This document shows positions 1 through 64,000 of a stretch of 64,000 nt of DNA, in pieces (position 1 is the stretch's first letter; each line of letters begins with the position of its first letter). The DNA is taken from positions 62,001 through 126,000 of the forward strand of contig CANJMI010000016.1 of the NCBI GenBank assembly GCA_947475525.1. Direction: 5' to 3'. The notes under the pieces were generated by a model. That model was not told where the DNA came from. It saw nothing but the letters and a program-made list of their open reading frames with translations, and ran no database searches. The stretch comes from Polyangiaceae bacterium (lineage in GTDB: Bacteria; Myxococcota_A; Polyangia; Polyangiales; Polyangiaceae). Position numbers and translations under genes: made by a program.

Positions 1-24
1 CCCCCGCCGAAACTCCGCCAGCGA

Positions 25-1053
25 TCAGCCCGTGAACATCAGGCCGAGTACCTTCGCCGACACGTAGGCAAGCGCTGCACTGAGCGGCAACGTGAGGACC
101 CACGCGATGAGGATGTTGGTCGCGACGCCCCACCGCACGGCGCTCACGCGTTTTGAGGCACCGACGCCCATGATGCACGAGTTGATGCAGTGAGTCGTCG
201 AGACGGGCACGCCGAAGTGGCTCGCCCCGAGAATGGTCAATGCACCGGCGGTCTCGGCCGCGAAGCCTTGCAGGGGGCTTATGCGCACGATTTTGGTGCC
301 CATCGTCTTGATGATGCGTTTGCCACCGGCCATCGTGCCGAGGCCGATCGCTCCCGCGCAGGCCGTGATAACCCACGTCGGCACGTTGTCTCCGTGGGGG
401 AACATCCACGCGGGCATGCCGATGATTGAGTTGTCGCGCATGAACGCGAGGAGGGCGAGCGTGATGATCCCCATCGATTTTTGCGCATCATTCGAGCCGT
501 GCGCGAAGGCCATCATCGAGGCCGAGCCGAGCTGAAGGACGCGTGAGCCGCGCTGCACCGTTCGGGGCCTCGATTTCCGCAGCAACCAGTAGAGACCGAG
601 CATCAAACACAGTGAAACCGTAAAACCTATAAGGGGTGAGGCGACGAGCGGAACGAGAACCTTTTTCTGCAGCGCGGCCCACTTGAAGGCGCCGAGGCCT
701 CCCTTCGCGACCACGGCTCCCGCGAGCCCGCCGATCAGGGCGTGCGATGAGCTCGACGGGATCCCGTACCACCAGGTGATGAGGTTCCAGATGCACGCGC
801 CTATCAATGCGGAGAGCACGACAGTCTGCGTGACGAGTGCCGGATCGGCGAACCCCGATGCGATGGTCTTCGCGACGGCCGTGCCAGTCATGGCGCCAGC
901 GAAATTGAGGACTCCCGCGAGAATGACGGCGGTGCGCACGGGCAGGACGCCTGTGGCGACGACCGTCGCGATGGCATTGGCCGCGTCGTGGAAGCCGTTG
1001 ATGTAGTCAAAGACGATCGCGGCGACGATGACGCAGATGAGGAGGCTAACCAT
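25..1053 (-). CDS. pit: PiT-family inorganic phosphate transporter
   Basis: This 342-residue polytopic membrane protein should import inorganic phosphate by cation symport. It carries both PiT signatures: GFHDAANAIA near the N-terminus and GSNDAQKSMG in the middle, each within a hydrophobic repeat. The length is at the short end for the family. The ATG at 1051-1053 lies inside the end of the upstream DUF47 gene, so the two overlap by 8 nt and are probably translationally coupled. DUF47-PiT pairs are a known phosphate uptake arrangement. Nothing seems to be missing from the protein. Confidence 0.93.
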   Translation of the reverse strand: MVSLLICVIVAAIVFDYINGFHDAANAIATVVATGVLPVRTAVILAGVLNFAGAMTGTAVAKTIASGFADPALVTQTVVLSALIGACIWNLITWWYGIPSSSSHALIGGLAGAVVAKGGLGAFKWAALQKKVLVPLVASPLIGFTVSLCLMLGLYWLLRKSRPRTVQRGSRVLQLGSASMMAFAHGSNDAQKSMGIITLALLAFMRDNSIIGMPAWMFPHGDNVPTWVITACAGAIGLGTMAGGKRIIKTMGTKIVRISPLQGFAAETAGALTILGASHFGVPVSTTHCINSCIMGVGASKRVSAVRWGVATNILIAWVLTLPLSAALAYVSAKVLGLMFTG

Positions 1054-1714
1054 GTTTGATGGCCATGTGCGAGAGCGTGTCGGCGATAGCGTCGCAAGCG
1101 TCGACGGCGTTTTCGAGATCTTCGAGCACCGTCTTTTCGCGGATCAGCACGCGCGCGTCGGAGGCTCCCGTGTGAGCTGGCCCGCCGCCAACGGCTTCGC
1201 TGAATAGATCGCGCATCGCCTCGCGGAAGATCGAGTCTCCTTCTTTCTCGAGCTTACGGAGGTCGCGGGCGATCTCCATGATGCGGGCGTACTTGTTCGT
1301 GCGAAGGAGGGGTACAGCCTCGTTTACCTTCTCGGTGCACCGGGCGATAAGGCGCGCGAGGCGGCGCATCGGCTCGGTGGGTACGGTGACGCCTAGCATC
1401 AGGCACGACTGCAAGGCGCGGTTCGTCGAGTCGAGCACCGTGTCGAGCTCCGAAGAGAGGCGCTGCAAATCTTCACGGTCGATCGGTGTGACGAACGTGA
1501 GGCCGAGGGCCTCCTCCATCGCGTGCTCGAGCCGGTCCCCTTCGTGCTCCGCTTCCTGGAGCATCGCGCTCGCTTCCGCGAGCACCGCCTTGTCATCGGC
1601 GTAGTCCTTCGCGGTCAGGGCGGCGCGGTGTGCGACCGCGGCCTGCTGCTCGAGAAAGGTGTAGAAGTGGTCCTCTTTGGGGAGGAGAAATCGGATGACG
1701 TCCTGAAATCCCAT
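1046..1714 (-). CDS. DUF47 (PhoU-like) phosphate transport regulator
   Basis: About 222 residues of mostly alpha-helical sequence beginning MGFQDVIRFLLPKEDHFY, the usual N-terminus of DUF47/PhoU-like proteins that accompany and modulate PiT transporters. I chose the ATG at 1714 because family homology starts there. A GTG at 1750 would add 12 residues without similarity. The stop codon overlaps the start of the PiT gene. The protein is cytoplasmic and should act on the neighbouring transporter. Confidence 0.88.
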   Translation of the reverse strand: MGFQDVIRFLLPKEDHFYTFLEQQAAVAHRAALTAKDYADDKAVLAEASAMLQEAEHEGDRLEHAMEEALGLTFVTPIDREDLQRLSSELDTVLDSTNRALQSCLMLGVTVPTEPMRRLARLIARCTEKVNEAVPLLRTNKYARIMEIARDLRKLEKEGDSIFREAMRDLFSEAVGGGPAHTGASDARVLIREKTVLEDLENAVDACDAIADTLSHMAIKHG

Positions 1715-1899
1715 TGGCGCGCCGGAACCTAGCCCAAAGGTTTCGACCACGGCGTGCCCATCAGCCTCGCCACTGACATGTCACGCCGTCGCCTCACAAA
1801 TGAGCGAACGCCGCCGATTCCATGGGGAACCGCGCGGCGTTGCAGTGCGAGAGCGTTGGCGCCGTGAGGAGAACCCTCACACGAGCCGCATGGTCCGGC

Positions 1900-2901
1900 T
1901 CAGAGCCTGGAACACACGGTGTTCGTTATCAGGCGCGTGACGACGTAGGGGTCGATGTTCGCGCAGGGGCGGCGATCTTCGATGTAGCCCTTCTTGTCGA
2001 CGGCGACCTGCCACGGAATGCGCACCGACGCGCCACGGTCCGAGACGCCGTACTTGTACTCCTTGAAGGAGCAGGTCTCGTGTTTTCCGGTGAGGCGCTC
2101 TTCGATGCCGCTGCCGTAGTGTGGGACGTGCAGGGCATGCTCTTCGCCGAGCGCCTTCGCGGCTTGCACGCAGACATCAAACGACTCGCGCATCGCCTTC
2201 GTTGAGAAGTTCGTGTGAGCGCCCGCGCCATTCCAGTCACCTTTGACAGGCTTCGGTGCGAGCGTGGCCGAGACACCGTGGTCTTCGGCAATCCGATAGA
2301 GCAACCAGCGCATCATCCAGAGCTGGTCGGAGGCCCCGACCGGATCGAGCGGGCCGACCTGGAACTCCCACTGCGCGGGCATCACCTCGGCGTTGATTCC
2401 GGCGATCTTGAGGCCCGCCATCATGCAAGCGTCCAGGTGCTCCTCGACGATTTGGCGCCCGAACACTTCATCCGCGCCGACGCCGCAATAGTAGCCAAAC
2501 TGGGGCGCGGGGAATCCGTTTTCGGGCCAACCGAGCGGGCGAAACCCGTCGAACAGGGTGTACTCCTGCTCGATGCCGAACCACATCTCGTGGGCGGCAT
2601 ACTTGTGCGCGACCGCGACGAGCTCGGCGCGCGTATTGGACGGGTGCGGCGTCATGTCGGTGAGCAGGACCTCACAGAGGACGAGGATGTCGTCACCGCC
2701 GCGGATCGGGTCCGGGCAGGTGAACACCGGCTTCAGGACGCAATCGGACTGATGGCCTGAGGCCTGGTTCGTGCTCGAGCCATCGAAGCCCCAGAGCGGG
2801 ATGTCTCCGCCTTGCTCGATGATCTTTGTCTTCGACCGAAGCTTTGCCGTGGGGAGGGCGCCGTCGATCCAGATGTATTCCGCTTTGAAATGACTGCTCA
2901 T
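1900..2901 (-). CDS. glnII: Class II (GlnII-type) glutamine synthetase
   Basis: This enzyme makes glutamine from glutamate, ammonia and ATP. The 333-residue length and the motifs WGFDGSSTNQA, the ATP-site stretch GAGAHTNFSTK and the C-terminal RRPCANIDPY fit the short eukaryote-like GlnII class rather than the GlnA class of about 470 residues. The start is the ATG at 2901, preceded six bases upstream by a strong GAGGAG ribosome site. An in-frame upstream extension to 2952 lacks family similarity. It lies upstream of the phosphate pair on the same strand but about 150 nt away, so it is probably a separate unit. Confidence 0.93.
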   Translation of the reverse strand: MSSHFKAEYIWIDGALPTAKLRSKTKIIEQGGDIPLWGFDGSSTNQASGHQSDCVLKPVFTCPDPIRGGDDILVLCEVLLTDMTPHPSNTRAELVAVAHKYAAHEMWFGIEQEYTLFDGFRPLGWPENGFPAPQFGYYCGVGADEVFGRQIVEEHLDACMMAGLKIAGINAEVMPAQWEFQVGPLDPVGASDQLWMMRWLLYRIAEDHGVSATLAPKPVKGDWNGAGAHTNFSTKAMRESFDVCVQAAKALGEEHALHVPHYGSGIEERLTGKHETCSFKEYKYGVSDRGASVRIPWQVAVDKKGYIEDRRPCANIDPYVVTRLITNTVCSRL

Positions 2902-2976
2902 GCAAGTCTCCTCTTTGCGGCGCACCCTCGCGCAACGGGACGCATTGCGCAAGCGCGAATTCGCGTTCGGCGCCCT

Positions 2977-4599
2977 TCAGCCCTTCGCGCGCGCGCCGCT
3001 GCCGTAACGCTCGAGGTAATCGTCGTACGACCCGCGGAAATCGACGAGTCCGCGCGGCGTGAAGGCGAAGAGGCGCGTTGCGAAATGGCTGATGAGGTCT
3101 CGGTCGTGGGAGACGACGAACGCCGTGCCTTCGTATTTTTCGAGCGCATCGCTGAGCGCGACGATCGACTCGAGATCGAGGTGGTTCGTGGGCTCGTCCA
3201 GGATGAGGACGTTGTCCTGCATGAGCATCAGCTTCGAGAAGATAAGGCGCACCGCCTCACCACCGGAGAGCGCGTCGGTCGGTTTTAGGCCTTCTTCGCC
3301 TTTGAAAAGCATGCGACCGAGAAGTCCGCGCACATCTTGCAGGTTCGTTTGGGGGGCGAACGAGTGCAGCCAATCTTGGACCGTCGTGCCGTCGGCGATG
3401 GTCTCGCGGTGGTCCTGCGCCAAGTAGCCAAGAGTGGCCGCGTGGCCCCAGGTGATCACGCCGGAGTCGGGTTCGAGCTCGCCTGCGAGCATTTTGCACA
3501 AGGTGGTCTTGCCGACGCCGTTCGCGCCGACGATGGCGATTTTTTCGCCTTTGGTGACGAGCGCGTGAAAGTCATCACACACGATCAGGTCCTCGCCGTC
3601 GTCCGCATTTTCCCAGAGTTTGTTGAGCCTCTCGATGGTCAACGTCTGCTTGCCGGACGGCTTCTTGACGGCGATGTGGATGAACGGGCGCTCGATGTTG
3701 GAGCGCTTCAGGTCGCTCAGCTGCAGCCGGTCAATCTGCTTTTTGCGGCTCTGCACCTGAGATGCGCGCGTGCCCGCGTGGAATTTTGCGACGAACTCCT
3801 GGAGCTGCGAGATCTTCTTCTGCCGCTCGACATTCTCTTGCTCGATGCGCGAGCGAATCTGCCCTTTCGCTATCACCATGTCGTCGTAAACGCCGGGATA
3901 GACGATGATCGTGTTGTAATCGATGTCGGCGATGTTGGTGCAGATCGAGTTCAAGAAGTGGCGATCGTGGGAGATCGTGATCAGCACGCCTTCGTACTCG
4001 CAGAGAAAATCTTCGAGCCAGCGGATCGAGTCGAGGTCGAGGTTGTTGGTCGGCTCGTCGAGCAGCAGCGCGTCGGGTTTTCCGAAGAGCGCCTGCGCGA
4101 GCAAGACGCGCAACTTGTAGCCGCCGGCCACTTCCTTCATCAGGCGGGTGTGCTGCGACTCGGGGATGCCGAGACCCGAGAGCAAGCCTTCGGCCTTCGA
4201 CTCGGCTTCGTAGCCGTCTTCTTCGGAGATCACGCCTTCGAGTTCACCGAGGCGTTCGCCTTCGGCGTCGGTGATGTCGGGCTTCGCGAGGAGCTGTTCT
4301 TTCTCCTCCATCGCGATCCATAACGGTTTGTTGCCCATCAAGACGACGTCGATGACGCGATACTCTTCGAAGGCGAACTGGTCCTGCTTGAGGACCGAGG
4401 TGCGCTTGGGTCGCGACAGCATTCCCGTGTCCGCCTCGAGCTCGCCCGAGAGGATCTTCATGAACGTCGATTTTCCCGCTCCGTTCGGGCCCGTGAGGCC
4501 GTAGCGGTTGCCAGCGTGGAAACTGACCGTGACGTCTTCGAAAAGTTTCTTCGAGGCGTAGGCCTTCGTGACAGCTTGCACTTGGATCGGGGCGGACAT
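2977..4599 (-). CDS. ABC-F ATPase, YbiT-like
   Basis: 540 residues with two ABC ATPase domains and no membrane segments, typical of ABC-F ribosome-associated factors. Walker A motifs are GPNGAGKST (N-terminal half) and GANGVGKTT (C-terminal half). The signature-like sequences AGGYKLRV and LSGGEAVRL precede Walker B LLLDEPTNNLD and LILDEPTNHLD. The stretch QDQFAFEEYRVIDVV and the length are characteristic of the YbiT subfamily. It probably acts on translating ribosomes. A second ABC-F (Uup type) is encoded at 38671-40596. Confidence 0.93.
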   Translation of the reverse strand: MSAPIQVQAVTKAYASKKLFEDVTVSFHAGNRYGLTGPNGAGKSTFMKILSGELEADTGMLSRPKRTSVLKQDQFAFEEYRVIDVVLMGNKPLWIAMEEKEQLLAKPDITDAEGERLGELEGVISEEDGYEAESKAEGLLSGLGIPESQHTRLMKEVAGGYKLRVLLAQALFGKPDALLLDEPTNNLDLDSIRWLEDFLCEYEGVLITISHDRHFLNSICTNIADIDYNTIIVYPGVYDDMVIAKGQIRSRIEQENVERQKKISQLQEFVAKFHAGTRASQVQSRKKQIDRLQLSDLKRSNIERPFIHIAVKKPSGKQTLTIERLNKLWENADDGEDLIVCDDFHALVTKGEKIAIVGANGVGKTTLCKMLAGELEPDSGVITWGHAATLGYLAQDHRETIADGTTVQDWLHSFAPQTNLQDVRGLLGRMLFKGEEGLKPTDALSGGEAVRLIFSKLMLMQDNVLILDEPTNHLDLESIVALSDALEKYEGTAFVVSHDRDLISHFATRLFAFTPRGLVDFRGSYDDYLERYGSGARAKG

Positions 4600-4719
4600 G
4601 GCCCGTCGCCGTCTAGCAGAACTTCCACCGCGGCGCTTAGGGATCGTTCAAGCCGCGTCGTGACTTGCTGCGCGCTCGACTTCACGCTCGGCTGGCCAAA
4701 GCCGCCAAGGCGGGCTTGG

Positions 4720-5517
4720 TTACTTGCCGTAATAGATGAACTTGTCGGTGCCTTCGGTCACCGTGACGAGCACGATCGTGTCCGCTTTGGTCGTCGCGTC
4801 GAGCATCGCGTAGGCGTCGGCGATGGCGGCGGCGTGCTCTGGTGTTTGTGCGATGACGGCGAGGATTTGTTTTTTCCACGCGTCATCGGGGGCGACGCTC
4901 GCCGAGCTCAGCAGAATGTCCGCGAGCTTGCCGTGCAAAACGGTGAAGGCTTGGGTGACCGGATACGGCGCGCCCTCCGGGAAGCTCATCGCTCGAACGA
5001 CGCTGACGCCGACCTTCTCGCCGTCGATCGCGAGCAAAATATCAGTCTTTTTGCTTTGGGTCGCGTAGACGATCTCGGCCTCGGTTTTGACGAGCGCCGC
5101 GTGGTCGCAGCGATTCAAGACTTCATAGGCGATGATCTCCGAGTAAAGCGAGCTGCCGCCGAGGTTGCCTTTTGCAATCATCGCTTGACCCTCGGCGCTG
5201 AGTTGCGACTCGTCGAACATTGGGCTCGCCGAAAAATCGAGGGCGTTCACCAGGAGCTCGGGCTCGGGGGAGGCGAGGTCCTCGAGGGTGATCTCGCCGC
5301 AGCTGCCCGAGAGCGCACCGTAGCCAGCGCCGTGGGCCTCTGCGCCGCCGCCGCTCGTCACGCCGTTCGTTGCGCTCGTCGTCGTCGTCGTGTTCGTTGC
5401 CGTTGTCGCCGAGGTTGTGGTCGCAGCGCCGCCGGCTCCACTCGTCGGGGCGGTTTCATTGCCGCCGGCGCAGGCCAGCAGTGCGAGCAAGGTGAGCGAA
5501 CCCGCGAGCCGCTTCAC
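4720..5517 (-). CDS. Lipoprotein of unknown function
   Basis: The GTG at 5517 gives a signal peptide ending LLALLAC, a good lipobox, followed by a Thr/Ser/Gly-rich linker of about 45 residues and a folded domain of about 200 residues. The start codon overlaps the stop of the upstream Cys-rich lipoprotein gene as GTGA, so the two are coupled. The domain contains TEAEIVYATQSKKTDILLAI followed by GEKVGVSVVRA, a pattern that loosely resembles a PD-(D/E)XK nuclease core. That is only a guess. No family was recognised with certainty. Confidence 0.75.
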   Translation of the reverse strand: MKRLAGSLTLLALLACAGGNETAPTSGAGGAATTTSATTATNTTTTTSATNGVTSGGGAEAHGAGYGALSGSCGEITLEDLASPEPELLVNALDFSASPMFDESQLSAEGQAMIAKGNLGGSSLYSEIIAYEVLNRCDHAALVKTEAEIVYATQSKKTDILLAIDGEKVGVSVVRAMSFPEGAPYPVTQAFTVLHGKLADILLSSASVAPDDAWKKQILAVIAQTPEHAAAIADAYAMLDATTKADTIVLVTVTEGTDKFIYYGK

Positions 5518-6614
5518 TGGGGGCAATCCGCGTTGCAGGTGACGTGCTTGCCGTCGGGGCACACCGTCTTCACCGCGCCCATTGGGCAGCCGCCCATGCC
5601 GAAGCTGCAGCCCATCGCTTTGTTGTTATCGCACTTCAGGATGCAGTGCGCGCCGACCGCGCAGGTTGGATGTTGGCAGTTGTCTTTGAGTGGGGTGCAG
5701 TCCACCGTGCACGTGCTGCCGGCGGCGCAGTCCGTCTCGCACATCCCTTTCGTGCAGCGGAGCTTGCAGGTCGAGTTCGCGCCGCACGTGCACTTTCCTC
5801 CGCTTTGGCAGTTGCCCACGCACGACGCTACGTTGGCGCCGCAGGTGGCGTTGCAGGTTCCCGCGTTGCAGACCATGTTGCAAGAGGCGCTGTTCGGGCC
5901 GCACTCGCAATTGCCGCCGTTCGCGCATTCGACCTTGCATGAAGGGTTGGTGCCTTCGCATGTCGGGCTGCACGTGCCCGAAGCGCACGTGAGGTCGCAC
6001 GACGCGCCGGCGCCGCACTTGCATTCGCCGCCGTTCGCGCATTCGCCGGAGCAGACGGAGCCAGCCTCGCAGTTGACGCCGCAGGTGCCGCCCGCGCACG
6101 TGAACGCGCAGTGTGCGCCGGCGCCGCACGTGCATTTGCCGCCATTTCCGCAGCTCGAGTCACAGTCGGCTCCGGCCTCGCACGTCGCGTTGCAGCTGCC
6201 GACGCACGTGGTTGTGCATTTTCCGCAGCTCGCCGGACAGACGACCGAGGAATTGTTGGCAACCTCGGTACAGCAGGCGTTCTTGTCGGGGCAGGACTGG
6301 TCGGTGCAGACGCTCGCGCATACGGGGCCGCCGGTGCCGGTCGAGCCGCCGGTGCCGGTCGAGCCGCCGGTGCCGATCGCGCCGCCGGTGCCGGTCGCGC
6401 CGCCGGTGCCGGTCGCGCCGCCGGTGCCGATCGAGCCGCCGGTGCCGATCGCGCCGCCGGTGCCGAGTGTTCCCCCCGCTCCCCCCGTGGAGGATGCGGG
6501 CTCTCCGCTTCGGCCGAAGAGGAACGGGGTCGTGTCGCACGCCGTCGCGAGCGCGAGGAGTAAGGTTGCACCTGCAAAGGCACCCGCTGCGCACCGCACG
6601 CGATGATCGAACAT
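5514..6614 (-). CDS. Cysteine-rich repeat lipoprotein
   Basis: 366 residues. The ATG at 6614 gives a signal peptide with lipobox LALATAC. A low-complexity region of GTGGxxGTGG units follows, encoded by an 18-bp tandem repeat. About 230 residues of short Cys-rich repeats (units such as CTCGAGAHCAFTCAGGTC, roughly 20 residues each) complete the protein. Proteins of this design are common in myxobacteria and are probably disulfide-stapled surface proteins. The open frame continues upstream to 7397, but that part is antisense to the next gene. It is translationally coupled to the following lipoprotein gene. Confidence 0.85.
   Translation of the reverse strand: MFDHRVRCAAGAFAGATLLLALATACDTTPFLFGRSGEPASSTGGAGGTLGTGGAIGTGGSIGTGGATGTGGATGTGGAIGTGGSTGTGGSTGTGGPVCASVCTDQSCPDKNACCTEVANNSSVVCPASCGKCTTTCVGSCNATCEAGADCDSSCGNGGKCTCGAGAHCAFTCAGGTCGVNCEAGSVCSGECANGGECKCGAGASCDLTCASGTCSPTCEGTNPSCKVECANGGNCECGPNSASCNMVCNAGTCNATCGANVASCVGNCQSGGKCTCGANSTCKLRCTKGMCETDCAAGSTCTVDCTPLKDNCQHPTCAVGAHCILKCDNNKAMGCSFGMGGCPMGAVKTVCPDGKHVTCNADCPQ
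6327..6466 (-). repeat. 18-bp tandem repeat, about 7.8 units
   Basis: Eight successive near-identical 18-bp units starting GCCGCCGGTGCC on the plus strand, with A/G changes at two unit positions. On the minus strand they encode the Gly/Thr-rich linker of the Cys-rich lipoprotein. Unit number can change without a frameshift because 18 is a multiple of three. Confidence 0.9.
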
Positions 6615-6719
6615 GGACCGGAGGCTATCACTCACAGATCCCGTTCGCCTCACCCAATGTGAGGCTGCCGACGCGAGCGCCCTTGGCGTGAACCTCGAGC
6701 GGCGGTAGGCGTATTGACG

Positions 6720-7643
6720 ATGATGCGCGTGCGCCAATGCCTCCCTGTCCTCTTTTTCGCGTTGACGGCGTGCGCCGAGAAAGTGCCGGGAACGATCGCC
6801 GATGACGGTCCCGTCCCGCTCGCGCCACCTGCGTCGGGCGTTCAATTTGCGTCGGAGCCGACGGCGCTCGAGCCCGGCGAAGAAGCGTACCGCTGTTTCG
6901 ATTTCGAGCTGCCTAAGGATGGTGTCTTTCCGCTGGTCGGCATCGAGACGCAGGCGACCGCGCTCGCCGTGCATCACTTCGGGATCTTCACCAACGCGCT
7001 CGCGAAGGACGGCACGAAGCCTTACGAGTGTGAGGCGATGGGAGCCGCGTGGGGCCTCGTCAGTGGCGGAGGCGTCGGCACGCCGGCGATGCGGTTCCCC
7101 GAAGGAACGGCGATGACCCTCGATGCGGGGGCGCACATCGTCCTTCAACTCCATCTCATCAACGCGTCGTCGCAGCCGACCACGGTGGATACCGTGCGCG
7201 TGAACCTCGTCTCCGCGCAGGAGTCGGCGAGCCTCGCATCCGTCGGCTTGCTGATCACGGGGACCTTGGCTATCGACATCCCGGCGAAGAGCGCGAACGT
7301 GCTCGCGAAGGGTGGCTGTGAGCCCGCGGAGCCGCTCGAACACGTGTTCGCAGCGTTTCCCCACATGCACAAGCTCGGTCGCCGGATCGAGACGCACGTC
7401 GTGCCCGTAGGCGGAGGCGCGGCGCGTTCGCTATCGGATGTGACTTGGGATTTCAGCGACCAGGGGATCTATCCCGTCGACGGGACGGCGAAGGCGGGCG
7501 AGCGCATCGAGACGAGCTGCACGTTCGACAACCCGCTTGATACGGCGGTCGAGTTCGGGCTCCACACCGCGAACGAGATGTGCGTGAACGTCCTCTATTA
7601 CTACCCGGCGAAAGAGCGCTCGTCCTTCTGCGGGATCCCGTGA
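6720..7643 (+). CDS. PHM-like copper type II monooxygenase lipoprotein
   Basis: About 307 residues with signal peptide and lipobox (VLFFALTAC). The mature part matches the copper type II ascorbate-dependent monooxygenase fold (peptidylglycine alpha-hydroxylating monooxygenase/DBH superfamily). It has HHFGIF early, VLQLHLIN in the middle, and FPHMHKLGRR and a late TANEMCV, which would supply the His-x-His and Met ligands of one copper site, with conserved Cys residues. The natural substrate is unknown; myxobacterial relatives are usually exported. I used the ATG at 6720 (another follows at 6723); a TTG at 6714 is possible. It ends 7 bp from the convergent DUF1275 gene. Confidence 0.78.
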   Translation: MMRVRQCLPVLFFALTACAEKVPGTIADDGPVPLAPPASGVQFASEPTALEPGEEAYRCFDFELPKDGVFPLVGIETQATALAVHHFGIFTNALAKDGTKPYECEAMGAAWGLVSGGGVGTPAMRFPEGTAMTLDAGAHIVLQLHLINASSQPTTVDTVRVNLVSAQESASLASVGLLITGTLAIDIPAKSANVLAKGGCEPAEPLEHVFAAFPHMHKLGRRIETHVVPVGGGAARSLSDVTWDFSDQGIYPVDGTAKAGERIETSCTFDNPLDTAVEFGLHTANEMCVNVLYYYPAKERSSFCGIP

Positions 7644-7650
7644 CCGAGGC

Positions 7651-8430
7651 TTAAGTGGCTCTCGAGACGGTTGCGTCCGTTGCCGCTTGGGCTTGCGCGC
7701 GCGGGCGGAAGCTTCGAAAGGTTGCGCCGGCGATAACGAGACTCGGCAAGAGCAGGGCCACCAGATCGTATCGCTTCTGGAGCGGGACAATCAGCGCGGC
7801 ACCGGTTGCGAAGGCGGCGAGCAGTCCGCTAGCCAGGGCGGCGCGGCGTACGGCGCGTTGTCTCTCCGCGCCCGAATGAATCAGCGCGAGGCCGAGGTGC
7901 ACGCCGATGTCTGCGGCTGAGCCGCTGACGTGCGCCGGGCGAACTCCGAGGGCGTTGCTCGACCCTACGGTCGAGTTCATCAGACCCATCGTGAAGGCGA
8001 GGAGCGCCATCAACGCAAAGTCGACAGGCTCTTCCGTGTGACCTCCGCTCGCGCCGAAAACGTTTAACTTCCCTGCGAGCGCGATTGCCGCGAGCAACGT
8101 CGAGACCGCGAAGAGTCCAAGGGCGTTTCGTGGAGCTCGACCCCGCTGGACCTGAAGCTGAAGGGCAAGCACGGAAGCCATCGCGCCCGCGATGAACGCG
8201 AGGAGGACGCACAGGTACTCGAACATCAGCGTCCATTTCCCAAAATCATAGCCGATGCGAGTGACCGTGCCGCTCACGTGGCTGACGTAGCGACGGCAGT
8301 GGATGAGGCCGATGACGTTGACGGAACCGGCGGCGAGCGCGAGCGCCATGAAGCTCGGCGCGGCCCGCCTGGAGAGCACGTCGGAGGCATTGAGAATGAT
8401 AGCCGACGGAGCGGGCTTCACGAGCGACAT
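7651..8430 (-). CDS. DUF1275 (YoaK-type) membrane protein
   Basis: 259 residues with six or so hydrophobic segments and the family pattern GSVNVIGLIHCRRYVSHVSGT followed by MGLMNSTVGSSN. DUF1275 proteins are inner-membrane proteins of unknown role. The ATG at 8430 lies only 10 bp after the stop of the NuoM-like gene, so this is the last gene of the inorganic carbon operon. Whether it works with DabAB is unknown; placement is the only evidence. Confidence 0.85.
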   Translation of the reverse strand: MSLVKPAPSAIILNASDVLSRRAAPSFMALALAAGSVNVIGLIHCRRYVSHVSGTVTRIGYDFGKWTLMFEYLCVLLAFIAGAMASVLALQLQVQRGRAPRNALGLFAVSTLLAAIALAGKLNVFGASGGHTEEPVDFALMALLAFTMGLMNSTVGSSNALGVRPAHVSGSAADIGVHLGLALIHSGAERQRAVRRAALASGLLAAFATGAALIVPLQKRYDLVALLLPSLVIAGATFRSFRPRAQAQAATDATVSRAT

Positions 8431-8440
8431 CGAACGCTTG

Positions 8441-9856
8441 TTAGCGAAGTTGCGCGCGCGGTGGCAACACCAATCGTTCCGGGTGAACTCGCGTCGCCTG
8501 ACGGTCGGCGGGTTCGACGTGGGGCGGGAGGCGTTCTACGGCGTGGCGAGCCGCCGCGACGAGCGACTGCGGGAAAATGCCGAGCGCGAACAACGCCGCG
8601 CCCAGGCTCGCAAGCACGAGACGTTCGCGCAGAATCAAGTCCCCCTCACCGTTGGTGCGCTTTTTCCCGCCGAAAATTCGAAGTGCGTAGCGGAGCACCG
8701 TCGCACCGTTCATCGCCGTCGCCGCGATCATCGCGATGCCAACGAGTGGCCGCGCCGTGAGCGTCGTGTTGAAGACGAGGTCTTCTCCCACGAACGCGAG
8801 TGTTCCCGGCAATCCGACCGTACAGAGCCCGAGCACGAGTAACGAGCCGGCGAGCGCAGGCGTAGTTGCGTGGCCGCCGCCATCTTGATCGAGTCGAACG
8901 GCGCCGCGGCGAGCTTCGATTGCCTCCAGGGCCAATCCGAATCCCGTTTGGGCAAAGCCTGCGGACAGAATGACGAGGAGCGCTCCTGTTGCACCGAGTT
9001 GCCCACCATCTGCGAAGCCTACGAGGACGAGCGCCGTCGGGCTCACGGCGAGGTAGCCGAGACCTCTGCGCGCCGAGGTCTGAACGAGCGCAAGCGCTGC
9101 GCAGTAGAGGAGGGCCACTACCGCAAACACGTTGAACACCGCGAGGACGGACTCGCTTGGTGCGACCACGGTGTCGCGCGCGAGCAGATAGGAACCCATT
9201 TGTGCCTGCACGAACACGAGCGCGCTCCCGATTGGAGCGGCATCGAAGAGGCGAGGAACCCATGCGTGGAACGGGAACATCCCGCCGCGGGTCATCACCG
9301 CGAGCAAGAGCAGGGCCTCGCTGCTCTCGGGGTCGCGGTGGCCTGCCGAGGCGAGCGCGAGGCTCGCGACGAGGAGCGCTGCACTTGCTGCTTGCAGGCC
9401 GAGGAACATTCGCGCACCGCCGCGACCTCGGAGGTCTAACGCGGTCGGAATTGCGGATGCGAGCCAAAAAACAACGAGGACGTCGCCGCGACGTGAGGCG
9501 ACGATCCCCAGGCTGAGCGCACCCGTCAGCAACTGGAATGCAAGGCGCTGCGGTGTTGAATTGCGGGTGGGCTTCATCGCGACGACGGCGGTCGTTATGG
9601 CCGCGACGAATGGGAAGAGCAGCGCCGAGAGCCCGTCGAGCCCGAAAACGGGGCCTTCGACGTGGAACAGCGCCAATGAACCGAGACCTTCCGCGACGCG
9701 CCCGAAGCGCGCCGAAAGGAGGGCGAAGCCGACCGTGACGATGCCGCCGACTGTCGCGGTCGTACGCGCGCTCTGGCCCGTTCTTGTGCACGCTGTGGCG
9801 AGCGCTGTCGCGAAGGCCACGAGCAAGGTGAGGAGGGTCAACGAGTCGAGCATCAT
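8441..9856 (-). CDS. NuoM/NuoN-like proton-channel subunit in the Dab operon
   Basis: A 471-residue membrane protein of the antiporter-like Complex I subunit family (PF00361). GLPGTLAFVGEDLVF is typical of NuoM. The segment that normally holds the lysine of TM7 reads RGGMFPFHAWVPRLFDAAP, with Arg where NuoM has Lys. It is shorter than NuoM and has no other Complex I genes around it. The ATG at 9856 overlaps the stop of dabB as ATGA, indicating coupling. It follows DabA and DabB in the same operon, so I infer that it adds a second channel to the DAB complex or energises another part of it. Confidence 0.82.
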   Translation of the reverse strand: MMLDSLTLLTLLVAFATALATACTRTGQSARTTATVGGIVTVGFALLSARFGRVAEGLGSLALFHVEGPVFGLDGLSALLFPFVAAITTAVVAMKPTRNSTPQRLAFQLLTGALSLGIVASRRGDVLVVFWLASAIPTALDLRGRGGARMFLGLQAASAALLVASLALASAGHRDPESSEALLLLAVMTRGGMFPFHAWVPRLFDAAPIGSALVFVQAQMGSYLLARDTVVAPSESVLAVFNVFAVVALLYCAALALVQTSARRGLGYLAVSPTALVLVGFADGGQLGATGALLVILSAGFAQTGFGLALEAIEARRGAVRLDQDGGGHATTPALAGSLLVLGLCTVGLPGTLAFVGEDLVFNTTLTARPLVGIAMIAATAMNGATVLRYALRIFGGKKRTNGEGDLILRERLVLASLGAALFALGIFPQSLVAAARHAVERLPPHVEPADRQATRVHPERLVLPPRAQLR

Positions 9857-11244
9857 CGGATGGACTCCTCGAGCTTTGCGGGCGCGACGATCGATGGCGG
9901 CGTCTCGCTTCGGCATACAACATCGGCGGGGTCGAACAGACGCGCGGTACGTTCGTCGAATCGGTCGAACGCCAAAAGAATACGGCGCGCCGATCCAAAA
10001 AAACGGGCCGCGACCGCGTCGGCGTAGCCGCGCTCGAGCGCGAGGACGTACAAACTCTCGCGGACCTTCTTGGGCAGCATGCGTTCGTAGAGCGCGCCGG
10101 TGCGCGGAGCGGCGTTGCCGAGCTGGGATTCAAGCACTTGGTGGTCGGCAATCAGGGATGGCGCTCGCAAGAACTCGAACGTTCGCAAGATGGCGTGACC
10201 CGCCACGTGCATGAGCGCGAGGCGCTGCCACCCGAATCCAATCTCCATATAAATTAGGCCGACTTGTACGATCGCGGCGTAAGCAAGGCTGCTCTTCGCG
10301 TCGGTCTGCGCTCGTCCAACGAGCGAGCCCAATGCCGCACTCACGAGACCGATAGCCACCACCGCTACGCGAACGGCCGACGAGCTCTCCCAAAGCGGTG
10401 CGGTTCGCAACAGCAGGTAGGCGCCCGCGTGGATCGACAGCGCGCCGTACATGATCGCCGAGGATGGCGTCGGGCCTTCCATTGCACGCGGAAGCCAGCT
10501 CGAGAAGGGCCACTGCGCGCTCTTGCCGAGCGAGGCCACGAGGATCAAAATCCCGAAGAGTGTGGCGCTCCCGCCTCCCGCGATAGAGACCTCAGTGGGC
10601 AGGGAGCTAGACCCCGTCGCGTGGTGAAGGACGATCAGGGCCGTGAGGAGAGCACCATCGCATACGCGGTAGATCGCGAACGCGAGCAGTCCGTGCCGTA
10701 CGGGCCCCGAACGGTCGCGGTAAAAGGCAATCAAGAGTGCGGAGGTGATTCCGACGAGCTCCCAACCGACGAACAGCAGATCGAGGCTCTCGGCGACGGT
10801 TAGCAGCGACATGCTCGCCGTGAAGAGCAGCAGTAGTTGCAAAAAGCCGCCTGCTCCTCGCTCATTCTGCATGTACCGCAGGCTGAACGCGCCGACGGTT
10901 CCACATAAAATGGCCGTTAAACTTAGATAGACGAGCGAGACTCCGTCGATGAGCACGGCGACGTCGAATCCGTAGTGCCGGCCATCGGGCTCGCCGAGCG
11001 AAAACCAATGTCCGAACGCAACGCGCAGCGGCGTCCCGCCCCGCAACACGTACAGGCCCCCCGCGACGAGTCCGGCGAGGCTTGCGCACGTGAACGTCAG
11101 GCGCGCGAGACCGGCGAGTGTTTTATCCTTCGGCGTGCGACCGCTGACTTGGAGCAGGGCGACAAGACTGAACGCGAGGAGCGGCAAGACCACCATCGCG
11201 ACCACCAGCGCGATTACGAACTGAGCAACGACAGAGTTCAACAT
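9853..11244 (-). CDS. dabB: DabB-type proton-channel subunit (NuoL-like)
   Basis: 463 residues, NuoL/ND5-like (PF00361), with the conserved GKSAQWPFSSWLPRAMEGPTP segment and its channel lysine. In DAB systems this membrane subunit carries the cation current that drives DabA to hydrate CO2 directionally. The C-terminal part (about 100 residues) lacks the long lateral helix of true NuoL, as expected for DabB. The ATG at 11244 overlaps the dabA stop by 7 nt. The order is dabA-dabB, the reverse of the better known dabB-dabA order. Confidence 0.9.
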   Translation of the reverse strand: MLNSVVAQFVIALVVAMVVLPLLAFSLVALLQVSGRTPKDKTLAGLARLTFTCASLAGLVAGGLYVLRGGTPLRVAFGHWFSLGEPDGRHYGFDVAVLIDGVSLVYLSLTAILCGTVGAFSLRYMQNERGAGGFLQLLLLFTASMSLLTVAESLDLLFVGWELVGITSALLIAFYRDRSGPVRHGLLAFAIYRVCDGALLTALIVLHHATGSSSLPTEVSIAGGGSATLFGILILVASLGKSAQWPFSSWLPRAMEGPTPSSAIMYGALSIHAGAYLLLRTAPLWESSSAVRVAVVAIGLVSAALGSLVGRAQTDAKSSLAYAAIVQVGLIYMEIGFGWQRLALMHVAGHAILRTFEFLRAPSLIADHQVLESQLGNAAPRTGALYERMLPKKVRESLYVLALERGYADAVAARFFGSARRILLAFDRFDERTARLFDPADVVCRSETPPSIVAPAKLEESIR

Positions 11245-14120
11245 GCGGCCTCGAAGGGTGCCCGGGCAAGCTGCGCCATCGGGAGGTGCTCACGGTTACG
11301 TTGGTAGTGTTCGCGCGAGCTTGCCGCTTGCGGGATGGTGCGTCCGTCTTGTGCGTGCCGCTTGAAGCCGTCTCGCTCGAGGAACATGACCTCACCGGTC
11401 AAAGGGTCGACCGAGGCGACGAGAATCCAACGGTTTTGTACGAGGCGTCGAATCACCGCGTGCCGCGCGACGATTGCCCCGAGCGTCTTCGGTGTCGCTT
11501 CTGCGACGACCAGCAACCGCATCGGCTCGTGAAGCTCGACGGTCTGCCAGTGAAGCCCGGTGCGCAGATCGCTCCCGTGGCCATCCATCACGCCGAAAAG
11601 TCCGGTGATGTTGTGCGGTAGTTTTGTGCCGCTTCCGTAGCGGTCTTGGTCGACGCGTGAGAAGTAGTACTCGAGGTTGATGCCTGCACCGACGGGCCCG
11701 ACGGCGCCGAGTATGCGCTCGAGCACATGTGCTTCTTCGTCATCGATCGTAGGGTCGTAGGAGACGAGGAACGCGCGTCGGTCGAGGTAGAGACCGCGCG
11801 TAAGGGAGCGGCGTCCGACGACGCACACTGCGTTCGTGGCGTGGCAATATTCCGGTCGAGGCTGAGCGAGGTCGACGGTACGCCGAATGGCGAACGTGAG
11901 GGCTCGTTCGGGGGAAAGACCCAGCGGGACGTCAGTGAACCTTCGACAACGCTCGTGGGCGTCGAGGGCGCCGGCGCGGTCGAGGGTTGGCAAGAGAGCG
12001 TCGAGGGTCGAGCGCGCCGAGGTCGTCAGGTCCTTGACGTCGTACCACTCGATCCCGTCCGTCGCCGTGTCGTGGCAAGCGCCGATGAACGAAGTCGTGT
12101 CGGGGACGTCGAGCTTATTCTCGCGCAGGATTCGGCGCACCTCGGGTGCGTTTGCCATTAACGCGAAGGCCCGCGCGTTCGCTCCGCCTTTGCCACCCGC
12201 GCACGCGCCACAGTTGTACGCCGAAGCGTGGGGATTGTTGACGCTCGTGCTGCCGTGTCCGAGGATGACGACGAGCGGCGAAAAGCTCTCGACGAGTCCG
12301 ACTCCGCGGAGCAGTGATTCGACAATGTTCGCTTGTTCGGTGAAGGTGTAGCCGTCGTAAAGACCGTCAGCGCCTGCAGGAGCGTCGTCCGCTCGCGTGA
12401 GTTCAAAGCGCGTCGCGACTTCCGGCGCGAGGACATGCCGCAAAGCCGTCGCGACATGCTCGGCTACCGGTGGAAAGAGCGTCCTCGCGATCAGCGAAAT
12501 TGCGCTCGTAATGCCTGCCAACGACATCAGGCTCCCACGGACGAGGGTCCGAGTCGCGACGCGGCGTCGATGGTTTAGCGCTCCGAGCCTCTTTCGCCGT
12601 GAGAGGCCACCTTCGCCTTCGGGGACCTCTCGAACCCTGTGCTTCGGAGTCAGGATGGGCGGGCACAGCGGCACCGGGTAGGGCGCACCGTGGCCCTCGA
12701 AGCGCATCATCACGTCGAAATGACCCGCGTAGCCAAACGTGTTGATTCGCGGCTCGATCTCTTCAAGTTGGCGTCGATAAGACTCCTCACGCTCGTCGAT
12801 GCAGAAGACGATCTGCGCGAGTGGCTCGGCAGGGTCGGGGATGCGCGCCGTCGCCTGGACGGCGAGGATGTCGAGTACTTGGTTTCGAAAATGGCGTTCG
12901 TAGGCCAGGTGATAGGTGGCGCGCCGCGCGGGCGAGTCGTACTCGGCTACCGTTCGAGCGAGGAGTCTGCCGTGCGCAGCGAGGTCGGCGGGGGTTAGAC
13001 CCTGAAGTTGCGCTTGAACGAACAACTCAAGGGCGATCGCGTGTGGGTCTTCGAACGTTGCGCGGGCCGTGCCGCCTCGCAGAGAGAGCTGCGTGCCGGA
13101 AGATCGGGCGACGTTTTGACAGACGATTCGGTCGAGCAAAAGTCGGAGCGCCAGATAGTCGACCAGAGTCGTGGGCGGCGCGGTCCCGGGGGTGAGGTCA
13201 GGTCGCGTCTCGAATTGGTGGACCATCCCGGCCCAGCCGGGAAGGGCCTGGAGCGTGGCGTGTACGACCGCGCCAAAGTCACTCGGAGACGCACCGAGGA
13301 GGCCGAGTTCATGGAGCGCTCGCCCGACGCCGTCGTAGGGCTCAGTTAACTCCGCGCGCAGGCCGTCGAGCCAAGGGTCAAGTACGCTCTGTCCGTGAAT
13401 GCGGCGGAAGGTGGCGTAGAGGCCGTCGCGCTCCGGCATCGGCCAATAGGCCACGCCCTGGTCGAGATAGCCGCCGAGAAACCGAATCACAAATCCGTTG
13501 ACGAACACGTCCACGTCGCGGCCAGTCGTCTCGAGGACCTGGTCACGAAGTCGAACAAATGCCGTTAATTTGCAGGGTGAACACTGTTCACGAGCGGCAT
13601 TGGCGCAGGCTTGCCACAGGCTTGCGAGGTAGTGACGAGGGCCGTCGGATGTCGATGCGTCGTCGACCCGCGCCTGGGCCTCCGGCGAAAGTCCCGGGCG
13701 AATGACACCAAGGGCGTCCGTTTCGGTGAGCCACCAACTCACCGCCTCGCCCGTCAGCGCGGGAGGTGGTGTGGTGAGTCGCACGACGCGCCAGGCGAAG
13801 AGGCTTGGCAACCCCGCGGCGAGTGGTGCTGTCGGGGTACCCACTTCGGCGAGTGCGGCCTCGATGTCGCCTGGCGTGATGCGCCCCGTGGCGAGGGCTT
13901 CGACGAAGCGTTCCTCCTCCAGGTAAGGTTCTGCCGCGAGGTCTCGCGACGCGGTAAGTAGCGCCTCTTCGAAGGGCTGCTCCTCGTAGGCGTGCAGCGT
14001 GTTGTGGTGAACGAAACGCGCGATAGGCGCCTGCGCAGGCAGCAAGTGAGCAGCGTGCTCGAGCGCATCGAGCAGGGCGCAGAGCGGGTCCTGCGGCTGG
14101 GTCGGCGATGGGGTTTTCAT
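11238..14120 (-). CDS. dabA: DabA, beta-carbonic-anhydrase-like subunit (DUF2309)
   Basis: 960 residues of the DUF2309/DabA family, the cytoplasmic catalytic subunit of the DAB inorganic carbon accumulation complex. The zinc site known from Halothiobacillus DabA (Cys, Asp, His, Cys) is conserved: Cys440 and Asp442 in FCIDERE, His622 in GHGST, and Cys637 in the SAYNCGAC segment, with the expected 15-residue His-Cys spacing. I chose the ATG at 14120. The open frame reaches 14246, but that extension overlaps the end of the SulP gene and is not family-like. It begins 10 bp after the SulP stop and should form bicarbonate inside the cell. Confidence 0.95.
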   Translation of the reverse strand: MKTPSPTQPQDPLCALLDALEHAAHLLPAQAPIARFVHHNTLHAYEEQPFEEALLTASRDLAAEPYLEEERFVEALATGRITPGDIEAALAEVGTPTAPLAAGLPSLFAWRVVRLTTPPPALTGEAVSWWLTETDALGVIRPGLSPEAQARVDDASTSDGPRHYLASLWQACANAAREQCSPCKLTAFVRLRDQVLETTGRDVDVFVNGFVIRFLGGYLDQGVAYWPMPERDGLYATFRRIHGQSVLDPWLDGLRAELTEPYDGVGRALHELGLLGASPSDFGAVVHATLQALPGWAGMVHQFETRPDLTPGTAPPTTLVDYLALRLLLDRIVCQNVARSSGTQLSLRGGTARATFEDPHAIALELFVQAQLQGLTPADLAAHGRLLARTVAEYDSPARRATYHLAYERHFRNQVLDILAVQATARIPDPAEPLAQIVFCIDEREESYRRQLEEIEPRINTFGYAGHFDVMMRFEGHGAPYPVPLCPPILTPKHRVREVPEGEGGLSRRKRLGALNHRRRVATRTLVRGSLMSLAGITSAISLIARTLFPPVAEHVATALRHVLAPEVATRFELTRADDAPAGADGLYDGYTFTEQANIVESLLRGVGLVESFSPLVVILGHGSTSVNNPHASAYNCGACAGGKGGANARAFALMANAPEVRRILRENKLDVPDTTSFIGACHDTATDGIEWYDVKDLTTSARSTLDALLPTLDRAGALDAHERCRRFTDVPLGLSPERALTFAIRRTVDLAQPRPEYCHATNAVCVVGRRSLTRGLYLDRRAFLVSYDPTIDDEEAHVLERILGAVGPVGAGINLEYYFSRVDQDRYGSGTKLPHNITGLFGVMDGHGSDLRTGLHWQTVELHEPMRLLVVAEATPKTLGAIVARHAVIRRLVQNRWILVASVDPLTGEVMFLERDGFKRHAQDGRTIPQAASSREHYQRNREHLPMAQLARAPFEAAC

Positions 14121-14130
14121 TGGCTTGCTC

Positions 14131-15753
14131 TCACGCTCGTGCGGTGATGGCGCGGCGCGTCGAGTGCGGGTGATCCGAGACAGCGGCGAGCCTTTCGTGG
14201 CCCGTGACGACCAGCTCGGCGTTCGGCCATTCGCGGGCGGCTGCATGGACGCGGTCGAGGAACGTGTGGTCGACGAGCGGCGCCTTCGACAGATCGAGCA
14301 CGACTCTTCTGAGGGTCGGATCCTTGCCGATGGCGAGTGCGGCTTGGGCTTTGATGAGCGCGAGGAAGGTGGCTGGACCGGTCACCCGGATCGTGGCTTC
14401 ATTGGCTTCTCGTACCGTCGTGTACCCGGTGCGGAAGAGTGCTGCGAGTGTGCCCGCGCGAACGGCGTGAAGCGCCACCTTGACGACGATGCCGGCGGCG
14501 ATACCGACGAGCAAGTCCTCCGCGAGCGTCAGCACGAGCGTCACGCCGAAGTAGAGAAGCTGATCGAGCCCGACTTTCTTGGCGTGGAGAATCTCCTTCG
14601 GCGAGGCGAGTCGAAGCCCGGTAAATACCAGCATGGCCGCCAGCGCGGCGAGCGGGACGAGGTGCAAGAGCCCGGGGATCGCGGCAACGAAGAACAACAA
14701 GAACGCGGAGTGAAAGAAGTTCGACCACGCGTTGCTCGCACCGTTGTCGATGTTTGCTTTCGAGCGGACAATTTCCGAAATCATCGGAAGCCCGCCAATT
14801 CCCGCCGAGAGGAGGTTCGCGACGCCGGTGGCGAGCAGATCTCGGTCGAGGTTCGAGGCCTCCTTCTTCGTTGAGAGCGCATCGACCGCGAGCACGCTGA
14901 GCGACGACTCGAGCGAGCCGACGAGCGCGAACATCACGATGTACTTCAGGGAAGTCCCCGAGAACACGATTGAGAAGTCCGGCGTTACGATCGCCTTCGC
15001 GAGGTTCGAGGGCAGTGTCAGTAGGAACTCCGGCCCGAGGTGGTAATGACGTCCGAAGGCGTCGAAGTCATGCGGCGTCGTCATCCCGAATGCCTTGCCG
15101 AGCGGGATCGCCGTCGCCAGAACGACGAGCGGTGCAGGGACCTTGCCCAGTGCCGGAGCCCGCTTGCCGAGTGCTGGCCAGGCGAACAAGATGACGAGGC
15201 CCGCGACGCCGATTGCGAGGATCTCGGGGTTGTCGCGTAGGACGCTCCACGGAATCTCTGCGAGCAACGCCAGCGGCTTTTTCCCGTGAGGCGTGACGCC
15301 CATTAAGACGTGGGCTTGCTTCGCAAAGATGATGACGCCAATCGCGGCGAGCATCCCGTGCACTACCGAAGGCGGTGCGGCGGCCATGTATTTGGTGACC
15401 TTACCGAGCGCAAAGCCGATCTGGATGGCGGCTGCGACGACGCCGACGGCGAGCGCTCGGCGGTAGCCAACCGCCATGTCACCCGCACCGAGATCGGTGA
15501 CGGCGCCGAGGGCGATCACGATCAGGCCTGCCGCAGGGCCTTTGATGGTGAGAGGCGCACTCCCGATGAAGCGACCGATGAGGCCGCCTACGATGGCCGT
15601 GAGCACGCCCGCGATCGGCGGAAACCCACTCGCGAGGGCGATCCCGAGGCAGAGCGGGAGCGCGATGAGGGATACGAGAAACCCCGAAGTGACGTTGCGG
15701 CTGAGCTCTGCGCCGCTCGCATTGGGCGCTTGCGTGGTGTTCGCGTTGGACAT
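14131..15753 (-). CDS. SulP-family anion permease (probable bicarbonate/sulfate transporter)
   Basis: 540 residues: a SulP transmembrane core (about 400 residues, with LIALPLCLGIALASGFPP and FIGSAPLTIKGPAAG) and a short C-terminal STAS-like part (VVLDLSKAPLVDHTFLDRVH). SulP proteins move sulfate, bicarbonate or other anions. First position in the dab operon makes bicarbonate the likely substrate, but that is inferred from context. The ATG at 15753 was chosen because family similarity starts there; the ORF extends to 15822. No strong ribosome site precedes it. Confidence 0.9.
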   Translation of the reverse strand: MSNANTTQAPNASGAELSRNVTSGFLVSLIALPLCLGIALASGFPPIAGVLTAIVGGLIGRFIGSAPLTIKGPAAGLIVIALGAVTDLGAGDMAVGYRRALAVGVVAAAIQIGFALGKVTKYMAAAPPSVVHGMLAAIGVIIFAKQAHVLMGVTPHGKKPLALLAEIPWSVLRDNPEILAIGVAGLVILFAWPALGKRAPALGKVPAPLVVLATAIPLGKAFGMTTPHDFDAFGRHYHLGPEFLLTLPSNLAKAIVTPDFSIVFSGTSLKYIVMFALVGSLESSLSVLAVDALSTKKEASNLDRDLLATGVANLLSAGIGGLPMISEIVRSKANIDNGASNAWSNFFHSAFLLFFVAAIPGLLHLVPLAALAAMLVFTGLRLASPKEILHAKKVGLDQLLYFGVTLVLTLAEDLLVGIAAGIVVKVALHAVRAGTLAALFRTGYTTVREANEATIRVTGPATFLALIKAQAALAIGKDPTLRRVVLDLSKAPLVDHTFLDRVHAAAREWPNAELVVTGHERLAAVSDHPHSTRRAITARA

Positions 15754-16050
15754 GGGAAGTTCGAATCCTGTTTGGACGAATTGGAAGGTCGCGAAGCGTG
15801 CGTGCCGTTTCGGCAGCGTCACGGCGCCTGTGGGGTCGGCGGCGCAACCGCGCGACCGAACGGTGCTCCCGAGCGGCTGGGTTGCCCGCGAGGAGAGTTC
15901 TCGCCGGAGGCCAACTCGACGGCGTAACGCGATGCGGGGTCGAGCAAAGGCGCTCGGCTCCCGAGGTGTTCAGGCGAAGGAACAGCGCTTATGCCGTCAC
16001 GTCACGCACTAGGAGGTGGTCTCCACCCCAGCGTGTCGGAGACGCGCGCT
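15754..16050. other. Intergenic region upstream of the dab operon
   Basis: About 300 bp between the start of the SulP gene and the end of the acidic exported protein gene, both on the minus strand. It must hold the operon promoter if the upstream gene is transcribed separately. I see no recognisable riboswitch, strong terminator, RNA gene or convincing small ORF. Confidence 0.4.
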
Positions 16051-16467
16051 TCAGGCGGAGGGCGGCCCGCGAGGCGCCGCGACGAGTCGTGCCCGCAGCT
16101 CGTCGTGGCTCGTCTCTTGGGTGCTCGGGTGCTCAACGATGCGGTCGGGTTGGAACGCGAGTTCCGTCGTCAGGACGAAGCGATGCGCATCGACGCGGAC
16201 GAAATGCGCGTCGTCGTCTTGGTCATCGTCGTCATCGTCTTCAACGCCGTCGTTGTCGTCCTTGGGGACGTTCTCCTCATCAGTGGGAGGAGTTTCGACG
16301 TTCCGGAACGTCTGGTACGACGCGAGTGCCCGGACAGTCTGCACCGCTCCGACAGTGCGCGCTGTGACGCAGAGGCGTGACGGCGTCGCTCCGTGCCCAG
16401 GCAGTAGCCCGAGCAGGAGGACCGTGACGAACGCCAACAACGTTCTCATACCGACCACGGCTTTCAC
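16051..16467 (-). CDS. Small acidic exported protein
   Basis: 138 residues from a GTG (an ATG at 16449 gives 132). A signal peptide (MRTLLAFVTVLLLGLLPGHG) precedes a mature chain with a run of about 12 Asp/Glu/Gln residues in the middle (near VEDDDDDDQDDD). No family was recognised. The signal peptide and normal codon use argue that it is real. The acidic run could bind calcium or other cations. It lies about 300 bp upstream of the SulP-DabAB operon on the same strand, so a link is possible but unproven. Confidence 0.55.
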   Translation of the reverse strand: MKAVVGMRTLLAFVTVLLLGLLPGHGATPSRLCVTARTVGAVQTVRALASYQTFRNVETPPTDEENVPKDDNDGVEDDDDDDQDDDAHFVRVDAHRFVLTTELAFQPDRIVEHPSTQETSHDELRARLVAAPRGPPSA

Positions 16468-16571
16468 CTACGCTTTGCGTGGCTGTAGGTCAAACATTCG
16501 CGCGAGAGCCCAAGACGCGCGCACCTCGGAACTCGCAGGTGCGGTGGCTCCGCGAATCGCCTCTTTCCAAT

Positions 16572-17342
16572 TCAGAGCGCGCGGCCCTGTGCGCCGTCGA
16601 TCGGCAAGCACGCGCCAGCGACCCACGAGGCGCGGGGCGAGCACAGGAACACGAGGGCGTTCGCGACCTCCTCCGGTGTGCCGAAGCGTCCCCACGGCAG
16701 TTCGCGTTTGACCATGTCTGCGATGACCTCGGGATTCGCGTCTCGCCGGCGAGCCCACGAGCCGCCTTCGAAGAGGATCGAGCCGGGGGCCACGCTGTTG
16801 ACGCGGATGCCGTATTTTGCCAAGTCCACGGCCATCTCCTTCGCGAGCGCAACGAGCGCACCTTTGGCGGCGACGTACGCGGCGGAAGGTCCGTACTCGC
16901 GGCCGTACACGCTGCCGACGTGAACAATCGTGCCGCCACCGTGCGTTTTCATCCACGCGACGGCGTGGCGTGAACAGCGCACGGCCGCGTCGAGATTCAG
17001 CGCGAGGACCTCGCTCCAGTGCGCCTCGCTCACGGTGTCGAAGGCCCCCGAACCAAGCGAGCCTCCCGCATTGTTGACGAGCACGTCGATGCCGCCGAAG
17101 GTTTCTATGGTGCGCGCGACGGCGAGACTCGTGCCCTCCGTTGTCGCGAGATCGACCACCACGGAAGCGACCGCGATGCCCTCTCGTTCGAGGCTCGCGC
17201 GTGCACTCTCGAGGGTCGCAGGGGTGCGTCCCGAGAGCATCACGCGTGCGCCTTCGAGGCCGAAGCTTCGAGCGGTGGCGAGGCCGATGCCGCGCGAGCT
17301 TCCGGTGACGAGAACCGACATTCCAGTGAGGCCGAGATCCAT
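16572..17342 (-). CDS. SDR-family NAD(P)-dependent oxidoreductase
   Basis: 256 residues of the classical short-chain dehydrogenase/reductase family. It has the cofactor motif TGSSRGIG, a VNNAGGS segment, the catalytic YVAAKGALVALA (Tyr and Lys) preceded by a Ser in VGSVYG, and a C-terminal PEEVANALVFLCSP typical of FabG-like SDRs. The substrate cannot be read from the sequence. The start at the ATG 17342 was chosen over a TTG at 17357. It follows gluQ by 11 bp on the same strand and may be the last gene of the monooxygenase-SDR-gluQ unit. Confidence 0.85.
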   Translation of the reverse strand: MDLGLTGMSVLVTGSSRGIGLATARSFGLEGARVMLSGRTPATLESARASLEREGIAVASVVVDLATTEGTSLAVARTIETFGGIDVLVNNAGGSLGSGAFDTVSEAHWSEVLALNLDAAVRCSRHAVAWMKTHGGGTIVHVGSVYGREYGPSAAYVAAKGALVALAKEMAVDLAKYGIRVNSVAPGSILFEGGSWARRRDANPEVIADMVKRELPWGRFGTPEEVANALVFLCSPRASWVAGACLPIDGAQGRAL

Positions 17343-17353
17343 GGTGCGTACGA

Positions 17354-18304
17354 TCAAGTCGCGATCGGTGGCGGCGTAAAGGGGGGGCGCGCATGAAGCG
17401 CCGCGGGGTCGATGCTGCGACTGAGCTCGCGGGCCGAAAGAGGAGCGGCGGTGGGTGTCACGCCGAGACTGTGAGCGAGAATGCCGACGACGGCTTCCGG
17501 TGTCCGGCCTCCGTCGCGGAGCTCCGCGAGGCTCGTGGCGCCGTGGCGTTTCGCTAGGCGTTGGCCGTCAGGGCCGAGCATGAGCGGCACGTGGACGTAG
17601 CGCGGTGGATCTGCTCCGAGCGCACGAAAGAGCGCAAGTTGCCTCGGCGTTGACTCGAAGAGATCGTCGCCACGCACCACTTCAGTCATACCCATCGCCG
17701 CGTCGTCGGTGACCACCGCGAGCTGGTAGGCGACGACCCCGTCGGCACGCGCGATGATGAAGTCACCCGCACCCAGTCCCGCGGCGGACGGCCCGGCGAG
17801 TCCATCGACGAACGACGGCGGCTCATCCAAGCGAAAGCGCCATGCCGCTTTGCGGTCGGCGTGCGTCGGTCCGTCCCTGCACGTGCCGGGATAGACGGCC
17901 CCCGATGGTCCGTGCGGCGCGCTCGCAATCCCAGCGATTTCCCTGCGTGAACAGGTGCACGGATAAATTGCGCGCTCCGCCTTCAACTGCTTGAGTACGG
18001 TCTCGTAGTGGGCGAGTCGCTGGCTCTGAACGTAGGGTGCGAGCGGTCCGCCAACGTCTGGGCCTTCGTCCCAATCGAGGCCGAGCCAACGCAAATCCAT
18101 GAGGAGGTCCTCGGCGGCGTGTGGTTTCACGCGAGGAGCGTCGAGGTCTTCGATGCGCATGACGAACGTGCCTCCCGCGGCTCGCGCCCTCCACCACGCG
18201 ATGAGGGCCGTGCGCGCCGTGCCAAGGTGGATGCGACCGGTCGGAGAAGGCGCGAAGCGACCGCGGTACGAGGGCGTGCGAAGCTCTGTCGGGGGTAGGG
18301 TCAC
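17354..18304 (-). CDS. gluQ: Glutamyl-Q tRNA(Asp) synthetase
   Basis: 316 residues resembling the catalytic half of glutamyl-tRNA synthetase without the anticodon domain, the hallmark of GluQ, which attaches glutamate to queuosine in tRNA(Asp). The ATP motifs are PSPTGRIHLGTA (HIGH class) and QRLAKRHGA (KMSKS class). The zinc ligands YPCTCSRRE and YPGTC are present. I chose a GTG at 18304, 17 bp after the stop of the upstream SDR. The open frame continues upstream in a non-homologous frame over the SDR gene. It is probably transcribed with its neighbours. Confidence 0.92.
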   Translation of the reverse strand: MTLPPTELRTPSYRGRFAPSPTGRIHLGTARTALIAWWRARAAGGTFVMRIEDLDAPRVKPHAAEDLLMDLRWLGLDWDEGPDVGGPLAPYVQSQRLAHYETVLKQLKAERAIYPCTCSRREIAGIASAPHGPSGAVYPGTCRDGPTHADRKAAWRFRLDEPPSFVDGLAGPSAAGLGAGDFIIARADGVVAYQLAVVTDDAAMGMTEVVRGDDLFESTPRQLALFRALGADPPRYVHVPLMLGPDGQRLAKRHGATSLAELRDGGRTPEAVVGILAHSLGVTPTAAPLSARELSRSIDPAALHARPPFTPPPIAT

Positions 18305-18321
18305 GGCGCGCCGCGAGCGTG

Positions 18322-19152
18322 TCACATGAAACGTCGGCTGAGCTTGGCGACGATGGCCTGGTAGCCCGTGGGGGCAATGCGGACCAACGCGTCGAGCATG
18401 CGAGCGTCGCTTCCGATGAGGACGCGTCGCTTGTTTTTTTCGACGGCGCGAAGGATCTGTTTTGCCGCCTCTTCGGCCGAGGTGCGGAACATGCGCTCGA
18501 ACGAACCGCGGCTGCCCTTCGGATCGAGAATGCCGAGCGTAGTCAGGCTGTCGTCGATGCGCGCGGCCTTCAAGATGTTGGTGCGAATTCCGCCGGGATG
18601 GACCGACGTGGCGCTGACCTTTGCGCCCGAGATCTCGAGCTCCTGGCGGAGCGACTCGGTGTAGCCGCGTACAGCGAATTTGCTCGCGTTGTACGCACTC
18701 TGCCCAGGGATCCCCGCGAGGCCGAAGCAGCTCGAGACGTTGACGATGTGCCCATCCCTCGATTGGCGTAAGTGCGGCATGAACGCCTGGGTGCCGTGAA
18801 TCACACCCCAGAAGTTGATGCCCATCAGCCACTCGAAGTCTTCGATGGGCGCGCCCTCCGCGCTCGCTGCAAGTGCGACGCCGGCGTTGTTGATGACAAC
18901 GTTGCAGCCGCCGTGAGCCTTCGCGACCGTCTCGGCCCACGCGAACACTTGGTCGCGCTTGGCGACGTCAACCCGCTGTGCCGTAACGGTTGTCCGGTGG
19001 CGGAGCGCGTCCGCGGTGGCGGTTACGGTGGCCTCGTCGATGTCGGAGAGCGCAAGCTTGGCTCCACGGTCCGCGAGGGCGTACGCGAGGGCGCGACCAA
19101 TCCCCGAGCCGGCGCCGGTAATGGCGACGACTTTGTCTTGGAATGATTTCAT
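18322..19152 (-). CDS. SDR-family oxidoreductase coupled to the BVMO-hydrolase
   Basis: 276 residues: TGAGSGIGRALA cofactor site, NNAGVALA, catalytic YNASKFAVRGYTESLRQEL and a C-terminal extension common in SDRs acting on hydrophobic alcohols and ketones. Its ATG overlaps the stop of the monooxygenase-hydrolase gene as ATGA, indicating translational coupling. By analogy with BVMO pathways, it could oxidise a secondary alcohol to the ketone used by the monooxygenase. That role is inferred from placement. Confidence 0.87.
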   Translation of the reverse strand: MKSFQDKVVAITGAGSGIGRALAYALADRGAKLALSDIDEATVTATADALRHRTTVTAQRVDVAKRDQVFAWAETVAKAHGGCNVVINNAGVALAASAEGAPIEDFEWLMGINFWGVIHGTQAFMPHLRQSRDGHIVNVSSCFGLAGIPGQSAYNASKFAVRGYTESLRQELEISGAKVSATSVHPGGIRTNILKAARIDDSLTTLGILDPKGSRGSFERMFRTSAEEAAKQILRAVEKNKRRVLIGSDARMLDALVRIAPTGYQAIVAKLSRRFM

Positions 19153-21728
19153 GATTGGGAGGCTCCGGTGACGCGCTCAGGCGCAGCGGAGTCCCGGTCG
19201 TAGCGCACTCCGCCTACGTGCGCGCGCAAATCCGCGGCGACCGATTCGAGCGCCCTTCGACATGCGCGACTGACCGCAAGCATGTGGATGAAGCCGTGAA
19301 CAAGGCCGTCCATGCGCCGCAAGCGCGTCGGCACACCCGCGGCTTCGAGGCGGCGCGCGTAGTTCTCGCCTTCGTCGCGAAGCGGATCGAAGCCGGCGGT
19401 CACGATCAGCGCGGGGGCAAGCCCGCTAAGCTCGGTCTCGAGGCCGGGATCGGCGGTGACGTCAGGCGTGCCGTAGCGTTCCCCCCGGTATTTGCGGGCA
19501 AACCATTCGAGGTCGCTCGCTTCGAGGAAGAAGCCTTCGCCAAATTGTGAGACCGAGGGGAAACTCCGCGTACGGTCGATGGTGGGGTAGAGGAGCAGCT
19601 GCAACGCCGGCCGAGGGAGTCCGCGGCGCTTCGCTTCTTGCGCGACGACGGCCGCGAGGTTGCCGCCCGCGCTGTCGCCCGAGACGACAATACGGCTCGG
19701 ATCCGCCCCGAGGCTCTCGGCATTCGCGCATGCCCATTCGTAGGCCGCCACACCGTCCACGACCGCGGCTGGGTGCGGGTGCTCGGGCGCAAGCCGATAA
19801 TCGATCGAGAGCACGTGGACCCCGGCTTCGCGGCAGAGCACGCGGCACGGCGCGTCGTGCGACTCGAGATCGCCGAGAACGAAACCGCCTCCGTGGTAGT
19901 AGACCACCAATGCCGCGCGCTCTCCGTTTTCGGGAACGTAATGGCGCGCGCGCACGTGGGGGTTGATGGTGAGGTCGCGCACCGCCGCGACGGCGACGAC
20001 GGGGCCCGCCCCTGTAACGGCGTCCCGGCGCAACCGCGCCCGCGACTCGACGATCGAGATGCTCGTGAGACCCGGCGAGCCGGTAAGCTTGCGCACAGCG
20101 AGGATCGCTTGCAGCTCGGGTTCGAGCGTGAGCCCGTGGCGGACGAGCGGTCTCGGGGCGAGCCAGCGCGCAGGCAGACTCGTGATGGCCCGCCCTGCGA
20201 GCATCTCGATGCGCGATTTAAGCGGCAGCATGACCGGGGCGTTGCGGCGTTCTTCGACGAGGTAGTCGGAGGCCTCGAAGCGGCGCGCACGTCGGATGTA
20301 GCTGAAGGTGTAGCCTGGCCAGAGCGTCGAGTTTCGGCCTGTTTTATCGAGGTACCAACTCGTGCAGCCCGTTGCCCAAACCGTGGTGGCGAGGCCCCGG
20401 TCGATCTCCGCGACGTAGCGGGCTTCCGCGGCGACGCTCGGCTCGACGGCCGCGGCCTGCGTTGCGTCGAGGTGGCGCAGCGCGCCGAGCAAGTGTTCGA
20501 CCTGCGCCTCGATCATCAAGATCATCGACGAGTGCCCGAGCCCCGTATTCGGACCGGGGATCATGAAGAAGTTTGGAAAGCCCGGCACCGACGTCCCGAG
20601 GTAAGCGCGCATGCTGCCGTCCCACGTCTCATCGAGAGAACGTCCGTCGCGCCCTCGAACGCATTTGGCGAAGGGCATGCCAGTGACGTCGAAGCCGGTT
20701 CCGAAGATCAGCGCGTCGAGCTCGTGTTCGCGGCCGTCGCTCGTGCGGACTCCGCGCTCGGTGACTTCGGCTATCGCGGTCGTCTCGACGTGCACGTTCG
20801 CGCGAGTCAGGGCGGGGTAGTAGTCATCGCTCACGAGCACACGCTTGCAGCCCATCCGGTAGCGCGGTCGCAGCTTTTCGCGGAGCGCGGGGTCCGGTAC
20901 CGCGCCGTCGAGGTAGAGCGCGGCCACCTTCTGGGCGAGCTTGCCGAGCTCCGGCTGCAAGAACACGGTGCCCACGAGTTCGCGGCGCAAATAGATCGAG
21001 CTGCGAACCCAGCGGCGCGCGACGCTCGAGCGGGCAAGCACGCGTTTGTAGGTCTCACCGAAGGCGACGTCGTTGCGTGGCAAGACCCATGGCGGTGTGC
21101 GTTGAAACACCGTGAGTTTTTCCACGACGGGCTGAATCACCGGGATGAACTGCGCGGCCGACGCGCCCGTGCCGACGACGCCGACGCGTTTGTCAGCGAG
21201 GTCGTAGTCATGCTGCCAGCGGGCCGAGTGAAACGAACGCCCGGCAAAACGCTCGATCCCCGGCAGCGAAGGCGCAGTGGGTTCGCTGAGCGCGCCAACG
21301 GCCGAGACGAGCACGTCGGCTGTGAAGGGTCCGGCGTTCGTGTCGAGTTGCCAGTGCTGCCGGGTGGCGTCCCAGCGCGCTTCGAGAATGCGGTGCTCGA
21401 AGTGGATGTACGGGCGTACGCCGAAACGGTCCGCGCAGTCCTCCAGGTAACGTCGGATCTCGGCCTGAGGTGAGTACGTGTGACTCCAGTTTGGATTCGG
21501 CGCGAACGAGAAGCTGTAGAGGTGCGACTCGACGTCGCAGGCGCATCCTGGATAGGTGTTCTCGCGCCAGACGCCGCCGACGTCCTGGGCACGCTCGAAG
21601 ATGGCGAAGTCGCGACGCCCCTCCTGCAAGAGCCGGATCGCCGCGCCAAGCCCCGCGAAGCCCGTGCCGATGATGGCCACGCGGAGGTGTCGGTTCACGA
21701 TGGTCGTTGGGAGAGGCATGGTCGTCAT
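19149..21728 (-). CDS. Baeyer-Villiger-type monooxygenase fused to an HSL-family alpha/beta hydrolase
   Basis: 859 residues. Residues 1 to about 500 are a flavin monooxygenase: FAD motif GTGFAGLG at 21-28, the BVMO fingerprint FxGxxxHxxxW at 161-171 (Phe161, Gly163, His167, Trp171, then Gln where Pro or Asp is usual) and a second Rossmann motif at 186-191. Residues about 530-845 are a hormone-sensitive-lipase-type hydrolase: oxyanion HGGG at 612-615, nucleophile Ser686 in GDSAGG, Asp781 in DPLRDEG and His811 in VHGF. Both active sites look complete. A BVMO turns a ketone into an ester and the hydrolase would split it in the same chain. The next gene is a coupled SDR. Confidence 0.9.
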   Translation of the reverse strand: MTTMPLPTTIVNRHLRVAIIGTGFAGLGAAIRLLQEGRRDFAIFERAQDVGGVWRENTYPGCACDVESHLYSFSFAPNPNWSHTYSPQAEIRRYLEDCADRFGVRPYIHFEHRILEARWDATRQHWQLDTNAGPFTADVLVSAVGALSEPTAPSLPGIERFAGRSFHSARWQHDYDLADKRVGVVGTGASAAQFIPVIQPVVEKLTVFQRTPPWVLPRNDVAFGETYKRVLARSSVARRWVRSSIYLRRELVGTVFLQPELGKLAQKVAALYLDGAVPDPALREKLRPRYRMGCKRVLVSDDYYPALTRANVHVETTAIAEVTERGVRTSDGREHELDALIFGTGFDVTGMPFAKCVRGRDGRSLDETWDGSMRAYLGTSVPGFPNFFMIPGPNTGLGHSSMILMIEAQVEHLLGALRHLDATQAAAVEPSVAAEARYVAEIDRGLATTVWATGCTSWYLDKTGRNSTLWPGYTFSYIRRARRFEASDYLVEERRNAPVMLPLKSRIEMLAGRAITSLPARWLAPRPLVRHGLTLEPELQAILAVRKLTGSPGLTSISIVESRARLRRDAVTGAGPVVAVAAVRDLTINPHVRARHYVPENGERAALVVYYHGGGFVLGDLESHDAPCRVLCREAGVHVLSIDYRLAPEHPHPAAVVDGVAAYEWACANAESLGADPSRIVVSGDSAGGNLAAVVAQEAKRRGLPRPALQLLLYPTIDRTRSFPSVSQFGEGFFLEASDLEWFARKYRGERYGTPDVTADPGLETELSGLAPALIVTAGFDPLRDEGENYARRLEAAGVPTRLRRMDGLVHGFIHMLAVSRACRRALESVAADLRAHVGGVRYDRDSAAPERVTGASQS

Positions 21729-21815
21729 GTGGGGCTTGAATTCGACGGCGGGGGCAGAGCGCTCTCGAGCTTGCGTGGGATGTCCGAGGTCGCGGCGCTC
21801 GGTGGGCTCGACGAC

Positions 21816-22748
21816 TCAGTTCTTGTCGTTGAAGAGCGTCTCGATGAGCTTCTTTTTCGCGGGCGAGGCTTGGTAGAACGCGTACTTTGTGTGGCTCGCG
21901 AGACCGTTCAGCCCGGTGAGCCAGTCTTTCACTTGGCTCTGCAGCGAGGCCTTCATCTTCACGTTCACGTAGATCGCGTGGATGTGGCGCGCTTCGCTGG
22001 AAGGCCACCCATCCTTTCCAGGATCACGAAAAAATGCCGCAAATCCGTGGCTCGCGAGGTTGTCGACGAGGACCTTGACCTGCGCGTTCGTCAGCGTCTT
22101 GACCGAGAGATCGGTGGCCGCAGAATACGCCAATCCGTCGATCGTTCCGTCTTGCGCGTGCGTGCCCGCGGAGGCGGCAAAACTCCCAATGGTCTGCGAA
22201 ATCATTGCCGCGGTGATGCCGACGCAGCGGAGGTGGTCCGAGGCCGCGGGGGCGAGGCCGTACTTGAGCTGGGCCTTGTGCGCGCACTCGGGGAGGACAA
22301 GTTTGCAAAAATCGTCCGAGCCGGTGGCGACGAAGCAGCCGTGTTCGCACGGGGTTGCCGCGGTCGCGGGGCCCGGGCCATCGCAGTGGTAGAGCGTCTC
22401 CGCGACGCCATCCGCTACCTTGTCGCCGGCGCAATACTCGCCGACCTTCGCCGTGTCCTCGCAGCTCGGCGAAGCGGGAGCCACGCCACCCGCGCCACCG
22501 AGCCCGCCCGCGCCACCGAGTCCGCCTGCGCCACCGAGTCCGCCCGCGCCACCGAGTCCGCTCGCGCCGCCGAGTCCGCCCGCGCCGCCGACGGATGTGA
22601 ACGTGCCCGTTCCGGGGACGCCCTCCGAGGTGTTCGCGTCGTCCGCGCCGCACGCGATGAGTCCAATCCCGACAACGACGAGCGCCACGCGTCCGTGCGA
22701 GGAGCGCGCTCGTGCGACCTTGGAAACCGTGGCCTTACATTCTCGCAT
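21816..22748 (-). CDS. Gly-rich-linker lipoprotein of unknown function
   Basis: 310 residues from the ATG at 22748. The signal peptide ends VVGIGLIAC, followed by a linker of GLGGAG repeats (about 35 residues) and a domain of about 220 residues with several Cys residues (ADGVAETLYHCDGPGP, CEHGC) and a C-terminal helical part. No family was recognised. The gene's 5' end overlaps the 3' end of the ATP-grasp gene by 14 bp on the same strand, so they are probably co-transcribed. Confidence 0.78.
   Translation of the reverse strand: MRECKATVSKVARARSSHGRVALVVVGIGLIACGADDANTSEGVPGTGTFTSVGGAGGLGGASGLGGAGGLGGAGGLGGAGGLGGAGGVAPASPSCEDTAKVGEYCAGDKVADGVAETLYHCDGPGPATAATPCEHGCFVATGSDDFCKLVLPECAHKAQLKYGLAPAASDHLRCVGITAAMISQTIGSFAASAGTHAQDGTIDGLAYSAATDLSVKTLTNAQVKVLVDNLASHGFAAFFRDPGKDGWPSSEARHIHAIYVNVKMKASLQSQVKDWLTGLNGLASHTKYAFYQASPAKKKLIETLFNDKN
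22491..22592 (-). repeat. 18-bp tandem repeat, about 5.7 units
   Basis: Units of the form CGCGCCACCGAGTCCGCC on the plus strand, repeated with few substitutions. They encode the GLGGAG linker of the surrounding lipoprotein. This is a second, unrelated 18-bp linker repeat like the one at 6327-6466. Confidence 0.9.
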
Positions 22749-23955
22749 GGACGTGGATCGTTCCGGCGGCCTCTTCAGCCATCGCCAAGGTGGCGTCGTG
22801 GTCGGGATGACGCACGACGATGTTGCCGTCACTCAAAAAAGTCTTCGTCCAGTCGCGCCGCGGGGCCCCCAATGGGAGGATGTCGAGGCGTGCCACGTAG
22901 GCGCGGTATTTCGCGAGGAAGGCGTCGACGCCTTGAGAGCCTGCGATGCGACCTTTCCCCTTCGCGCGTTTGAAGATGATCGCCGCGTGGTACTTTTGCT
23001 CAGGCGGAGCGGCCACTTCGCCTGTGACGACGGCGCGCGCCCAATCGACGAACAGATCGATGTCGCCCGCGTAGTTCATCAAATCGACCATGCTGGCGCC
23101 GGGGGCACGGCACGCGATCTCCCCGAAAATGGGCTCGCCGTCTTGCGTGCGAAACCACTCCATGTGGGTGAAGCCCGTGGTCATGCCGAGGGCGGTGATG
23201 GCCTTGCGGCCCATGGCGACGGCCGCCGCGAGCTCGGGGCTCTCGCGGTCGCGCAGCGTCATGATGATCGGGCTTATCCACTCCTTTTTCCGGGCTTCGA
23301 GCACGTTGGGGTAGTAGCGCGAGCAGCTCTCGTAGACGGGCACGCCGTTTACGCAGATCGTCTCGTAGGTGTACTCGTCGCCTTCGATGAGCTCCTCGAC
23401 GCTCGCCTCCTCCACGTGGCGGGTGCGCGCGAGTACGGCCTCGAATTCCTCCCTTGACGAGGCGCGCCAGGTGTCCGCCGAACCGGCTCCGGCGATCGGC
23501 TTGAAGATCAGCGGATAGCCAACACGCTCGGCCGCCGCCCATGCTTCATCCCGCGTTTGCACGCGCTCGGACTTCGGTACGCGCACCCCCGCGGTCGCCA
23601 CACGCTCGCGCATCGTTACCTTGTCGCGAAAGCCCATCACCGCATCGCGACGCATCCCGGGGAGCCCCCAGCGCTCGCGTAGATCGGCCGCAAGCAGCAT
23701 CAGCGGCTCCCAGTTCGTCTCGATCCTGTCGACCGGACGGCCTCGCAGCCACGCCTCGAGTCGTCGCGTGACCTCGGGCTCGTCGAGTGCGCTCGGCACC
23801 TGGAGATAATCGCTGAGCGCGCTCCGCAGTCCTGCGGGCAAGGCGCCTAGGGGCGTGTCTCCAACGCCGAAGACGGTCGCCCCCACCTCGGCCAAGCCGC
23901 GGGCGAACTGCTGCATTTCGGGCGGGTAACCGGGCGACAAAAAGAGGATGCGCAC
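22735..23955 (-). CDS. ATP-grasp domain protein
   Basis: About 406 residues beginning MRILFLSPGYPPEM when started at the GTG at 23955 (another GTG at 23973 adds six residues). There is a Rossmann-like N-terminal domain of about 100 residues and then an ATP-grasp fold: RDKVTMRERVATAGVRVP, the ATP-binding YPLIFKPIAGAGS, EELIEGDEYTYE and metal-site FGEIACRAPGASMVD. It probably ligates a carboxylate to an amine or carrier. The substrate is unknown. It sits just downstream of PhoD and upstream of a lipoprotein on the same strand. Confidence 0.82.
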   Translation of the reverse strand: MRILFLSPGYPPEMQQFARGLAEVGATVFGVGDTPLGALPAGLRSALSDYLQVPSALDEPEVTRRLEAWLRGRPVDRIETNWEPLMLLAADLRERWGLPGMRRDAVMGFRDKVTMRERVATAGVRVPKSERVQTRDEAWAAAERVGYPLIFKPIAGAGSADTWRASSREEFEAVLARTRHVEEASVEELIEGDEYTYETICVNGVPVYESCSRYYPNVLEARKKEWISPIIMTLRDRESPELAAAVAMGRKAITALGMTTGFTHMEWFRTQDGEPIFGEIACRAPGASMVDLMNYAGDIDLFVDWARAVVTGEVAAPPEQKYHAAIIFKRAKGKGRIAGSQGVDAFLAKYRAYVARLDILPLGAPRRDWTKTFLSDGNIVVRHPDHDATLAMAEEAAGTIHVHARM

Positions 23956-23984
23956 GACCGCGCAAGAGTACACGCAATGCGCGC

Positions 23985-25754
23985 TTAGACGGTCTCGATT
24001 GTGGCGCTTCCGCTCTTCGTACGCAGCACGACGCGCTCGATGCCGCCATCGAAGGCCTTCGACGTGACCGGGCTCTTCAGCAAGAGGAACGTCACGCGCA
24101 GCTCGCTCTCTCCTTCGACGTCGACGATGCCGATTCCGTTGCCTTTGCTGCGCGCGAATTTGCAGTGTGGCCCCGCTTCCCGAATGAGCTCATCCATCTT
24201 CGGGACGAGCGCGCCGAGGCCGAGGCTCTTGAAGGTCGCGTTGCCCTCGACGACCCGCTCGATGATCTCCTGAAACGACGTGGATGCGGCCGCTCCCACC
24301 ACGAACTCGACGGCAGTCGGTGTGGTCTTCGCATCAAAATCCGGATGAAGCTCCGACGCGTAGAAGGCGTGGACGTCACCCGTCAGCACGACGACGTTGG
24401 ATGCGGTGGCAAGCTCGGTCAGCACCTCTTTGCGCTCCGTGCGGAAGCCGTCCCATTGGTCGACCGTAAGGTAAAAGAGGTCCTTGTAGAGTTCAGGGAC
24501 GTCGTAGTCTTTTAGGTTCACGACCAACTGGGCGACTTGAGTCTCGCTGCCCCAAACCTTCCATGTCGCGTCGGAGCTCGTCACCGAGTCGATAAGCCAG
24601 TCCTTCTGCACCTGTCCGAGCATCGTCGGTTTCGCGGCGGCTTCTTTTGGATCGAAGCCTTTTTTCAATACGAAGGCGCGCGAGCCGAGCGCGGAGTTCT
24701 TGCTGAGCTTGGCGACGTCGACGTCGACTGGGCCTTCGGGGATCACGTGGTCGCTGCGGAAGTAACGCTGATCGGTGAGGAAGATCTCGAGGTGTTTTCC
24801 CCAGCGGAGCTTGCGGTAAATGAGGATGTCATTCGGAAACGCGGCGGCCTCGTCGTAGTGAACATCCGCGGGCTGGTATTCGTTCCAGGCGCGGCTCGCG
24901 GCCTTGCGGCGCGTCGGGTTCTGCTCGTCCTCGAGGTCGTTCGAGTGGGTCGCGTTGTCCTGCCAGCAGTCGTCGGCGAACTCGTGGTCATCCCAAATGT
25001 TGATGAACGGAAAGAGTGCGTGCGCGGCCTGTAGATCGGGGTCGCTGCGGTATTGGCGGTAGAGCGAACGGTAATCCCCCAACGTGAACGCGGCTTTGAA
25101 AGGCGCGTCCTTCTCGCCGATGACGATGCCTTCGGCGATGGTGACGCGGCGATCCTCGGAGGGTTCCTGGAAGCGCGGGTCGCCTTCGGTTTCGTAGATG
25201 TAGTCACCGAGGTGCAGCACGAACTCGGGCTCGGGCGTCTCGGCGAGGAGCGCCTTGTACGCGTGAAAGTAGCGCCCATTGAAGTCTTGGCACGTGACGA
25301 ACGCGAAGCGCGGACTGACGTCGTCGCCGGGGAGGGGCGCGGTCTTGGTGCGGCCGACTACGCTTACGACGCCCTGCGCCGTGAAGCGATAGTAGTAGGT
25401 CGTGGACGCGGTGAGGCCCGTGAGTTTCAGCTTCGCGGTGTGGTCGGTGTCTGGCGACGTGGTGACGTTCCCAGCGGCCACCATCGTCGCGAACGCCGCG
25501 TCGGTCGCGACCTCGTAGTGTACGGCGAGCGAGTGGCTGGCGTCCGGAACCGCGCGTACCCAGAGGATCACAGTGTCGGGTGTCGGATCACCCGAGGCGA
25601 CGCCTTGCGGAAAGATTCGCGCACGCGCCCCAGGATCGCTCGTAGGCCCGTCCTCCACGCTCGCGCACCCCGCGAGAAGACCGGGCGCCGTTGCCACCAC
25701 GGTCACGAGCCCAAGGCCGCGCAACACGTCGCGCCGAACCAACGTCGTCGTCAC
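23985..25754 (-). CDS. phoD: PhoD-family alkaline phosphatase, TAT-exported
   Basis: 589 residues, a PhoD-type phosphodiesterase/phosphomonoesterase that releases phosphate outside the cell. The N-terminus has a twin-arginine signal (Arg7-Arg8 in VRRDVLRGLG) running into a lipobox-like LLAGC at residue 30, so it may be a TAT-exported lipoprotein. Metal-site motifs appear in order: FVTCQD, LGDYIYE, IWDDHEF and LTGDVHAF. A Pur-acid-phosphatase-like N-terminal domain precedes the core. It fits with the PiT/DUF47 phosphate uptake genes at the start of the window. Confidence 0.93.
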   Translation of the reverse strand: MTTTLVRRDVLRGLGLVTVVATAPGLLAGCASVEDGPTSDPGARARIFPQGVASGDPTPDTVILWVRAVPDASHSLAVHYEVATDAAFATMVAAGNVTTSPDTDHTAKLKLTGLTASTTYYYRFTAQGVVSVVGRTKTAPLPGDDVSPRFAFVTCQDFNGRYFHAYKALLAETPEPEFVLHLGDYIYETEGDPRFQEPSEDRRVTIAEGIVIGEKDAPFKAAFTLGDYRSLYRQYRSDPDLQAAHALFPFINIWDDHEFADDCWQDNATHSNDLEDEQNPTRRKAASRAWNEYQPADVHYDEAAAFPNDILIYRKLRWGKHLEIFLTDQRYFRSDHVIPEGPVDVDVAKLSKNSALGSRAFVLKKGFDPKEAAAKPTMLGQVQKDWLIDSVTSSDATWKVWGSETQVAQLVVNLKDYDVPELYKDLFYLTVDQWDGFRTERKEVLTELATASNVVVLTGDVHAFYASELHPDFDAKTTPTAVEFVVGAAASTSFQEIIERVVEGNATFKSLGLGALVPKMDELIREAGPHCKFARSKGNGIGIVDVEGESELRVTFLLLKSPVTSKAFDGGIERVVLRTKSGSATIETV

Positions 25755-25870
25755 CGTGAACCCCGGACGGCCGTAAGCCTTCGCGTTTGAATGATCACGG
25801 ATGGAGGTTTATCGCGAGGGCGCCGGCGAAGATAGAGCGCGCACGCACATGGAGGATGCCGCTCGAGTCG

Positions 25871-26590
25871 TCAGCCGCGCGGCTGCGGGGGCTGGGTGAG
25901 CCACTGCATGAAGCGCTCGTAGTGGGCAGTGAACTGACCGAGCGTGGTCGCGTCCGCGGCCAAGCGTTGCCGCCAATGAGCATCCAGTCGCTCAAGTTGG
26001 TCCTCGGTTAATTTGTAACGCAAGGCGATGCGCGCCGTGTCGCTTGGCTGGGCTGCACGCTCCACACAGAGCGCGGCGTAGTTCTCGACCGTGAAGGCTT
26101 TGAGGTGAGGGTCCATCGAGCGCGGTGAAAACGGCAGCACCTCGGCATCGAAGTCGAGGGCCGGGACCATGCTCGTTTCGCCGATAGCCTCGCGGGGGAC
26201 ACTCTGCGGGGCCGGGGGTTGCTCGAATGCGGGCGCGGGGGCGTTGCTTTCGAACCAGTGGTCGCTCACCGGAGGCAGGGGCAGCGGGACGGCGCGTTCC
26301 AGTAAAACAACCGGTAGAACGTGTTCTATTGGGGCCTCGCCTTCTATTTGGGCCTCGCCTTCGAGCAGTGCCCAAGCCGCGCGGAGCCACCGCAACCGCT
26401 GTGGGTCGGCCGTCTCGACCGCGGTCGCGAGTGCGACGAGGACCTCGCGAGCGTGCCGGAGGTCGTCGACCTCGATTGCCGGATGGGTCGGTGGCCTGCG
26501 GCGTAGCTCGGCGAGTTTGGCGTCGGGCGTCAGAACCAGCAAGCTCAAGAGCAGCGCCTTGGTGCGCGATTCGTCCACGTCGGTTAGCAT
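25871..26590 (-). CDS. T6SS-associated protein of unknown function
   Basis: 239 residues without signal peptide or membrane segment. The N-terminal half is helical with Leu repeats, the middle is Pro-rich. The C-terminal 75 residues (from FTVENYAALCVERAA to YERFMQWL) match, from memory, a helical module seen in myxobacterial proteins next to T6SS tip genes. It is the last gene of the PAAR-effector unit, 22 bp after the NTF2-like gene. It could be a loading adaptor. That function is inferred from context. Confidence 0.65.
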   Translation of the reverse strand: MLTDVDESRTKALLLSLLVLTPDAKLAELRRRPPTHPAIEVDDLRHAREVLVALATAVETADPQRLRWLRAAWALLEGEAQIEGEAPIEHVLPVVLLERAVPLPLPPVSDHWFESNAPAPAFEQPPAPQSVPREAIGETSMVPALDFDAEVLPFSPRSMDPHLKAFTVENYAALCVERAAQPSDTARIALRYKLTEDQLERLDAHWRQRLAADATTLGQFTAHYERFMQWLTQPPQPRG

Positions 26591-26611
26591 AGCGAAGATT
26601 GCGCGCGAGCC

Positions 26612-27073
26612 TCAGCTCTCAAGCACCGAGACGGAGTTGACGAGCTCGAATACCTCGAGCGGGAGGAGCGCGCCAAAGAGGCCGAACTCGAGCCAGGCCT
26701 CCGCGATCACGGGTCCGTCGAAGCGCCACAGTGAGAGCCCCGAGACGCGAATGGCCCGGTGCGTGGCGACGAGCTGACCGAAGGGGCCCGTGTGCATGCC
26801 TTCCACCACGAAGGAGAGGGCGACCCGCTCGTTCTCGACGCAGCCACAACCGAAGATGAGCTTTACGTCGCAGAGCCCCGTCAGGAAAAAACGAATCGCG
26901 GTGGTCCACGCCGATGGCCTCGCCGGGAGGACGGGGAAGAGCGGCGCATGAAGCCGAAAGTCGCGCGCGAAGTAGTGCTGCGTGTCGTCGAGCTCGCTTA
27001 GCGTGAACGATTGTTCGAGAAGCCGCCGCACCGTCAGGCTCCGGCTATGGTTGAACTCGTCTTGGTGAGGCAT
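26612..27073 (-). CDS. NTF2/SnoaL-like protein downstream of the PAAR effector
   Basis: 153 residues from the ATG at 27073, which has a GAGGAG ribosome site eight bases upstream; the frame extends to 27154 inside the PAAR gene. The size and the pattern (RRLLEQSFTLSELDDTQHYF, then HTGPFGQLVATHRAIRVSG and a C-terminal LWRFDGPVIAEAWLEFG) suggest the SnoaL/NTF2 cone fold. Directly after a probable toxin it may be an immunity protein or a T6SS adaptor. There is no signal peptide. It is probably paralogous in fold to the gene at 28368-28811. Confidence 0.6.
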   Translation of the reverse strand: MPHQDEFNHSRSLTVRRLLEQSFTLSELDDTQHYFARDFRLHAPLFPVLPARPSAWTTAIRFFLTGLCDVKLIFGCGCVENERVALSFVVEGMHTGPFGQLVATHRAIRVSGLSLWRFDGPVIAEAWLEFGLFGALLPLEVFELVNSVSVLES

Positions 27074-27089
27074 CGCGATGCTCCTCGTC

Positions 27090-28361
27090 TCAGGTGGACG
27101 GCGTCGTTCCCTTCGGTACGACGTTCGTTGTCCCCCCGCCTTTGGCCAGCGCATTCTGAAACGCGCTTCCCGAGAAGCGTTTGCCGCAGCCGTCTTTTGC
27201 GGAGGTGTCGTTCAAGGTCACCCACTTGAGCTTTCCGTTTTGGTCGAATTCCATCTGCGAGACGGTGACCACATGATAGCCGCTGGCGTCGGGTTCGTCG
27301 TAGAGCGTGTTCACCTCAACCGTTGCGGCGACATCGTTGCCCGTTGCGACGTCGTCCCCGACGCTGAAGAGGTCCGCTGCTCCGGGACGGGCGTCGTCGA
27401 TTCCGCACCACTTCTTCAGCATCGTCGCGCGCGTGTTGTCGTAGGAGCCGACCTTGCCGCTCGTGGCCTGAGCCGGGTCGTCGATGTCTGGCGGAAGGAG
27501 CTGGATCGTGACGCTCGTGCGCTCGTGCCCGAGCTTGAAGTTCTGTCCCTGGTGCGCCTCCCAGGTCGCGGGGAGCTCCGACGCCTTCACGGTGCCCCCT
27601 TTCTGCCATATGGGCGAAGCATCCTTGATCTTGCGCCAGCGTTCATCGTTCGCGTGTCGAATTTTTTCGACCCTATCTTTGTTACTCTCCTTGTGACCCT
27701 GCTTGATCTCGTCATCCTGGAGGTAGCGTTGGTACCACTGGTCTTCGTCGTAGTTGCACGCGGCGCAGGCCTTCGAGGCTGGGCCCTCTTTTAGGCAACG
27801 CTGCAAACACAATTGCCGAACGGTCTCCTGGCCGCAGTTATTGGGTTTGCCCTGCGATTGATCGAACTTGTCGGAGGATTTGGGAGTTCCTGCCGTGTTT
27901 GCTTCAGTTTCTTTCGCGGCTTTAGCTTCGCGTTGATATTTTTTGCGCGACTCTGCGGCTTTCTTGCATGCGGCGGTCGAGGCCTCCGCGTTACCGAGTG
28001 TCGCGCCCACCATCGCGCCGCCATAGTTGACGCTCGGCGAGCCGGTCGTGATCGTGTTGGTGTGCCAGCTGATCGAGGTGACCATGGCCGCAAGCACGCC
28101 GTTGATTTTGATCTCCGCGGGCCCGGTCACGATGAGATCGTGGCGGTTCACCGGAATGCACAGCGTCTTGTCGCCGCAGCGCGCGGCCGGCAGTTTGTCG
28201 ATGAAGACATCCGGGCTGCCGCCGATGATGGGGCCGCCAACGTGAGGCACCAAGACCGCCGGGGTGTCAGACGTGCACCATGAGCCTTTGACGAACGGTG
28301 AGACGGTGTCGATGATGTTGCACACGTGGAGGTCGCTCTGGCGAGCGGCGGGATTAGGCAT
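27090..28361 (-). CDS. PAAR-domain T6SS effector with papain-like C-terminus
   Basis: 423 residues. Residues 1 to about 115 are a PAAR-like (DUF4150) tip domain. A Lys/Ala/Glu-rich linker follows (about 131-175). The C-terminal 245 residues have the layout of a papain-like cysteine peptidase: Cys176 in NNCGQETV, His363 in SGYHVVTV and Asn384/Asp385 in WVTLNDTS, in the order Cys-His-Asn/Asp, with several extra Cys in a CLQRC...CAAC segment. A PAAR domain fixed to an enzyme is a known T6SS effector design. Neighbours are two NTF2-like genes, one on each side, and VgrG further upstream. The catalytic assignment is from motifs only. Confidence 0.75.
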   Translation of the reverse strand: MPNPAARQSDLHVCNIIDTVSPFVKGSWCTSDTPAVLVPHVGGPIIGGSPDVFIDKLPAARCGDKTLCIPVNRHDLIVTGPAEIKINGVLAAMVTSISWHTNTITTGSPSVNYGGAMVGATLGNAEASTAACKKAAESRKKYQREAKAAKETEANTAGTPKSSDKFDQSQGKPNNCGQETVRQLCLQRCLKEGPASKACAACNYDEDQWYQRYLQDDEIKQGHKESNKDRVEKIRHANDERWRKIKDASPIWQKGGTVKASELPATWEAHQGQNFKLGHERTSVTIQLLPPDIDDPAQATSGKVGSYDNTRATMLKKWCGIDDARPGAADLFSVGDDVATGNDVAATVEVNTLYDEPDASGYHVVTVSQMEFDQNGKLKWVTLNDTSAKDGCGKRFSGSAFQNALAKGGGTTNVVPKGTTPST

Positions 28362-28367
28362 AGGTCC

Positions 28368-28811
28368 TCATGGTGAACTCAATGCGCCCGCGCGCGGACG
28401 TAGTGCCCCCATCGCGAACAGCACCTCGAGGGCGTTGGCTTCGAGCCAGCTCTCGTAGGCGAGCGCGCCTGAAAAACGCGTCATGAGCATCGCGCTGACG
28501 GGGGTCCACGCGCCCGTCGGCTGCATCGGGCCGATGGCGCCGATGTGCCGACCATGAGCGGTAAAGCGCGTCATCACGCAGTCCCCTTCGCACACCTGCT
28601 CGGCGACATGCACGAGCCACGGGTGAAAGACGACCCGCAGTCGCCGCACGAGTTGTTGCAGTGCGCGCGGCCCCGGTTCGAGGTGCGGCACCAGCGATTG
28701 ATGCAATACGTGAGCGGGGCTGAGCCAAGCTTCGAGCTCCGAGTCGTCACCGCGCTCGAGCACCTGCTTAAGCCAGTTGCGGTGGGCTGCTTTTCGTATC
28801 TCCACGGTCAT
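28368..28811 (-). CDS. NTF2/SnoaL-like protein upstream of the PAAR effector
   Basis: 147 residues from the ATG at 28811 (MTVEIRKAAHRNWL), ending 6 bp before the PAAR gene. The pattern PHLEPGPRALQQLVRRLRVVFHPW, GDCVMTRFTAHGRHIGAIGP and VSAMLMTRF fits the SnoaL-like NTF2 fold. The His/Asp positions are SnoaL-like but catalysis is not assured. It may be a T6SS adaptor or immunity protein. Its 5' end is also the edge of the accessory island: a remnant of the same start (EIRKAA) is present at 32498-32527 behind the DUF922 gene, showing that the two genes were once adjacent. Confidence 0.65.
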   Translation of the reverse strand: MTVEIRKAAHRNWLKQVLERGDDSELEAWLSPAHVLHQSLVPHLEPGPRALQQLVRRLRVVFHPWLVHVAEQVCEGDCVMTRFTAHGRHIGAIGPMQPTGAWTPVSAMLMTRFSGALAYESWLEANALEVLFAMGALRPRAGALSSP

Positions 28812-28902
28812 GGCGACGCCATTAAAGCACACGCGAATCGTGCGCGGCGTCCCGCTCCCGGTAGCGCAACACCACCCTCGCCGCGGACAGCGAAGCGAGT
28901 TC
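28785..28902 (-). repeat. Island 1 left border: copy A of the DUF922-NTF2 junction
   Basis: Two blocks match the right border. The 18 bp at 28785-28802 match 32501-32518 with one mismatch. The 73 bp at 28830-28902 match 32535-32607 with one mismatch. Read on the minus strand this holds the last codons of a DUF922 gene (RERDAAHDSRVL, TAA stop), then the start of the NTF2-like gene. It therefore preserves the original gene junction. Confidence 0.88.
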
Positions 28903-29391
28903 CCCCTGTGCCAACGTCGCGTGAGACAGCTCCTTCTCGAAACCTATGTACGAATGGGCGGAGAACGGACTGACGAACATGCCCCAGCTATCCCGAAAAA
29001 CCGCCTTATTAGCGATGCCTCCACCACATGCGCGGCCACTACCGGTAGCCTCGTCGGCCGCACCGCTGGAGACCGTCGCGACGCGCTCGACGTCTGCAAA
29101 TCCGGCCAATACCGGGACGACACGAACAAAACCCTGGCCGAAAAGCCCTTGCGGGCGCTCGGATGTTGGGTGGGACGGCAGCGTGAGGGAGCGGAGCGTG
29201 GCGGTTTGCTCTGATTTTTGTGCGCGAGCGTCCGCCGTCGGGCAAAACGGGTGTTTTGTCGTGGTGGGCAGCGCGGGAGAGGCGCGCCGTCGCCATCGCA
29301 AGCGTGCCGCAGTGAGTCACGCTCGCGCCCCGCTGGCCGAAGGCCCGGGTATTTCTTGACTAGATACCTATGACCAGTCAGGGTCGAACGC
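28903..29391. other. Accessory DNA without recognisable gene
   Basis: About 490 bp between the left border copy and the VapB start. Several overlapping short frames are open on both strands, as usual at this GC content, but none has a recognisable motif, ribosome site or signal peptide. The last 35 bp contain an inverted repeat that is probably the vapB operator. Confidence 0.4.
29357..29380 (+). promoter_or_regulatory. Probable VapB operator, inverted repeat
   Basis: TGACTAG at 29357-29363 pairs with CCAGTCA at 29374-29380 with one mismatch, separated by 10 bp, ending 11 bp before the antitoxin ATG. Antitoxin genes of this type are normally autoregulated at such palindromes. The site is less GC-rich than its surroundings. 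Confidence 0.4.
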
Positions 29392-29631
29392 ATGTCCGAT
29401 CCGATCCCCGCGACCGAGTTCAAGGCCACGTGCCTCGCGCTCCTCGACCGCGTGGCCGACCGCCGCGAGTCGTTCGTGATCACCAAACGAGGAAAACCGG
29501 TCGCGAAACTCGTTCCACTCGCGGCGACGAAGCAGAAGCGCAAGTCGCTCATCGGCAGCGTTACGATCGTCGATCCGAACGACAATCTTCTCTCGACCGG
29601 GCTCCGTTGGGACATCGAGGACGGAAAGTAG
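29392..29631 (+). CDS. Phd/YefM- or VapB-type antitoxin
   Basis: 79 residues beginning MSDPIPATEFKATCLALLDRV, with SFVITKRGKPVAKLVPL. This is the Phd/YefM DNA-binding N-terminal domain, followed by a Lys-rich, then acidic toxin-binding tail (STGLRWDIEDGK). It should bind and neutralise the adjacent PIN-domain toxin and repress its own promoter. The stop TAG shares one base with the GTG start of the toxin gene, the usual coupling. The toxin has a nonsense codon, so the antitoxin may be a leftover. Confidence 0.9.
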   Translation: MSDPIPATEFKATCLALLDRVADRRESFVITKRGKPVAKLVPLAATKQKRKSLIGSVTIVDPNDNLLSTGLRWDIEDGK

Positions 29632-30047
29632 TGATCCATCGCCGCGTTCTCGTGGATACGCACGCCCTCCTGTGGTGGCAGGCGAAGCACCGAAAGCTGT
29701 CGCGCACCGCACGCACGGCGCTCGAACGAGCCGACGCGGTGCTGGTGAGCGCGGTGACATGCTGGGAGATCCTGACGCTTGTCGGAGCCGGGCGAATTCG
29801 CTTCGATCGAAGCGTGACGGAGTGGTTCGCCGATCTGGAAGGCGACGACCGTCTCGAGCTCATCGCGCTGTCACCACGCGCCGCGCTCGTAGCGTAGGAT
29901 CTGCAGCGTGCGCGCTTTCACGGCGATCCCGCCGACCGAATGATTTACGCGACCGCCGTCGAGTGCACCGCACCGCTCGTCACCGCCGACGAGCGCATCA
30001 CCGAATTCGCCGCAGCTTCCTCGCCCCCGATCACGATCATCTGGTAG
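29631..30047 (+). pseudogene. vapC: VapC-type PIN-domain toxin with internal amber codon
   Basis: The frame from the GTG at 29631 encodes a full PIN ribonuclease (VLVDTHALLWW with catalytic Asp9, then AVTCWEILTLVG with Glu) of 138 codons. Codon 89 at 29895-29897 is TAG. The same frame continues perfectly after it with QRARFHGDPADRMIYATA and PLVTADERI, which hold the last acidic residues, and ends with TAG at 30045-30047. A single-base nonsense change therefore splits an otherwise intact toxin. The truncated 88-residue product lacks part of the active site and is probably inactive unless the codon is read through. Confidence 0.87.
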
Positions 30048-30059
30048 CGCGAGGCCGAT

Positions 30060-30341
30060 GTGCTCACAAGCACGGCCAACGGGGCGGCGAGCGGAGCGGG
30101 CAACGACGACGCGAGGGCCGAGGTCTACCGGGACGCTTCGTACGGCACCGCCGATCTCGTCGACAAGCTCGAGAGCGCCGGCATCGAGCCCAACGTCAAA
30201 GTTCAGCCGCCTTCGGCGCGCGAGGAAATGTTCTCGCAAGACGACTTCGAGAGCGATACCAAGGCCGCAGAAGTGCGCCGCCCCGCAGGCGTGCGCGTTT
30301 CGCTACGCATGCTGAAGGCCATAGGTCTTTCGAAGCTGTAA
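30060..30341 (+). pseudogene. Transposase fragment (IS1182-like)
   Basis: 93 codons with EVYRDASYGTADLVDKLESAG and EPNVKVQPPSAREEMFSQDDFE, resembling the DDE-domain region of IS1182-type transposases (usually GDASYGT and VKVQPPS). Both ends of the transposase are missing and no terminal inverted repeats are seen. It is a decayed insertion sequence remnant in the accessory island. Confidence 0.7.
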
Positions 30342-30480
30342 AAACAGCTCCGGGAGGCGGCTACGCGGCTCGGCGAAACGTAAGTTGCTGGGGTCTGCTC
30401 ATAGCAGTTGGTCTACTCTGTGGCGGGTGCCCTCTTATTGCACGAGCCAACGCCAGAACCTCGACTCCCCACTTGACCGA

Positions 30481-30741
30481 TCACCCAGATAGGCTCGCAT
30501 CTCGTACGCAGGTCTCCCATACTGCGTGTGCTTCGATTGTGTCGGCCGAGAGGTCAGCGCCGCACGTCCACTCCACAAAATACCCGCCGGTGCGCACCTG
30601 CGCAAACTCCGCCGGCTCGAGAAGCGGCTCGAACGCCTCGAGCTCGAAGTACGGCCGTACGTCGAACGCTCCGACAACACCGTCGTCGCGCACCACCCTG
30701 AGCGTCCCGTCCGGGTTCGCCACCACGCTCGAGATGATCAT
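30481..30741 (-). CDS. DUF2442 protein
   Basis: 86 residues beginning MIISSVVANPDGTLRVV, with VVGAFDVRPYFELEAFEPLL and WTCGADLSADTIEAHA, the pattern of DUF2442. Its ATG overlaps the stop of the DUF4160 gene as ATGA. DUF4160-DUF2442 pairs are frequent in accessory DNA and have been suspected to be toxin-antitoxin-like modules. The biochemical function is unknown. The frame extends further upstream, but only as a shadow of the DUF4160 gene. Confidence 0.8.
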   Translation of the reverse strand: MIISSVVANPDGTLRVVRDDGVVGAFDVRPYFELEAFEPLLEPAEFAQVRTGGYFVEWTCGADLSADTIEAHAVWETCVRDASLSG

Positions 30742-31010
30742 TGGTCGAGCCCTCGGATAGCGAACGGCTTGCGGCCCTCGACCGCGAGCACCCAGTCGGC
30801 CGCCAAGTCTTCCTTGTGAATCTCGATCCAGGCGGCCACCAACTTGTGCTTGTTCGGCGGCAAAGCGCCCGCCAGAACGCGTCCGTCGTCGATGGCGTAC
30901 ACCGCTAACGCGCCTTGGTACTCGGCGTGAACGTGCGGCGCCGAATGCTTCACGATGTCCTTGAAAAACATCCGAATCAAGATCCCGTAGAACATCGAGA
31001 TTGTCGGCAT
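30738..31010 (-). CDS. DUF4160 protein
   Basis: 90 residues beginning MPTISMFYGILIRMFF, with HSAPHVHAEYQGALAVY, DGRVLAGALPPNK and AAWIEIHKEDLAADW, a full match to the DUF4160 pattern. A second ATG at 31025 adds five residues. It is coupled to DUF2442 by a 4-nt overlap. The conserved His-x-His and acidic residues suggest a catalytic or metal site, but the function is not known. Confidence 0.85.
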   Translation of the reverse strand: MPTISMFYGILIRMFFKDIVKHSAPHVHAEYQGALAVYAIDDGRVLAGALPPNKHKLVAAWIEIHKEDLAADWVLAVEGRKPFAIRGLDQ

Positions 31011-31541
31011 TTCGAACGTAAACATAGCACGATCCTCCCTGATCGGCGTCCGCGAGCGGCGAGTACGCCAAGGTAGCGATCCATGGCTGCCAAGTCCGCG
31101 GCGCGGGGCCGGCGCGCGGTAGATGCGCGTGGAGGCGCCATCACAGGCAGCGAGGCCCGGCTCGTCGAGGCAGAGCGCGATGACCGGTCTGCGCCATTTG
31201 GTGAGTTTCGGTTTTAAACATCGGAGCTGTCGGGAGCGCCGCGCGCGACTGCGGGAGACTCCACTCGCGCGATGACCCCAAGAAAAATCTTATCGATTGT
31301 TGGGGAACTGTGTGTTTTCACGGCGAGCTCGATATGTTTTTGTAGTTTCTTGGTCGAAAAGAGTGCGTCGAAGATCCGCGGCAGGACATTCGGCGGGATG
31401 CGGGCAGTGCTTGAGGCGGCAGCGGCACGCCGTGTGTTTCGCAGGCTGCTGCCAAGTTGCCGTTTTCTGAGGACGTACGAGATCGAGCCCACCGGAAAGG
31501 ACCGGCCCGTCCTCAGTTCCAGATTCGCTTAGGCCCAGTTC
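31011..31541. other. Accessory DNA with low-GC patch, no confident gene
   Basis: About 530 bp between DUF4160 and the truncated nucleotidyltransferase copy. A patch at about 31265-31370 has visibly lower GC than anything near it, suggesting foreign origin. A minus-strand frame (31214-31492) reads RIPPNVLPRIFDALFSTKKL, which looks like a real protein fragment, but no family was recognised and the frame has no clear start signal. Confidence 0.4.
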
Positions 31542-31735
31542 CGGTGGACTTGCTGTCTCCGGAAGCCGGAGAGTACTTCCTCGAAGCCACGCTGGCGGCA
31601 TCGCTCGTTTACATGAAGCTCAAATCACCACGTCGCAAGGACCAGGTGGACGTCATCGAGATGATTGAGGGAGGCATCGACACGAAGGGATGTCGCGCGT
31701 ATCTCGCAGCTCACGCGCCCACACGCGAATCGTGA
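31542..31735 (+). pseudogene. Truncated duplicate of the nucleotidyltransferase gene
   Basis: Bases 31542-31720 are a near-identical copy of 32205-32410, the 3' third of the gene at 31949-32467, with an in-frame 27-bp deletion. The protein frame reads VDLLSPEAGEYFLEATLAAS, then LVYMKLKSPRRKDQVDVIEM. The N-terminal catalytic half is absent. The copy runs directly into a second fragment, from the DUF922 gene in opposite orientation. Confidence 0.88.
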
Positions 31736-31855
31736 GCGGCATCCCGCTCCCGGTAGCGCAACACCACCCTCGCCGCGGACAGCGAAGCGAGCTCGGCAAC
31801 CCATTGGGCGCTCGGCTGCGGGGGCAGCGCCGAGAGTGACCGAAAGAGCGCGTGT
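31698..31855 (-). repeat. Copy C: nucleotidyltransferase-DUF922 junction
   Basis: 158 bp matching 32511-32668 with about a dozen substitutions. On the minus strand it encodes the last 45 or so residues of the DUF922 protein. It joins a piece of the nucleotidyltransferase 3' end at the same breakpoint as the copy behind the intact DUF922 gene, so the junction was duplicated after it formed. The divergence shows that this copy is not recent. Confidence 0.85.
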
Positions 31856-31948
31856 CCTGATGCAAGAGCCGGCTGCGCTCGAAGCTGGCATACTGTCCGG
31901 GTGCTGGCGCGACCTCATCTCTCGATCAGCGGCCCGCGAAGGAGTCGT

Positions 31949-32467
31949 ATGACGAAACCCGATCCGACTTTGCTCGTCGACGTGGTCGCGCCCAAGGTGC
32001 TCGAGGCGCTGAAGCTGGCATCCGAAGCCCTCGCCCTCGCGAACGTGCGGCATGTCGTTGTCGGCGGGCTCGCGGTCGGGGCCAATGGGTACCCGCGCGC
32101 GACGAAGGCCGTGGACTTTCTCGTCGGCGCCGAAGCTTTCCTCCACCATGCGAACGGTCTCGTGACGATGCGCCCGGAGGTTCCGTTCCAGGTCCACGGA
32201 GTCGCGGTGGACTTGCTGTCTCCGGAGGCCGGAGAGTACTTCCTCGAAGCCACTCTGGCGGCACCGGCCGGGACGATGATGGAAGCCGCGCCGCTCGTTT
32301 ACATGAAGCTCAAATCACCACGTCGCAAGGACCAGGTGGACGTCATCGAGATGATCAAGGGAGGCATCGACACGAAGGGATGTCGCGCGTATCTCGCAGC
32401 TCACGCGCCCGCATTCGTCGCGGCGTTTGACGAATGCGTCGGGTTGGCAGAGGACGAGCAGGGTTGA
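31949..32467 (+). CDS. Nucleotidyltransferase-fold protein with altered active site
   Basis: 172 residues from an ATG with GGAG five bases upstream. The pattern VRHVVVGGLAVGANGYPRAT and the downstream VDLLSPEAGEY and YMKLKSPRRKDQVDVIEMI place it in the AbiEii/MNT-like nucleotidyltransferase superfamily, usually GG-x-GxxRxTxDxD. Here the first Asp of the DxD pair is replaced: TKAVDFLVG has Ala54 where Asp is expected, keeping Asp56. It may be catalytically dead or act only as a binding partner. No partner antitoxin or toxin is adjacent. A truncated copy lies just upstream. Confidence 0.75.
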   Translation: MTKPDPTLLVDVVAPKVLEALKLASEALALANVRHVVVGGLAVGANGYPRATKAVDFLVGAEAFLHHANGLVTMRPEVPFQVHGVAVDLLSPEAGEYFLEATLAAPAGTMMEAAPLVYMKLKSPRRKDQVDVIEMIKGGIDTKGCRAYLAAHAPAFVAAFDECVGLAEDEQG

Positions 32468-32500
32468 TGCTCGGCCCCGCCAGATGAGCGAGTCGACCAT

Positions 32501-32668
32501 GGCCGCTTTTCGTATCTCGCAGCTCACGCGCCCGCACGCGAATCGTGCGCGGCGTCCCGCTCCCGGTAGTGCAACACCACCCTCGCCGCGGACAGCGAAG
32601 CGAGTTCGCTAACACATTGGGCGCTCGGCTGCGGGGGCAGCGCCGAGAGTGACCGAAAGAGCGCGTGC
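32501..32668 (-). repeat. Island 1 right border: copy B of the DUF922-NTF2 junction
   Basis: A composite border. 32501-32518 matches the first codons of the NTF2-like gene (28785-28802). 32511-32534 matches the nucleotidyltransferase 3' end (32388-32411). 32535-32668 is DUF922 coding DNA, shared with copies A and C. The 8-bp sequence CGTATCTC is common to the first two pieces at the point where they join, a microhomology junction. Confidence 0.85.
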
Positions 32669-33078
32669 GCGGCTTCGATGCCGTTGCGCCCGTGGCCCTC
32701 TTCATGACACGCGAGTGTGCGCCTGAGAGTGTTCCACTCGGTGATTCGCTCGAAAGTAATGTTTGCGGGCGGTCGCCACACGGGCAGCGTCGTCTCGACT
32801 TCGAGCTCGACGTGCACCTCCGCGGCGGCGTGACCCTGCTCGTGCGCTCGCGTGGCGTAGGCCCAGGTGAGGCGCCACTCGGTGTACGCCATGCAGCGGC
32901 GCCCGGCGCGTTGTGGTCCGAGCCGTGCCATCGCGTCGCGCCACTCCCCGGCTGTTCGCCCCACCACGAGGTAGGGCGTCTCGAGCATGGTCAGCCGAAG
33001 CCCGGGGTAGGGCTCCTCGCGTGTTCTGCGCTTGCGAAGACAGCGCGGATCCCAATGTTGAACCTGCGACTCGGGCAT
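32524..33078 (-). CDS. DUF922-like zinc protease, probable T6SS effector
   Basis: 184 residues, starting 3 bp after the VgrG stop. The pattern AYTEWRLTWAYATRAHEQGH, LEVETTLPVWRPP and ITEWNTLRRTLACHEEGH fits DUF922, predicted zinc-dependent proteases. The HExxH site is His125-Glu126...His129, followed by RNGIEAAH. Typical DUF922 proteins carry Sec signals. This one has none, which fits delivery by the adjacent VgrG. The last residues (RAGA) come from a recombined segment; the original end RVL is preserved at the other island border. The active site is not affected. Confidence 0.75.
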   Translation of the reverse strand: MPESQVQHWDPRCLRKRRTREEPYPGLRLTMLETPYLVVGRTAGEWRDAMARLGPQRAGRRCMAYTEWRLTWAYATRAHEQGHAAAEVHVELEVETTLPVWRPPANITFERITEWNTLRRTLACHEEGHGRNGIEAAHALFRSLSALPPQPSAQCVSELASLSAARVVLHYRERDAAHDSRAGA

Positions 33079-33081
33079 CGG

Positions 33082-35637
33082 TCAGCAGTTGAGGTTGATG
33101 GGCTTGCCGTTGATCGCAACGACTCCGGCCGAGGTGATGTTGATGCCTCCGGGCATGATCTCGATCGTGCTGCCGCCGCACGTGAGCTTGATGCCGGAGC
33201 CGGACGTAAGTTCGATGGCCATGTTCACGTCGGCGATTGAGCCGCCCTCGAGCGATTTCTTGTTGAGGTCTTCCTCCTTGTCGCCGGCCTTTTCGCGGTA
33301 CTTATCGAACACGACTGCCCTCGTAGCGGATGCGGGTGGAGCCATGGGCCCGCCTCCGACGGCGTGGCCACCGGGCTCACCGGAGAACGCCACCAAGAAT
33401 TGATCGACGAGCGCCAGGGTCTCGTGCGTTCGCTGCAGCCGTGCGAGCGCGGCCTCGTCGTCGGCGCGTGCGAGTTGCTGCAAGGCCGCGATGGGCTCGC
33501 GCACCTCGAGGCTCTCTCGAATGTGCTGCATGAGACCATCGTGCAGCGTCTGCGAGCGTTTGCGCAGCTCCGCCACGTCTTTGATGATCGACGACGGCAG
33601 CGAGGAGAGTTTTCCCGCGAGGTACTGTTCCTGCAGCGCGTCGATGTTCGACAGCAGGCTCGCTGTGCCGAGGTCGATGTCCCGCTGGCCCGCTCGGAGA
33701 TCGGCGACCTGCCGGATGAGGATGCGTGCGGCGCGCTGGTGCTCTCCTTGAAGTCGCTCAGCCTCGAGCAGCATCTGCTCGTCGCGCGTGCGTTCGGCCT
33801 CATGGGCAAGCACCTCGAGGCTGGCCCGATCGGCTTGCGCGTCGAGGAGCTCGCGGGCAGTTTGTCGAATTCGCGCTGCGGCCTCCTGAACCCTGGGGTT
33901 CGCGGCGGCTCCGCCTCCGATACGGATGATTTGGCCTCCGCTGATTTCCATCACCGCGTTGCCTGAGACGAACAGCACATCGTTGCCCGAGACGAGCCGC
34001 GCGTTGTCTCCTCCAACGACCACAACGCGATTGCTGTCTACCGTCACGGCTTGCATGCCTCGTACGGTCGCGCTCTGATCGTTCTCGACCAACACATCGA
34101 AGTCGCGCTCGGCGTGAAGGTAGATTTGCTCGGCACCTTTCGCGTCCTCGAAGCGCAGCTCGTTCGACCCTTCGCCACCCGGCGTGCTGCGCGTGCGCCA
34201 GCCGCTCGCGGTCTTCTCTTTCGGCAGCGCGAACGGCGGCAAGTTGGTGCCGTGATAATGACAGCCGAGCACGGTGGGTCGATCGGTGTCGCCACCGACG
34301 AAGCCGACGAGCACCTCCATGCCGACGCGCGGGATGAACTGACTCCCGAAACCTGCGCCGCCCCACGTTTGCAGTGGCCGAATCCAGCAGGAGCTGTGCT
34401 CGTCGGAGGCTCCATCGCGGTCCCATGGAAACTGGATCTTGATGCGGCCGAGCTCGTCGGTGTGGATCTCCTCGCCGGGCGGCCCGACTACGACCGCCGT
34501 CTCGAACACTTGGCTCCGCACGCGGCGTCGGCTTCGCGGACGATACGGTACGTTTTCGGGCACACACGTAAATTCGTTGCGATACGTGCTCGGCTCGCCA
34601 GGTGCCCCGCCGTGCTCTGCGCCCAGTTGCTGGCTTGCGTGGTGGTGGACTTCGACGATGGCATAGCGGCCTGAACGCGCACCGGCATCGTCGACGAGGT
34701 CAAACCAGCGCCCAGGCTCGAAGCTTCGGCAGTTGCCGCGTCCGCTCGAAGCCGAGGCTGCCCGGCGCCGTTCGTCGAGGCGGAGCTGCGCCACATGATG
34801 AGGAATCAAGGTCGGTTCGAGCACGCGGTCATGCTCGTAGCTCGCGAGGCGTTCGGTGCTTTGCGACTCGTCGAAGTGTGCTTCCGCGAGTGGCGTAAAA
34901 GCGGGTCGCTGATAATCGTAACCGAGCACGCGGACATGCTCCTCCCGAACGCGGCGCCCTGCCGCAAAGTCCTCGACGTGCTCCAGCGCGTCGAGCGCCC
35001 CGGCATCACGACGATGAATTTCGGTGCGGCCTGGCAGCGGCGCGTAGTGGCTCGTCGAGTCACAGAATGCGACCTCCTCGGCATCGTTGGCGGAAGGTTG
35101 CGCATCCATAGCCACGGCCGGCTGGATGAATCGAAAGAAGATCCCTTCTTCGGCCAAGAGCCGGGTGACGAAGGCGTAGTCCGTCTCTTGGTATTGCACG
35201 CAATACTCGCGGACAGCGTAGACGCGGCTGAGTTGCCAGCGGTGGCGCACCCGAGCTCGGTCGAGTACGGCAGCGACGATTTCAGGGACGGTCTTCTGCT
35301 GATGGATTTGGCTGTTTTTGGTGCGCTTCAGTAACCACAAGCGGGGAACGAGCGTGACCTCGAGCAGGGGGACACCGCGCGGCGCGCCAAGCGTGGCGAT
35401 TCGTGAAAGCACGCCATGCACGTGACGCGGCTCCTGGTCCATCCCGAGGACGTCGATTCGCGCATCGCTACCGACGAGCTCGTCGACGCGCGGATCGACA
35501 CCGAGGCCGGCGAGCCGGAGTCGATAGGCGTAGCCGCTCGATAGCCGTTCGCGTCCGCTGAGCGCGAGGAGCTGAAAGTGCTCGCTCCCATGAGAGCCCA
35601 CAGAGAAACGAAAGGGCTGCAGGTCTTGGAGGTGCAT
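33082..35637 (-). CDS. vgrG: T6SS tip protein VgrG with long C-terminal extension
   Basis: 851 residues. Residues 1 to about 380 are gp27-like. The gp5/OB-fold part includes DELGRIKIQFPWDRDG and SSCWIRPLQTWGG. A beta-helix tip follows (EQIYLHAERDFDVLVEND). Then come about 170 residues of predicted coiled coil (QEAAARIRQTARELLDAQ to LLSNIDALQEQYL) and a final short beta repeat (GSGIKLTCGGSTIEIMPGG). It forms the T6SS spike tip and carries effectors. No tube, sheath or baseplate genes are present, so this is an orphan tip locus. Start: ATG at 35637, divergent from the hybrid kinase gene. Confidence 0.93.
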   Translation of the reverse strand: MHLQDLQPFRFSVGSHGSEHFQLLALSGRERLSSGYAYRLRLAGLGVDPRVDELVGSDARIDVLGMDQEPRHVHGVLSRIATLGAPRGVPLLEVTLVPRLWLLKRTKNSQIHQQKTVPEIVAAVLDRARVRHRWQLSRVYAVREYCVQYQETDYAFVTRLLAEEGIFFRFIQPAVAMDAQPSANDAEEVAFCDSTSHYAPLPGRTEIHRRDAGALDALEHVEDFAAGRRVREEHVRVLGYDYQRPAFTPLAEAHFDESQSTERLASYEHDRVLEPTLIPHHVAQLRLDERRRAASASSGRGNCRSFEPGRWFDLVDDAGARSGRYAIVEVHHHASQQLGAEHGGAPGEPSTYRNEFTCVPENVPYRPRSRRRVRSQVFETAVVVGPPGEEIHTDELGRIKIQFPWDRDGASDEHSSCWIRPLQTWGGAGFGSQFIPRVGMEVLVGFVGGDTDRPTVLGCHYHGTNLPPFALPKEKTASGWRTRSTPGGEGSNELRFEDAKGAEQIYLHAERDFDVLVENDQSATVRGMQAVTVDSNRVVVVGGDNARLVSGNDVLFVSGNAVMEISGGQIIRIGGGAAANPRVQEAAARIRQTARELLDAQADRASLEVLAHEAERTRDEQMLLEAERLQGEHQRAARILIRQVADLRAGQRDIDLGTASLLSNIDALQEQYLAGKLSSLPSSIIKDVAELRKRSQTLHDGLMQHIRESLEVREPIAALQQLARADDEAALARLQRTHETLALVDQFLVAFSGEPGGHAVGGGPMAPPASATRAVVFDKYREKAGDKEEDLNKKSLEGGSIADVNMAIELTSGSGIKLTCGGSTIEIMPGGINITSAGVVAINGKPINLNC

Positions 35638-35734
35638 CGTGGGGGCGACTTTACTGAAAAATTAAGGTGTGGAGTTTCTCCTTTCGACGGCTGGTGTTGC
35701 GTGCGCTCGGGACGGCAGGTAGCGTGCAGATTGT

Positions 35735-38500
35735 ATGGGGGCGGGGCTGGAGTCGTTGCTCGACGCCTTACCGGTGTCGGTGTTTGAGGTCGCATGCGAC
35801 GGGCGGGTGACGCTTGCCCGCGGTGCCGATCGCGAAGCCGTCACGCTTCGCCAAGCCGACATCCAGCGCGCAATCGGGGGCGAGCGTTTCGCTATCCGTG
35901 TCGAGGAGGGCGGTCGTTGGTTCGAGCTGCGTTACGTCCCGCACGTGGACGCAGCTGGCCTCGTCACCGGGGTCGGCGTGGTGGCGTTCGACGTGACCGA
36001 GCGTCGCATTGCGGATGAGCGCGCGCAGCACGCGAGTTGGTTTCTCGATTCGATCATTGAACACATCCCCGACATGGTCTTCGTGAAAGACGCGAAAGAG
36101 CTGCGGTTCGTTCGCTTCAACCAGGCGGGGGAGCACTTGCTTGGTGTTGGCGAGGACCAGCTGCTCGGCAAGAACGACTACGACTTTTTCCCCAAAGAGC
36201 AGGCCGATTTTTTTGTCGCGAAAGACCGCGAGGTCCTCGCTCGAGGGACCGTTCTCGATATCCCCGAAGAGCCGATTCACACCCATTCGGTCGGCGACCG
36301 CTTTCTCCACACCAAGAAAATTCCAATCAAAGACGAGCACGGCACCCCCGTGTACCTGCTCGGCATTAGCCGTGACGTTACCGACAGAAAGCGCGCCGCG
36401 GAGGAACGCGAGGGGCTCTTTCTCAGGCTGCAGGAACTCGACCGGCTGAAGAGTCAGTTCTTCGCCAACATCAGTCACGAGTTGCGCACGCCGCTTACCC
36501 TCATCCTCGCGCTGTCCGCGAGGCTCCTCGCGGCCGCCGGAGCGAACTCTAAGGAAGGGCGCGATCTCAGCTCGATTCTGAACAATGCCAAGGTCGTGCT
36601 CCACCATGTGAGCGACCTTCTCGACTTGGCGAAGGTCGACGCGCTGATGCTCGAACCGCGCTACACCCCCATCGACCTGAGTGAGCTTACGCGGCTGACG
36701 GCTTCGTCGTTCGAGGTGCTCGCGACGGCACGCGGCGTCCGTTACCAGCTCGATGCTCCCGCGACGTTGCCAGTCGAAGTCGATGGCTCGATGGTGCAGC
36801 GCGTGCTGACGAACTTGTTGTCGAACGCGTTCAAGTTCGTGCCCGCGCGTGGTCGAGTCCGCTGCTCGCTGAGAGCCTCAAATGGGAGTGTGGTCCTCGA
36901 AGTCGCTGACAGTGGCCCGGGCGTACCGTCCGATGCGCGCGCCCGAACCTTCGAGCGCTTCACGCAGCTTGAGAGCGCGCTCCGCCGAAACTCCAGCGGC
37001 ACCGGTCTCGGCCTCGCCATCGCCCGCGAGTTGACGTCGCTCCACCGCGGCACGATCGAGATCGGCGACGCGCCCGAAGGGGGAGCGCTGTTTTCGGTCA
37101 CGCTGCCACGCAAGGCCCCGAAAGGAGTGTTGGTCGGACTGCGCGAGAAGGCTTCGCTGCCGTCCGTTGACGTTGTGGGTTCCTCCTTTACGCCAGGGCC
37201 CTCGGCCACCTCCAACTCGCTCGGAGCGGAGCGCGTGGCCACGGATCCTTTGCGCCTCCGACTCCGCCCGGTCGTCCTCGTGGTGGAGGACCACCCGGAG
37301 CTGCGGAGGTATCTCTCCGAGCTCCTTGCGGCTGACTATGAGGTGCTCACCGCGGCCGACGGGTTGGAGGCTCTCGCGCTTGCCGAGGCGCGACCGCCCG
37401 ACCTGGTCGTGACTGATCTGATGATGCCGCGTATGAGCGGCGAGGAACTCGTCGACGCGCTCCGTGGGCATACGGACCTCGCGCGGGTGCCGATCCTCGT
37501 GTTGACTGCAGCCGCCGACGACGCGGTCCGGGTGCGGCTCTTGCGCCGCGGCGTGGAGGACTACATTCTGAAGCCGTTTCAGGCGGACGAACTCTGCGCC
37601 AGAGTCGGGAACTTGGTCGCTGCGAAGCGGGCGCGAGACGTGTTGCAGGAGGCGCTGGCAAGCCGCGACGTGAACATCGAGTCTCTTGCGGTGGAGCTCG
37701 CTGCGCGGGAACGGACCATCCAGCTCGCGCTCCAGGTTGCGGTCGAGGCGCGGGCCGCGTCCGAGCGGGCCGGTCAGGTGAAGTTCGAGTTTCTCGGGCT
37801 CGTCTCCCACGAGCTGCGATCCCCGCTCGCCCTGTTGCAGTTGCAGCTGCAGCTGCTCGAGCGAAAAAGCGCGGAGCCCGATGGGACGACACAAGTACCG
37901 ATGATGCTGACCGCCGTCCGCCGTCTTGAGGAATTGGTCGCCTCGCTGATCGACGAGGCGAGCATCGAGGATGGCTCGCCGAGCTTTGCCTCCGAGCCCA
38001 TCGATCTCGGACTGTTGGCGGCCGACGTGTTGGCGGAGCGGCGCGCGCGCCTCGGTGGCAAGCCGCTCGAGCTCGTGTTGTCGACGCCGCCCGACCTGCC
38101 CGCGCTCCGCAGCGAGCGACGGGGGCTGCGGCTCATCCTCGAAAACCTGGTGGACAACGGCATCGAGTACACGCCTCGCGGCTCGGTCACCTTGACGATT
38201 TCGGGAAACGTCGATGGCCATCGGTTGGTGGTCACCGACACCGGCAACGGGATGCCAAGCGACACGCTCGGGGCTATCTTCGAGCCGTTCGCGCAGGGCT
38301 TACCGCTCGCCTACCAAAAACTGCCCGGCGTTGGGCTTGGGCTTGCGCGGATCCACCGCTTGGTTCGGGCGTTGGGCGGAACGCTCCTCGTGACCTCGCA
38401 GGATGGCCAAGGTACCGAGGTCACCGTCACGCTGCCCGGCGTTGCCGAGTCGGCGCACGAGACCGAGTCCGAGTGGGCCTCGTCCGCAGCAGCTGTTTGA
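35735..38500 (+). CDS. Hybrid sensor kinase, kinase-receiver-kinase architecture
   Basis: 921 residues, no membrane segments. Order: PAS-like region (1 to about 95), PAS domain (about 100-225, IIEHIPDMVFVKDAKELRF), HisKA with His248 in NISHELRTPL, first HATPase (NLLSNAFKFV, GTGLGLAIARE), receiver domain (about 510-625, phosphoacceptor Asp561 in VVTDLMMPRMSG), a coiled linker, a second HisKA with His692 in LVSHELRSPL, and a second HATPase (NLVDNGIEYTPRG, GVGLGLARIHRL). Both kinase cores look complete. It probably passes phosphate between the two modules or to an unlinked regulator. No response regulator gene is adjacent. Confidence 0.92.
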   Translation: MGAGLESLLDALPVSVFEVACDGRVTLARGADREAVTLRQADIQRAIGGERFAIRVEEGGRWFELRYVPHVDAAGLVTGVGVVAFDVTERRIADERAQHASWFLDSIIEHIPDMVFVKDAKELRFVRFNQAGEHLLGVGEDQLLGKNDYDFFPKEQADFFVAKDREVLARGTVLDIPEEPIHTHSVGDRFLHTKKIPIKDEHGTPVYLLGISRDVTDRKRAAEEREGLFLRLQELDRLKSQFFANISHELRTPLTLILALSARLLAAAGANSKEGRDLSSILNNAKVVLHHVSDLLDLAKVDALMLEPRYTPIDLSELTRLTASSFEVLATARGVRYQLDAPATLPVEVDGSMVQRVLTNLLSNAFKFVPARGRVRCSLRASNGSVVLEVADSGPGVPSDARARTFERFTQLESALRRNSSGTGLGLAIARELTSLHRGTIEIGDAPEGGALFSVTLPRKAPKGVLVGLREKASLPSVDVVGSSFTPGPSATSNSLGAERVATDPLRLRLRPVVLVVEDHPELRRYLSELLAADYEVLTAADGLEALALAEARPPDLVVTDLMMPRMSGEELVDALRGHTDLARVPILVLTAAADDAVRVRLLRRGVEDYILKPFQADELCARVGNLVAAKRARDVLQEALASRDVNIESLAVELAARERTIQLALQVAVEARAASERAGQVKFEFLGLVSHELRSPLALLQLQLQLLERKSAEPDGTTQVPMMLTAVRRLEELVASLIDEASIEDGSPSFASEPIDLGLLAADVLAERRARLGGKPLELVLSTPPDLPALRSERRGLRLILENLVDNGIEYTPRGSVTLTISGNVDGHRLVVTDTGNGMPSDTLGAIFEPFAQGLPLAYQKLPGVGLGLARIHRLVRALGGTLLVTSQDGQGTEVTVTLPGVAESAHETESEWASSAAAV

Positions 38501-38670
38501 GCTTCCGATCGGAGCACCGTGGGGCGGTCGGCGACGATGTCCGCGACGTCGCGATCGAAGCGAGGATGGTTGCCGTTCGCGTGCTCTGACGCGCCTAGCC
38601 CGTGACGCATGGCCTAGGGGCGGGGTGCGTTGGCGCTCGACTCCCCGTTGGCGGCGTGTAAGCTCCGCGC

Positions 38671-40596
38671 GTGACAATTCTCGCGGCTCGCGCGCTGTCG
38701 AAAGCTTTCGGGCCGAAGGTTATCGCGAACGAAATTACGCTCGCCATCGAGGACGGTGAACGCATCGGGTTGCTCGGCTCCAACGGGTCGGGCAAAAGCA
38801 CCCTCGCGCGCATGCTCGCGGGGCAAGAGCCGCTCGACGCGGGCACGTTGATGCAACGGCGCGAGTCGACGATAGGTTACCTCGCGCAGGAGCCCGTGCT
38901 CGATCTCACGCTGACGGCGCAGGAGACGGTGCTCGACGGTCTGACGGCTTGGAGCGCGGCGCGGGCTCGCTACGAGACGGTCAGCACCCAGCTCGCATCG
39001 AATGACGCGCCTTCCCCACAGGCGGAATTGGCGCTGCTGACAGCCCAGGCTTCGGCACTCGGAGATGTCGAGCGGCTCGGTGGCTGGGATCGCGATCACG
39101 AAGCGGTCGCGATGCTGACGCACCTCGGCGTGCAGCGTCCCGACGCTCGCATCGGCGAGTTGTCCGGTGGCGATCGCCGTCGCGTGGCGCTAGCAAGGCT
39201 CCTTGTTTCCCGTCCTACGCTCGCCATCTTGGATGAGCCGAGCAACCATCTCGATGCGGACACGGTCGCTTGGCTGGAAGACTATCTCGTCGATGACTAC
39301 CCCGGCGCGCTGCTCCTCGTGACGCACGACCGCTACTTGCTCGATCGCGTCGTAACGAGGACGCTCGAACTCGACCGCGGGAACCTGCATGGCTACGCGG
39401 GCGGCTACATGGACTACCTCGAGGCTCGGGCGGAGCGCGCCGAGCAGACGGAGCGCACGGAGTCGAATCGGCAGAATTTTCTCCGCAAAGAACTCGACTG
39501 GTTGCGTCGCCAACCGAAGGCGCGTGCCGTCAAACAAAAAGCTCGAATTTCGCGCGCGGAGACGGCCCGCGACACGGTGAAACACCGCGCGTCCAAGACG
39601 GCCATGCTCGAGTTCGATACGGCGCGCGCTGGCAAGAGCGTGATCGAGTTGAAGGGCGTGACGCTCGCGCAAGGTGGCCGCATCCTCGTCCGGAAGCTCG
39701 ACCTCCTGATTCGCCCCGGTGAGCGGCTCGGCATCGTCGGTCCCAACGGCGCCGGTAAGACGACCCTCCTCCGCGCCATCCTCGGCGAGCATCCGCTGGA
39801 GGAGGGCGAAATCGTACGCGGTCAGAACATCGCGACGAACTACCTCGACCAACATCGCATCGGTCTCGACGACAGCGTGTCGGTTTTCGAAAACGTCGCT
39901 GGTGATCGCACGCGCATCGGCATGGGCGAGCAGTCGATCGAGGTTCGTAGTTACCTCGAGCGGTTCTTGTTTCGCGCCGACGAGCAACGTCAGCCAGTCG
40001 GCTCGCTCTCGGGCGGTGAGCGGGCCCGCGTTGCGTTAGCGAAAATGCTGTCTCGCCCGGGCAACCTCGTGGTGCTCGATGAACCCACCAATGATCTCGA
40101 CGTCGCGATGCTCGGCGCGCTCGAAGAGCTGCTGATCGAGACGCGTGCGGGTGCGGTGGTCGTCACTCACGATCGCTGGTTCTTGGACCGCGTGGCAACG
40201 GCGATTCTTGCGTTCGAAGCCGATGGCGAGGTCGTCCGCTACGAGGGAAATTACGCGATGTATTGCGCTCTCAGGCCTGACCCGGCATTGCGGTTGGCCT
40301 CGGCGAACACGGTCGCCGGGGGCGACTCCAACGTCGCATTGGCGGTCCCGGAAGCGCCGGCTGCGAAGGCGCGTAAGCTCACCTTCAATGAGCAGCGGGA
40401 GCTCGACGGGATCGTCGCGTCGGTCGAGGCCGCCGAGAACGCGGCGACGGCGCTCGAGGCGGAGCTCGCGTGTCCGCAGCTCTACGTGACGCGTGGGGCT
40501 GAGGTCCCGGCGCTGAAGGCGCGTGCCACGGCGACGCGTGCCGAGGCGCAGCGGCTGACCGCTCGGTGGGAAGAGCTCGAAGCACGGCGCGGCTGA
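38671..40596 (+). CDS. uup: ABC-F ATPase, Uup-like
   Basis: 641 residues with a GTG start. Two ABC domains: Walker A GSNGSGKST and GPNGAGKTT, signature LSGGDRRRVALARLL and LSGGERARVALAKML, Walker B LAILDEPSNHLD and LVVLDEPTNDLD. The linker has RKELDWLRRQPKARAVKQKAR, characteristic of Uup, and a C-terminal coiled coil of about 85 residues (TFNEQRELDGIVASVEAAEN) as in Uup. Uup binds DNA branch structures and ribosomes. It stands alone, convergent with kup. Confidence 0.93.
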   Translation: MTILAARALSKAFGPKVIANEITLAIEDGERIGLLGSNGSGKSTLARMLAGQEPLDAGTLMQRRESTIGYLAQEPVLDLTLTAQETVLDGLTAWSAARARYETVSTQLASNDAPSPQAELALLTAQASALGDVERLGGWDRDHEAVAMLTHLGVQRPDARIGELSGGDRRRVALARLLVSRPTLAILDEPSNHLDADTVAWLEDYLVDDYPGALLLVTHDRYLLDRVVTRTLELDRGNLHGYAGGYMDYLEARAERAEQTERTESNRQNFLRKELDWLRRQPKARAVKQKARISRAETARDTVKHRASKTAMLEFDTARAGKSVIELKGVTLAQGGRILVRKLDLLIRPGERLGIVGPNGAGKTTLLRAILGEHPLEEGEIVRGQNIATNYLDQHRIGLDDSVSVFENVAGDRTRIGMGEQSIEVRSYLERFLFRADEQRQPVGSLSGGERARVALAKMLSRPGNLVVLDEPTNDLDVAMLGALEELLIETRAGAVVVTHDRWFLDRVATAILAFEADGEVVRYEGNYAMYCALRPDPALRLASANTVAGGDSNVALAVPEAPAAKARKLTFNEQRELDGIVASVEAAENAATALEAELACPQLYVTRGAEVPALKARATATRAEAQRLTARWEELEARRG

Positions 40597-40643
40597 GGTT
40601 CGTGGCGGCTCGCCCGTTCTCTCGCGCTGCGTGAGTTTGCGCC

Positions 40644-42602
40644 TCAAAGGTCGAGCTGAATGCCGATCTCGACGACCTGATCCGCCGGCAGCGCGAAGTA
40701 ATCGGACGCACTTCGAACGTTGCGCGAGAGCATCAGGAACATGGCCTCCAGGATGCCGTGCATCTGTCCATCAGGGCCCGCAATCAGCGTCTCGCGCCCA
40801 AGGAAATACGTGATGTTGTCGTTCGTGACGTGGATGTCGAGGTCGCGAAGCGCACGCGCGAGCGCATTCGGAACGTCCGGCGTTTCCATGTATCCGTAAT
40901 GCAGAATGACGCGCACGAGGTCAGGGCTGATGCGCTCGACATGATGGCGCTTGGCCGGGTTGACCTCGGGGACGTGCTCGGTGAGGATCGTCGCGAGAAC
41001 GACGTGCTCGTGCAGCACGCGGAAGCGCTTCACGAGGGTCGTCAACACCGGCGGGATGCCAGCGTTCTGCGATGCGAGCACCACCCCGATCCCGGGTACG
41101 CGGCCGATAAGGCTTGTGGCCAACGTTGCGGCAAAGTCTTCGACCGGCGCCGACAGGCTCCTCATCCGTTCGGCCAGGTAGCTGCGGCCAATGCGCCAGG
41201 CCACCATCACGAGAACGAAGACGAGACCGACGCAAAAGGGGAGATAGCCACCATCGAAAAACTTGAGCGCGTTCGCGAGCAGGAACGGGATGTCGAACGC
41301 GAGGAAGATGACGAGGAGTGAACCCGCTTTGAGCCGCGACCAACCCCACTTTTCGCGGGTGACCACGTAAAAAACGATCGACGTTATCGCCATCGTTCCG
41401 CTGACCGCGAGCCCGTAAGCAGCCGCGAGATCGCTCGATTTTCGGAAGATCAACACGAGCGCGATGCACGAGACGGCCAACGCACGGTTCAGCATCGGAA
41501 TGTAGATTTGCCCTTCGGCGGTGCCGCTCGTGTGCAAGATGCGCACGCGCGGGAAATAGCCGAGGCGCGTCGCTTGCTGCGTGAGCGAGAACGCACCCGA
41601 AATCAGCGCTTGCGAGGCTATCACCGTGGCCGCACTCGCAAGTGCGACGGCTCCGTAGATCCACGGACCTTGCGGCATCATGGCGTAGAACGGACGCTGG
41701 ACCGAAGTCGGGTCGACGAGGGCGTTGGCGCCTTGGCCGAGGTAGCAGAGGCCGAGGGCGGGGAAGACCAGCCCGAACCACGCCGAACGAATAGGCCCTC
41801 GGCCAAAGTGCCCCATGTCGGCGTAGAGCGCTTCTCCGCCGGTGACCGCGAGGACCACGCCGCCGAGCACGCGGAAGCCATGCCAGCCGTTCCGCACGAA
41901 GAATGCCGCGCCGTGGTGGGGCGAAAGTGCGCCGAGGATGTGCGGGTCCTTCGCGATGTTGACGACGCCGAGCACGGCGAGGGCCGAAAACCAAACGACC
42001 ATGACCGGACCGAAGGCCTTGCCGATGCCGCCGGTACCCTTCTGTTGGATCGCGAAAAGCCCCGCCAAAATGACGACGGTGACGGGTACGACGTAGGGTT
42101 CGAGCGAGCGCGTCGCGACGCTGAGACCTTCGGCCGCACTGAGCACGGAGATCGCGGGGGTGATGATCCCATCTCCGAACAACAGGGCTGCGCCTACGAT
42201 GACGAGGAGCGCGAGCGTGCCGATTTTTCCGGCGGGTTTCGGCTTCGATTCGCCCGGCACGAGCGCGAGCAGCGCCATGATTCCGCCTTCGCCGCGGTTG
42301 TCCGCCTTCATCAGGTGCCTCAGGTATTTGAACGTGACCACCATCGTGATGGACCACACGATGAGCGAGATGATGCCATAGACGTTCTCGGGCGTAGGCT
42401 TGAGCCCGTGTGGCCCGTGGAGGCACTCGCTCAGGGTGTAGAGGGGGCTCGTGCCGATGTCGCCGTACACGACACCGACGGCCCCAACGACGAGCGCGAG
42501 CGTCGAGCCGTGCACGTGTCCCCCGTCGGATGTTGGGGCTGGGTCGTCGTGCGCGGACGACCCCGACGCGGGTGTCTCAGAGGCGGCGGCACGTTGATTC
42601 AT
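40644..42602 (-). CDS. kup: Kup-type potassium uptake transporter
   Basis: 652 residues, about 12 membrane segments, beginning with a 30-residue polar leader, then LVVGAVGVVYGDIGTSPLYTL, the Kup signature. Other family motifs are KADNRGEGGIMALLAL and the cytosolic C-terminal domain (YGYMETPDVPNALARAL, TYFLGRETLIAG). It imports K+ by proton symport. The start ATG at 42602 and the length are typical. A long plus-strand frame over this gene is a GC-rich shadow. Confidence 0.95.
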   Translation of the reverse strand: MNQRAAASETPASGSSAHDDPAPTSDGGHVHGSTLALVVGAVGVVYGDIGTSPLYTLSECLHGPHGLKPTPENVYGIISLIVWSITMVVTFKYLRHLMKADNRGEGGIMALLALVPGESKPKPAGKIGTLALLVIVGAALLFGDGIITPAISVLSAAEGLSVATRSLEPYVVPVTVVILAGLFAIQQKGTGGIGKAFGPVMVVWFSALAVLGVVNIAKDPHILGALSPHHGAAFFVRNGWHGFRVLGGVVLAVTGGEALYADMGHFGRGPIRSAWFGLVFPALGLCYLGQGANALVDPTSVQRPFYAMMPQGPWIYGAVALASAATVIASQALISGAFSLTQQATRLGYFPRVRILHTSGTAEGQIYIPMLNRALAVSCIALVLIFRKSSDLAAAYGLAVSGTMAITSIVFYVVTREKWGWSRLKAGSLLVIFLAFDIPFLLANALKFFDGGYLPFCVGLVFVLVMVAWRIGRSYLAERMRSLSAPVEDFAATLATSLIGRVPGIGVVLASQNAGIPPVLTTLVKRFRVLHEHVVLATILTEHVPEVNPAKRHHVERISPDLVRVILHYGYMETPDVPNALARALRDLDIHVTNDNITYFLGRETLIAGPDGQMHGILEAMFLMLSRNVRSASDYFALPADQVVEIGIQLDL

Positions 42603-42724
42603 CGCGGTCGATGCGTACCTTGGTTTCGCTCGCGTTTGGCAGAGTTTCTCTCGTCTTACGTCTTGGCGCGTGACGTTCGTGTGAAGGCTTGCGTTACCCC
42701 GACGTCGGGACTCGCCAACTGCGA

Positions 42725-45181
42725 ATGGTCGCTTATACTGCGCCCGTGTTGAGCGAACGTGCTTCTCGTAAAGGTGCCTCCCGCGGGCCCGCCACGGGGG
42801 CGCGAGAGCTGGAGCCAGGCGAGCGCTTCGCCGAGCGCTACGAAGTGCTCGATTGCGTAGGCCAAGGCGCGATGGGCATCGTCTACCGCGTGCTCGACCA
42901 CGAGCTCGGTGAGCAGGTCGCGCTCAAGCTCCTCTCGCTCGCGTCTCAGGCATCCATGGTGGAACGTTTTCGACGCGAAGTGAGGCTTGCGCGGAAGATT
43001 ACGAACCGCAATGTCGCGCGGATCCATGACATCGGCGAGTCCGATGCCGTCCACTTCTTAACGATGGAGTTCGTCGATGGCCAGAGCCTCGAGGACGCCC
43101 TTCGGAACGGCCCACTCGAGCCTCAGCGAGCGGCGCGGATCGCGATCCAAATTGCAGCCGGCCTCGACGCGGCTCACGAGGTCGGCGTCATTCACCGCGA
43201 TCTCAAGCCGGCCAACATTCTGCTCGAGCCGCATTCGCGCGCCGAGGAACGCGCGGTCCTTACGGATTTCGGAATTGCGCGCGCCCTGCACGACGAATCG
43301 CGAACTCACGAGACAGGAGCGGTCGTAGGGACGCCCGCCTACATGGCGCCCGAGCAGGTGCTGAGCGAGCCGGTCGACGCGCGCACCGATGTGTATGCGC
43401 TCGGTCTGACGCTCTACGAGATGCTGACCGGTGCTCTCCCGTTCTTGAATTCGGGGGATGGTCCCGTTGCCGTGGCGCTCGCGCGCTGCCATTGGCCGCC
43501 CGCCGATCCGCGCACGATGGGGACTGTGCCCGACGCGCTCGCCGACCTCGTGCTCCGTTGCCTCGCGCTCGCTCCCGCACAGCGGCCCGCCCGCGCGGGT
43601 GATGTCGCGGCCGAGCTCACGGCGTGGTTGTCCTGCGGCTCGGGCATCGTGAGCCGCGCGGCCGTCGCATCGGGATTGCAAGCGACCTGGGTGGCCGACC
43701 CGACCGCGAGCGTGGCGGTGCGCGCGGTGCCGACCATCGCCACCACATCCGCCTTGGGTTCCGCGCCGCGCACGGTTCCGTTTGCGCCGCTGCCGACGCT
43801 GACGTGCTCGCTTGCCGTGCTGCCGTTTCGAGTGCGCGGCAACGCGGAGGACGGGGCCATCGCCGATGGGCTTCAGGAAGACCTCATCGACGCGCTGTCG
43901 CGGACGCGCGGGCTACGGGTCGTCTCGAGTGGCGCGACCGCCCCCTTCCGCGAGGAACGCGACCCGCGCCGAGTCGGCGTTGAACTCCGCGTGGATTCCG
44001 TGGTCGACGGGACGCTGCAGCGGGTCGGCGGCCTACTCCGCGTGACGGTGCGATTGCTCGATGCCGCCACTGGCGTCCAGTCCTGGAGCGAGCGCCACGA
44101 GGTCGGTATCGAAGATGCCCTTACCCTCCAGGAGATTCTGAGCCGCCGGCTCGCCGAGTCCTTGCGCGTGGAGATCACGACCACACGGCCCGGGGACGAC
44201 GTGCCCGCTGCGGCCGTAGAACTCTATCTTGCCGCCCGCCGAGAGATGCGCACGAGCGATTTTTCGCAATGGTCGAATGCCGTCGCTACGCTCGAGCGCG
44301 CCCTCGCCCTCGCACCGCAGTTTCGCATGGCGATCGGTGCCCACGCGATAGCGGTCGTGCGCGCGTGGTGGTCGAGCGCCGATACTGACCGACCGTGGTC
44401 CGATGCGGCACAACGCAGCGTGGCTCGGGCTCTCGCGATGGCACCCGAGCTCGCCGAGTCGCACTTCGCGAGCGCGATGCTCGCGATGCAGCGAGGCGAG
44501 GTCGGCGCTGCGGCGGCTGACCTCGGTCACGCCCTCGACATCGCTCCGACCTTCGCTGAGGCGCAGGCCTTCCTCGGCGATCTGCAGTGCGAAGCCGGCC
44601 GCTCTCGCGAGGGGGTGCAGCGCTTGCAGTTGGCGCTCAGCCTGCAGGCGGACGGTTGGCGGTCGCACGGGGGACTCGCCCGCGCGGCCGCGCTCGATGG
44701 TGACCGGGAGCGCGCCCGGTACCACGTGGCCGAGATGCAGCGGACGCGCGGAGAGCGCGGCGTGGCGGTGTTGTCGCTGTCGTTGCGGTTCGCCGCGTGG
44801 TGGGGGGAACTCGACGAAGTGCGTACGCTCGTCGCGCGCCATGCCGGCGATCGCGATCCGGCACGCGGGGGGCTCGTCGCCTATGGCCGCTGTGTGCTCG
44901 GGGAGCTCGCTGACCTCGAGCCGCTTCGGCTCGTGAGCCGTGGCACCTCCAATCGGCGGCTGATCGCGCTCGTCGATCAGCTGGCCGCCGAGGCGTACGG
45001 CGTGCGTGGCGAAACGGAGCTGGCCTTGCACTGCCTCGAGGAGGCGTCGCGCACGGCGCTGGTCGATGTCGAGTGGCTCGCCCGCTGCCCCGCGCTCACG
45101 AGCGTGAGAGAGCTCCCCCGCTTCCGCGAGCTCAGCGAGCGCGTCCGATCGCGCGCGGCCGGGATTTGGGCGCTCGACTGA
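42725..45181 (+). CDS. Ser/Thr protein kinase with TolB-N-like and TPR region
   Basis: About 818 residues. The first 300 are a PknB-type kinase: glycine loop VGQGAMGIVYR, VALKLLS with the ATP lysine, HRDLKPANILL, DFGIARAL and GTPAYMAPEQ. Then come a short linker without an obvious transmembrane segment, a domain of about 130 residues (SLAVLPFRVRGNAEDGAIADGL to WSERHEVGIED) of the TolB-N-like type often found between a kinase and TPRs, and about 330 residues of helical repeats. Such kinases are abundant in myxobacteria. The start is uncertain: ATG 42725 used; TTG 42689 or a GTG near 42749 are possible. Confidence 0.9.
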   Translation: MVAYTAPVLSERASRKGASRGPATGARELEPGERFAERYEVLDCVGQGAMGIVYRVLDHELGEQVALKLLSLASQASMVERFRREVRLARKITNRNVARIHDIGESDAVHFLTMEFVDGQSLEDALRNGPLEPQRAARIAIQIAAGLDAAHEVGVIHRDLKPANILLEPHSRAEERAVLTDFGIARALHDESRTHETGAVVGTPAYMAPEQVLSEPVDARTDVYALGLTLYEMLTGALPFLNSGDGPVAVALARCHWPPADPRTMGTVPDALADLVLRCLALAPAQRPARAGDVAAELTAWLSCGSGIVSRAAVASGLQATWVADPTASVAVRAVPTIATTSALGSAPRTVPFAPLPTLTCSLAVLPFRVRGNAEDGAIADGLQEDLIDALSRTRGLRVVSSGATAPFREERDPRRVGVELRVDSVVDGTLQRVGGLLRVTVRLLDAATGVQSWSERHEVGIEDALTLQEILSRRLAESLRVEITTTRPGDDVPAAAVELYLAARREMRTSDFSQWSNAVATLERALALAPQFRMAIGAHAIAVVRAWWSSADTDRPWSDAAQRSVARALAMAPELAESHFASAMLAMQRGEVGAAAADLGHALDIAPTFAEAQAFLGDLQCEAGRSREGVQRLQLALSLQADGWRSHGGLARAAALDGDRERARYHVAEMQRTRGERGVAVLSLSLRFAAWWGELDEVRTLVARHAGDRDPARGGLVAYGRCVLGELADLEPLRLVSRGTSNRRLIALVDQLAAEAYGVRGETELALHCLEEASRTALVDVEWLARCPALTSVRELPRFRELSERVRSRAAGIWALD

Positions 45182-45217
45182 ACGCGCGCGGTGGCACGTT
45201 TGGTGTAAGCTTGGCCG

Positions 45218-45430
45218 GTGTCGGAAACCGAGGATTTCATCGAACGGCGTGTGATCGAGTTGGAAGTGAGGCTCACCTACCAAGAGCGCATGCTCGCCGA
45301 GCTCGACGACGTCGTGATCGAGCTGCGCGCCGAACTCGCGCGTCTTGCGGCGAAGGCGAGTCGCTTCGAAGAGCAGCTTGCTCATGGCGTCTCCGATGCG
45401 CCCGCGAATGCGCCGCCGCCACACTATTGA
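45218..45430 (+). CDS. slyX: SlyX-family protein
   Basis: 70 residues from a GTG, beginning MSETEDFIERRVIELEVRL, followed by YQERMLAELDDVVIELRAEL and ending in PPPHY. The coiled-coil helix and the C-terminal PPHY motif are typical of SlyX. The function is not established in any organism. It follows the kinase gene by 36 bp and could be co-transcribed. Confidence 0.87.
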   Translation: MSETEDFIERRVIELEVRLTYQERMLAELDDVVIELRAELARLAAKASRFEEQLAHGVSDAPANAPPPHY

Positions 45431-45442
45431 AGCGGTCGCGAC

Positions 45443-46126
45443 TCAGCTGCTTTTCGCCGACCCTACGGCCGTGGACGCGCCCGAGGCTTCGAGCTCCTCG
45501 CGAAGGCGCGGCTGCGCAAACTGCTCGGGTCGGTAGCCGCTCACTTCCTTGTAAAACTCCCGCAGGCGCTCCATGTCTTTCGCCACGTCTCCCGATGGGA
45601 TGAACACCGGCCCGAGACCGCCCACTTTGCGCTTGTAGTCGAGGAACCCACAGACGATAGGGACCTTCGCGCCTTCGGCCATTCGATAAAATCCTGACTT
45701 CCAGTGCTCGGTCTGTCCGCGCGTTCCTTCGGGCGCGATGGCGAGGAACATCCCGTCCGATTCGGTGATGCGCGCGACGACCTGAGCGACTTGGCCGAGG
45801 GCCGCCCTCCGGTCGATCGGCACGGCTCCAAGCCAGCGCATCAGCGGTCCACGAAAGCCCTCGAGCAGCGTGTGCTTCGCGATCCAGCTCATTTTCATCC
45901 GGTACGACCACGCGACCGCGAGCATGAAAGGGGCATCCCACGCGCTGGTGTGCGGGGCCGCGATGAAAATCGCTTTGTTGAGCGGCGGAAGGTCACCCTC
46001 GGTTTTCCAGCCGAATGCAGCGAGGTAGAGCTGCGCGATGCCGTAACTCAGCAAGGACGTTTTGGGGCCGTCGTGGGTGACGCGAGGTGAACGCACGGGC
46101 CCAATCAACGCGTCGCCCGCTCGCAT
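45443..46126 (-). CDS. 1-acylglycerol-3-phosphate acyltransferase-like (PlsC family)
   Basis: 227 residues with the acyltransferase motifs IAAPHTSAWDAPF (His-x4-Asp) and LAIAPEGTRGQTEHWKSGFY, then a typical VPIVCGFLDYKRKVGG. It probably transfers an acyl group to a lysophospholipid or a related lipid. The subtype resembles short PlsC-like proteins annotated as glycerol acyltransferase. One hydrophobic segment could anchor it to the inner membrane. It is convergent with slyX, divergent from the MFS gene. Confidence 0.87.
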   Translation of the reverse strand: MRAGDALIGPVRSPRVTHDGPKTSLLSYGIAQLYLAAFGWKTEGDLPPLNKAIFIAAPHTSAWDAPFMLAVAWSYRMKMSWIAKHTLLEGFRGPLMRWLGAVPIDRRAALGQVAQVVARITESDGMFLAIAPEGTRGQTEHWKSGFYRMAEGAKVPIVCGFLDYKRKVGGLGPVFIPSGDVAKDMERLREFYKEVSGYRPEQFAQPRLREELEASGASTAVGSAKSS

Positions 46127-46317
46127 GTCAATGGCCTCTCAAAAAACCAGATTTCGCGCGTCGACCTTCCGCTCGCGCACCGGCCTTGAATCCTCCGGCG
46201 GTTGCACTGGATTGCCACTGGCGGAGGCCGCGCGGCCGACTCATGCTCGTGCCCGAACGGGCGGCGGCACCGCCCTCGGGGAGTGTCCTCGAAGGCTCGT
46301 TCTGAGCGCGCTCCACG

Positions 46318-47499
46318 ATGCTTGGACTACGGCTTTTTTACTTTTTCTTTTTCGCCGCGCTCGGCATCTATTCGCCTGCGTTTCCGCGTTGGCTCGAAGC
46401 GAATGGTATTCGCGGATTCGAGCTCGGTGTGGTTGCGGCGCTCGGTCCCGTGATGGGCCTCGTCTCGCCACCGGTCTTCGGTTGGCTCGCCGACAAGAGC
46501 GGGCTTCGTCGCTCGCTCGTGGCCTCCACCGCGCTCGTGTCCGCGTGCGTCGTAGGGAGCCTCGGGCTCGTCTCGGCTCGGGCAGCGCCTGCCTTCGCCG
46601 TCACCTTCGGCTGCGCGGCGGCGTTCGCATTTTTTCGCGCGCCGATGGGATCGCTCGCAGACACCATCGCCCTCGAGAGCCGCGTGTCGTACGGGCCGGT
46701 GCGGCTCTGGGGGTCGCTCGGCTTTCTCGTGGCGGCCGTCGCGGCGGGACGTTGGATCGACCCGACCTCGCCTGTCTTGCTCGCTTCAATCGCGGCGGCG
46801 CTCGGATGTGCCGCACTCGCCGCGTGGCTTCTGCCGGCGCGCTCTCCGGTCCTCGCCGCGTCGGTCGGCGTAGCGCCGACGCGAATGGGCGCACTCGCTT
46901 TGCTTCGGGACGCGCCCGCGTTGCGCTGGCTTTTTCTCTGCGCGTTGTTCTTCGAGACTGCGCATTCGGCATACGACTTGTGCTTCTCGCTGCACCTTCG
47001 CGACGAGGGGATAGCTCCCGCCATGGCGGGGATCCTCTGGGCGCTTGGCGTGATGGCCGAGGTCGTGTTTTTTCTGGTCGCGGAGCGCCTGCTCGAGCGC
47101 TTCGGCCCAGGTTCCTTGCTCGTGCTCGGGGCCGCTGCCACCGCCGTCAGGCTCGGGTTGATGGGCGAGCTGCACGGACTCGCCTCGCTCGCGGCCTTGC
47201 AGTCGCTCCATGCGCTCACGTTTGGCGCGACTTGGACGGCGCTGATGCGCATCGTTCGGGAGCAAGCGCGCCCCGAGTCGCTGGGTGCGTTGCGCGGGCT
47301 CTTGTCCGCGACGTCGGCCGTGGGCGGCGCGAGTGGGATGATCGCCTGGGGCACGTGTTACCGAGCGTTGGGGGGCGCGACTACGTTTCGTGGAGCGGCG
47401 TTGGTCGGTTCGGTCGCCGCGGTGCTCGGCGCGATCTGTGCGCGGAGTCTCGCGGCGCGAGAGGGGCAGGACGTCCCAGGGGTCGCAAGCGGCAAGTAA
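46318..47499 (+). CDS. MFS transporter (MFS_1-like, HcaT/nucleoside-symporter type)
   Basis: 393 residues with about 12 hydrophobic segments. FGWLADKSGLRRSL is the loop 2-3 motif of the major facilitator superfamily, and SYGPVRLWGSLGFLVAAVAAG is characteristic of the group with 3-phenylpropionate and nucleoside proton symporters. The substrate is unknown. The start ATG at 46318 has no strong ribosome site. An AT-rich patch follows the stop codon. Confidence 0.87.
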   Translation: MLGLRLFYFFFFAALGIYSPAFPRWLEANGIRGFELGVVAALGPVMGLVSPPVFGWLADKSGLRRSLVASTALVSACVVGSLGLVSARAAPAFAVTFGCAAAFAFFRAPMGSLADTIALESRVSYGPVRLWGSLGFLVAAVAAGRWIDPTSPVLLASIAAALGCAALAAWLLPARSPVLAASVGVAPTRMGALALLRDAPALRWLFLCALFFETAHSAYDLCFSLHLRDEGIAPAMAGILWALGVMAEVVFFLVAERLLERFGPGSLLVLGAAATAVRLGLMGELHGLASLAALQSLHALTFGATWTALMRIVREQARPESLGALRGLLSATSAVGGASGMIAWGTCYRALGGATTFRGAALVGSVAAVLGAICARSLAAREGQDVPGVASGK

Positions 47500-47565
47500 G
47501 TATAATCTACTTAGTATACTCGTTTGAATGTAGTATTCTAAAAAGTCTATGCGTATCTTCAGCGT
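47497..47565. promoter_or_regulatory. AT-rich patch with promoter-like elements before manA
   Basis: About 70 bp after the MFS stop codon are strikingly AT-rich in an otherwise GC-rich window. It contains a TATAAT hexamer (within AAGTATAATC) and the 8-bp palindrome AGTATACT at about 47513-47520, with a related TAGTATTCT further on. It lies 50 to 115 bp upstream of the mannose-6-phosphate isomerase start, so a promoter or operator is plausible. Confidence 0.4.
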
Positions 47566-47613
47566 GCGCGACTGGGCCTTACGACTCGGGCGTTCCCGCG
47601 TTACAAGAGACCT

Positions 47614-48642
47614 ATGCCCGCGCCGGTCGCGTTGCGCTCCGACAACTTTACCCCGCCGTCGCGTACGCCTTGGGGCGGGACGCGTGTTCTCTCGCGCTAC
47701 AAGCAAAACGTTCACAGTGCGCACGCGATCGTCGGAGAATCGTGGGAAGTATCAGTCGAGCCGGCATACCCGAGCCTCACTCTTTCGGGGGACTCGCTGG
47801 CCGAGAGGATCGCTGCGGCGCCGCTTCGCTGGCTCGGCGCAGCTGGGGTGGCGCGCTTCGGTCCGCAGACGCCCCTCTTGGTGAAGCTCCTCGATGCGGC
47901 GGACAACCTGTCGGTTCAGGTCCATCCCGCAAACGGTGATCCGGCACTCTCGCCCCTCGAGAGCGGCAAGCCCGAGGCGTGGGTCGTGCTCGATGCCATG
48001 CCCGGGGCGGGGCTCTACCTTGGCTTTCAGCATGGCGTGACGCGCGACGACGTGGCGGCGTGCCTCGCCGAGGGCGCACGGATCGATGCGCTGATGAACT
48101 TCGTACGGGTGAGGCCAGGGGACGCGTACGTGATCGATGCCGGAACGGCCCACGCGATCGGAGCTGGCGTGACCTTGCTCGAGCCCCAGCTCGTGTGGCC
48201 CGGACGCAGCGGCGTGACGTACCGATTCTGGGATTGGGAGCGTCGCTACGACTCGGCGGGCAAGCTCGAGCCGACCGGGACGCCGCGCGTGTTGCACGTC
48301 GAGCGTTCTCTTGCCGTGACCCGTTGGGACATCGCCGGCGGCCACTCGTTTGTGGAGGCGTGTCGAGCGAGGCCCCGGGTGCTCGAGTCGGGTTTTACCC
48401 AACGAGCGAGCGTGGTGGACTGGGCCTGGTTCCAAGTCGAGCGATGGTCGGGCACGGGCGCTCTCGCCATCCCCGCGGTCGATTCGATGTGGGCCATCAC
48501 GGTCGTGGGTGGGTGTTGCCGGATCGTGTGCGATACGGGCGAGGTCGCGATCGGCTGCGGTGAGAGTGCGGTCGTTCCCGCGGCGGGCGGTCGCCTCTCG
48601 GTGACGCTCGAGGACGCGGACGTGTTCGCGGTGCGCACGTGA
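47614..48642 (+). CDS. manA: Type I mannose-6-phosphate isomerase
   Basis: 342 residues. It interconverts fructose-6-phosphate and mannose-6-phosphate for sugar nucleotide and glycan synthesis. Zinc-site motifs are LSVQVHPANGD, SGKPEAWVVLD and IDAGTAHAIGAG, with LLEPQLVWPGRSGVTYRFWD in the C-terminal half. The length is slightly short for the family. The ATG at 47614 has an AAGAG ribosome site. Its stop overlaps the next gene's GTG as GTGA, so the two are coupled. Confidence 0.92.
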   Translation: MPAPVALRSDNFTPPSRTPWGGTRVLSRYKQNVHSAHAIVGESWEVSVEPAYPSLTLSGDSLAERIAAAPLRWLGAAGVARFGPQTPLLVKLLDAADNLSVQVHPANGDPALSPLESGKPEAWVVLDAMPGAGLYLGFQHGVTRDDVAACLAEGARIDALMNFVRVRPGDAYVIDAGTAHAIGAGVTLLEPQLVWPGRSGVTYRFWDWERRYDSAGKLEPTGTPRVLHVERSLAVTRWDIAGGHSFVEACRARPRVLESGFTQRASVVDWAWFQVERWSGTGALAIPAVDSMWAITVVGGCCRIVCDTGEVAIGCGESAVVPAAGGRLSVTLEDADVFAVRT

Positions 48643-49400
48643 CGGCGCTCATCGATGACGCTGAGTTGAGCGATGACGCCATCACGCGCGAATTTCGGAT
48701 TTGGCAGCGTCGCCGCGGTCATCGCTACTCGATCGACGACGTCGCGACGGCGTGGCAGGCGGCCCGAGCGCAGCCGAACGCGCAGCGCTATCTCGACCTT
48801 GGCTGCGGCATCGGCTCGGTGCTGCTGATGGTCTCCTGGAAGCTCGACCACGCGCTCGTCGTCGGCATCGAGGCGCAACCCGTGAGCGCGGCGCTCGCCC
48901 GCCGCAACCTCGCTCACAACGGGCTCGAGGGCCGGGCGGCGATCGTCTGTGGCGATCTCCGTGAGGAGGTCCTCACGCTCAAGGACAAGTTCGATCTTGT
49001 CAGCGGAACGCCGCCTTATTTGCCGCTCGGCACGGCGCTCGTGTCGCCGGATCCGCAGCGTGCCGCGGCTCGGATCGAGCTGCGCGGAGGCATCGAAGAT
49101 TACCTCGAGGCGGCAGCGAAGGTCGTGGCCTCGGAAGGTCGCGTGGTGATGTGCGCAGATGGTCGTCGACCGGATCGTGTGACGCGCGGAGCCGAGGCGG
49201 CCGGGCTCGTACCGCTTGCGCGAACGGATGTGCTGGCGCGGGCGGGCGTTGAGGTGCCGCTATTTTCGGTTTGGACGCTGGCACCGCGCGGAGCTCTGAA
49301 TGCCGAGGAATGGCGCCGTGAATCGCTGACGCTCCGCGACGCGCAAGGACAGCAGACCGAGAAAGCGCTGCAGCTCCGTTCCTTCTTTGGGCTCGGGTAA
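48639..49400 (+). CDS. TrmN6-like N6-adenine methyltransferase
   Basis: 253 residues of a class I SAM-dependent methyltransferase: SAM motif YLDLGCGIGSVLLM, VVGIEAQPVSAALA and catalytic GTPPYLPLG, an NPPY variant with Thr for Asn. The N-terminal RRRGHRYSIDDVATAW resembles TrmN6, which methylates A37 of tRNA(Val). The Asn-to-Thr change is seen in part of this family. GTG start coupled to manA. The last 10 codons lie inside a 100-bp direct repeat created by the downstream insertion, but the gene itself is intact. Confidence 0.85.
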   Translation: MTALIDDAELSDDAITREFRIWQRRRGHRYSIDDVATAWQAARAQPNAQRYLDLGCGIGSVLLMVSWKLDHALVVGIEAQPVSAALARRNLAHNGLEGRAAIVCGDLREEVLTLKDKFDLVSGTPPYLPLGTALVSPDPQRAAARIELRGGIEDYLEAAAKVVASEGRVVMCADGRRPDRVTRGAEAAGLVPLARTDVLARAGVEVPLFSVWTLAPRGALNAEEWRRESLTLRDAQGQQTEKALQLRSFFGLG

Positions 49401-49469
49401 ACTTCGAGGCTGGTCGCGCGCAGAGCGTCAGGCAATCAGCGCTCGAAGCGGCTCGAATAGCTGCGGGGG
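49370..49469. repeat. Island 2 left direct repeat (100 bp, perfect)
   Basis: Identical over 100 bp to 50777-50876. It contains the last codons of the methyltransferase gene on the plus strand and, on the minus strand, the last 14 codons of the inositol monophosphatase gene (QLFEPLRALIA). It therefore represents the original convergent gene junction. The sequence between the two copies is 1307 bp. Confidence 0.95.
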
Positions 49470-49622
49470 CATGGGGGAGGCGACGTCCTCTCGCCGTCTA
49501 CCGTGTGACGGGGTCGCGTCTACAAACGCCATCTCTACGCGCGCCACGGAGTCCGGCACTACTGGCTCGTCGACCCGGAGGGATAGGGATGTTCCTTCGC
49601 GGACGAATGCGGAACGTGTCAA
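49428..49622 (-). pseudogene. Detached 3' end of the inositol monophosphatase gene
   Basis: Only the last 14 codons (PQLFEPLRALIA and stop) are real homology, inside the left copy of the 100-bp repeat. The upstream part of this open frame is unrelated island DNA. The complete gene ends in the right copy at 50835. Confidence 0.8.
49518..49586 (+). pseudogene. Uma2/DUF820-type endonuclease fragment
   Basis: The frame VYKRHLYARHGVRHYWLVDPEG, then TAG, matches the core of Uma2-family restriction-endonuclease-like proteins (usual ..KLYAx.GVxEYWLVDPE). No start, no N-terminal part and no continuation in frame are visible, so it is debris. Confidence 0.65.
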
Positions 49623-49678
49623 CGGTTCCCTTCGACGTGAACACTACGTCACCGACCAGACTGCGCTTCAGGCCGACT

Positions 49679-49847
49679 TTCGCGATTGTGTGTGCGCTCG
49701 CTTTTTCTGGCGCGGTACCCGTCGTTGATGAGCAACGCACCTTCGCGCGGTAGCACCTCGACTTCGTGTTTCTCGTAATCACTCGCCATAACCCAGCCCC
49801 CTCAGATTTGCCTTGATGGCCTGCTCCAGTGTTGCTGCGTCGGTGCA
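49679..49847 (-). pseudogene. Possible type I restriction-modification remnants (HsdM end, HsdS start)
   Basis: On the minus strand a frame ending TLEQAIKANLRGLGYGE with TGA overlaps the ATG at 49790 of a second frame reading MASDYEKHEVEVLPREGALL, then INDGYRA, closed by a stop after 44 codons. I recall similar sequences at the C-terminus of type I methylase subunits and the N-terminus of specificity subunits, in this order. No search was possible. A second LEQAIRAN-containing remnant lies at about 50605-50665 on the other side of HepT-MntA. Confidence 0.4.
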
Positions 49848-50180
49848 CTAATCGTGCAGTTTGGGCGAGTAGAGCACCACATGCTCTTCGGCGATGTTGC
49901 CCCAAAAAGCCGGGGGCAGTGTGGCCCAGTCCAGCAGATCAACAAGAAAGGGTAGGTTGCTCTCACTGAAGGCCTCTTTGAGTTCTGAGAAGGCGGCACC
50001 TTGGCGGAATTTGAGATCGCCGGGGTGGCGCACGACGAGATCCAGATCGCTGGTGTCGTGCGCGGTGCCGTTCACGCGGCTGCCGTAGGCCCACACCTCC
50101 TCGTGCCGGAGATGGGTGGCAATGAGCCGCCGCAACTCCTGCACATGCTCGGATCGAAGTGAGAGCGAGAGGTCAGCCAT
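49848..50180 (-). CDS. mntA: MntA antitoxin (minimal nucleotidyltransferase)
   Basis: 110 residues from the ATG at 50180. The motif GSx10DxD is exact: Gly33-Ser34, ten residues, Asp45-Leu-Asp47, with a third acidic residue Asp81 in LVDLLDW. MntA proteins neutralise the HEPN toxin by AMPylating the tyrosine of its active site. The gene overlaps the end of the HEPN gene by 8 bp. The open frame extends upstream to 50390, but only as a shadow of hepT. Confidence 0.93.
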   Translation of the reverse strand: MADLSLSLRSEHVQELRRLIATHLRHEEVWAYGSRVNGTAHDTSDLDLVVRHPGDLKFRQGAAFSELKEAFSESNLPFLVDLLDWATLPPAFWGNIAEEHVVLYSPKLHD

Positions 50181-50592
50181 GTTTTTGCCGCAGGGTTTCG
50201 TAGAGGGCGAGGGCATCGCGCTGAAAATCGGTGATGAGTGCGAGGGTGGTGTCGGCAAACTGCTCGCCGTAATTATGAGCCGTGTCGTTACGGGAATCGC
50301 GATAGATAAGCCAACGCTCCAGCTCAGCCGCGCTGAGGAGGCCATGGAGCGCGGCATGGCGAAGGACGTCTTTGAAGACGAGCGCATCAACCGTCTTGGG
50401 AGAGCCGACGTAGTCTTTGATGACTTTGCGGAGCAGTTTGCCGGCGGTTTCCAGCGTCAGCTCGAAGCTCTTGATGACGGCGTTGCGGAAGACCTCGTAA
50501 TCCACGCTTCCAGGCTGTGTCTTTCCCATGGATTGCAAGGAGCGTTCGAGCGTGAGGCTGCAGCGCTGGAGGTGGTCGAAGTTAAGTTTCAT
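50173..50592 (-). CDS. hepT: HepT toxin (HEPN ribonuclease)
   Basis: 139 residues, all-helical, of the HEPN / nucleotidyltransferase-substrate-binding family. The RNase and AMPylation motif Rx4HxY is exact: Arg101-Asn-Asp-Thr-Ala-His106-Asn-Tyr108. It should cleave RNA when not modified by MntA. Start ATG at 50592, before the antitoxin gene as is usual for HepT-MntA. Both genes look intact. The pair is the only complete content of the 1.3-kb island. Confidence 0.93.
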   Translation of the reverse strand: MKLNFDHLQRCSLTLERSLQSMGKTQPGSVDYEVFRNAVIKSFELTLETAGKLLRKVIKDYVGSPKTVDALVFKDVLRHAALHGLLSAAELERWLIYRDSRNDTAHNYGEQFADTTLALITDFQRDALALYETLRQKHG

Positions 50593-50776
50593 GGTTTGAA
50601 TCCTAAGTTATTCGTATTGGCTCGAATTGCCTGCTCCAGGTTCTCGGACGCGTCACCAAGATTTTGAAGCGTCATGGTCGCTCCCAAAAGAGGGCCTGTA
50701 CGAAGGCGCCTCGGACGGTGAGCCGCACGACACGTTGTCCGAGGGGCAACTCGTGCTCGCCTCGTGTTACGGCGCA
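50593..50776. other. Island 2 right part, remnants only
   Basis: A minus-strand ORF of 28 codons ending at about 50590 reads MTLQNLGDASENLEQAIRAN, similar to the methylase-end remnant at about 49800-49845. The rest (50670-50776) has no recognisable gene. It ends at the right 100-bp repeat. Confidence 0.4.
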
Positions 50777-50876
50777 GCAGCTCCGTTCCTTCTTTGGGCT
50801 CGGGTAAACTTCGAGGCTGGTCGCGCGCAGAGCGTCAGGCAATCAGCGCTCGAAGCGGCTCGAATAGCTGCGGGGG
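50777..50876. repeat. Island 2 right direct repeat (100 bp, perfect)
   Basis: Identical to 49370-49469. Here the minus-strand inositol monophosphatase gene is complete, while the methyltransferase part is a detached copy of its last 10 codons (QLRSFFGLG). Confidence 0.95.
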
Positions 50877-51698
50877 AGCGGCGACGATCCGGCCGCCGAA
50901 GAGCCAGTCTCCTCCGCCCTCGAAGTCGGTGACACGGCCCCCCGCTTCCTGAACGAGGAGCGCGCCGGCCGCAACGTCGTGGGCCTTCAGGCCAAGCTCC
51001 CAGAACCCGTCGTAGCGACCGGCGGCCACGTAAGCGAGATCGAGTGCGGCCGCCCCGCAGCGCCGAACCCCGCGCGTCACGTCGGAAGCCCGCACGAAAC
51101 GCTCGTCGTTTGGCCAGCGCTCGCGTTCATAGGCGAAACCCGTGGAGACGAGCGACTCCTCGAGCGAGAGAGTGTCGGACACCTTGAGCGCGGTTACGGG
51201 TGTGTTCACGAATGCGCCCATGCCGCGCGCCGCGACGAAGAGCTCACCGAAGTAGGGGGCGAACACCGCGGCTGCCACCATGTCGGGGGCGCGTAGCGAG
51301 GACCCGACGCTCACGCCGTGCGGCTCGTCCAAGGCTAACCTTTCGACGCCGATGGACACGGCGAAAAAGGGATGGCCGTGCAGGTAGTTCGTCGTGCCGT
51401 CGAGCGGATCGACGATCCACCGATAGCGCGCGTGCTCCACGGGGGCGAGCCCGGCGCCGCTCTCCTCACCGAGAAACGCATGGTCTGGATAGGCGGCCGC
51501 GATCTCCGCGAAGATCAACGCTTCCGATTCGCGATCGACGCGACTTACGAGCTCACGCGCTCCTTTTGTCTCAATTTCCCCGCGAAATCGGCCAAAAGGC
51601 AGGTTGTTCATCAAGAGCCGCCCGGCGCGTCGGGCGAGCGCACCCGCGAACTCTGCAAGCTCTGCGGGTCGAAGTTCTTCCTCTACGGACGGTTCCAC
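50835..51698 (-). CDS. Inositol monophosphatase family protein
   Basis: 287 residues from a GTG at 51698 (another GTG at 51704). Metal-site motifs are FLGEESG, WIVDPLDGTTNYLHG and, at the C-terminus, LGLKAHDVAAGALLVQEAGG, where His replaces the usual Trp of WDVAAG. It probably dephosphorylates inositol-1-phosphate or a similar sugar phosphate. The open frame runs far upstream without homology. Its stop lies in the right copy of the 100-bp repeat. Confidence 0.9.
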   Translation of the reverse strand: MEPSVEEELRPAELAEFAGALARRAGRLLMNNLPFGRFRGEIETKGARELVSRVDRESEALIFAEIAAAYPDHAFLGEESGAGLAPVEHARYRWIVDPLDGTTNYLHGHPFFAVSIGVERLALDEPHGVSVGSSLRAPDMVAAAVFAPYFGELFVAARGMGAFVNTPVTALKVSDTLSLEESLVSTGFAYERERWPNDERFVRASDVTRGVRRCGAAALDLAYVAAGRYDGFWELGLKAHDVAAGALLVQEAGGRVTDFEGGGDWLFGGRIVAAPPQLFEPLRALIA

Positions 51699-51870
51699 AC
51701 GGGCCACATACCAGGCGTGGCCACGCGGTGCACGCGGAGCCGCACGCAACGTAAGCCACGAAGAACCACGAAAGGACGACGCGAGAGCAGAGACGCGGCG
51801 GCTGGAGCGTGGTGCCCCCCAGCGCCAAAAACTGGGCTGCCGGGCAGCTCGTCGAAACGCCGTTCTGCAC

Positions 51871-53046
51871 TCACGCACGCACCACGCCCGAGAGCGCATC
51901 CGGCATCGGGAACGTGGCTGGCAGGCCTCCGAGCGACTGCTCCACCACGGACTGCCAATAGCGCCGTCCGCGCTCGACAAAGAGCTCCGAGACTCCCGGA
52001 ACGAACCGAAGAGTTCGCAGCGCGCTACGATTGACCACAGCGAAAATCGGCAGTGCGCGCGTCAACGCCGTGCGCGGGTAGCCGAGTCGGTCCGCGACGT
52101 CATCCCCAAGCAAAAAGCGCGAGAGCGAGTAACCCACGGGACGCATCCGCTCGGCATGGGCTCGGGCCGCCGGCGTGCGGGCGCTGCGTAACGGACTCTC
52201 GAGCAGAGCGGTGGCGAGTGCACGCGAGTCTTCGTCAGGGGGGGCTTGCGTCGAAGACAATAAATCCCAAAGCGCGCCGGCTTCAGCCTCGGACGTCACG
52301 CGCAGCTCATCGACCACGCCGATGACGTAGGCGACATAGCGCCACAGATGAAGAACGTCTTCACGCTCGGCCAACGTCGTGTAGAAGCCGAGCTTCCCAA
52401 GCCCCTCGAGAAGCACATGGGAAAAGAGGAGAATCGTTCCTGCCATGTCCACTTGATTGATGGGCGCACCCCACGCGTCATGGCGCCACTTCGGTGATTC
52501 ATGGAGCATGCGGCGCACGGACGCGTGCACGAGCCGGACCTTCACGGTGCAAGCAAATCCCGCAGAAAACCTGCGCATTCCGCCGCGCGAAGAAACAGCT
52601 TCGACGAAGCGGCTCGTCTCGGCGAGGCGTCGTGGAGCGTCTTCGGCGAGGCGACCGGAGAAGGCCAGTGGCTTGTTACCGGCCGGAGAGCTGTAACCGG
52701 CGACGAGCGAATAGGCACCGAGCACGAGCCCGCCGAGCAATCCCGAGCGAAAGAACACCGCGCAGCCGCGCTCGATTCGCTGAAAGTCTACCCACAAAGG
52801 CACGTTGTCGAGTTCGGCGAAGAGCGCACGCACCGACGCGGGCGCATCCGGAACGGCCTCGAGCCCGCGCGACAAACAGTGATCGAGCAGCGCCTCGCGC
52901 CGAGCCCGCGGCCACGATGCAAGCTCGCTAGCAACGGCATCCGCGAGGGGGTCGGACTCGGAAAAGAGCGCTCCAAACCGATCCACGCGGTCACCGTGAC
53001 GCAGGCGCGCCGAGGCGAGTTGGACGTAGCGAGACGGGATAGGCAT
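51871..53046 (-). CDS. Oxygenase of the MpaB/latex-clearing-protein (DUF2236) family
   Basis: 391 residues, no signal peptide seen. The central KVRLVHASVRRMLHESPKW, AWGAPINQVDMAGTILLFSH matches the DUF2236 family that includes the b-type cytochrome Lcp (rubber oxygenase) and MpaB. The His of LVHASVR is the expected haem ligand. A typical Lcp has a TAT signal, which is missing here, so the substrate is probably not extracellular rubber. It may oxidise another isoprenoid or lipid. It lies alone about 170 bp upstream of the monophosphatase. Confidence 0.82.
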   Translation of the reverse strand: MPIPSRYVQLASARLRHGDRVDRFGALFSESDPLADAVASELASWPRARREALLDHCLSRGLEAVPDAPASVRALFAELDNVPLWVDFQRIERGCAVFFRSGLLGGLVLGAYSLVAGYSSPAGNKPLAFSGRLAEDAPRRLAETSRFVEAVSSRGGMRRFSAGFACTVKVRLVHASVRRMLHESPKWRHDAWGAPINQVDMAGTILLFSHVLLEGLGKLGFYTTLAEREDVLHLWRYVAYVIGVVDELRVTSEAEAGALWDLLSSTQAPPDEDSRALATALLESPLRSARTPAARAHAERMRPVGYSLSRFLLGDDVADRLGYPRTALTRALPIFAVVNRSALRTLRFVPGVSELFVERGRRYWQSVVEQSLGGLPATFPMPDALSGVVRA

Positions 53047-53254
53047 GCGATTCCTGCGGTTGCTCTAGCAGTCACAGAGGACTCAAGCCCGGTAAAAAAA
53101 CGCGTCCGAGCTTCGGGCAGTGGCGCTTCGAACAGGCGGTCGACGCCCCCTCGGTCGAGCAGGGCAAACGTGAAAACACCCTGCTAAGCGCTGGCCCTCT
53201 TGACGCGCCAAGTTTGCTGTTGATCTGCTCAGATTTCCATGAGCTTGAAGGTCC

Positions 53255-53776
53255 ATGAAAATTTGTAAAAGCGCAGCCCTCATGCTGGTTTTATCGCTGC
53301 CTCTCCTTGGGTGTGGGTCGAGCGGCGCGGCTGACCCAGTGGGTGGCAACGCCGTCGTGGCGTGCAATGTCCTTGCACTCTCCGGACCTGAAGTGCCCGC
53401 GACCCGCGTCGCGGCTGTCGCACCCGTGCCGGCCGGCGGCGCTATCGCCGATGGGGTCTACGTGCTCACGTCGTGGAAAGAATACACTGGACCTGCCGGC
53501 GAAACCGGCCCGACTCCAGCGGGCGATCACGCAAGAGAACTGATTCAGTTCGAAGGCTCGACCACTCAGGCCAATAGCAACTACAGCGACGGCGACGGCA
53601 AGGATTCCCCCATCTCCGAGACGTACGTGCTTTCCGGCACGGACATTGAGTTCACCATCAACTGCGGCCACACACTGGGCACCGAGAAGTTTCCGTACAC
53701 CTCGACTGGCGTCACCGTGCAACTCTTCAGCGTGTCGCCTGAACGGGTGACGATCTACGAATATACGAAAGAGTGA
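53255..53776 (+). CDS. Lipoprotein of unknown function
   Basis: 173 residues. Signal peptide with lipobox LPLLGC, and an AAGG ribosome site six bases before the ATG. The mature part has two Cys (VVACNVLAL and INCGHTLG) that may form a disulfide and a beta-rich pattern (GGAIADGVYVLTSWKEYTG, ending VQLFSVSPERVTIYEYTKE) as in small outer-membrane lipoproteins. No family was recognised. Convergent with the next gene. Confidence 0.8.
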   Translation: MKICKSAALMLVLSLPLLGCGSSGAADPVGGNAVVACNVLALSGPEVPATRVAAVAPVPAGGAIADGVYVLTSWKEYTGPAGETGPTPAGDHARELIQFEGSTTQANSNYSDGDGKDSPISETYVLSGTDIEFTINCGHTLGTEKFPYTSTGVTVQLFSVSPERVTIYEYTKE

Positions 53777-53834
53777 GCCTCAGGGCGTAACGGCCAGGCC
53801 GAACATCAGGTTCGTCGTGTTGAAAGCCCCAACC

Positions 53835-54890
53835 TCACTTGCAGGTTTCGGAGCTCGTATTCCAGTTTTTGCCGTTGTTGCACGTGCAGCCGCCATCGGC
53901 GGTCGCGGTGGAGCCGGACGGACACGAGGCCCCTTTGCACCCCGCGGCCACCCACAGCTGCAAGCCCGAGATGGTGTTGCAGCGCACGCAGGCTGCGTTC
54001 ACGAGCCCATAGGTCGCAAGGCAGCTGCAATCCGCCGACGAATCGCTGCCGGCCGCCGACGTCGCGTTCGCGATGCAGCTCGTGCACACGGACGACGTGG
54101 TTCCGCCCGCTACGGAGTATTTACCCGCAGCGCACGCGGTGAAGGTCGTCGCCCCGTTTAGGCCATAGTAGCCTGGCGCGGCGACGCAACTCGCTGCGGT
54201 GGTGCCGTTCTTCAAATAGCTGCCGGTCGGGCACTGCAACGGAAACGCGATCTGGGCGCCGAGGTAGCCCTCATGGCTCGTCTCAAAAGCGGTGGATTTG
54301 AACGCGTCCGCGTTTGCGTTAATCGTCACGCTGTCCCATGCGCCGTCGCCGGAGCTCGTGTAGTCGGGGATCGGCCAATTGCAGCCACCGCAGTCTTCGC
54401 TCGACTCCACCACGAGCCAGTATTTACGCCCCGCAAGCAGGGGAGCGCTCAAGGTGATGCGCCCATTGGTCCCGACGGGAACGGTGTAGACCGTTCCGGT
54501 GCCAAGCGTGGCCCAGCCCGCGTATTCCGTGAGTCTCGTGAGAAGCTGGTCCGGCCTCGTCAACCCCGTGGCGGCGTCGGTGTAGAGCGCAACCCGAAAC
54601 TGCGCTACCCCGGCGTTTGACTGTCGAATGTTCAGTTTGATCGACGAGAGCGTGTCGGTGCCGTAGGCCGGAGTGAAGCGGAACGCCCAAATTCGCCCGA
54701 GGTCGGTCGTGTTGCCAAACGCCGCGACTCTCGCCACGGTCGTGGAGGGGTGGTTGTAGAGGTAATACGTCGTACCGTTGCTCGGCGGTGGCTCGTTGCC
54801 CTCCGTGTCGCTGCTCTCACTCGTGGAGCCGCAGCCGGTCGCCAGGAGGAGGCTGCCAAGCCATGTACCGATAGCGAGCATGCGAAGCAT
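53835..54890 (-). CDS. Lipoprotein with ephrin-receptor-like Cys-rich C-terminus
   Basis: 351 residues from the ATG at 54890. Lipobox SLLLATGC. An N-terminal beta domain of about 190 residues (VARVAAFGNTTDLGRIWAFR, with a CGGC pair near YWLVVESSEDCGGCNWP) resembles carbohydrate-binding or choice-of-anchor domains. The C-terminal 130 residues carry CPTGSYLKNGTTAASC, PGYYGLNGATTFTACAAGKY and similar units, as in ephrin-receptor-like (GCC2/GCC3) Cys-rich repeats. Probably a surface adhesin or binding protein. Confidence 0.8.
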   Translation of the reverse strand: MLRMLAIGTWLGSLLLATGCGSTSESSDTEGNEPPPSNGTTYYLYNHPSTTVARVAAFGNTTDLGRIWAFRFTPAYGTDTLSSIKLNIRQSNAGVAQFRVALYTDAATGLTRPDQLLTRLTEYAGWATLGTGTVYTVPVGTNGRITLSAPLLAGRKYWLVVESSEDCGGCNWPIPDYTSSGDGAWDSVTINANADAFKSTAFETSHEGYLGAQIAFPLQCPTGSYLKNGTTAASCVAAPGYYGLNGATTFTACAAGKYSVAGGTTSSVCTSCIANATSAAGSDSSADCSCLATYGLVNAACVRCNTISGLQLWVAAGCKGASCPSGSTATADGGCTCNNGKNWNTSSETCK

Positions 54891-55173
54891 AAGGACGTCC
54901 CGTTCTTTCTGATTGAGCAAGGTGGCCAATTCGGCGTGACCTTAACAAGACGAAGAGCGTAGGCTTTTCGGCTCTTCGGTTCAAGCGCGTCGATACCGCG
55001 TTTGGGCTCGAAGCTCCGTCCGCTCTCGGCTTCGTTTTCGCACGCCTTGTCTTATGGTTTGCGCCGCTCTTTCGCTTGACGCTGCCAACAAGGGAAGGGG
55101 CCATTCTCGCGAGTGAGGCGGGCGGGGTGGATGTCATTTGGGTTTTGAGCGACCGCGGCGTTACCGTTCGTGG

Positions 55174-56394
55174 ATGGGACCGCTCCTTTTCTGCGTAATG
55201 AGCGCGATGGCGGTCATTGCCTCCGCGTGTTCGAGCAACGAATCGTCGAACGTCGGCGCGATGGGCGTCGGCGGAGACACCTCGATGGGCGGCGGTGGCG
55301 TGAACGGCGTCGGCGGCGAGTTTTCGAGTGGGGTGGGTGGCGCGAATGGCGCGGGAGGCGACACGCCGAGCGGCAGCGGTGGCGCGCCAAGCAGCGGGAG
55401 CGCGGGACCTTCGCTGCTGACGTGCGGCGAGCTTGGTGGTTCGCTCTGCGAGGCGAGCGGCAACGGCGTCTGCGGCGGCGTCGGACAGCCGTCGAGCGAC
55501 TGCGACCATTGCTGTAGCCCTCCAACGTGTGGCTACGCGATGAACCCGCCGGGGACGGGCAGCTACTTTACGCACTACGTCGGTGTGCCGAAGGCGGCGG
55601 TGATGGACAACCTCGCGGGCAAGGGCGAGACCATCTTCGTTACGCGCAGTGTGGCGCCATGCGGCGTCGAAGACGCGACTTTCAAGGCGTGGCGCGAAAA
55701 GGGCGGCCGTTGGGCCTACAAACTCGCGCTCGTGGACGAAGCCCCGGTGGTGCTCGCGGGCGATCCGGTGGCCTGGTTCAAAGCCAAGATCGACGCGGGC
55801 TGGGACTACGTCGTCATCGACGAGCTGCGCTCGAAGAACGACGGCGGCTATACCGACTCATCGACTGAGGGCAAACAGCTCATCGCGATGATGAACGCCC
55901 TTCCGCCCCCTTACGCGGGACGCTTCATGGCCTATTTCTCGAGCGGCGCTATCTCGGAAATCACGTCGAATTACCCCGCAATGGTGAAGACCATCGCCTC
56001 GAAGGGGCGCGCCGTCATGCTCGAGCGCTACCTCTACTCCAGCTCCAACCACTCAACCGCGACGATTCGCGACACGTTCTTTAATCCTCAGTGCAAAAAG
56101 ACAGCGGACCTCGCACCGGGTGTCGTCGGCAAGCTCTCGATCGTCATCGGCATCGACAACTACGACCCGAACGGAAAGGGCAACTACATCTTCTTAGACA
56201 AACCCGCGACCGATCTCGCGTCGGACGCGACGGGTATGCTTTACCGCGAGTTCTCCGCCATGCACCAGGGCTCGTGTACAAAGTCGCTCGGTGGGGTCGG
56301 TACTTACAGCTTCGGGCGCGTGAAGGACTTGCCCCAGTACTCGACCGCCGACCTCTCGAAGCGCCTAAGGGTCCTCGAGGATTGGTGGCCTTGA
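55174..56394 (+). CDS. Lipoprotein with putative TIM-barrel domain
   Basis: 406 residues from the ATG at 55174 (TTG 55138 possible). Signal peptide with lipobox VIASAC, then a Gly/Ser-rich linker of about 65 residues, a Cys cluster (CGELGGSLCE to CDHCCSPPTC) and a folded domain of about 280 residues. WAYKLALVDEAPVV, WDYVVIDELRSKNDGG and GRFMAYFSSGAI suggest a TIM-barrel hydrolase-like fold with an acidic VIDE motif. No known family was identified. Probably on the outer surface. Confidence 0.78.
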   Translation: MGPLLFCVMSAMAVIASACSSNESSNVGAMGVGGDTSMGGGGVNGVGGEFSSGVGGANGAGGDTPSGSGGAPSSGSAGPSLLTCGELGGSLCEASGNGVCGGVGQPSSDCDHCCSPPTCGYAMNPPGTGSYFTHYVGVPKAAVMDNLAGKGETIFVTRSVAPCGVEDATFKAWREKGGRWAYKLALVDEAPVVLAGDPVAWFKAKIDAGWDYVVIDELRSKNDGGYTDSSTEGKQLIAMMNALPPPYAGRFMAYFSSGAISEITSNYPAMVKTIASKGRAVMLERYLYSSSNHSTATIRDTFFNPQCKKTADLAPGVVGKLSIVIGIDNYDPNGKGNYIFLDKPATDLASDATGMLYREFSAMHQGSCTKSLGGVGTYSFGRVKDLPQYSTADLSKRLRVLEDWWP

Positions 56395-56532
56395 CCGCGT
56401 CGAGCGACGGTCTCTGTGACGCTGCCCAATCCAGTTACCGCGCGTCACGCCACCTCCGCGGGTTTCGTGCCGGACGCGGATGCCGCGCGCGGTCAGCTTG
56501 ACGCGGCTTTGCAATGCAGGTTAGACGGCCAA

Positions 56533-57273
56533 ATGTCCAATCCTCCCAGAGACCCGAACCACAACTCGGAACTATCACGTAGGGCACTGCTCTGGACCGG
56601 GGCGGTCGCTGCGCTGACCCCTTGGGCCATCGATGACGCCCTCGCGGCTGACCAGCCGACGCCCGCCGCCGGGGCCGCTGCCAATGCCATCGCGCCGTCG
56701 GAAGCACTCAAGCGCCTGATGGCAGGCAACGCCCGTTACGCGGCGAACAAGCCCGACCAGCGAGATTTCTCGGCCGGTCGCGCCGCACGTGTTCAAGGCC
56801 AGGCTCCGATCGCGGCGATTCTCAGCTGCGCCGACGCTCGGCTCTCCCCCGAGTTCGCCTTCGATCAGGCGCCGGGTGAGCTCTTCGTTACCCGCGTCGC
56901 CGGAAACATTCTGAGTCAGGATTTGCTCGCATCCTTCGAGTACGGCGTCGAGTTCCTCGGCATCCCGCTCGTGATGGTGCTCGGCCACAGTGGGTGTGGA
57001 GCCGTCGACGCTGCGATCAAGCGTTGGAAGGACAAGCTCGTGTTGCCGGGGCACCTGCCCGAGCTCATCGGGGCCATCAAGCCTTCGGTCGCCGCCGCCG
57101 AAAAAATGAAGACCGGCAATCTGCTCGATAATTCGATTGCGGAGAACGTGCGGCGTCAGGTTGCACAGCTTAAGAGCGCCGCTCCGATCGTTCAAAAGAG
57201 CTATGAATCAAAGAAGATCGACATCGTCGGGGCGGTCTACGACATTCCCACGGGCAAGGTGACCCTGCTCTGA
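56533..57273 (+). CDS. Beta-class carbonic anhydrase, TAT-exported
   Basis: 246 residues. The N-terminus has a twin-arginine signal (SRRALLWTGAVAALTPWA). The zinc site is complete: Cys99, Asp101 and Arg103 in SCADAR, His152 and Cys155 in GHSGCGA. It interconverts CO2 and bicarbonate, here in the periplasm. The ATG at 56533 was chosen because the TAT signal starts there; the frame extends to 56416. It is not linked to the dab operon but may feed the SulP/DabAB uptake system at 7.6-15.8 kb. Confidence 0.92.
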   Translation: MSNPPRDPNHNSELSRRALLWTGAVAALTPWAIDDALAADQPTPAAGAAANAIAPSEALKRLMAGNARYAANKPDQRDFSAGRAARVQGQAPIAAILSCADARLSPEFAFDQAPGELFVTRVAGNILSQDLLASFEYGVEFLGIPLVMVLGHSGCGAVDAAIKRWKDKLVLPGHLPELIGAIKPSVAAAEKMKTGNLLDNSIAENVRRQVAQLKSAAPIVQKSYESKKIDIVGAVYDIPTGKVTLL

Positions 57274-57295
57274 AGCCAATCGGGGGGGGGCGATT

Positions 57296-57313
57296 CGGCC
57301 CAGGGCCGGTTTT
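57296..57313 (+). terminator. Possible intrinsic terminator after the carbonic anhydrase gene
   Basis: CGGCCCAGGGCCG followed by GTTTT, 22 bp after the stop codon. The stem is perfect but short and the T-run is only four bases, so this is a weak candidate. Confidence 0.3.
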
Positions 57314-57356
57314 GGCCGTACGCAAGCTTGCCGCGCTTGTGCGGATCGTCGATCGG

Positions 57357-57376
57357 GTAGCGCCACTTTTCGCTAC
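57357..57376 (+). promoter_or_regulatory. Inverted repeat upstream of the GH1 gene
   Basis: GTAGCG at 57357-57362 and CGCTAC at 57371-57376, separated by 8 bp, end 12 bp before the GTG start of the beta-glucosidase gene. Position and symmetry fit an operator or a leader hairpin. Confidence 0.3.
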
Positions 57377-57388
57377 ATTGCAGGCCAC

Positions 57389-58876
57389 GTGAAACGGATC
57401 CAATCGCTCCTCATCGTCGCTTCCGCGCTCCTCGCAGCTTGCTCCGACGCTTTGCCTGAAGTGTCCACGGAACCCAGCAGCGTGGCGTTTCCAAAAGGCA
57501 TGCTCTGGGGTGCCGCCACTGCTGGGTTTCAAGTCGAGAAGGGCCTCGCCAACACGGACTGGGGCATTTTTGCGGGGCTTCCCGGAACGATTCAGAAAAG
57601 CGGCAAGCCCGACGATGGCCCCGACGCGTTGGCTCACATCGATGAAGACGTCGCGGCCATGACGGGTGCTGGCTTCAATGCCTACCGACTCTCGATCGAA
57701 CTGGCGCGCATCTACCCCGATCGAAAAAGCTTTGACGATGACGCTCCGAGCGCCGAAGGGCTCGCCGCGTACGATGCGCTCTTCGCCTCGCTGAACAAGG
57801 CGAAGGTTGCTCCGATGGTGACGCTTCATCACTTCGTGTGGCCGTCGTACATGAGCGATCCGACCAAGAAAAAAGAGCCGCAAGGCTGGGAGCGCGACGA
57901 CGCAACGCAAGTATTCACCGAATGGTGTACGCGCATGGGCAAGCGCTACGGCGACCGGGCCGACCTATGGGTTACAATCAACGAGCCGAACGTCGAGGCC
58001 AGTGTCGGATACCTCGCCGGAAAATTTGCGCCGGGCGTCGTTGATGTCGAGCGCATGGCCACGGTGATGCGCAACCAGGTCGAAGCCCACGCGCGGTGCT
58101 TCGACGCACTCCACGCAGCCGATACGACCGATGTCGATAACGACGGTAAGCCTGCGCTCGTTGGTATCGCGCAGCACCAGCGGGTCTATGAACCTGCCGA
58201 CCCGACGAACGAAGAGGACGTGGTTGCCGCCGAACATTCACGCTACGCGTGGAACCTCTGGATCATGAATGGCATCGTCCGTGGCGAGGTGGACGATGAC
58301 TTCGATGGTACGCCGGAGAAAACCGACCCGATGAGGGTAGGACGCGCCGACTTCTTCGGGCTCAATTACTACGGGGTGTCTCGCGTCGCGGCAGCTTCAT
58401 TGCGAGTAAAATACCTCGGTTCCGTGCCTCTGCAGCAAAACCTTCCTACCGAGCGCCCCAAGGCCGACAACGGCTGGGATATTTACCCTCGAGGTTTCGC
58501 CACGGTGCTCGACGAAGCCGCCGGCTACGGGCTGCCCATCTACATCACGGAGAATGGCATCGCCGACGAGACGGACGTCAACCGCTCGCGGTTCGTGGCG
58601 GAGCACCTCTTCGAGCTCGGAAAAGCGCAAACGCGCGGCGCGGACGTGCGGGGTTATTTGCACTGGTCGCTGATGGACAACTTTGAGTGGGCTGCGGGAT
58701 TTTGCCCGCGCTTCGGACTCTACCGCGTTGACTACACAGACCCCCTGCGCGCGCGTACCCCGACCAAGGCGGTGTCGTTGCTGAAGGACGTGGCAGCCTC
58801 CAACGCCCTCGACAAGGCCACCATCGACGCGCTGCCTGCCTATACGAGCCAACCCTTCCCCTGTGCGAGCTTCTGA
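57389..58876 (+). CDS. GH1-family glycosidase lipoprotein
   Basis: 495 residues from a GTG. The signal peptide ends ALLAAC, a lipobox, so this GH1 enzyme is anchored outside the cytoplasm, unusual for a family that is mostly cytoplasmic. FPKGMLWGAATAGFQVE opens the barrel. The acid/base is Glu199 in TINEPN and the nucleophile Glu388 in ITENG. LHWSLMDNFEWAAGF is also typical. It probably hydrolyses beta-glucosides or related oligosaccharides. Confidence 0.92.
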   Translation: MKRIQSLLIVASALLAACSDALPEVSTEPSSVAFPKGMLWGAATAGFQVEKGLANTDWGIFAGLPGTIQKSGKPDDGPDALAHIDEDVAAMTGAGFNAYRLSIELARIYPDRKSFDDDAPSAEGLAAYDALFASLNKAKVAPMVTLHHFVWPSYMSDPTKKKEPQGWERDDATQVFTEWCTRMGKRYGDRADLWVTINEPNVEASVGYLAGKFAPGVVDVERMATVMRNQVEAHARCFDALHAADTTDVDNDGKPALVGIAQHQRVYEPADPTNEEDVVAAEHSRYAWNLWIMNGIVRGEVDDDFDGTPEKTDPMRVGRADFFGLNYYGVSRVAAASLRVKYLGSVPLQQNLPTERPKADNGWDIYPRGFATVLDEAAGYGLPIYITENGIADETDVNRSRFVAEHLFELGKAQTRGADVRGYLHWSLMDNFEWAAGFCPRFGLYRVDYTDPLRARTPTKAVSLLKDVAASNALDKATIDALPAYTSQPFPCASF

Positions 58877-59010
58877 CGAGCACCTGTTGCGTGGCGAGCG
58901 TGTGAGTGTAAGTAACTCGAGCGCGCAATCAGCGCCTCTAGCCGTGTGGCCGCTTAGGCTGCTGCCGCCTTTACCGACACTGCCTTAACCGCGGACTGTA
59001 ACCGTTTGTG

Positions 59011-59044
59011 ACCGCCGTCAAAGTTCGCTCGCGCTCACGGCGGT
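59011..59044 (+). promoter_or_regulatory. Inverted repeat upstream of the Cys-rich exported protein gene
   Basis: ACCGCCGT at 59011-59018 and ACGGCGGT at 59037-59044 are perfect 8-bp arms around an 18-bp spacer, 16 bp before the earliest start codon of the next gene. A repressor site or leader hairpin is possible. Confidence 0.3.
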
Positions 59045-59060
59045 TCTCGGGGATGCTCGC

Positions 59061-59819
59061 GTGATCAGAATGGCCGCACGCATGAATCGAGTGACTCTTC
59101 GACGGAAGCTCTTGGCGTCGGCGCTGCTTGGCGCTGCCAGCCTGATGGCCACGCTTGGCACCACGGGGCGGCTGCGCGCCGAAGACGAGGCGCCTGCGAA
59201 AGCAGAGGAGCCGTCGTGCCCGGTCGCAAAGCCGAAGGCGGCTCAGGGCTGCACGGCTGCGCACAAGAGTGCGGCTGGTAGCTGCGATGCAAGCGCGAAG
59301 GAGGCCGCCAGCGCGTGTGCCCGGGACCGCGACGAATGCCTCGAGGTGGAGCGTGCCGCGCGTGGCGTCGGTCCGGCGGGGCGCTCAGAGTGCTTGCCGA
59401 ACCATCAGCAATGCCAAAGCGCCTTTCGGCGTGTGCGGGGCGTGTGCGTGGGCCAGGCCGACGACCAAAAGGGCGTTTGTGCCGATCGGATCGAAGTGCG
59501 GTCCGCTCACTGCGAGCTCGACGCCGCAGTCGACGAGAAGGCGAAGGAAAAAGCGTGCACGCCCGTGTGCCGGGCCGAGGGACAGGCAGCCGTCAACGAT
59601 TGCCTTCGCGAAGAAAAGAGCACCTTTCGGCGGCTCACCAACGAGCGCGACGAGTGGCGCGAGTCCTGCGTGAAAGGCGAAGATCCGACGTGCAATGCGG
59701 GCGCCGATTATCTCTACGAGGATGGCGCGAGTGTCGCACGCGGGGTTCGCGAGTGGTGCGTGACCGAAGCGCAAAAGCAGATCCTGCCTTGCATTCGCGC
59801 TTGCCGATCGAGTGGCTGA
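59061..59819 (+). CDS. Exported Cys-rich protein of unknown function
   Basis: 252 residues from a GTG; ATGs at 59070 and 59082 are equally good, the last giving a clean signal peptide (RVTLRRKLLASALLGAASLM). The mature protein is charged and helical with about 18 Cys spaced regularly (SCPVAKPKAAQGCTAAH, CARDRDECLEVE, CLPNHQQC, CTPVCRAEG), suggesting a disulfide-linked helical bundle. No family was recognised. Confidence 0.75.
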   Translation: MIRMAARMNRVTLRRKLLASALLGAASLMATLGTTGRLRAEDEAPAKAEEPSCPVAKPKAAQGCTAAHKSAAGSCDASAKEAASACARDRDECLEVERAARGVGPAGRSECLPNHQQCQSAFRRVRGVCVGQADDQKGVCADRIEVRSAHCELDAAVDEKAKEKACTPVCRAEGQAAVNDCLREEKSTFRRLTNERDEWRESCVKGEDPTCNAGADYLYEDGASVARGVREWCVTEAQKQILPCIRACRSSG

Positions 59820-59933
59820 GCGGCGCGTGGCGGCGGTCGTGATCGACGTCGTCGAGCCCGGCGATGACGGTGTTGTTCACCTTGGAAGTTCTTATGGGCT
59901 CGACTCGTCAGTTCCGTGCCACGCTACAAAGGT

Positions 59934-62648
59934 ATGACCCTACGGCGATGGATCTCGGCGACGCTACTCTTCGCAGCGTTTGGCACAGGAGCGACCGGGG
60001 GCTGCAGTGACGACGGCGACGCGGGGACGACCGGCAGCGGTACCGGCGGCAGTGGCTCTGGCGGCAGTGGCTCTGGCGGCAGTGCGGGCAACGACGGCGG
60101 CGTCGCGATAGGCGGGCTCTCGGGCGCGGTTGACGCGACGTACGACGAGAACGGCATCCTCCATCTCGTGTGCACCAGCGATGATGATTGCTTCGCGGCG
60201 CTCGGTTACTTCCACGCGCAAAATCGCTTCTTTTTCATGGATTTCATCCGCAACCTCGTGCGCGGAAAGCTCGGCTCGCTCGTCAAAGCGGGCGATCTCG
60301 TGCTCGAGCGCGACTACACGAACCGCCAGTTCTTCGCGACACCGGACGGCACTCCGCTCGAAGAGAAGCTCTACGCCAACGCCAGCCCGGAGACGCGCGG
60401 CCATCTCGATGCGTACACCCGAGGCGTGAACGCGTGGATAGGCGACATGAAAGCCGGCAAGCACGGCGCGACACTGACCACCGAGTATGACTTCGCGCTG
60501 GTCGTGAAGAGCGCGATCCGTGATTGGGAGCCCGTCGACAGCGCCGCGGTCGGTCTCTACGTCCTGCAAGATCTGTCCGACAACAGCGGCGACGAGCTCG
60601 CGCTCGGGATCAGCGAGGCCGCCTACGACGGGCCCATCGCCGCGGACCTCTTCTCGGGACGGCCGCTCTACGACGCGTTCACCAAGCCACTCGTTCAAAA
60701 CGGCAAGGCACCCAAGAGCGGCTCCGCGAGCTCCCTACCAGATTGGCTCGCGCCACGAAAAACCAACGTTTCACCGGTGATTCGTCTTGCGCCGTACGCC
60801 AAGCTCTTCGCCACCGCAGCCGAAAAACTTCGCGCGGTGGGCGCCGGTTCGCACGGTGAGCTGCCCGGCGATATCGGCTCGAACAACTGGGCCGTTGGCC
60901 CTTCCCGGACGACGAGCAAACACGCGATCGTCGCAAACGATCCGCACCTCCCGCTCTCGAACCCGAGCATCTGGTTCCCCGTCGAGCTCGACGCGAAGTC
61001 GAAAGGCAACGGAAAGTTCCATGTCGCGGGAAGCACCTTCCCTGGTCTGCCCGCCGTGATGATCGGCCACAACGAGAAGGTCGGTTGGGGCGTGACCACG
61101 GCGTACTGGGATCTTGCAGACGTTTACCAAGAGACGCTCACGGCCGATGGCAAGGCCGTGCTCTTCAAAGGCAAAGAGGTCCCGATCGTCGAGAAGAGCT
61201 TCGAGTTCGTCGACGCCTCGAAACAGACCACCGTAACGAAGACCTTCCGTTGGGTGCCGCATCACGGACCGCTCGTATCGGAAGACACGAAGGCGCACAC
61301 GGGCGTCTCGGTGCGCTGGGTGGGGCACGAAGGAGGCACCGACCTCGATGGCTTCTACGGTGTGGCGACGGCGGCGTCCGTCGAAGAAGCGCGCACGGCG
61401 ATCGATGCAATCTCGTCCGCAAACCAGAACTTCGTCGTGGTCGACACCGAAGGGCACATGGGTTGGTTCCCGCTCGTGAACCTCCCGAAGCGTCCGTTCG
61501 CGTCCGAACAGCTTCCACCTTGGCTGCCACTGCCAGGCGACGGCACGGCCGAGTGGGACGGCTATTTGCCGAAGGCCTCGCTGCCGCAGCTCTACGATCC
61601 CCAAGACGGTCAGATTGCAACCGCCAACCAAGACATGACGGGTGCATCCGCCGACGGCAACCCGCTGAACGACGGACAGGACGCGCTGCAAGCTTTCCTG
61701 AAGGCCGATGGCACCCGACAGCGGCGCATTCTCGACATGCTCACGGACGGCGGTACGTCGCATTCCATCGACACTCTGCGCGCGATGCAGTTCGACAGTC
61801 GCCTGCTCATCGGTCAGTTCGTCGCGACCGCGCTTGCGGAAGCCGCGGACGGCGCGACGCTCACCTCGAAGGAAAAAGCGGTCCTCGATGCGCTGGCAGC
61901 ATGGAGCGGCACCTGCCCCACGGGCCTCGACGGCTCGGATCCTGTCAAGTCCGCTCTTGACGCCGACCCGCTCGCCACGACCGCATCGATCGGCTGCACG
62001 GCGGCTCACGCGGTCATCTTCGCGGTCGTGCACGAGGCGTTCGCCGACGAGATCAAGGCCGCCGGCGATGTCTCACCGCTCGGCCTCGACCTTGGGCTCG
62101 TGCTCCGCGCGCTGAAGGACCCAACCTCCCTCGCCTCGGGCGTGACGCTTTGGGATGACGTCGCCACGAAGGACAAGGTCGAGAGCAAAACCGACATCCT
62201 CCTTCGTGGTTTGTCGCTCGCCGCGAAGGGACTCGATGGACTCGGAAAACCCAGCTCGTGGCAATGGGGCCGTGTGCACACGATCTCGCTGCGAAGCATC
62301 TTCGACAACTTCGGGATCGCGACCTACAACGATGGTCCGTACGCAGCCTCCGGTGGGCTCTTCACCGTCAACGTTGCGAGTCCGCGCCAACGTGCGCTCG
62401 CTCCTTTCATGGGCGCGACGCCGTTCGAATTCAGCTCCGGCCCGTCGATCCGCTTCGTCGTCGAGGCGAAGCCCGAAGGACCGCGAATGATTTTCCAGCT
62501 ACCAGGTGGCTCGGATCTTCACCGCGACAGCCCGTTCTACAACAACCTCCTGCCCAAGTGGCTGAAGGGCGAGCCCGTCGAATTTCCGTTTGGCCCCGGA
62601 GCCGTCACGAAGCCCGCGCTCGTCGTCCACGTCGAACCCGCAAACTGA
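59934..62648 (+). CDS. Penicillin-acylase-family Ntn hydrolase lipoprotein
   Basis: 904 residues from the ATG at 59934, with AAAGG just upstream (GTG 59916 possible). Lipobox ATGGC, then a GGSGSGGS linker. The alpha chain holds CFAALGYFHAQNRFFFMDFIR. Self-cleavage is expected before Ser316 in GDIGSNNWAV, which becomes the N-terminal nucleophile of the beta chain. Later motifs VANDPHLPLSNPSIWF and MIGHNEKVGWGVT are family-typical. Such enzymes cleave amides: beta-lactam side chains, acyl-homoserine lactones or lipopeptides. The surface location fits quorum quenching or antibiotic breakdown, but substrate is unknown. Confidence 0.92.
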   Translation: MTLRRWISATLLFAAFGTGATGGCSDDGDAGTTGSGTGGSGSGGSGSGGSAGNDGGVAIGGLSGAVDATYDENGILHLVCTSDDDCFAALGYFHAQNRFFFMDFIRNLVRGKLGSLVKAGDLVLERDYTNRQFFATPDGTPLEEKLYANASPETRGHLDAYTRGVNAWIGDMKAGKHGATLTTEYDFALVVKSAIRDWEPVDSAAVGLYVLQDLSDNSGDELALGISEAAYDGPIAADLFSGRPLYDAFTKPLVQNGKAPKSGSASSLPDWLAPRKTNVSPVIRLAPYAKLFATAAEKLRAVGAGSHGELPGDIGSNNWAVGPSRTTSKHAIVANDPHLPLSNPSIWFPVELDAKSKGNGKFHVAGSTFPGLPAVMIGHNEKVGWGVTTAYWDLADVYQETLTADGKAVLFKGKEVPIVEKSFEFVDASKQTTVTKTFRWVPHHGPLVSEDTKAHTGVSVRWVGHEGGTDLDGFYGVATAASVEEARTAIDAISSANQNFVVVDTEGHMGWFPLVNLPKRPFASEQLPPWLPLPGDGTAEWDGYLPKASLPQLYDPQDGQIATANQDMTGASADGNPLNDGQDALQAFLKADGTRQRRILDMLTDGGTSHSIDTLRAMQFDSRLLIGQFVATALAEAADGATLTSKEKAVLDALAAWSGTCPTGLDGSDPVKSALDADPLATTASIGCTAAHAVIFAVVHEAFADEIKAAGDVSPLGLDLGLVLRALKDPTSLASGVTLWDDVATKDKVESKTDILLRGLSLAAKGLDGLGKPSSWQWGRVHTISLRSIFDNFGIATYNDGPYAASGGLFTVNVASPRQRALAPFMGATPFEFSSGPSIRFVVEAKPEGPRMIFQLPGGSDLHRDSPFYNNLLPKWLKGEPVEFPFGPGAVTKPALVVHVEPAN

Positions 62649-62656
62649 GAAGTCCC

Positions 62657-63349
62657 ATGCCTCCACAATTTTTTCGGTTCTCCATGCTCTGCGCACTCGC
62701 GTTCGCAACCTCTGCCGGCGCCTGCAAGAGCGCCGAGACCACGAACGATGCGACGAACTTAACCGACGCCCCGGCGAGCAGCAGCGTCACAGCGAGCGGT
62801 GCCGGCGGCGCGAGCGGCGCGGTCGCTTCCTCGGGCTCGGGCGGCAGCACGACGACGAGCAACGCGACCAGTGGCGGCGGAGGCGAGAGCGACGCGGCGA
62901 TCGAGGCGGCGCTCGCCACAGCAGGGGAGGGGTTGCTCTACACCAGCGAGTCGGACTACCCGTTCGAGGTCGTCACGGGTTCGAACACGGGAGGTGCTGC
63001 GGTCGATGAGGCCACGGTGCGCGCCGAGTTCGCGAGTTACGTCGACAAGAAGGCCGATGCCGACAAGCCGCTCGCTTCGCTCTTCGCGATGAGCAAGCCG
63101 TGGAACGAGTGGAAGGCGCTCGCGCACCACTGCGCCGATCCGAACGATCCGGTCGAGGTCGCCCAGTGCAAGAAAATGAAAGCCCTCGAAGCCGCGCTCG
63201 ATGACAACCTGACTTCAATCAAGGTGTTTTACTTTGGTTCCGTAGGCGCGCCCGGTTTGGTGGACGGAATTGGCGTCTCGATCTTCCTCGTCGGGCGTAC
63301 CCCATCGGGCAAGCTCGTCGGCGTCGCGACGCTCGCCATCTGGACCTGA
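62657..63349 (+). CDS. NuiA-like nuclease inhibitor lipoprotein
   Basis: 230 residues from the ATG at 62657, 8 bp after the acylase stop, so co-transcribed. Lipobox TSAGAC, a Ser/Gly/Thr linker of about 60 residues and a domain resembling NuiA, the Anabaena inhibitor of nuclease NucA: LLYTSESDYPFEVVTG, then DNLTSIKVFYFG and VSIFLVGRTPSGKLVGVATL. The protein ends in Thr, the residue that in NuiA reaches the active-site magnesium. No nuclease gene is adjacent. It may protect the cell surface from nucleases, or inhibit another enzyme. Confidence 0.75.
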   Translation: MPPQFFRFSMLCALAFATSAGACKSAETTNDATNLTDAPASSSVTASGAGGASGAVASSGSGGSTTTSNATSGGGGESDAAIEAALATAGEGLLYTSESDYPFEVVTGSNTGGAAVDEATVRAEFASYVDKKADADKPLASLFAMSKPWNEWKALAHHCADPNDPVEVAQCKKMKALEAALDDNLTSIKVFYFGSVGAPGLVDGIGVSIFLVGRTPSGKLVGVATLAIWT

Positions 63350-63474
63350 AACGACGAATGCGTCGTCTTTTACGCTGTAGCGGTTGGGGACGGGGCTACG
63401 CGCAACAAACAGCCGTCGCCGGTAAGCTTAAGGTCGTCACTGTTCGGCGCGGCTGGTAACGATGGATTTCGGCC

Positions 63475-64000
63475 ATGCTCGACTCGCTCCAAAGACATCC
63501 GTTCGGCGTGGAAGCGTTTTTCCGCCGCTCGCTCGTGCTCACGTACGCCGTGCCGCAGGCCGCGCTCGCCGACCTCGTCGGCCCCGGCCTCGACCTCGAC
63601 ACGTACGACGACTTCGGCTTCCTCGCGATCGCCATGGTTCAGACCGAAGGTCTGCGCCCAAAATCGTTCCCGCGCGCGCTCGGTCGTGACTTCTTCCTCA
63701 GCGGCTACCGCATCTTCACGCGCTTCACGCGACCCGGCCATCCCACGTTGCGAGGCCTGCGCATTCTCCGCAGCGACACGGACCGCCGCACCATGGCGAT
63801 GCTCGGCAACGTGTTCACACACTACAACTACGGCTACGCCGAAGTCGCGGTCGAGGCGAGCGACGCCAAGCTCGCCATCTCGATTCGCACGCCCCATCGC
63901 GAAGCCGACGTGAAGGTCACCGCCGAGCTCGCGCAGCGACCTGGGCCGCTCCCCGAAGGCACGCCTTTTCGCTCCCTCGAAGACGCGCGCTCGTTCGCCG
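63475..64000 (+). CDS. DUF2071-like protein, truncated by the window edge
   Basis: The frame from the ATG at 63475 is open for 175 codons to the end of the window. It reads MLDSLQRHPFGVEAFFRRSL, then GFLAIAMVQTEGLRPKSFPRAL and GYRIFTRFTRPGHPTLRGLR, VFTHYNYGYAEVAVE. This is the pattern of DUF2071/acetoacetate-decarboxylase-like proteins. No signal peptide. The function is unknown and the C-terminus is not in the window. Confidence 0.7.
   Translation, partial: MLDSLQRHPFGVEAFFRRSLVLTYAVPQAALADLVGPGLDLDTYDDFGFLAIAMVQTEGLRPKSFPRALGRDFFLSGYRIFTRFTRPGHPTLRGLRILRSDTDRRTMAMLGNVFTHYNYGYAEVAVEASDAKLAISIRTPHREADVKVTAELAQRPGPLPEGTPFRSLEDARSFA

Follow-up and report, generated by a model that had tools for sequence, protein, structure and literature searches.

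A rare, conserved and recurrent fusion of a Baeyer-Villiger-type monooxygenase with an HSL-family esterase, encoded next to an SDR in a myxobacterial genus

Within a 64,000-nucleotide stretch of a Polyangiaceae genome (contig CANJMI010000016.1, positions 62,001 to 126,000; hereafter the window), we found one uninterrupted reading frame whose 859-residue product classifies as a single chain made of a Baeyer-Villiger monooxygenase (BVMO)-type enzyme and an esterase of the HSL family. The fusion is real, conserved, rare and recurrent, and it represents the fused form of a BVMO-esterase(-dehydrogenase) module of known kind, one that public sequence data already contain. Two Pfam domains, FMO-like (residues 16-348, 1.2e-20) and Abhydrolase_3 (residues 608-814, 2.6e-71), lie on the one chain, in agreement with the single-chain protein proposed in the initial annotation, and the start codon of the following SDR gene overlaps the TGA of the fusion by four bases (ATGA), a detail that had likewise been read correctly. 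The protein is probably a bifunctional catabolic enzyme, derived from two fused co-transcribed genes, that converts a ketone through an ester to an acid plus an alcohol. In such a route the SDR would most likely oxidise a secondary alcohol to the ketone, the N-terminal half, with FAD, NADPH and O2, would insert oxygen beside the ketone carbonyl to give the ester, and the C-terminal Ser-Asp-His hydrolase would split the ester into acid and alcohol; both activities, the order of the steps and a substrate shared between them are what we infer from sequence. Features and their coordinates are given in Table 1.

Table 1. Features of the fusion gene and the SDR gene in the window, and the unfused operon of Rubrobacter radiotolerans.
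Feature	Position	Strand	Basis or location
Fusion gene, 859 aa, ATG start	19149..21728	(-)	ORF; Pfam/NCBIfam; congener with equivalent fusion
Monooxygenase half, residues 1-490	20259..21728	(-)	Pfam FMO-like; PDB sequence matches; fold
Junction, residues 491-535	20124..20258	(-)	gapless, conserved in G003 and G001
Esterase half, residues 536-859	19152..20123	(-)	Pfam, NCBIfam, PDB sequence matches, fold
Classical SDR, 276 aa	18322..19152	(-)	ORF; Pfam; ATGA overlap with fusion stop
GTGFAG, first Rossmann motif (FAD), residues 21-26	21651..21668	(-)	
GGVWRENTYPGCACD, second BVMO fingerprint, residues 51-65	21534..21578	(-)	
FAGRSFHSARW, fingerprint FxGxxxHxxxW, residues 161-171	21216..21248	(-)	
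GTGASA, second Rossmann motif (NADPH), residues 186-191	21156..21173	(-)	
R296 of GCKR (293-296), place of BVMO catalytic Arg	20841..20843	(-)	alignment-conserved
HGGG oxyanion-hole motif, residues 612-615	19884..19895	(-)	
GDSAG nucleophile elbow, residues 684-688, Ser686	19665..19679	(-)	
Asp781, catalytic triad	19386..19388	(-)	
His811, catalytic triad	19296..19298	(-)	
Rubrobacter radiotolerans BVMO-hydrolase-SDR operon	RRADSPS_RS15110-15120; L089 3196-7490		plasmid

Examination of the chain located every motif that the initial annotation had listed (the fingerprint at 161-171, HGGG, Ser686, Asp781 and His811) at the residue given there, and added to that list both Rossmann motifs, GGVWRENTYPGCACD and the Lys-Arg pair K295-R296. 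Residues 1-490 were assigned to the class B flavoprotein monooxygenases, type I BVMO-like: two Rossmann motifs flank the fingerprints, the FxGxxxHxxxW core is present as FAGRSFHSARW, and the pattern [A/G]GxWxxxx[F/Y]P[G/M]xxxD together with the catalytic Arg is represented by GGVWRENTYPGCACD and R296, the latter corresponding to a residue named as catalytic in MymA (PMC9044951). The strict form of the fingerprint requires P or D after its Trp. Here Gln172 follows W171, and because this Gln takes the place of P/D the half was filed as BVMO-like by sequence; the same position is Asp in the congener G003 and Gln in the relatives L006 and L009. The best PDB sequence matches of this half were steroid, phenylacetone and cyclohexanone monooxygenases. 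Residues 536-859 were placed among the HSL or bacterial family IV esterases (Abhydrolase_3), carrying HGGG, GDSAG, Asp and His in a predicted alpha/beta-hydrolase fold. The top-scoring NCBIfam models for this half, LipP1 and chloramphenicol hydrolase, both remained below cut-off, and membership in the LipP1 subfamily (NF058653) was rejected on its score of 325 bits against the curated cut-off of 350.

Structure prediction yielded a model of the fusion with pLDDT 81 and pTM 0.59 when based on an alignment, and pLDDT 34 when based on the single sequence. Residues 12-493 were predicted to adopt a BVMO fold, matching CHMO/PAMO at Z ~38 with rmsd of 2.6-2.9 over ~470 residues, and residues ~532-840 an HSL-esterase fold, with Est8, EstE1 and EST2 at Z ~40 over 531-839. 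The linker at residues 497-576 is mostly below 50 pLDDT, so the model informs on each fold by itself and not on how the active sites lie to each other. The SDR carries the motifs TGAGSGIG, NNAG and YNASK of a classical SDR (adh_short, 1.5e-48). The Asp after its strand 2 (LSDID) suggests use of NAD rather than NADP, while NADPH use by the monooxygenase half is suggested by K295 and by R210-T211, which come after strand 2 of its second Rossmann fold; these cofactor readings draw partly on what is generally known of both families. Given LSDID in the SDR versus the NADPH signs in the BVMO, a closed cofactor loop would not be expected, suggesting that regeneration of NADPH for the BVMO half need not depend on the SDR.

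A frameshift that had joined two genes was named at the outset as a result that would undo the single-chain claim, and an artefact would be favoured by the fragmentation of the source genome into 59 contigs. Two congeners, assembled independently, cross the junction without stop or gap; the frame is kept in both, ruling out a frameshift, and we assign practically no probability to an assembly or sequencing artefact of any kind. In the first congener (G003) the fusion is 71% identical over residues 9-836, lacks a stop and shares an ATGA with the next gene, the SDR, as in the window, and the protein alignment holds only two gaps (10 and 9 residues), both in G003. In the comparison of the window with G003, the BVMO and esterase halves each showed a dN/dS (NG86) of 0.22 and the junction of 45 residues one of 0.40, indicating that purifying selection runs through the junction. 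In the genome G002 the contig stops within the BVMO half.

The second congener, the MAG Polyangiaceae bacterium ZH-3nov15-113 (G001; L001/L051), keeps the fused frame with 603 aa counted from the first likely Met (L051 1284-3275), in a conserved neighbourhood of an ATP-grasp gene, a match to window positions 21816-22832, the fusion, the SDR and a GluQ-like tRNA synthetase gene. The product of 21816-22832, which thus lies beside the fusion in both genomes, is a 338 aa protein with a glycine-rich repeat near its N-terminus and no Pfam match. In G001 in-frame deletions have removed 287 residues from the monooxygenase half, among them the two fingerprints, the NADPH motif and the catalytic Arg, and a search of this genome gave no further close BVMO. 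Its esterase half shares 77% identity with that of the window, at a dN/dS of 0.12 versus 0.43 for the BVMO remnant. Judged by these ratios the esterase is of value by itself in G001, and since the hydrolase is constrained without a working BVMO half, the two steps would not be obligately coupled. The deletions come from a single MAG and may reflect misassembly; the intact frame and the surrounding synteny argue otherwise. The fused gene of G001 also shows a short tandem repeat, SPTTSSG, just ahead of the esterase HGGG region.

Full-length fusions in the phylum were restricted to G000 and G003, of one genus, in a scan of 379 genomes that took the best two candidates per genome with matches at E 1e-100 or better and that could overlook a weakly matching or degenerate fusion like the one in G001. 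Unfused counterparts were found more widely. Within the same family, the BVMO (52%) and the hydrolase (47%) of G008 are encoded by two genes that share a few bases. A plasmid of Rubrobacter radiotolerans resembles the window in its three gene families, their order and 4-base overlaps (two in the plasmid), with identities of 56% (SDR), 47% (hydrolase) and 44% (BVMO), but differs in having three separate genes and a divergent TetR regulator; arsenic-resistance genes adjoin the operon as well. Nocardia uniformis shows the gene order BVMO-hydrolase, and the BVMO-hydrolase-SDR set occurs in several phyla. The SDR orthologues, which follow the BVMO-hydrolase pair in Rubrobacter, stand directly after the BVMO gene in G011, G014 and G348 (56-61%), with no hydrolase between. 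The pre-fusion state was likely one of overlapping separate genes, still visible in these relatives, and the fusion would have been made from two genes whose co-transcription we infer. Elsewhere, at L083 3607-6300 and L084 8900-10678, a long ORF with a C-terminal SDR domain lies beside a BVMO gene and may join a hydrolase to an SDR as in PRK05855, which would make it a further fused pair in this kind of neighbourhood.

The search for the two-domain architecture in other genomes, suggested as a check in the initial annotation, returned fusions in Amycolatopsis, Burkholderia and G610 besides the congeners, ruling out an architecture unique to the window's genus. The fusion of Amycolatopsis orientalis has 796 residues, and a search of 200 genomes of its order yielded no other; those of Burkholderia arboris, B. 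stagnalis and B. cenocepacia lie in open frames of ~855 codons, and that of G610, from a set of 250 Burkholderiales genomes, spans 824 codons. All share with the window's fusion the two Pfam domains, their order and a chain of ~800 residues, but are only ~34-47% identical to it and have separate origins on the BVMO tree. On this tree the window fusion clusters with myxobacterial and other unfused genes (0.967), the Amycolatopsis fusion with other, unfused actinobacteria (0.995) and the Burkholderia fusions with unfused Marinobacter and Nevskia (0.985). Each fusion thus groups with unfused relatives, which points to at least three origins, in bacteria, of a fusion with one domain order.

In Burkholderia a GMC oxidoreductase gene stands in for the SDR; it precedes the fusion, in an abutting or overlapping frame. 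Alcohol oxidation, BVMO and esterase would again be brought together, in support of the proposed route, and the alcohol-oxidising partner recurs with its family differing (SDR versus GMC). On a Burkholderia glumae plasmid (L093 2270-5560), a single ORF of 1097 aa encodes both GMC and BVMO, and an alpha/beta hydrolase comes next in a frame that overlaps it; this may be an alcohol-to-acid route divided over two chains, or else the product of a stop loss and a frameshift.

Several observations speak against the favoured ketone-to-acid enzyme, namely the Gln after W171, the sign of NAD use in the SDR, the persistence of the G001 hydrolase without the BVMO step and the BVMO-SDR pairs of G011, G014 and G348. 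The last two would also fit halves that act on different substrates, the fusion having arisen neutrally from overlapping genes of an operon and being retained for their co-expression and not as a cascade, and the overlapping unfused pairs, which are likely ancestral, would need one small deletion to become fused. We consider this fairly unlikely, as the BVMO-hydrolase-SDR set is found in several phyla and three fusions have one domain order. A fingerprint ending in WQ rather than W[P/D], and a Pfam match to the general FMO-like family, would suit an EthA/FMO-type S- or N-oxygenase instead of a true Baeyer-Villiger enzyme, joined to a hydrolase for unrelated esters or xenobiotics such as the two sub-cut-off NCBIfam models might indicate. 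Both BVMO fingerprints, the catalytic Arg and the PDB matches argue against such an enzyme, and EthA, MymA and Rv0565c, which are of similar length and kind, have Baeyer-Villiger activity in vitro; we hold it to be very unlikely. A one-chain ketone-to-acid cascade that was selected three times independently, with a labile or toxic ester or lactone passed directly between the sites, is in our estimate unlikely. For the bifunctional catabolic enzyme that we favour, the substrates are perhaps linear or medium-chain ketones by analogy with EthA and MymA; linear ketones are the first candidates because EthA, MymA and Rv0565c prefer them.

Characterised pathways use separate genes for the two steps, as the initial annotation stated, exemplified by acmA/acmB in Gordonia and mymA/lipR. 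In Gordonia sp. TY-5 the acmA-acmB operon encodes a BVMO and an esterase fed by secondary alcohol dehydrogenases and follows the same route from alcohol through ketone and ester to acid plus alcohol; unlike the fusion, AcmA and AcmB are two proteins, acetone is the substrate and the dehydrogenases are encoded outside the bicistronic operon (PMC6215540). A BVMO-esterase-alcohol dehydrogenase route also serves subterminal alkane oxidation in Thalassolituus. The mymA operon of M. tuberculosis is similar in that a MymA/EthA-type BVMO gene (Rv3083) is described as followed by the hydrolase/esterase gene lipR (Rv3084); in contrast to the fusion, mymA and lipR are separate and form part of a longer locus, Rv3083-Rv3089, that is linked to lipids of the envelope. 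Presumably an SDR gene follows mymA and lipR there. A literature search for a described natural BVMO-esterase fusion found none, a weak negative with most subscription journals outside its coverage.

Engineered fusions of a BVMO with an alcohol dehydrogenase run alcohol-to-ester cascades (PMC9354712). A natural, repeatedly evolved BVMO-esterase fusion offers a ready test of whether joining consecutive steps of a BVMO pathway helps, and at the G001 locus the monooxygenase half is already partly knocked out by nature. The fusion also gives a functional link between the BVMO and esterase families.
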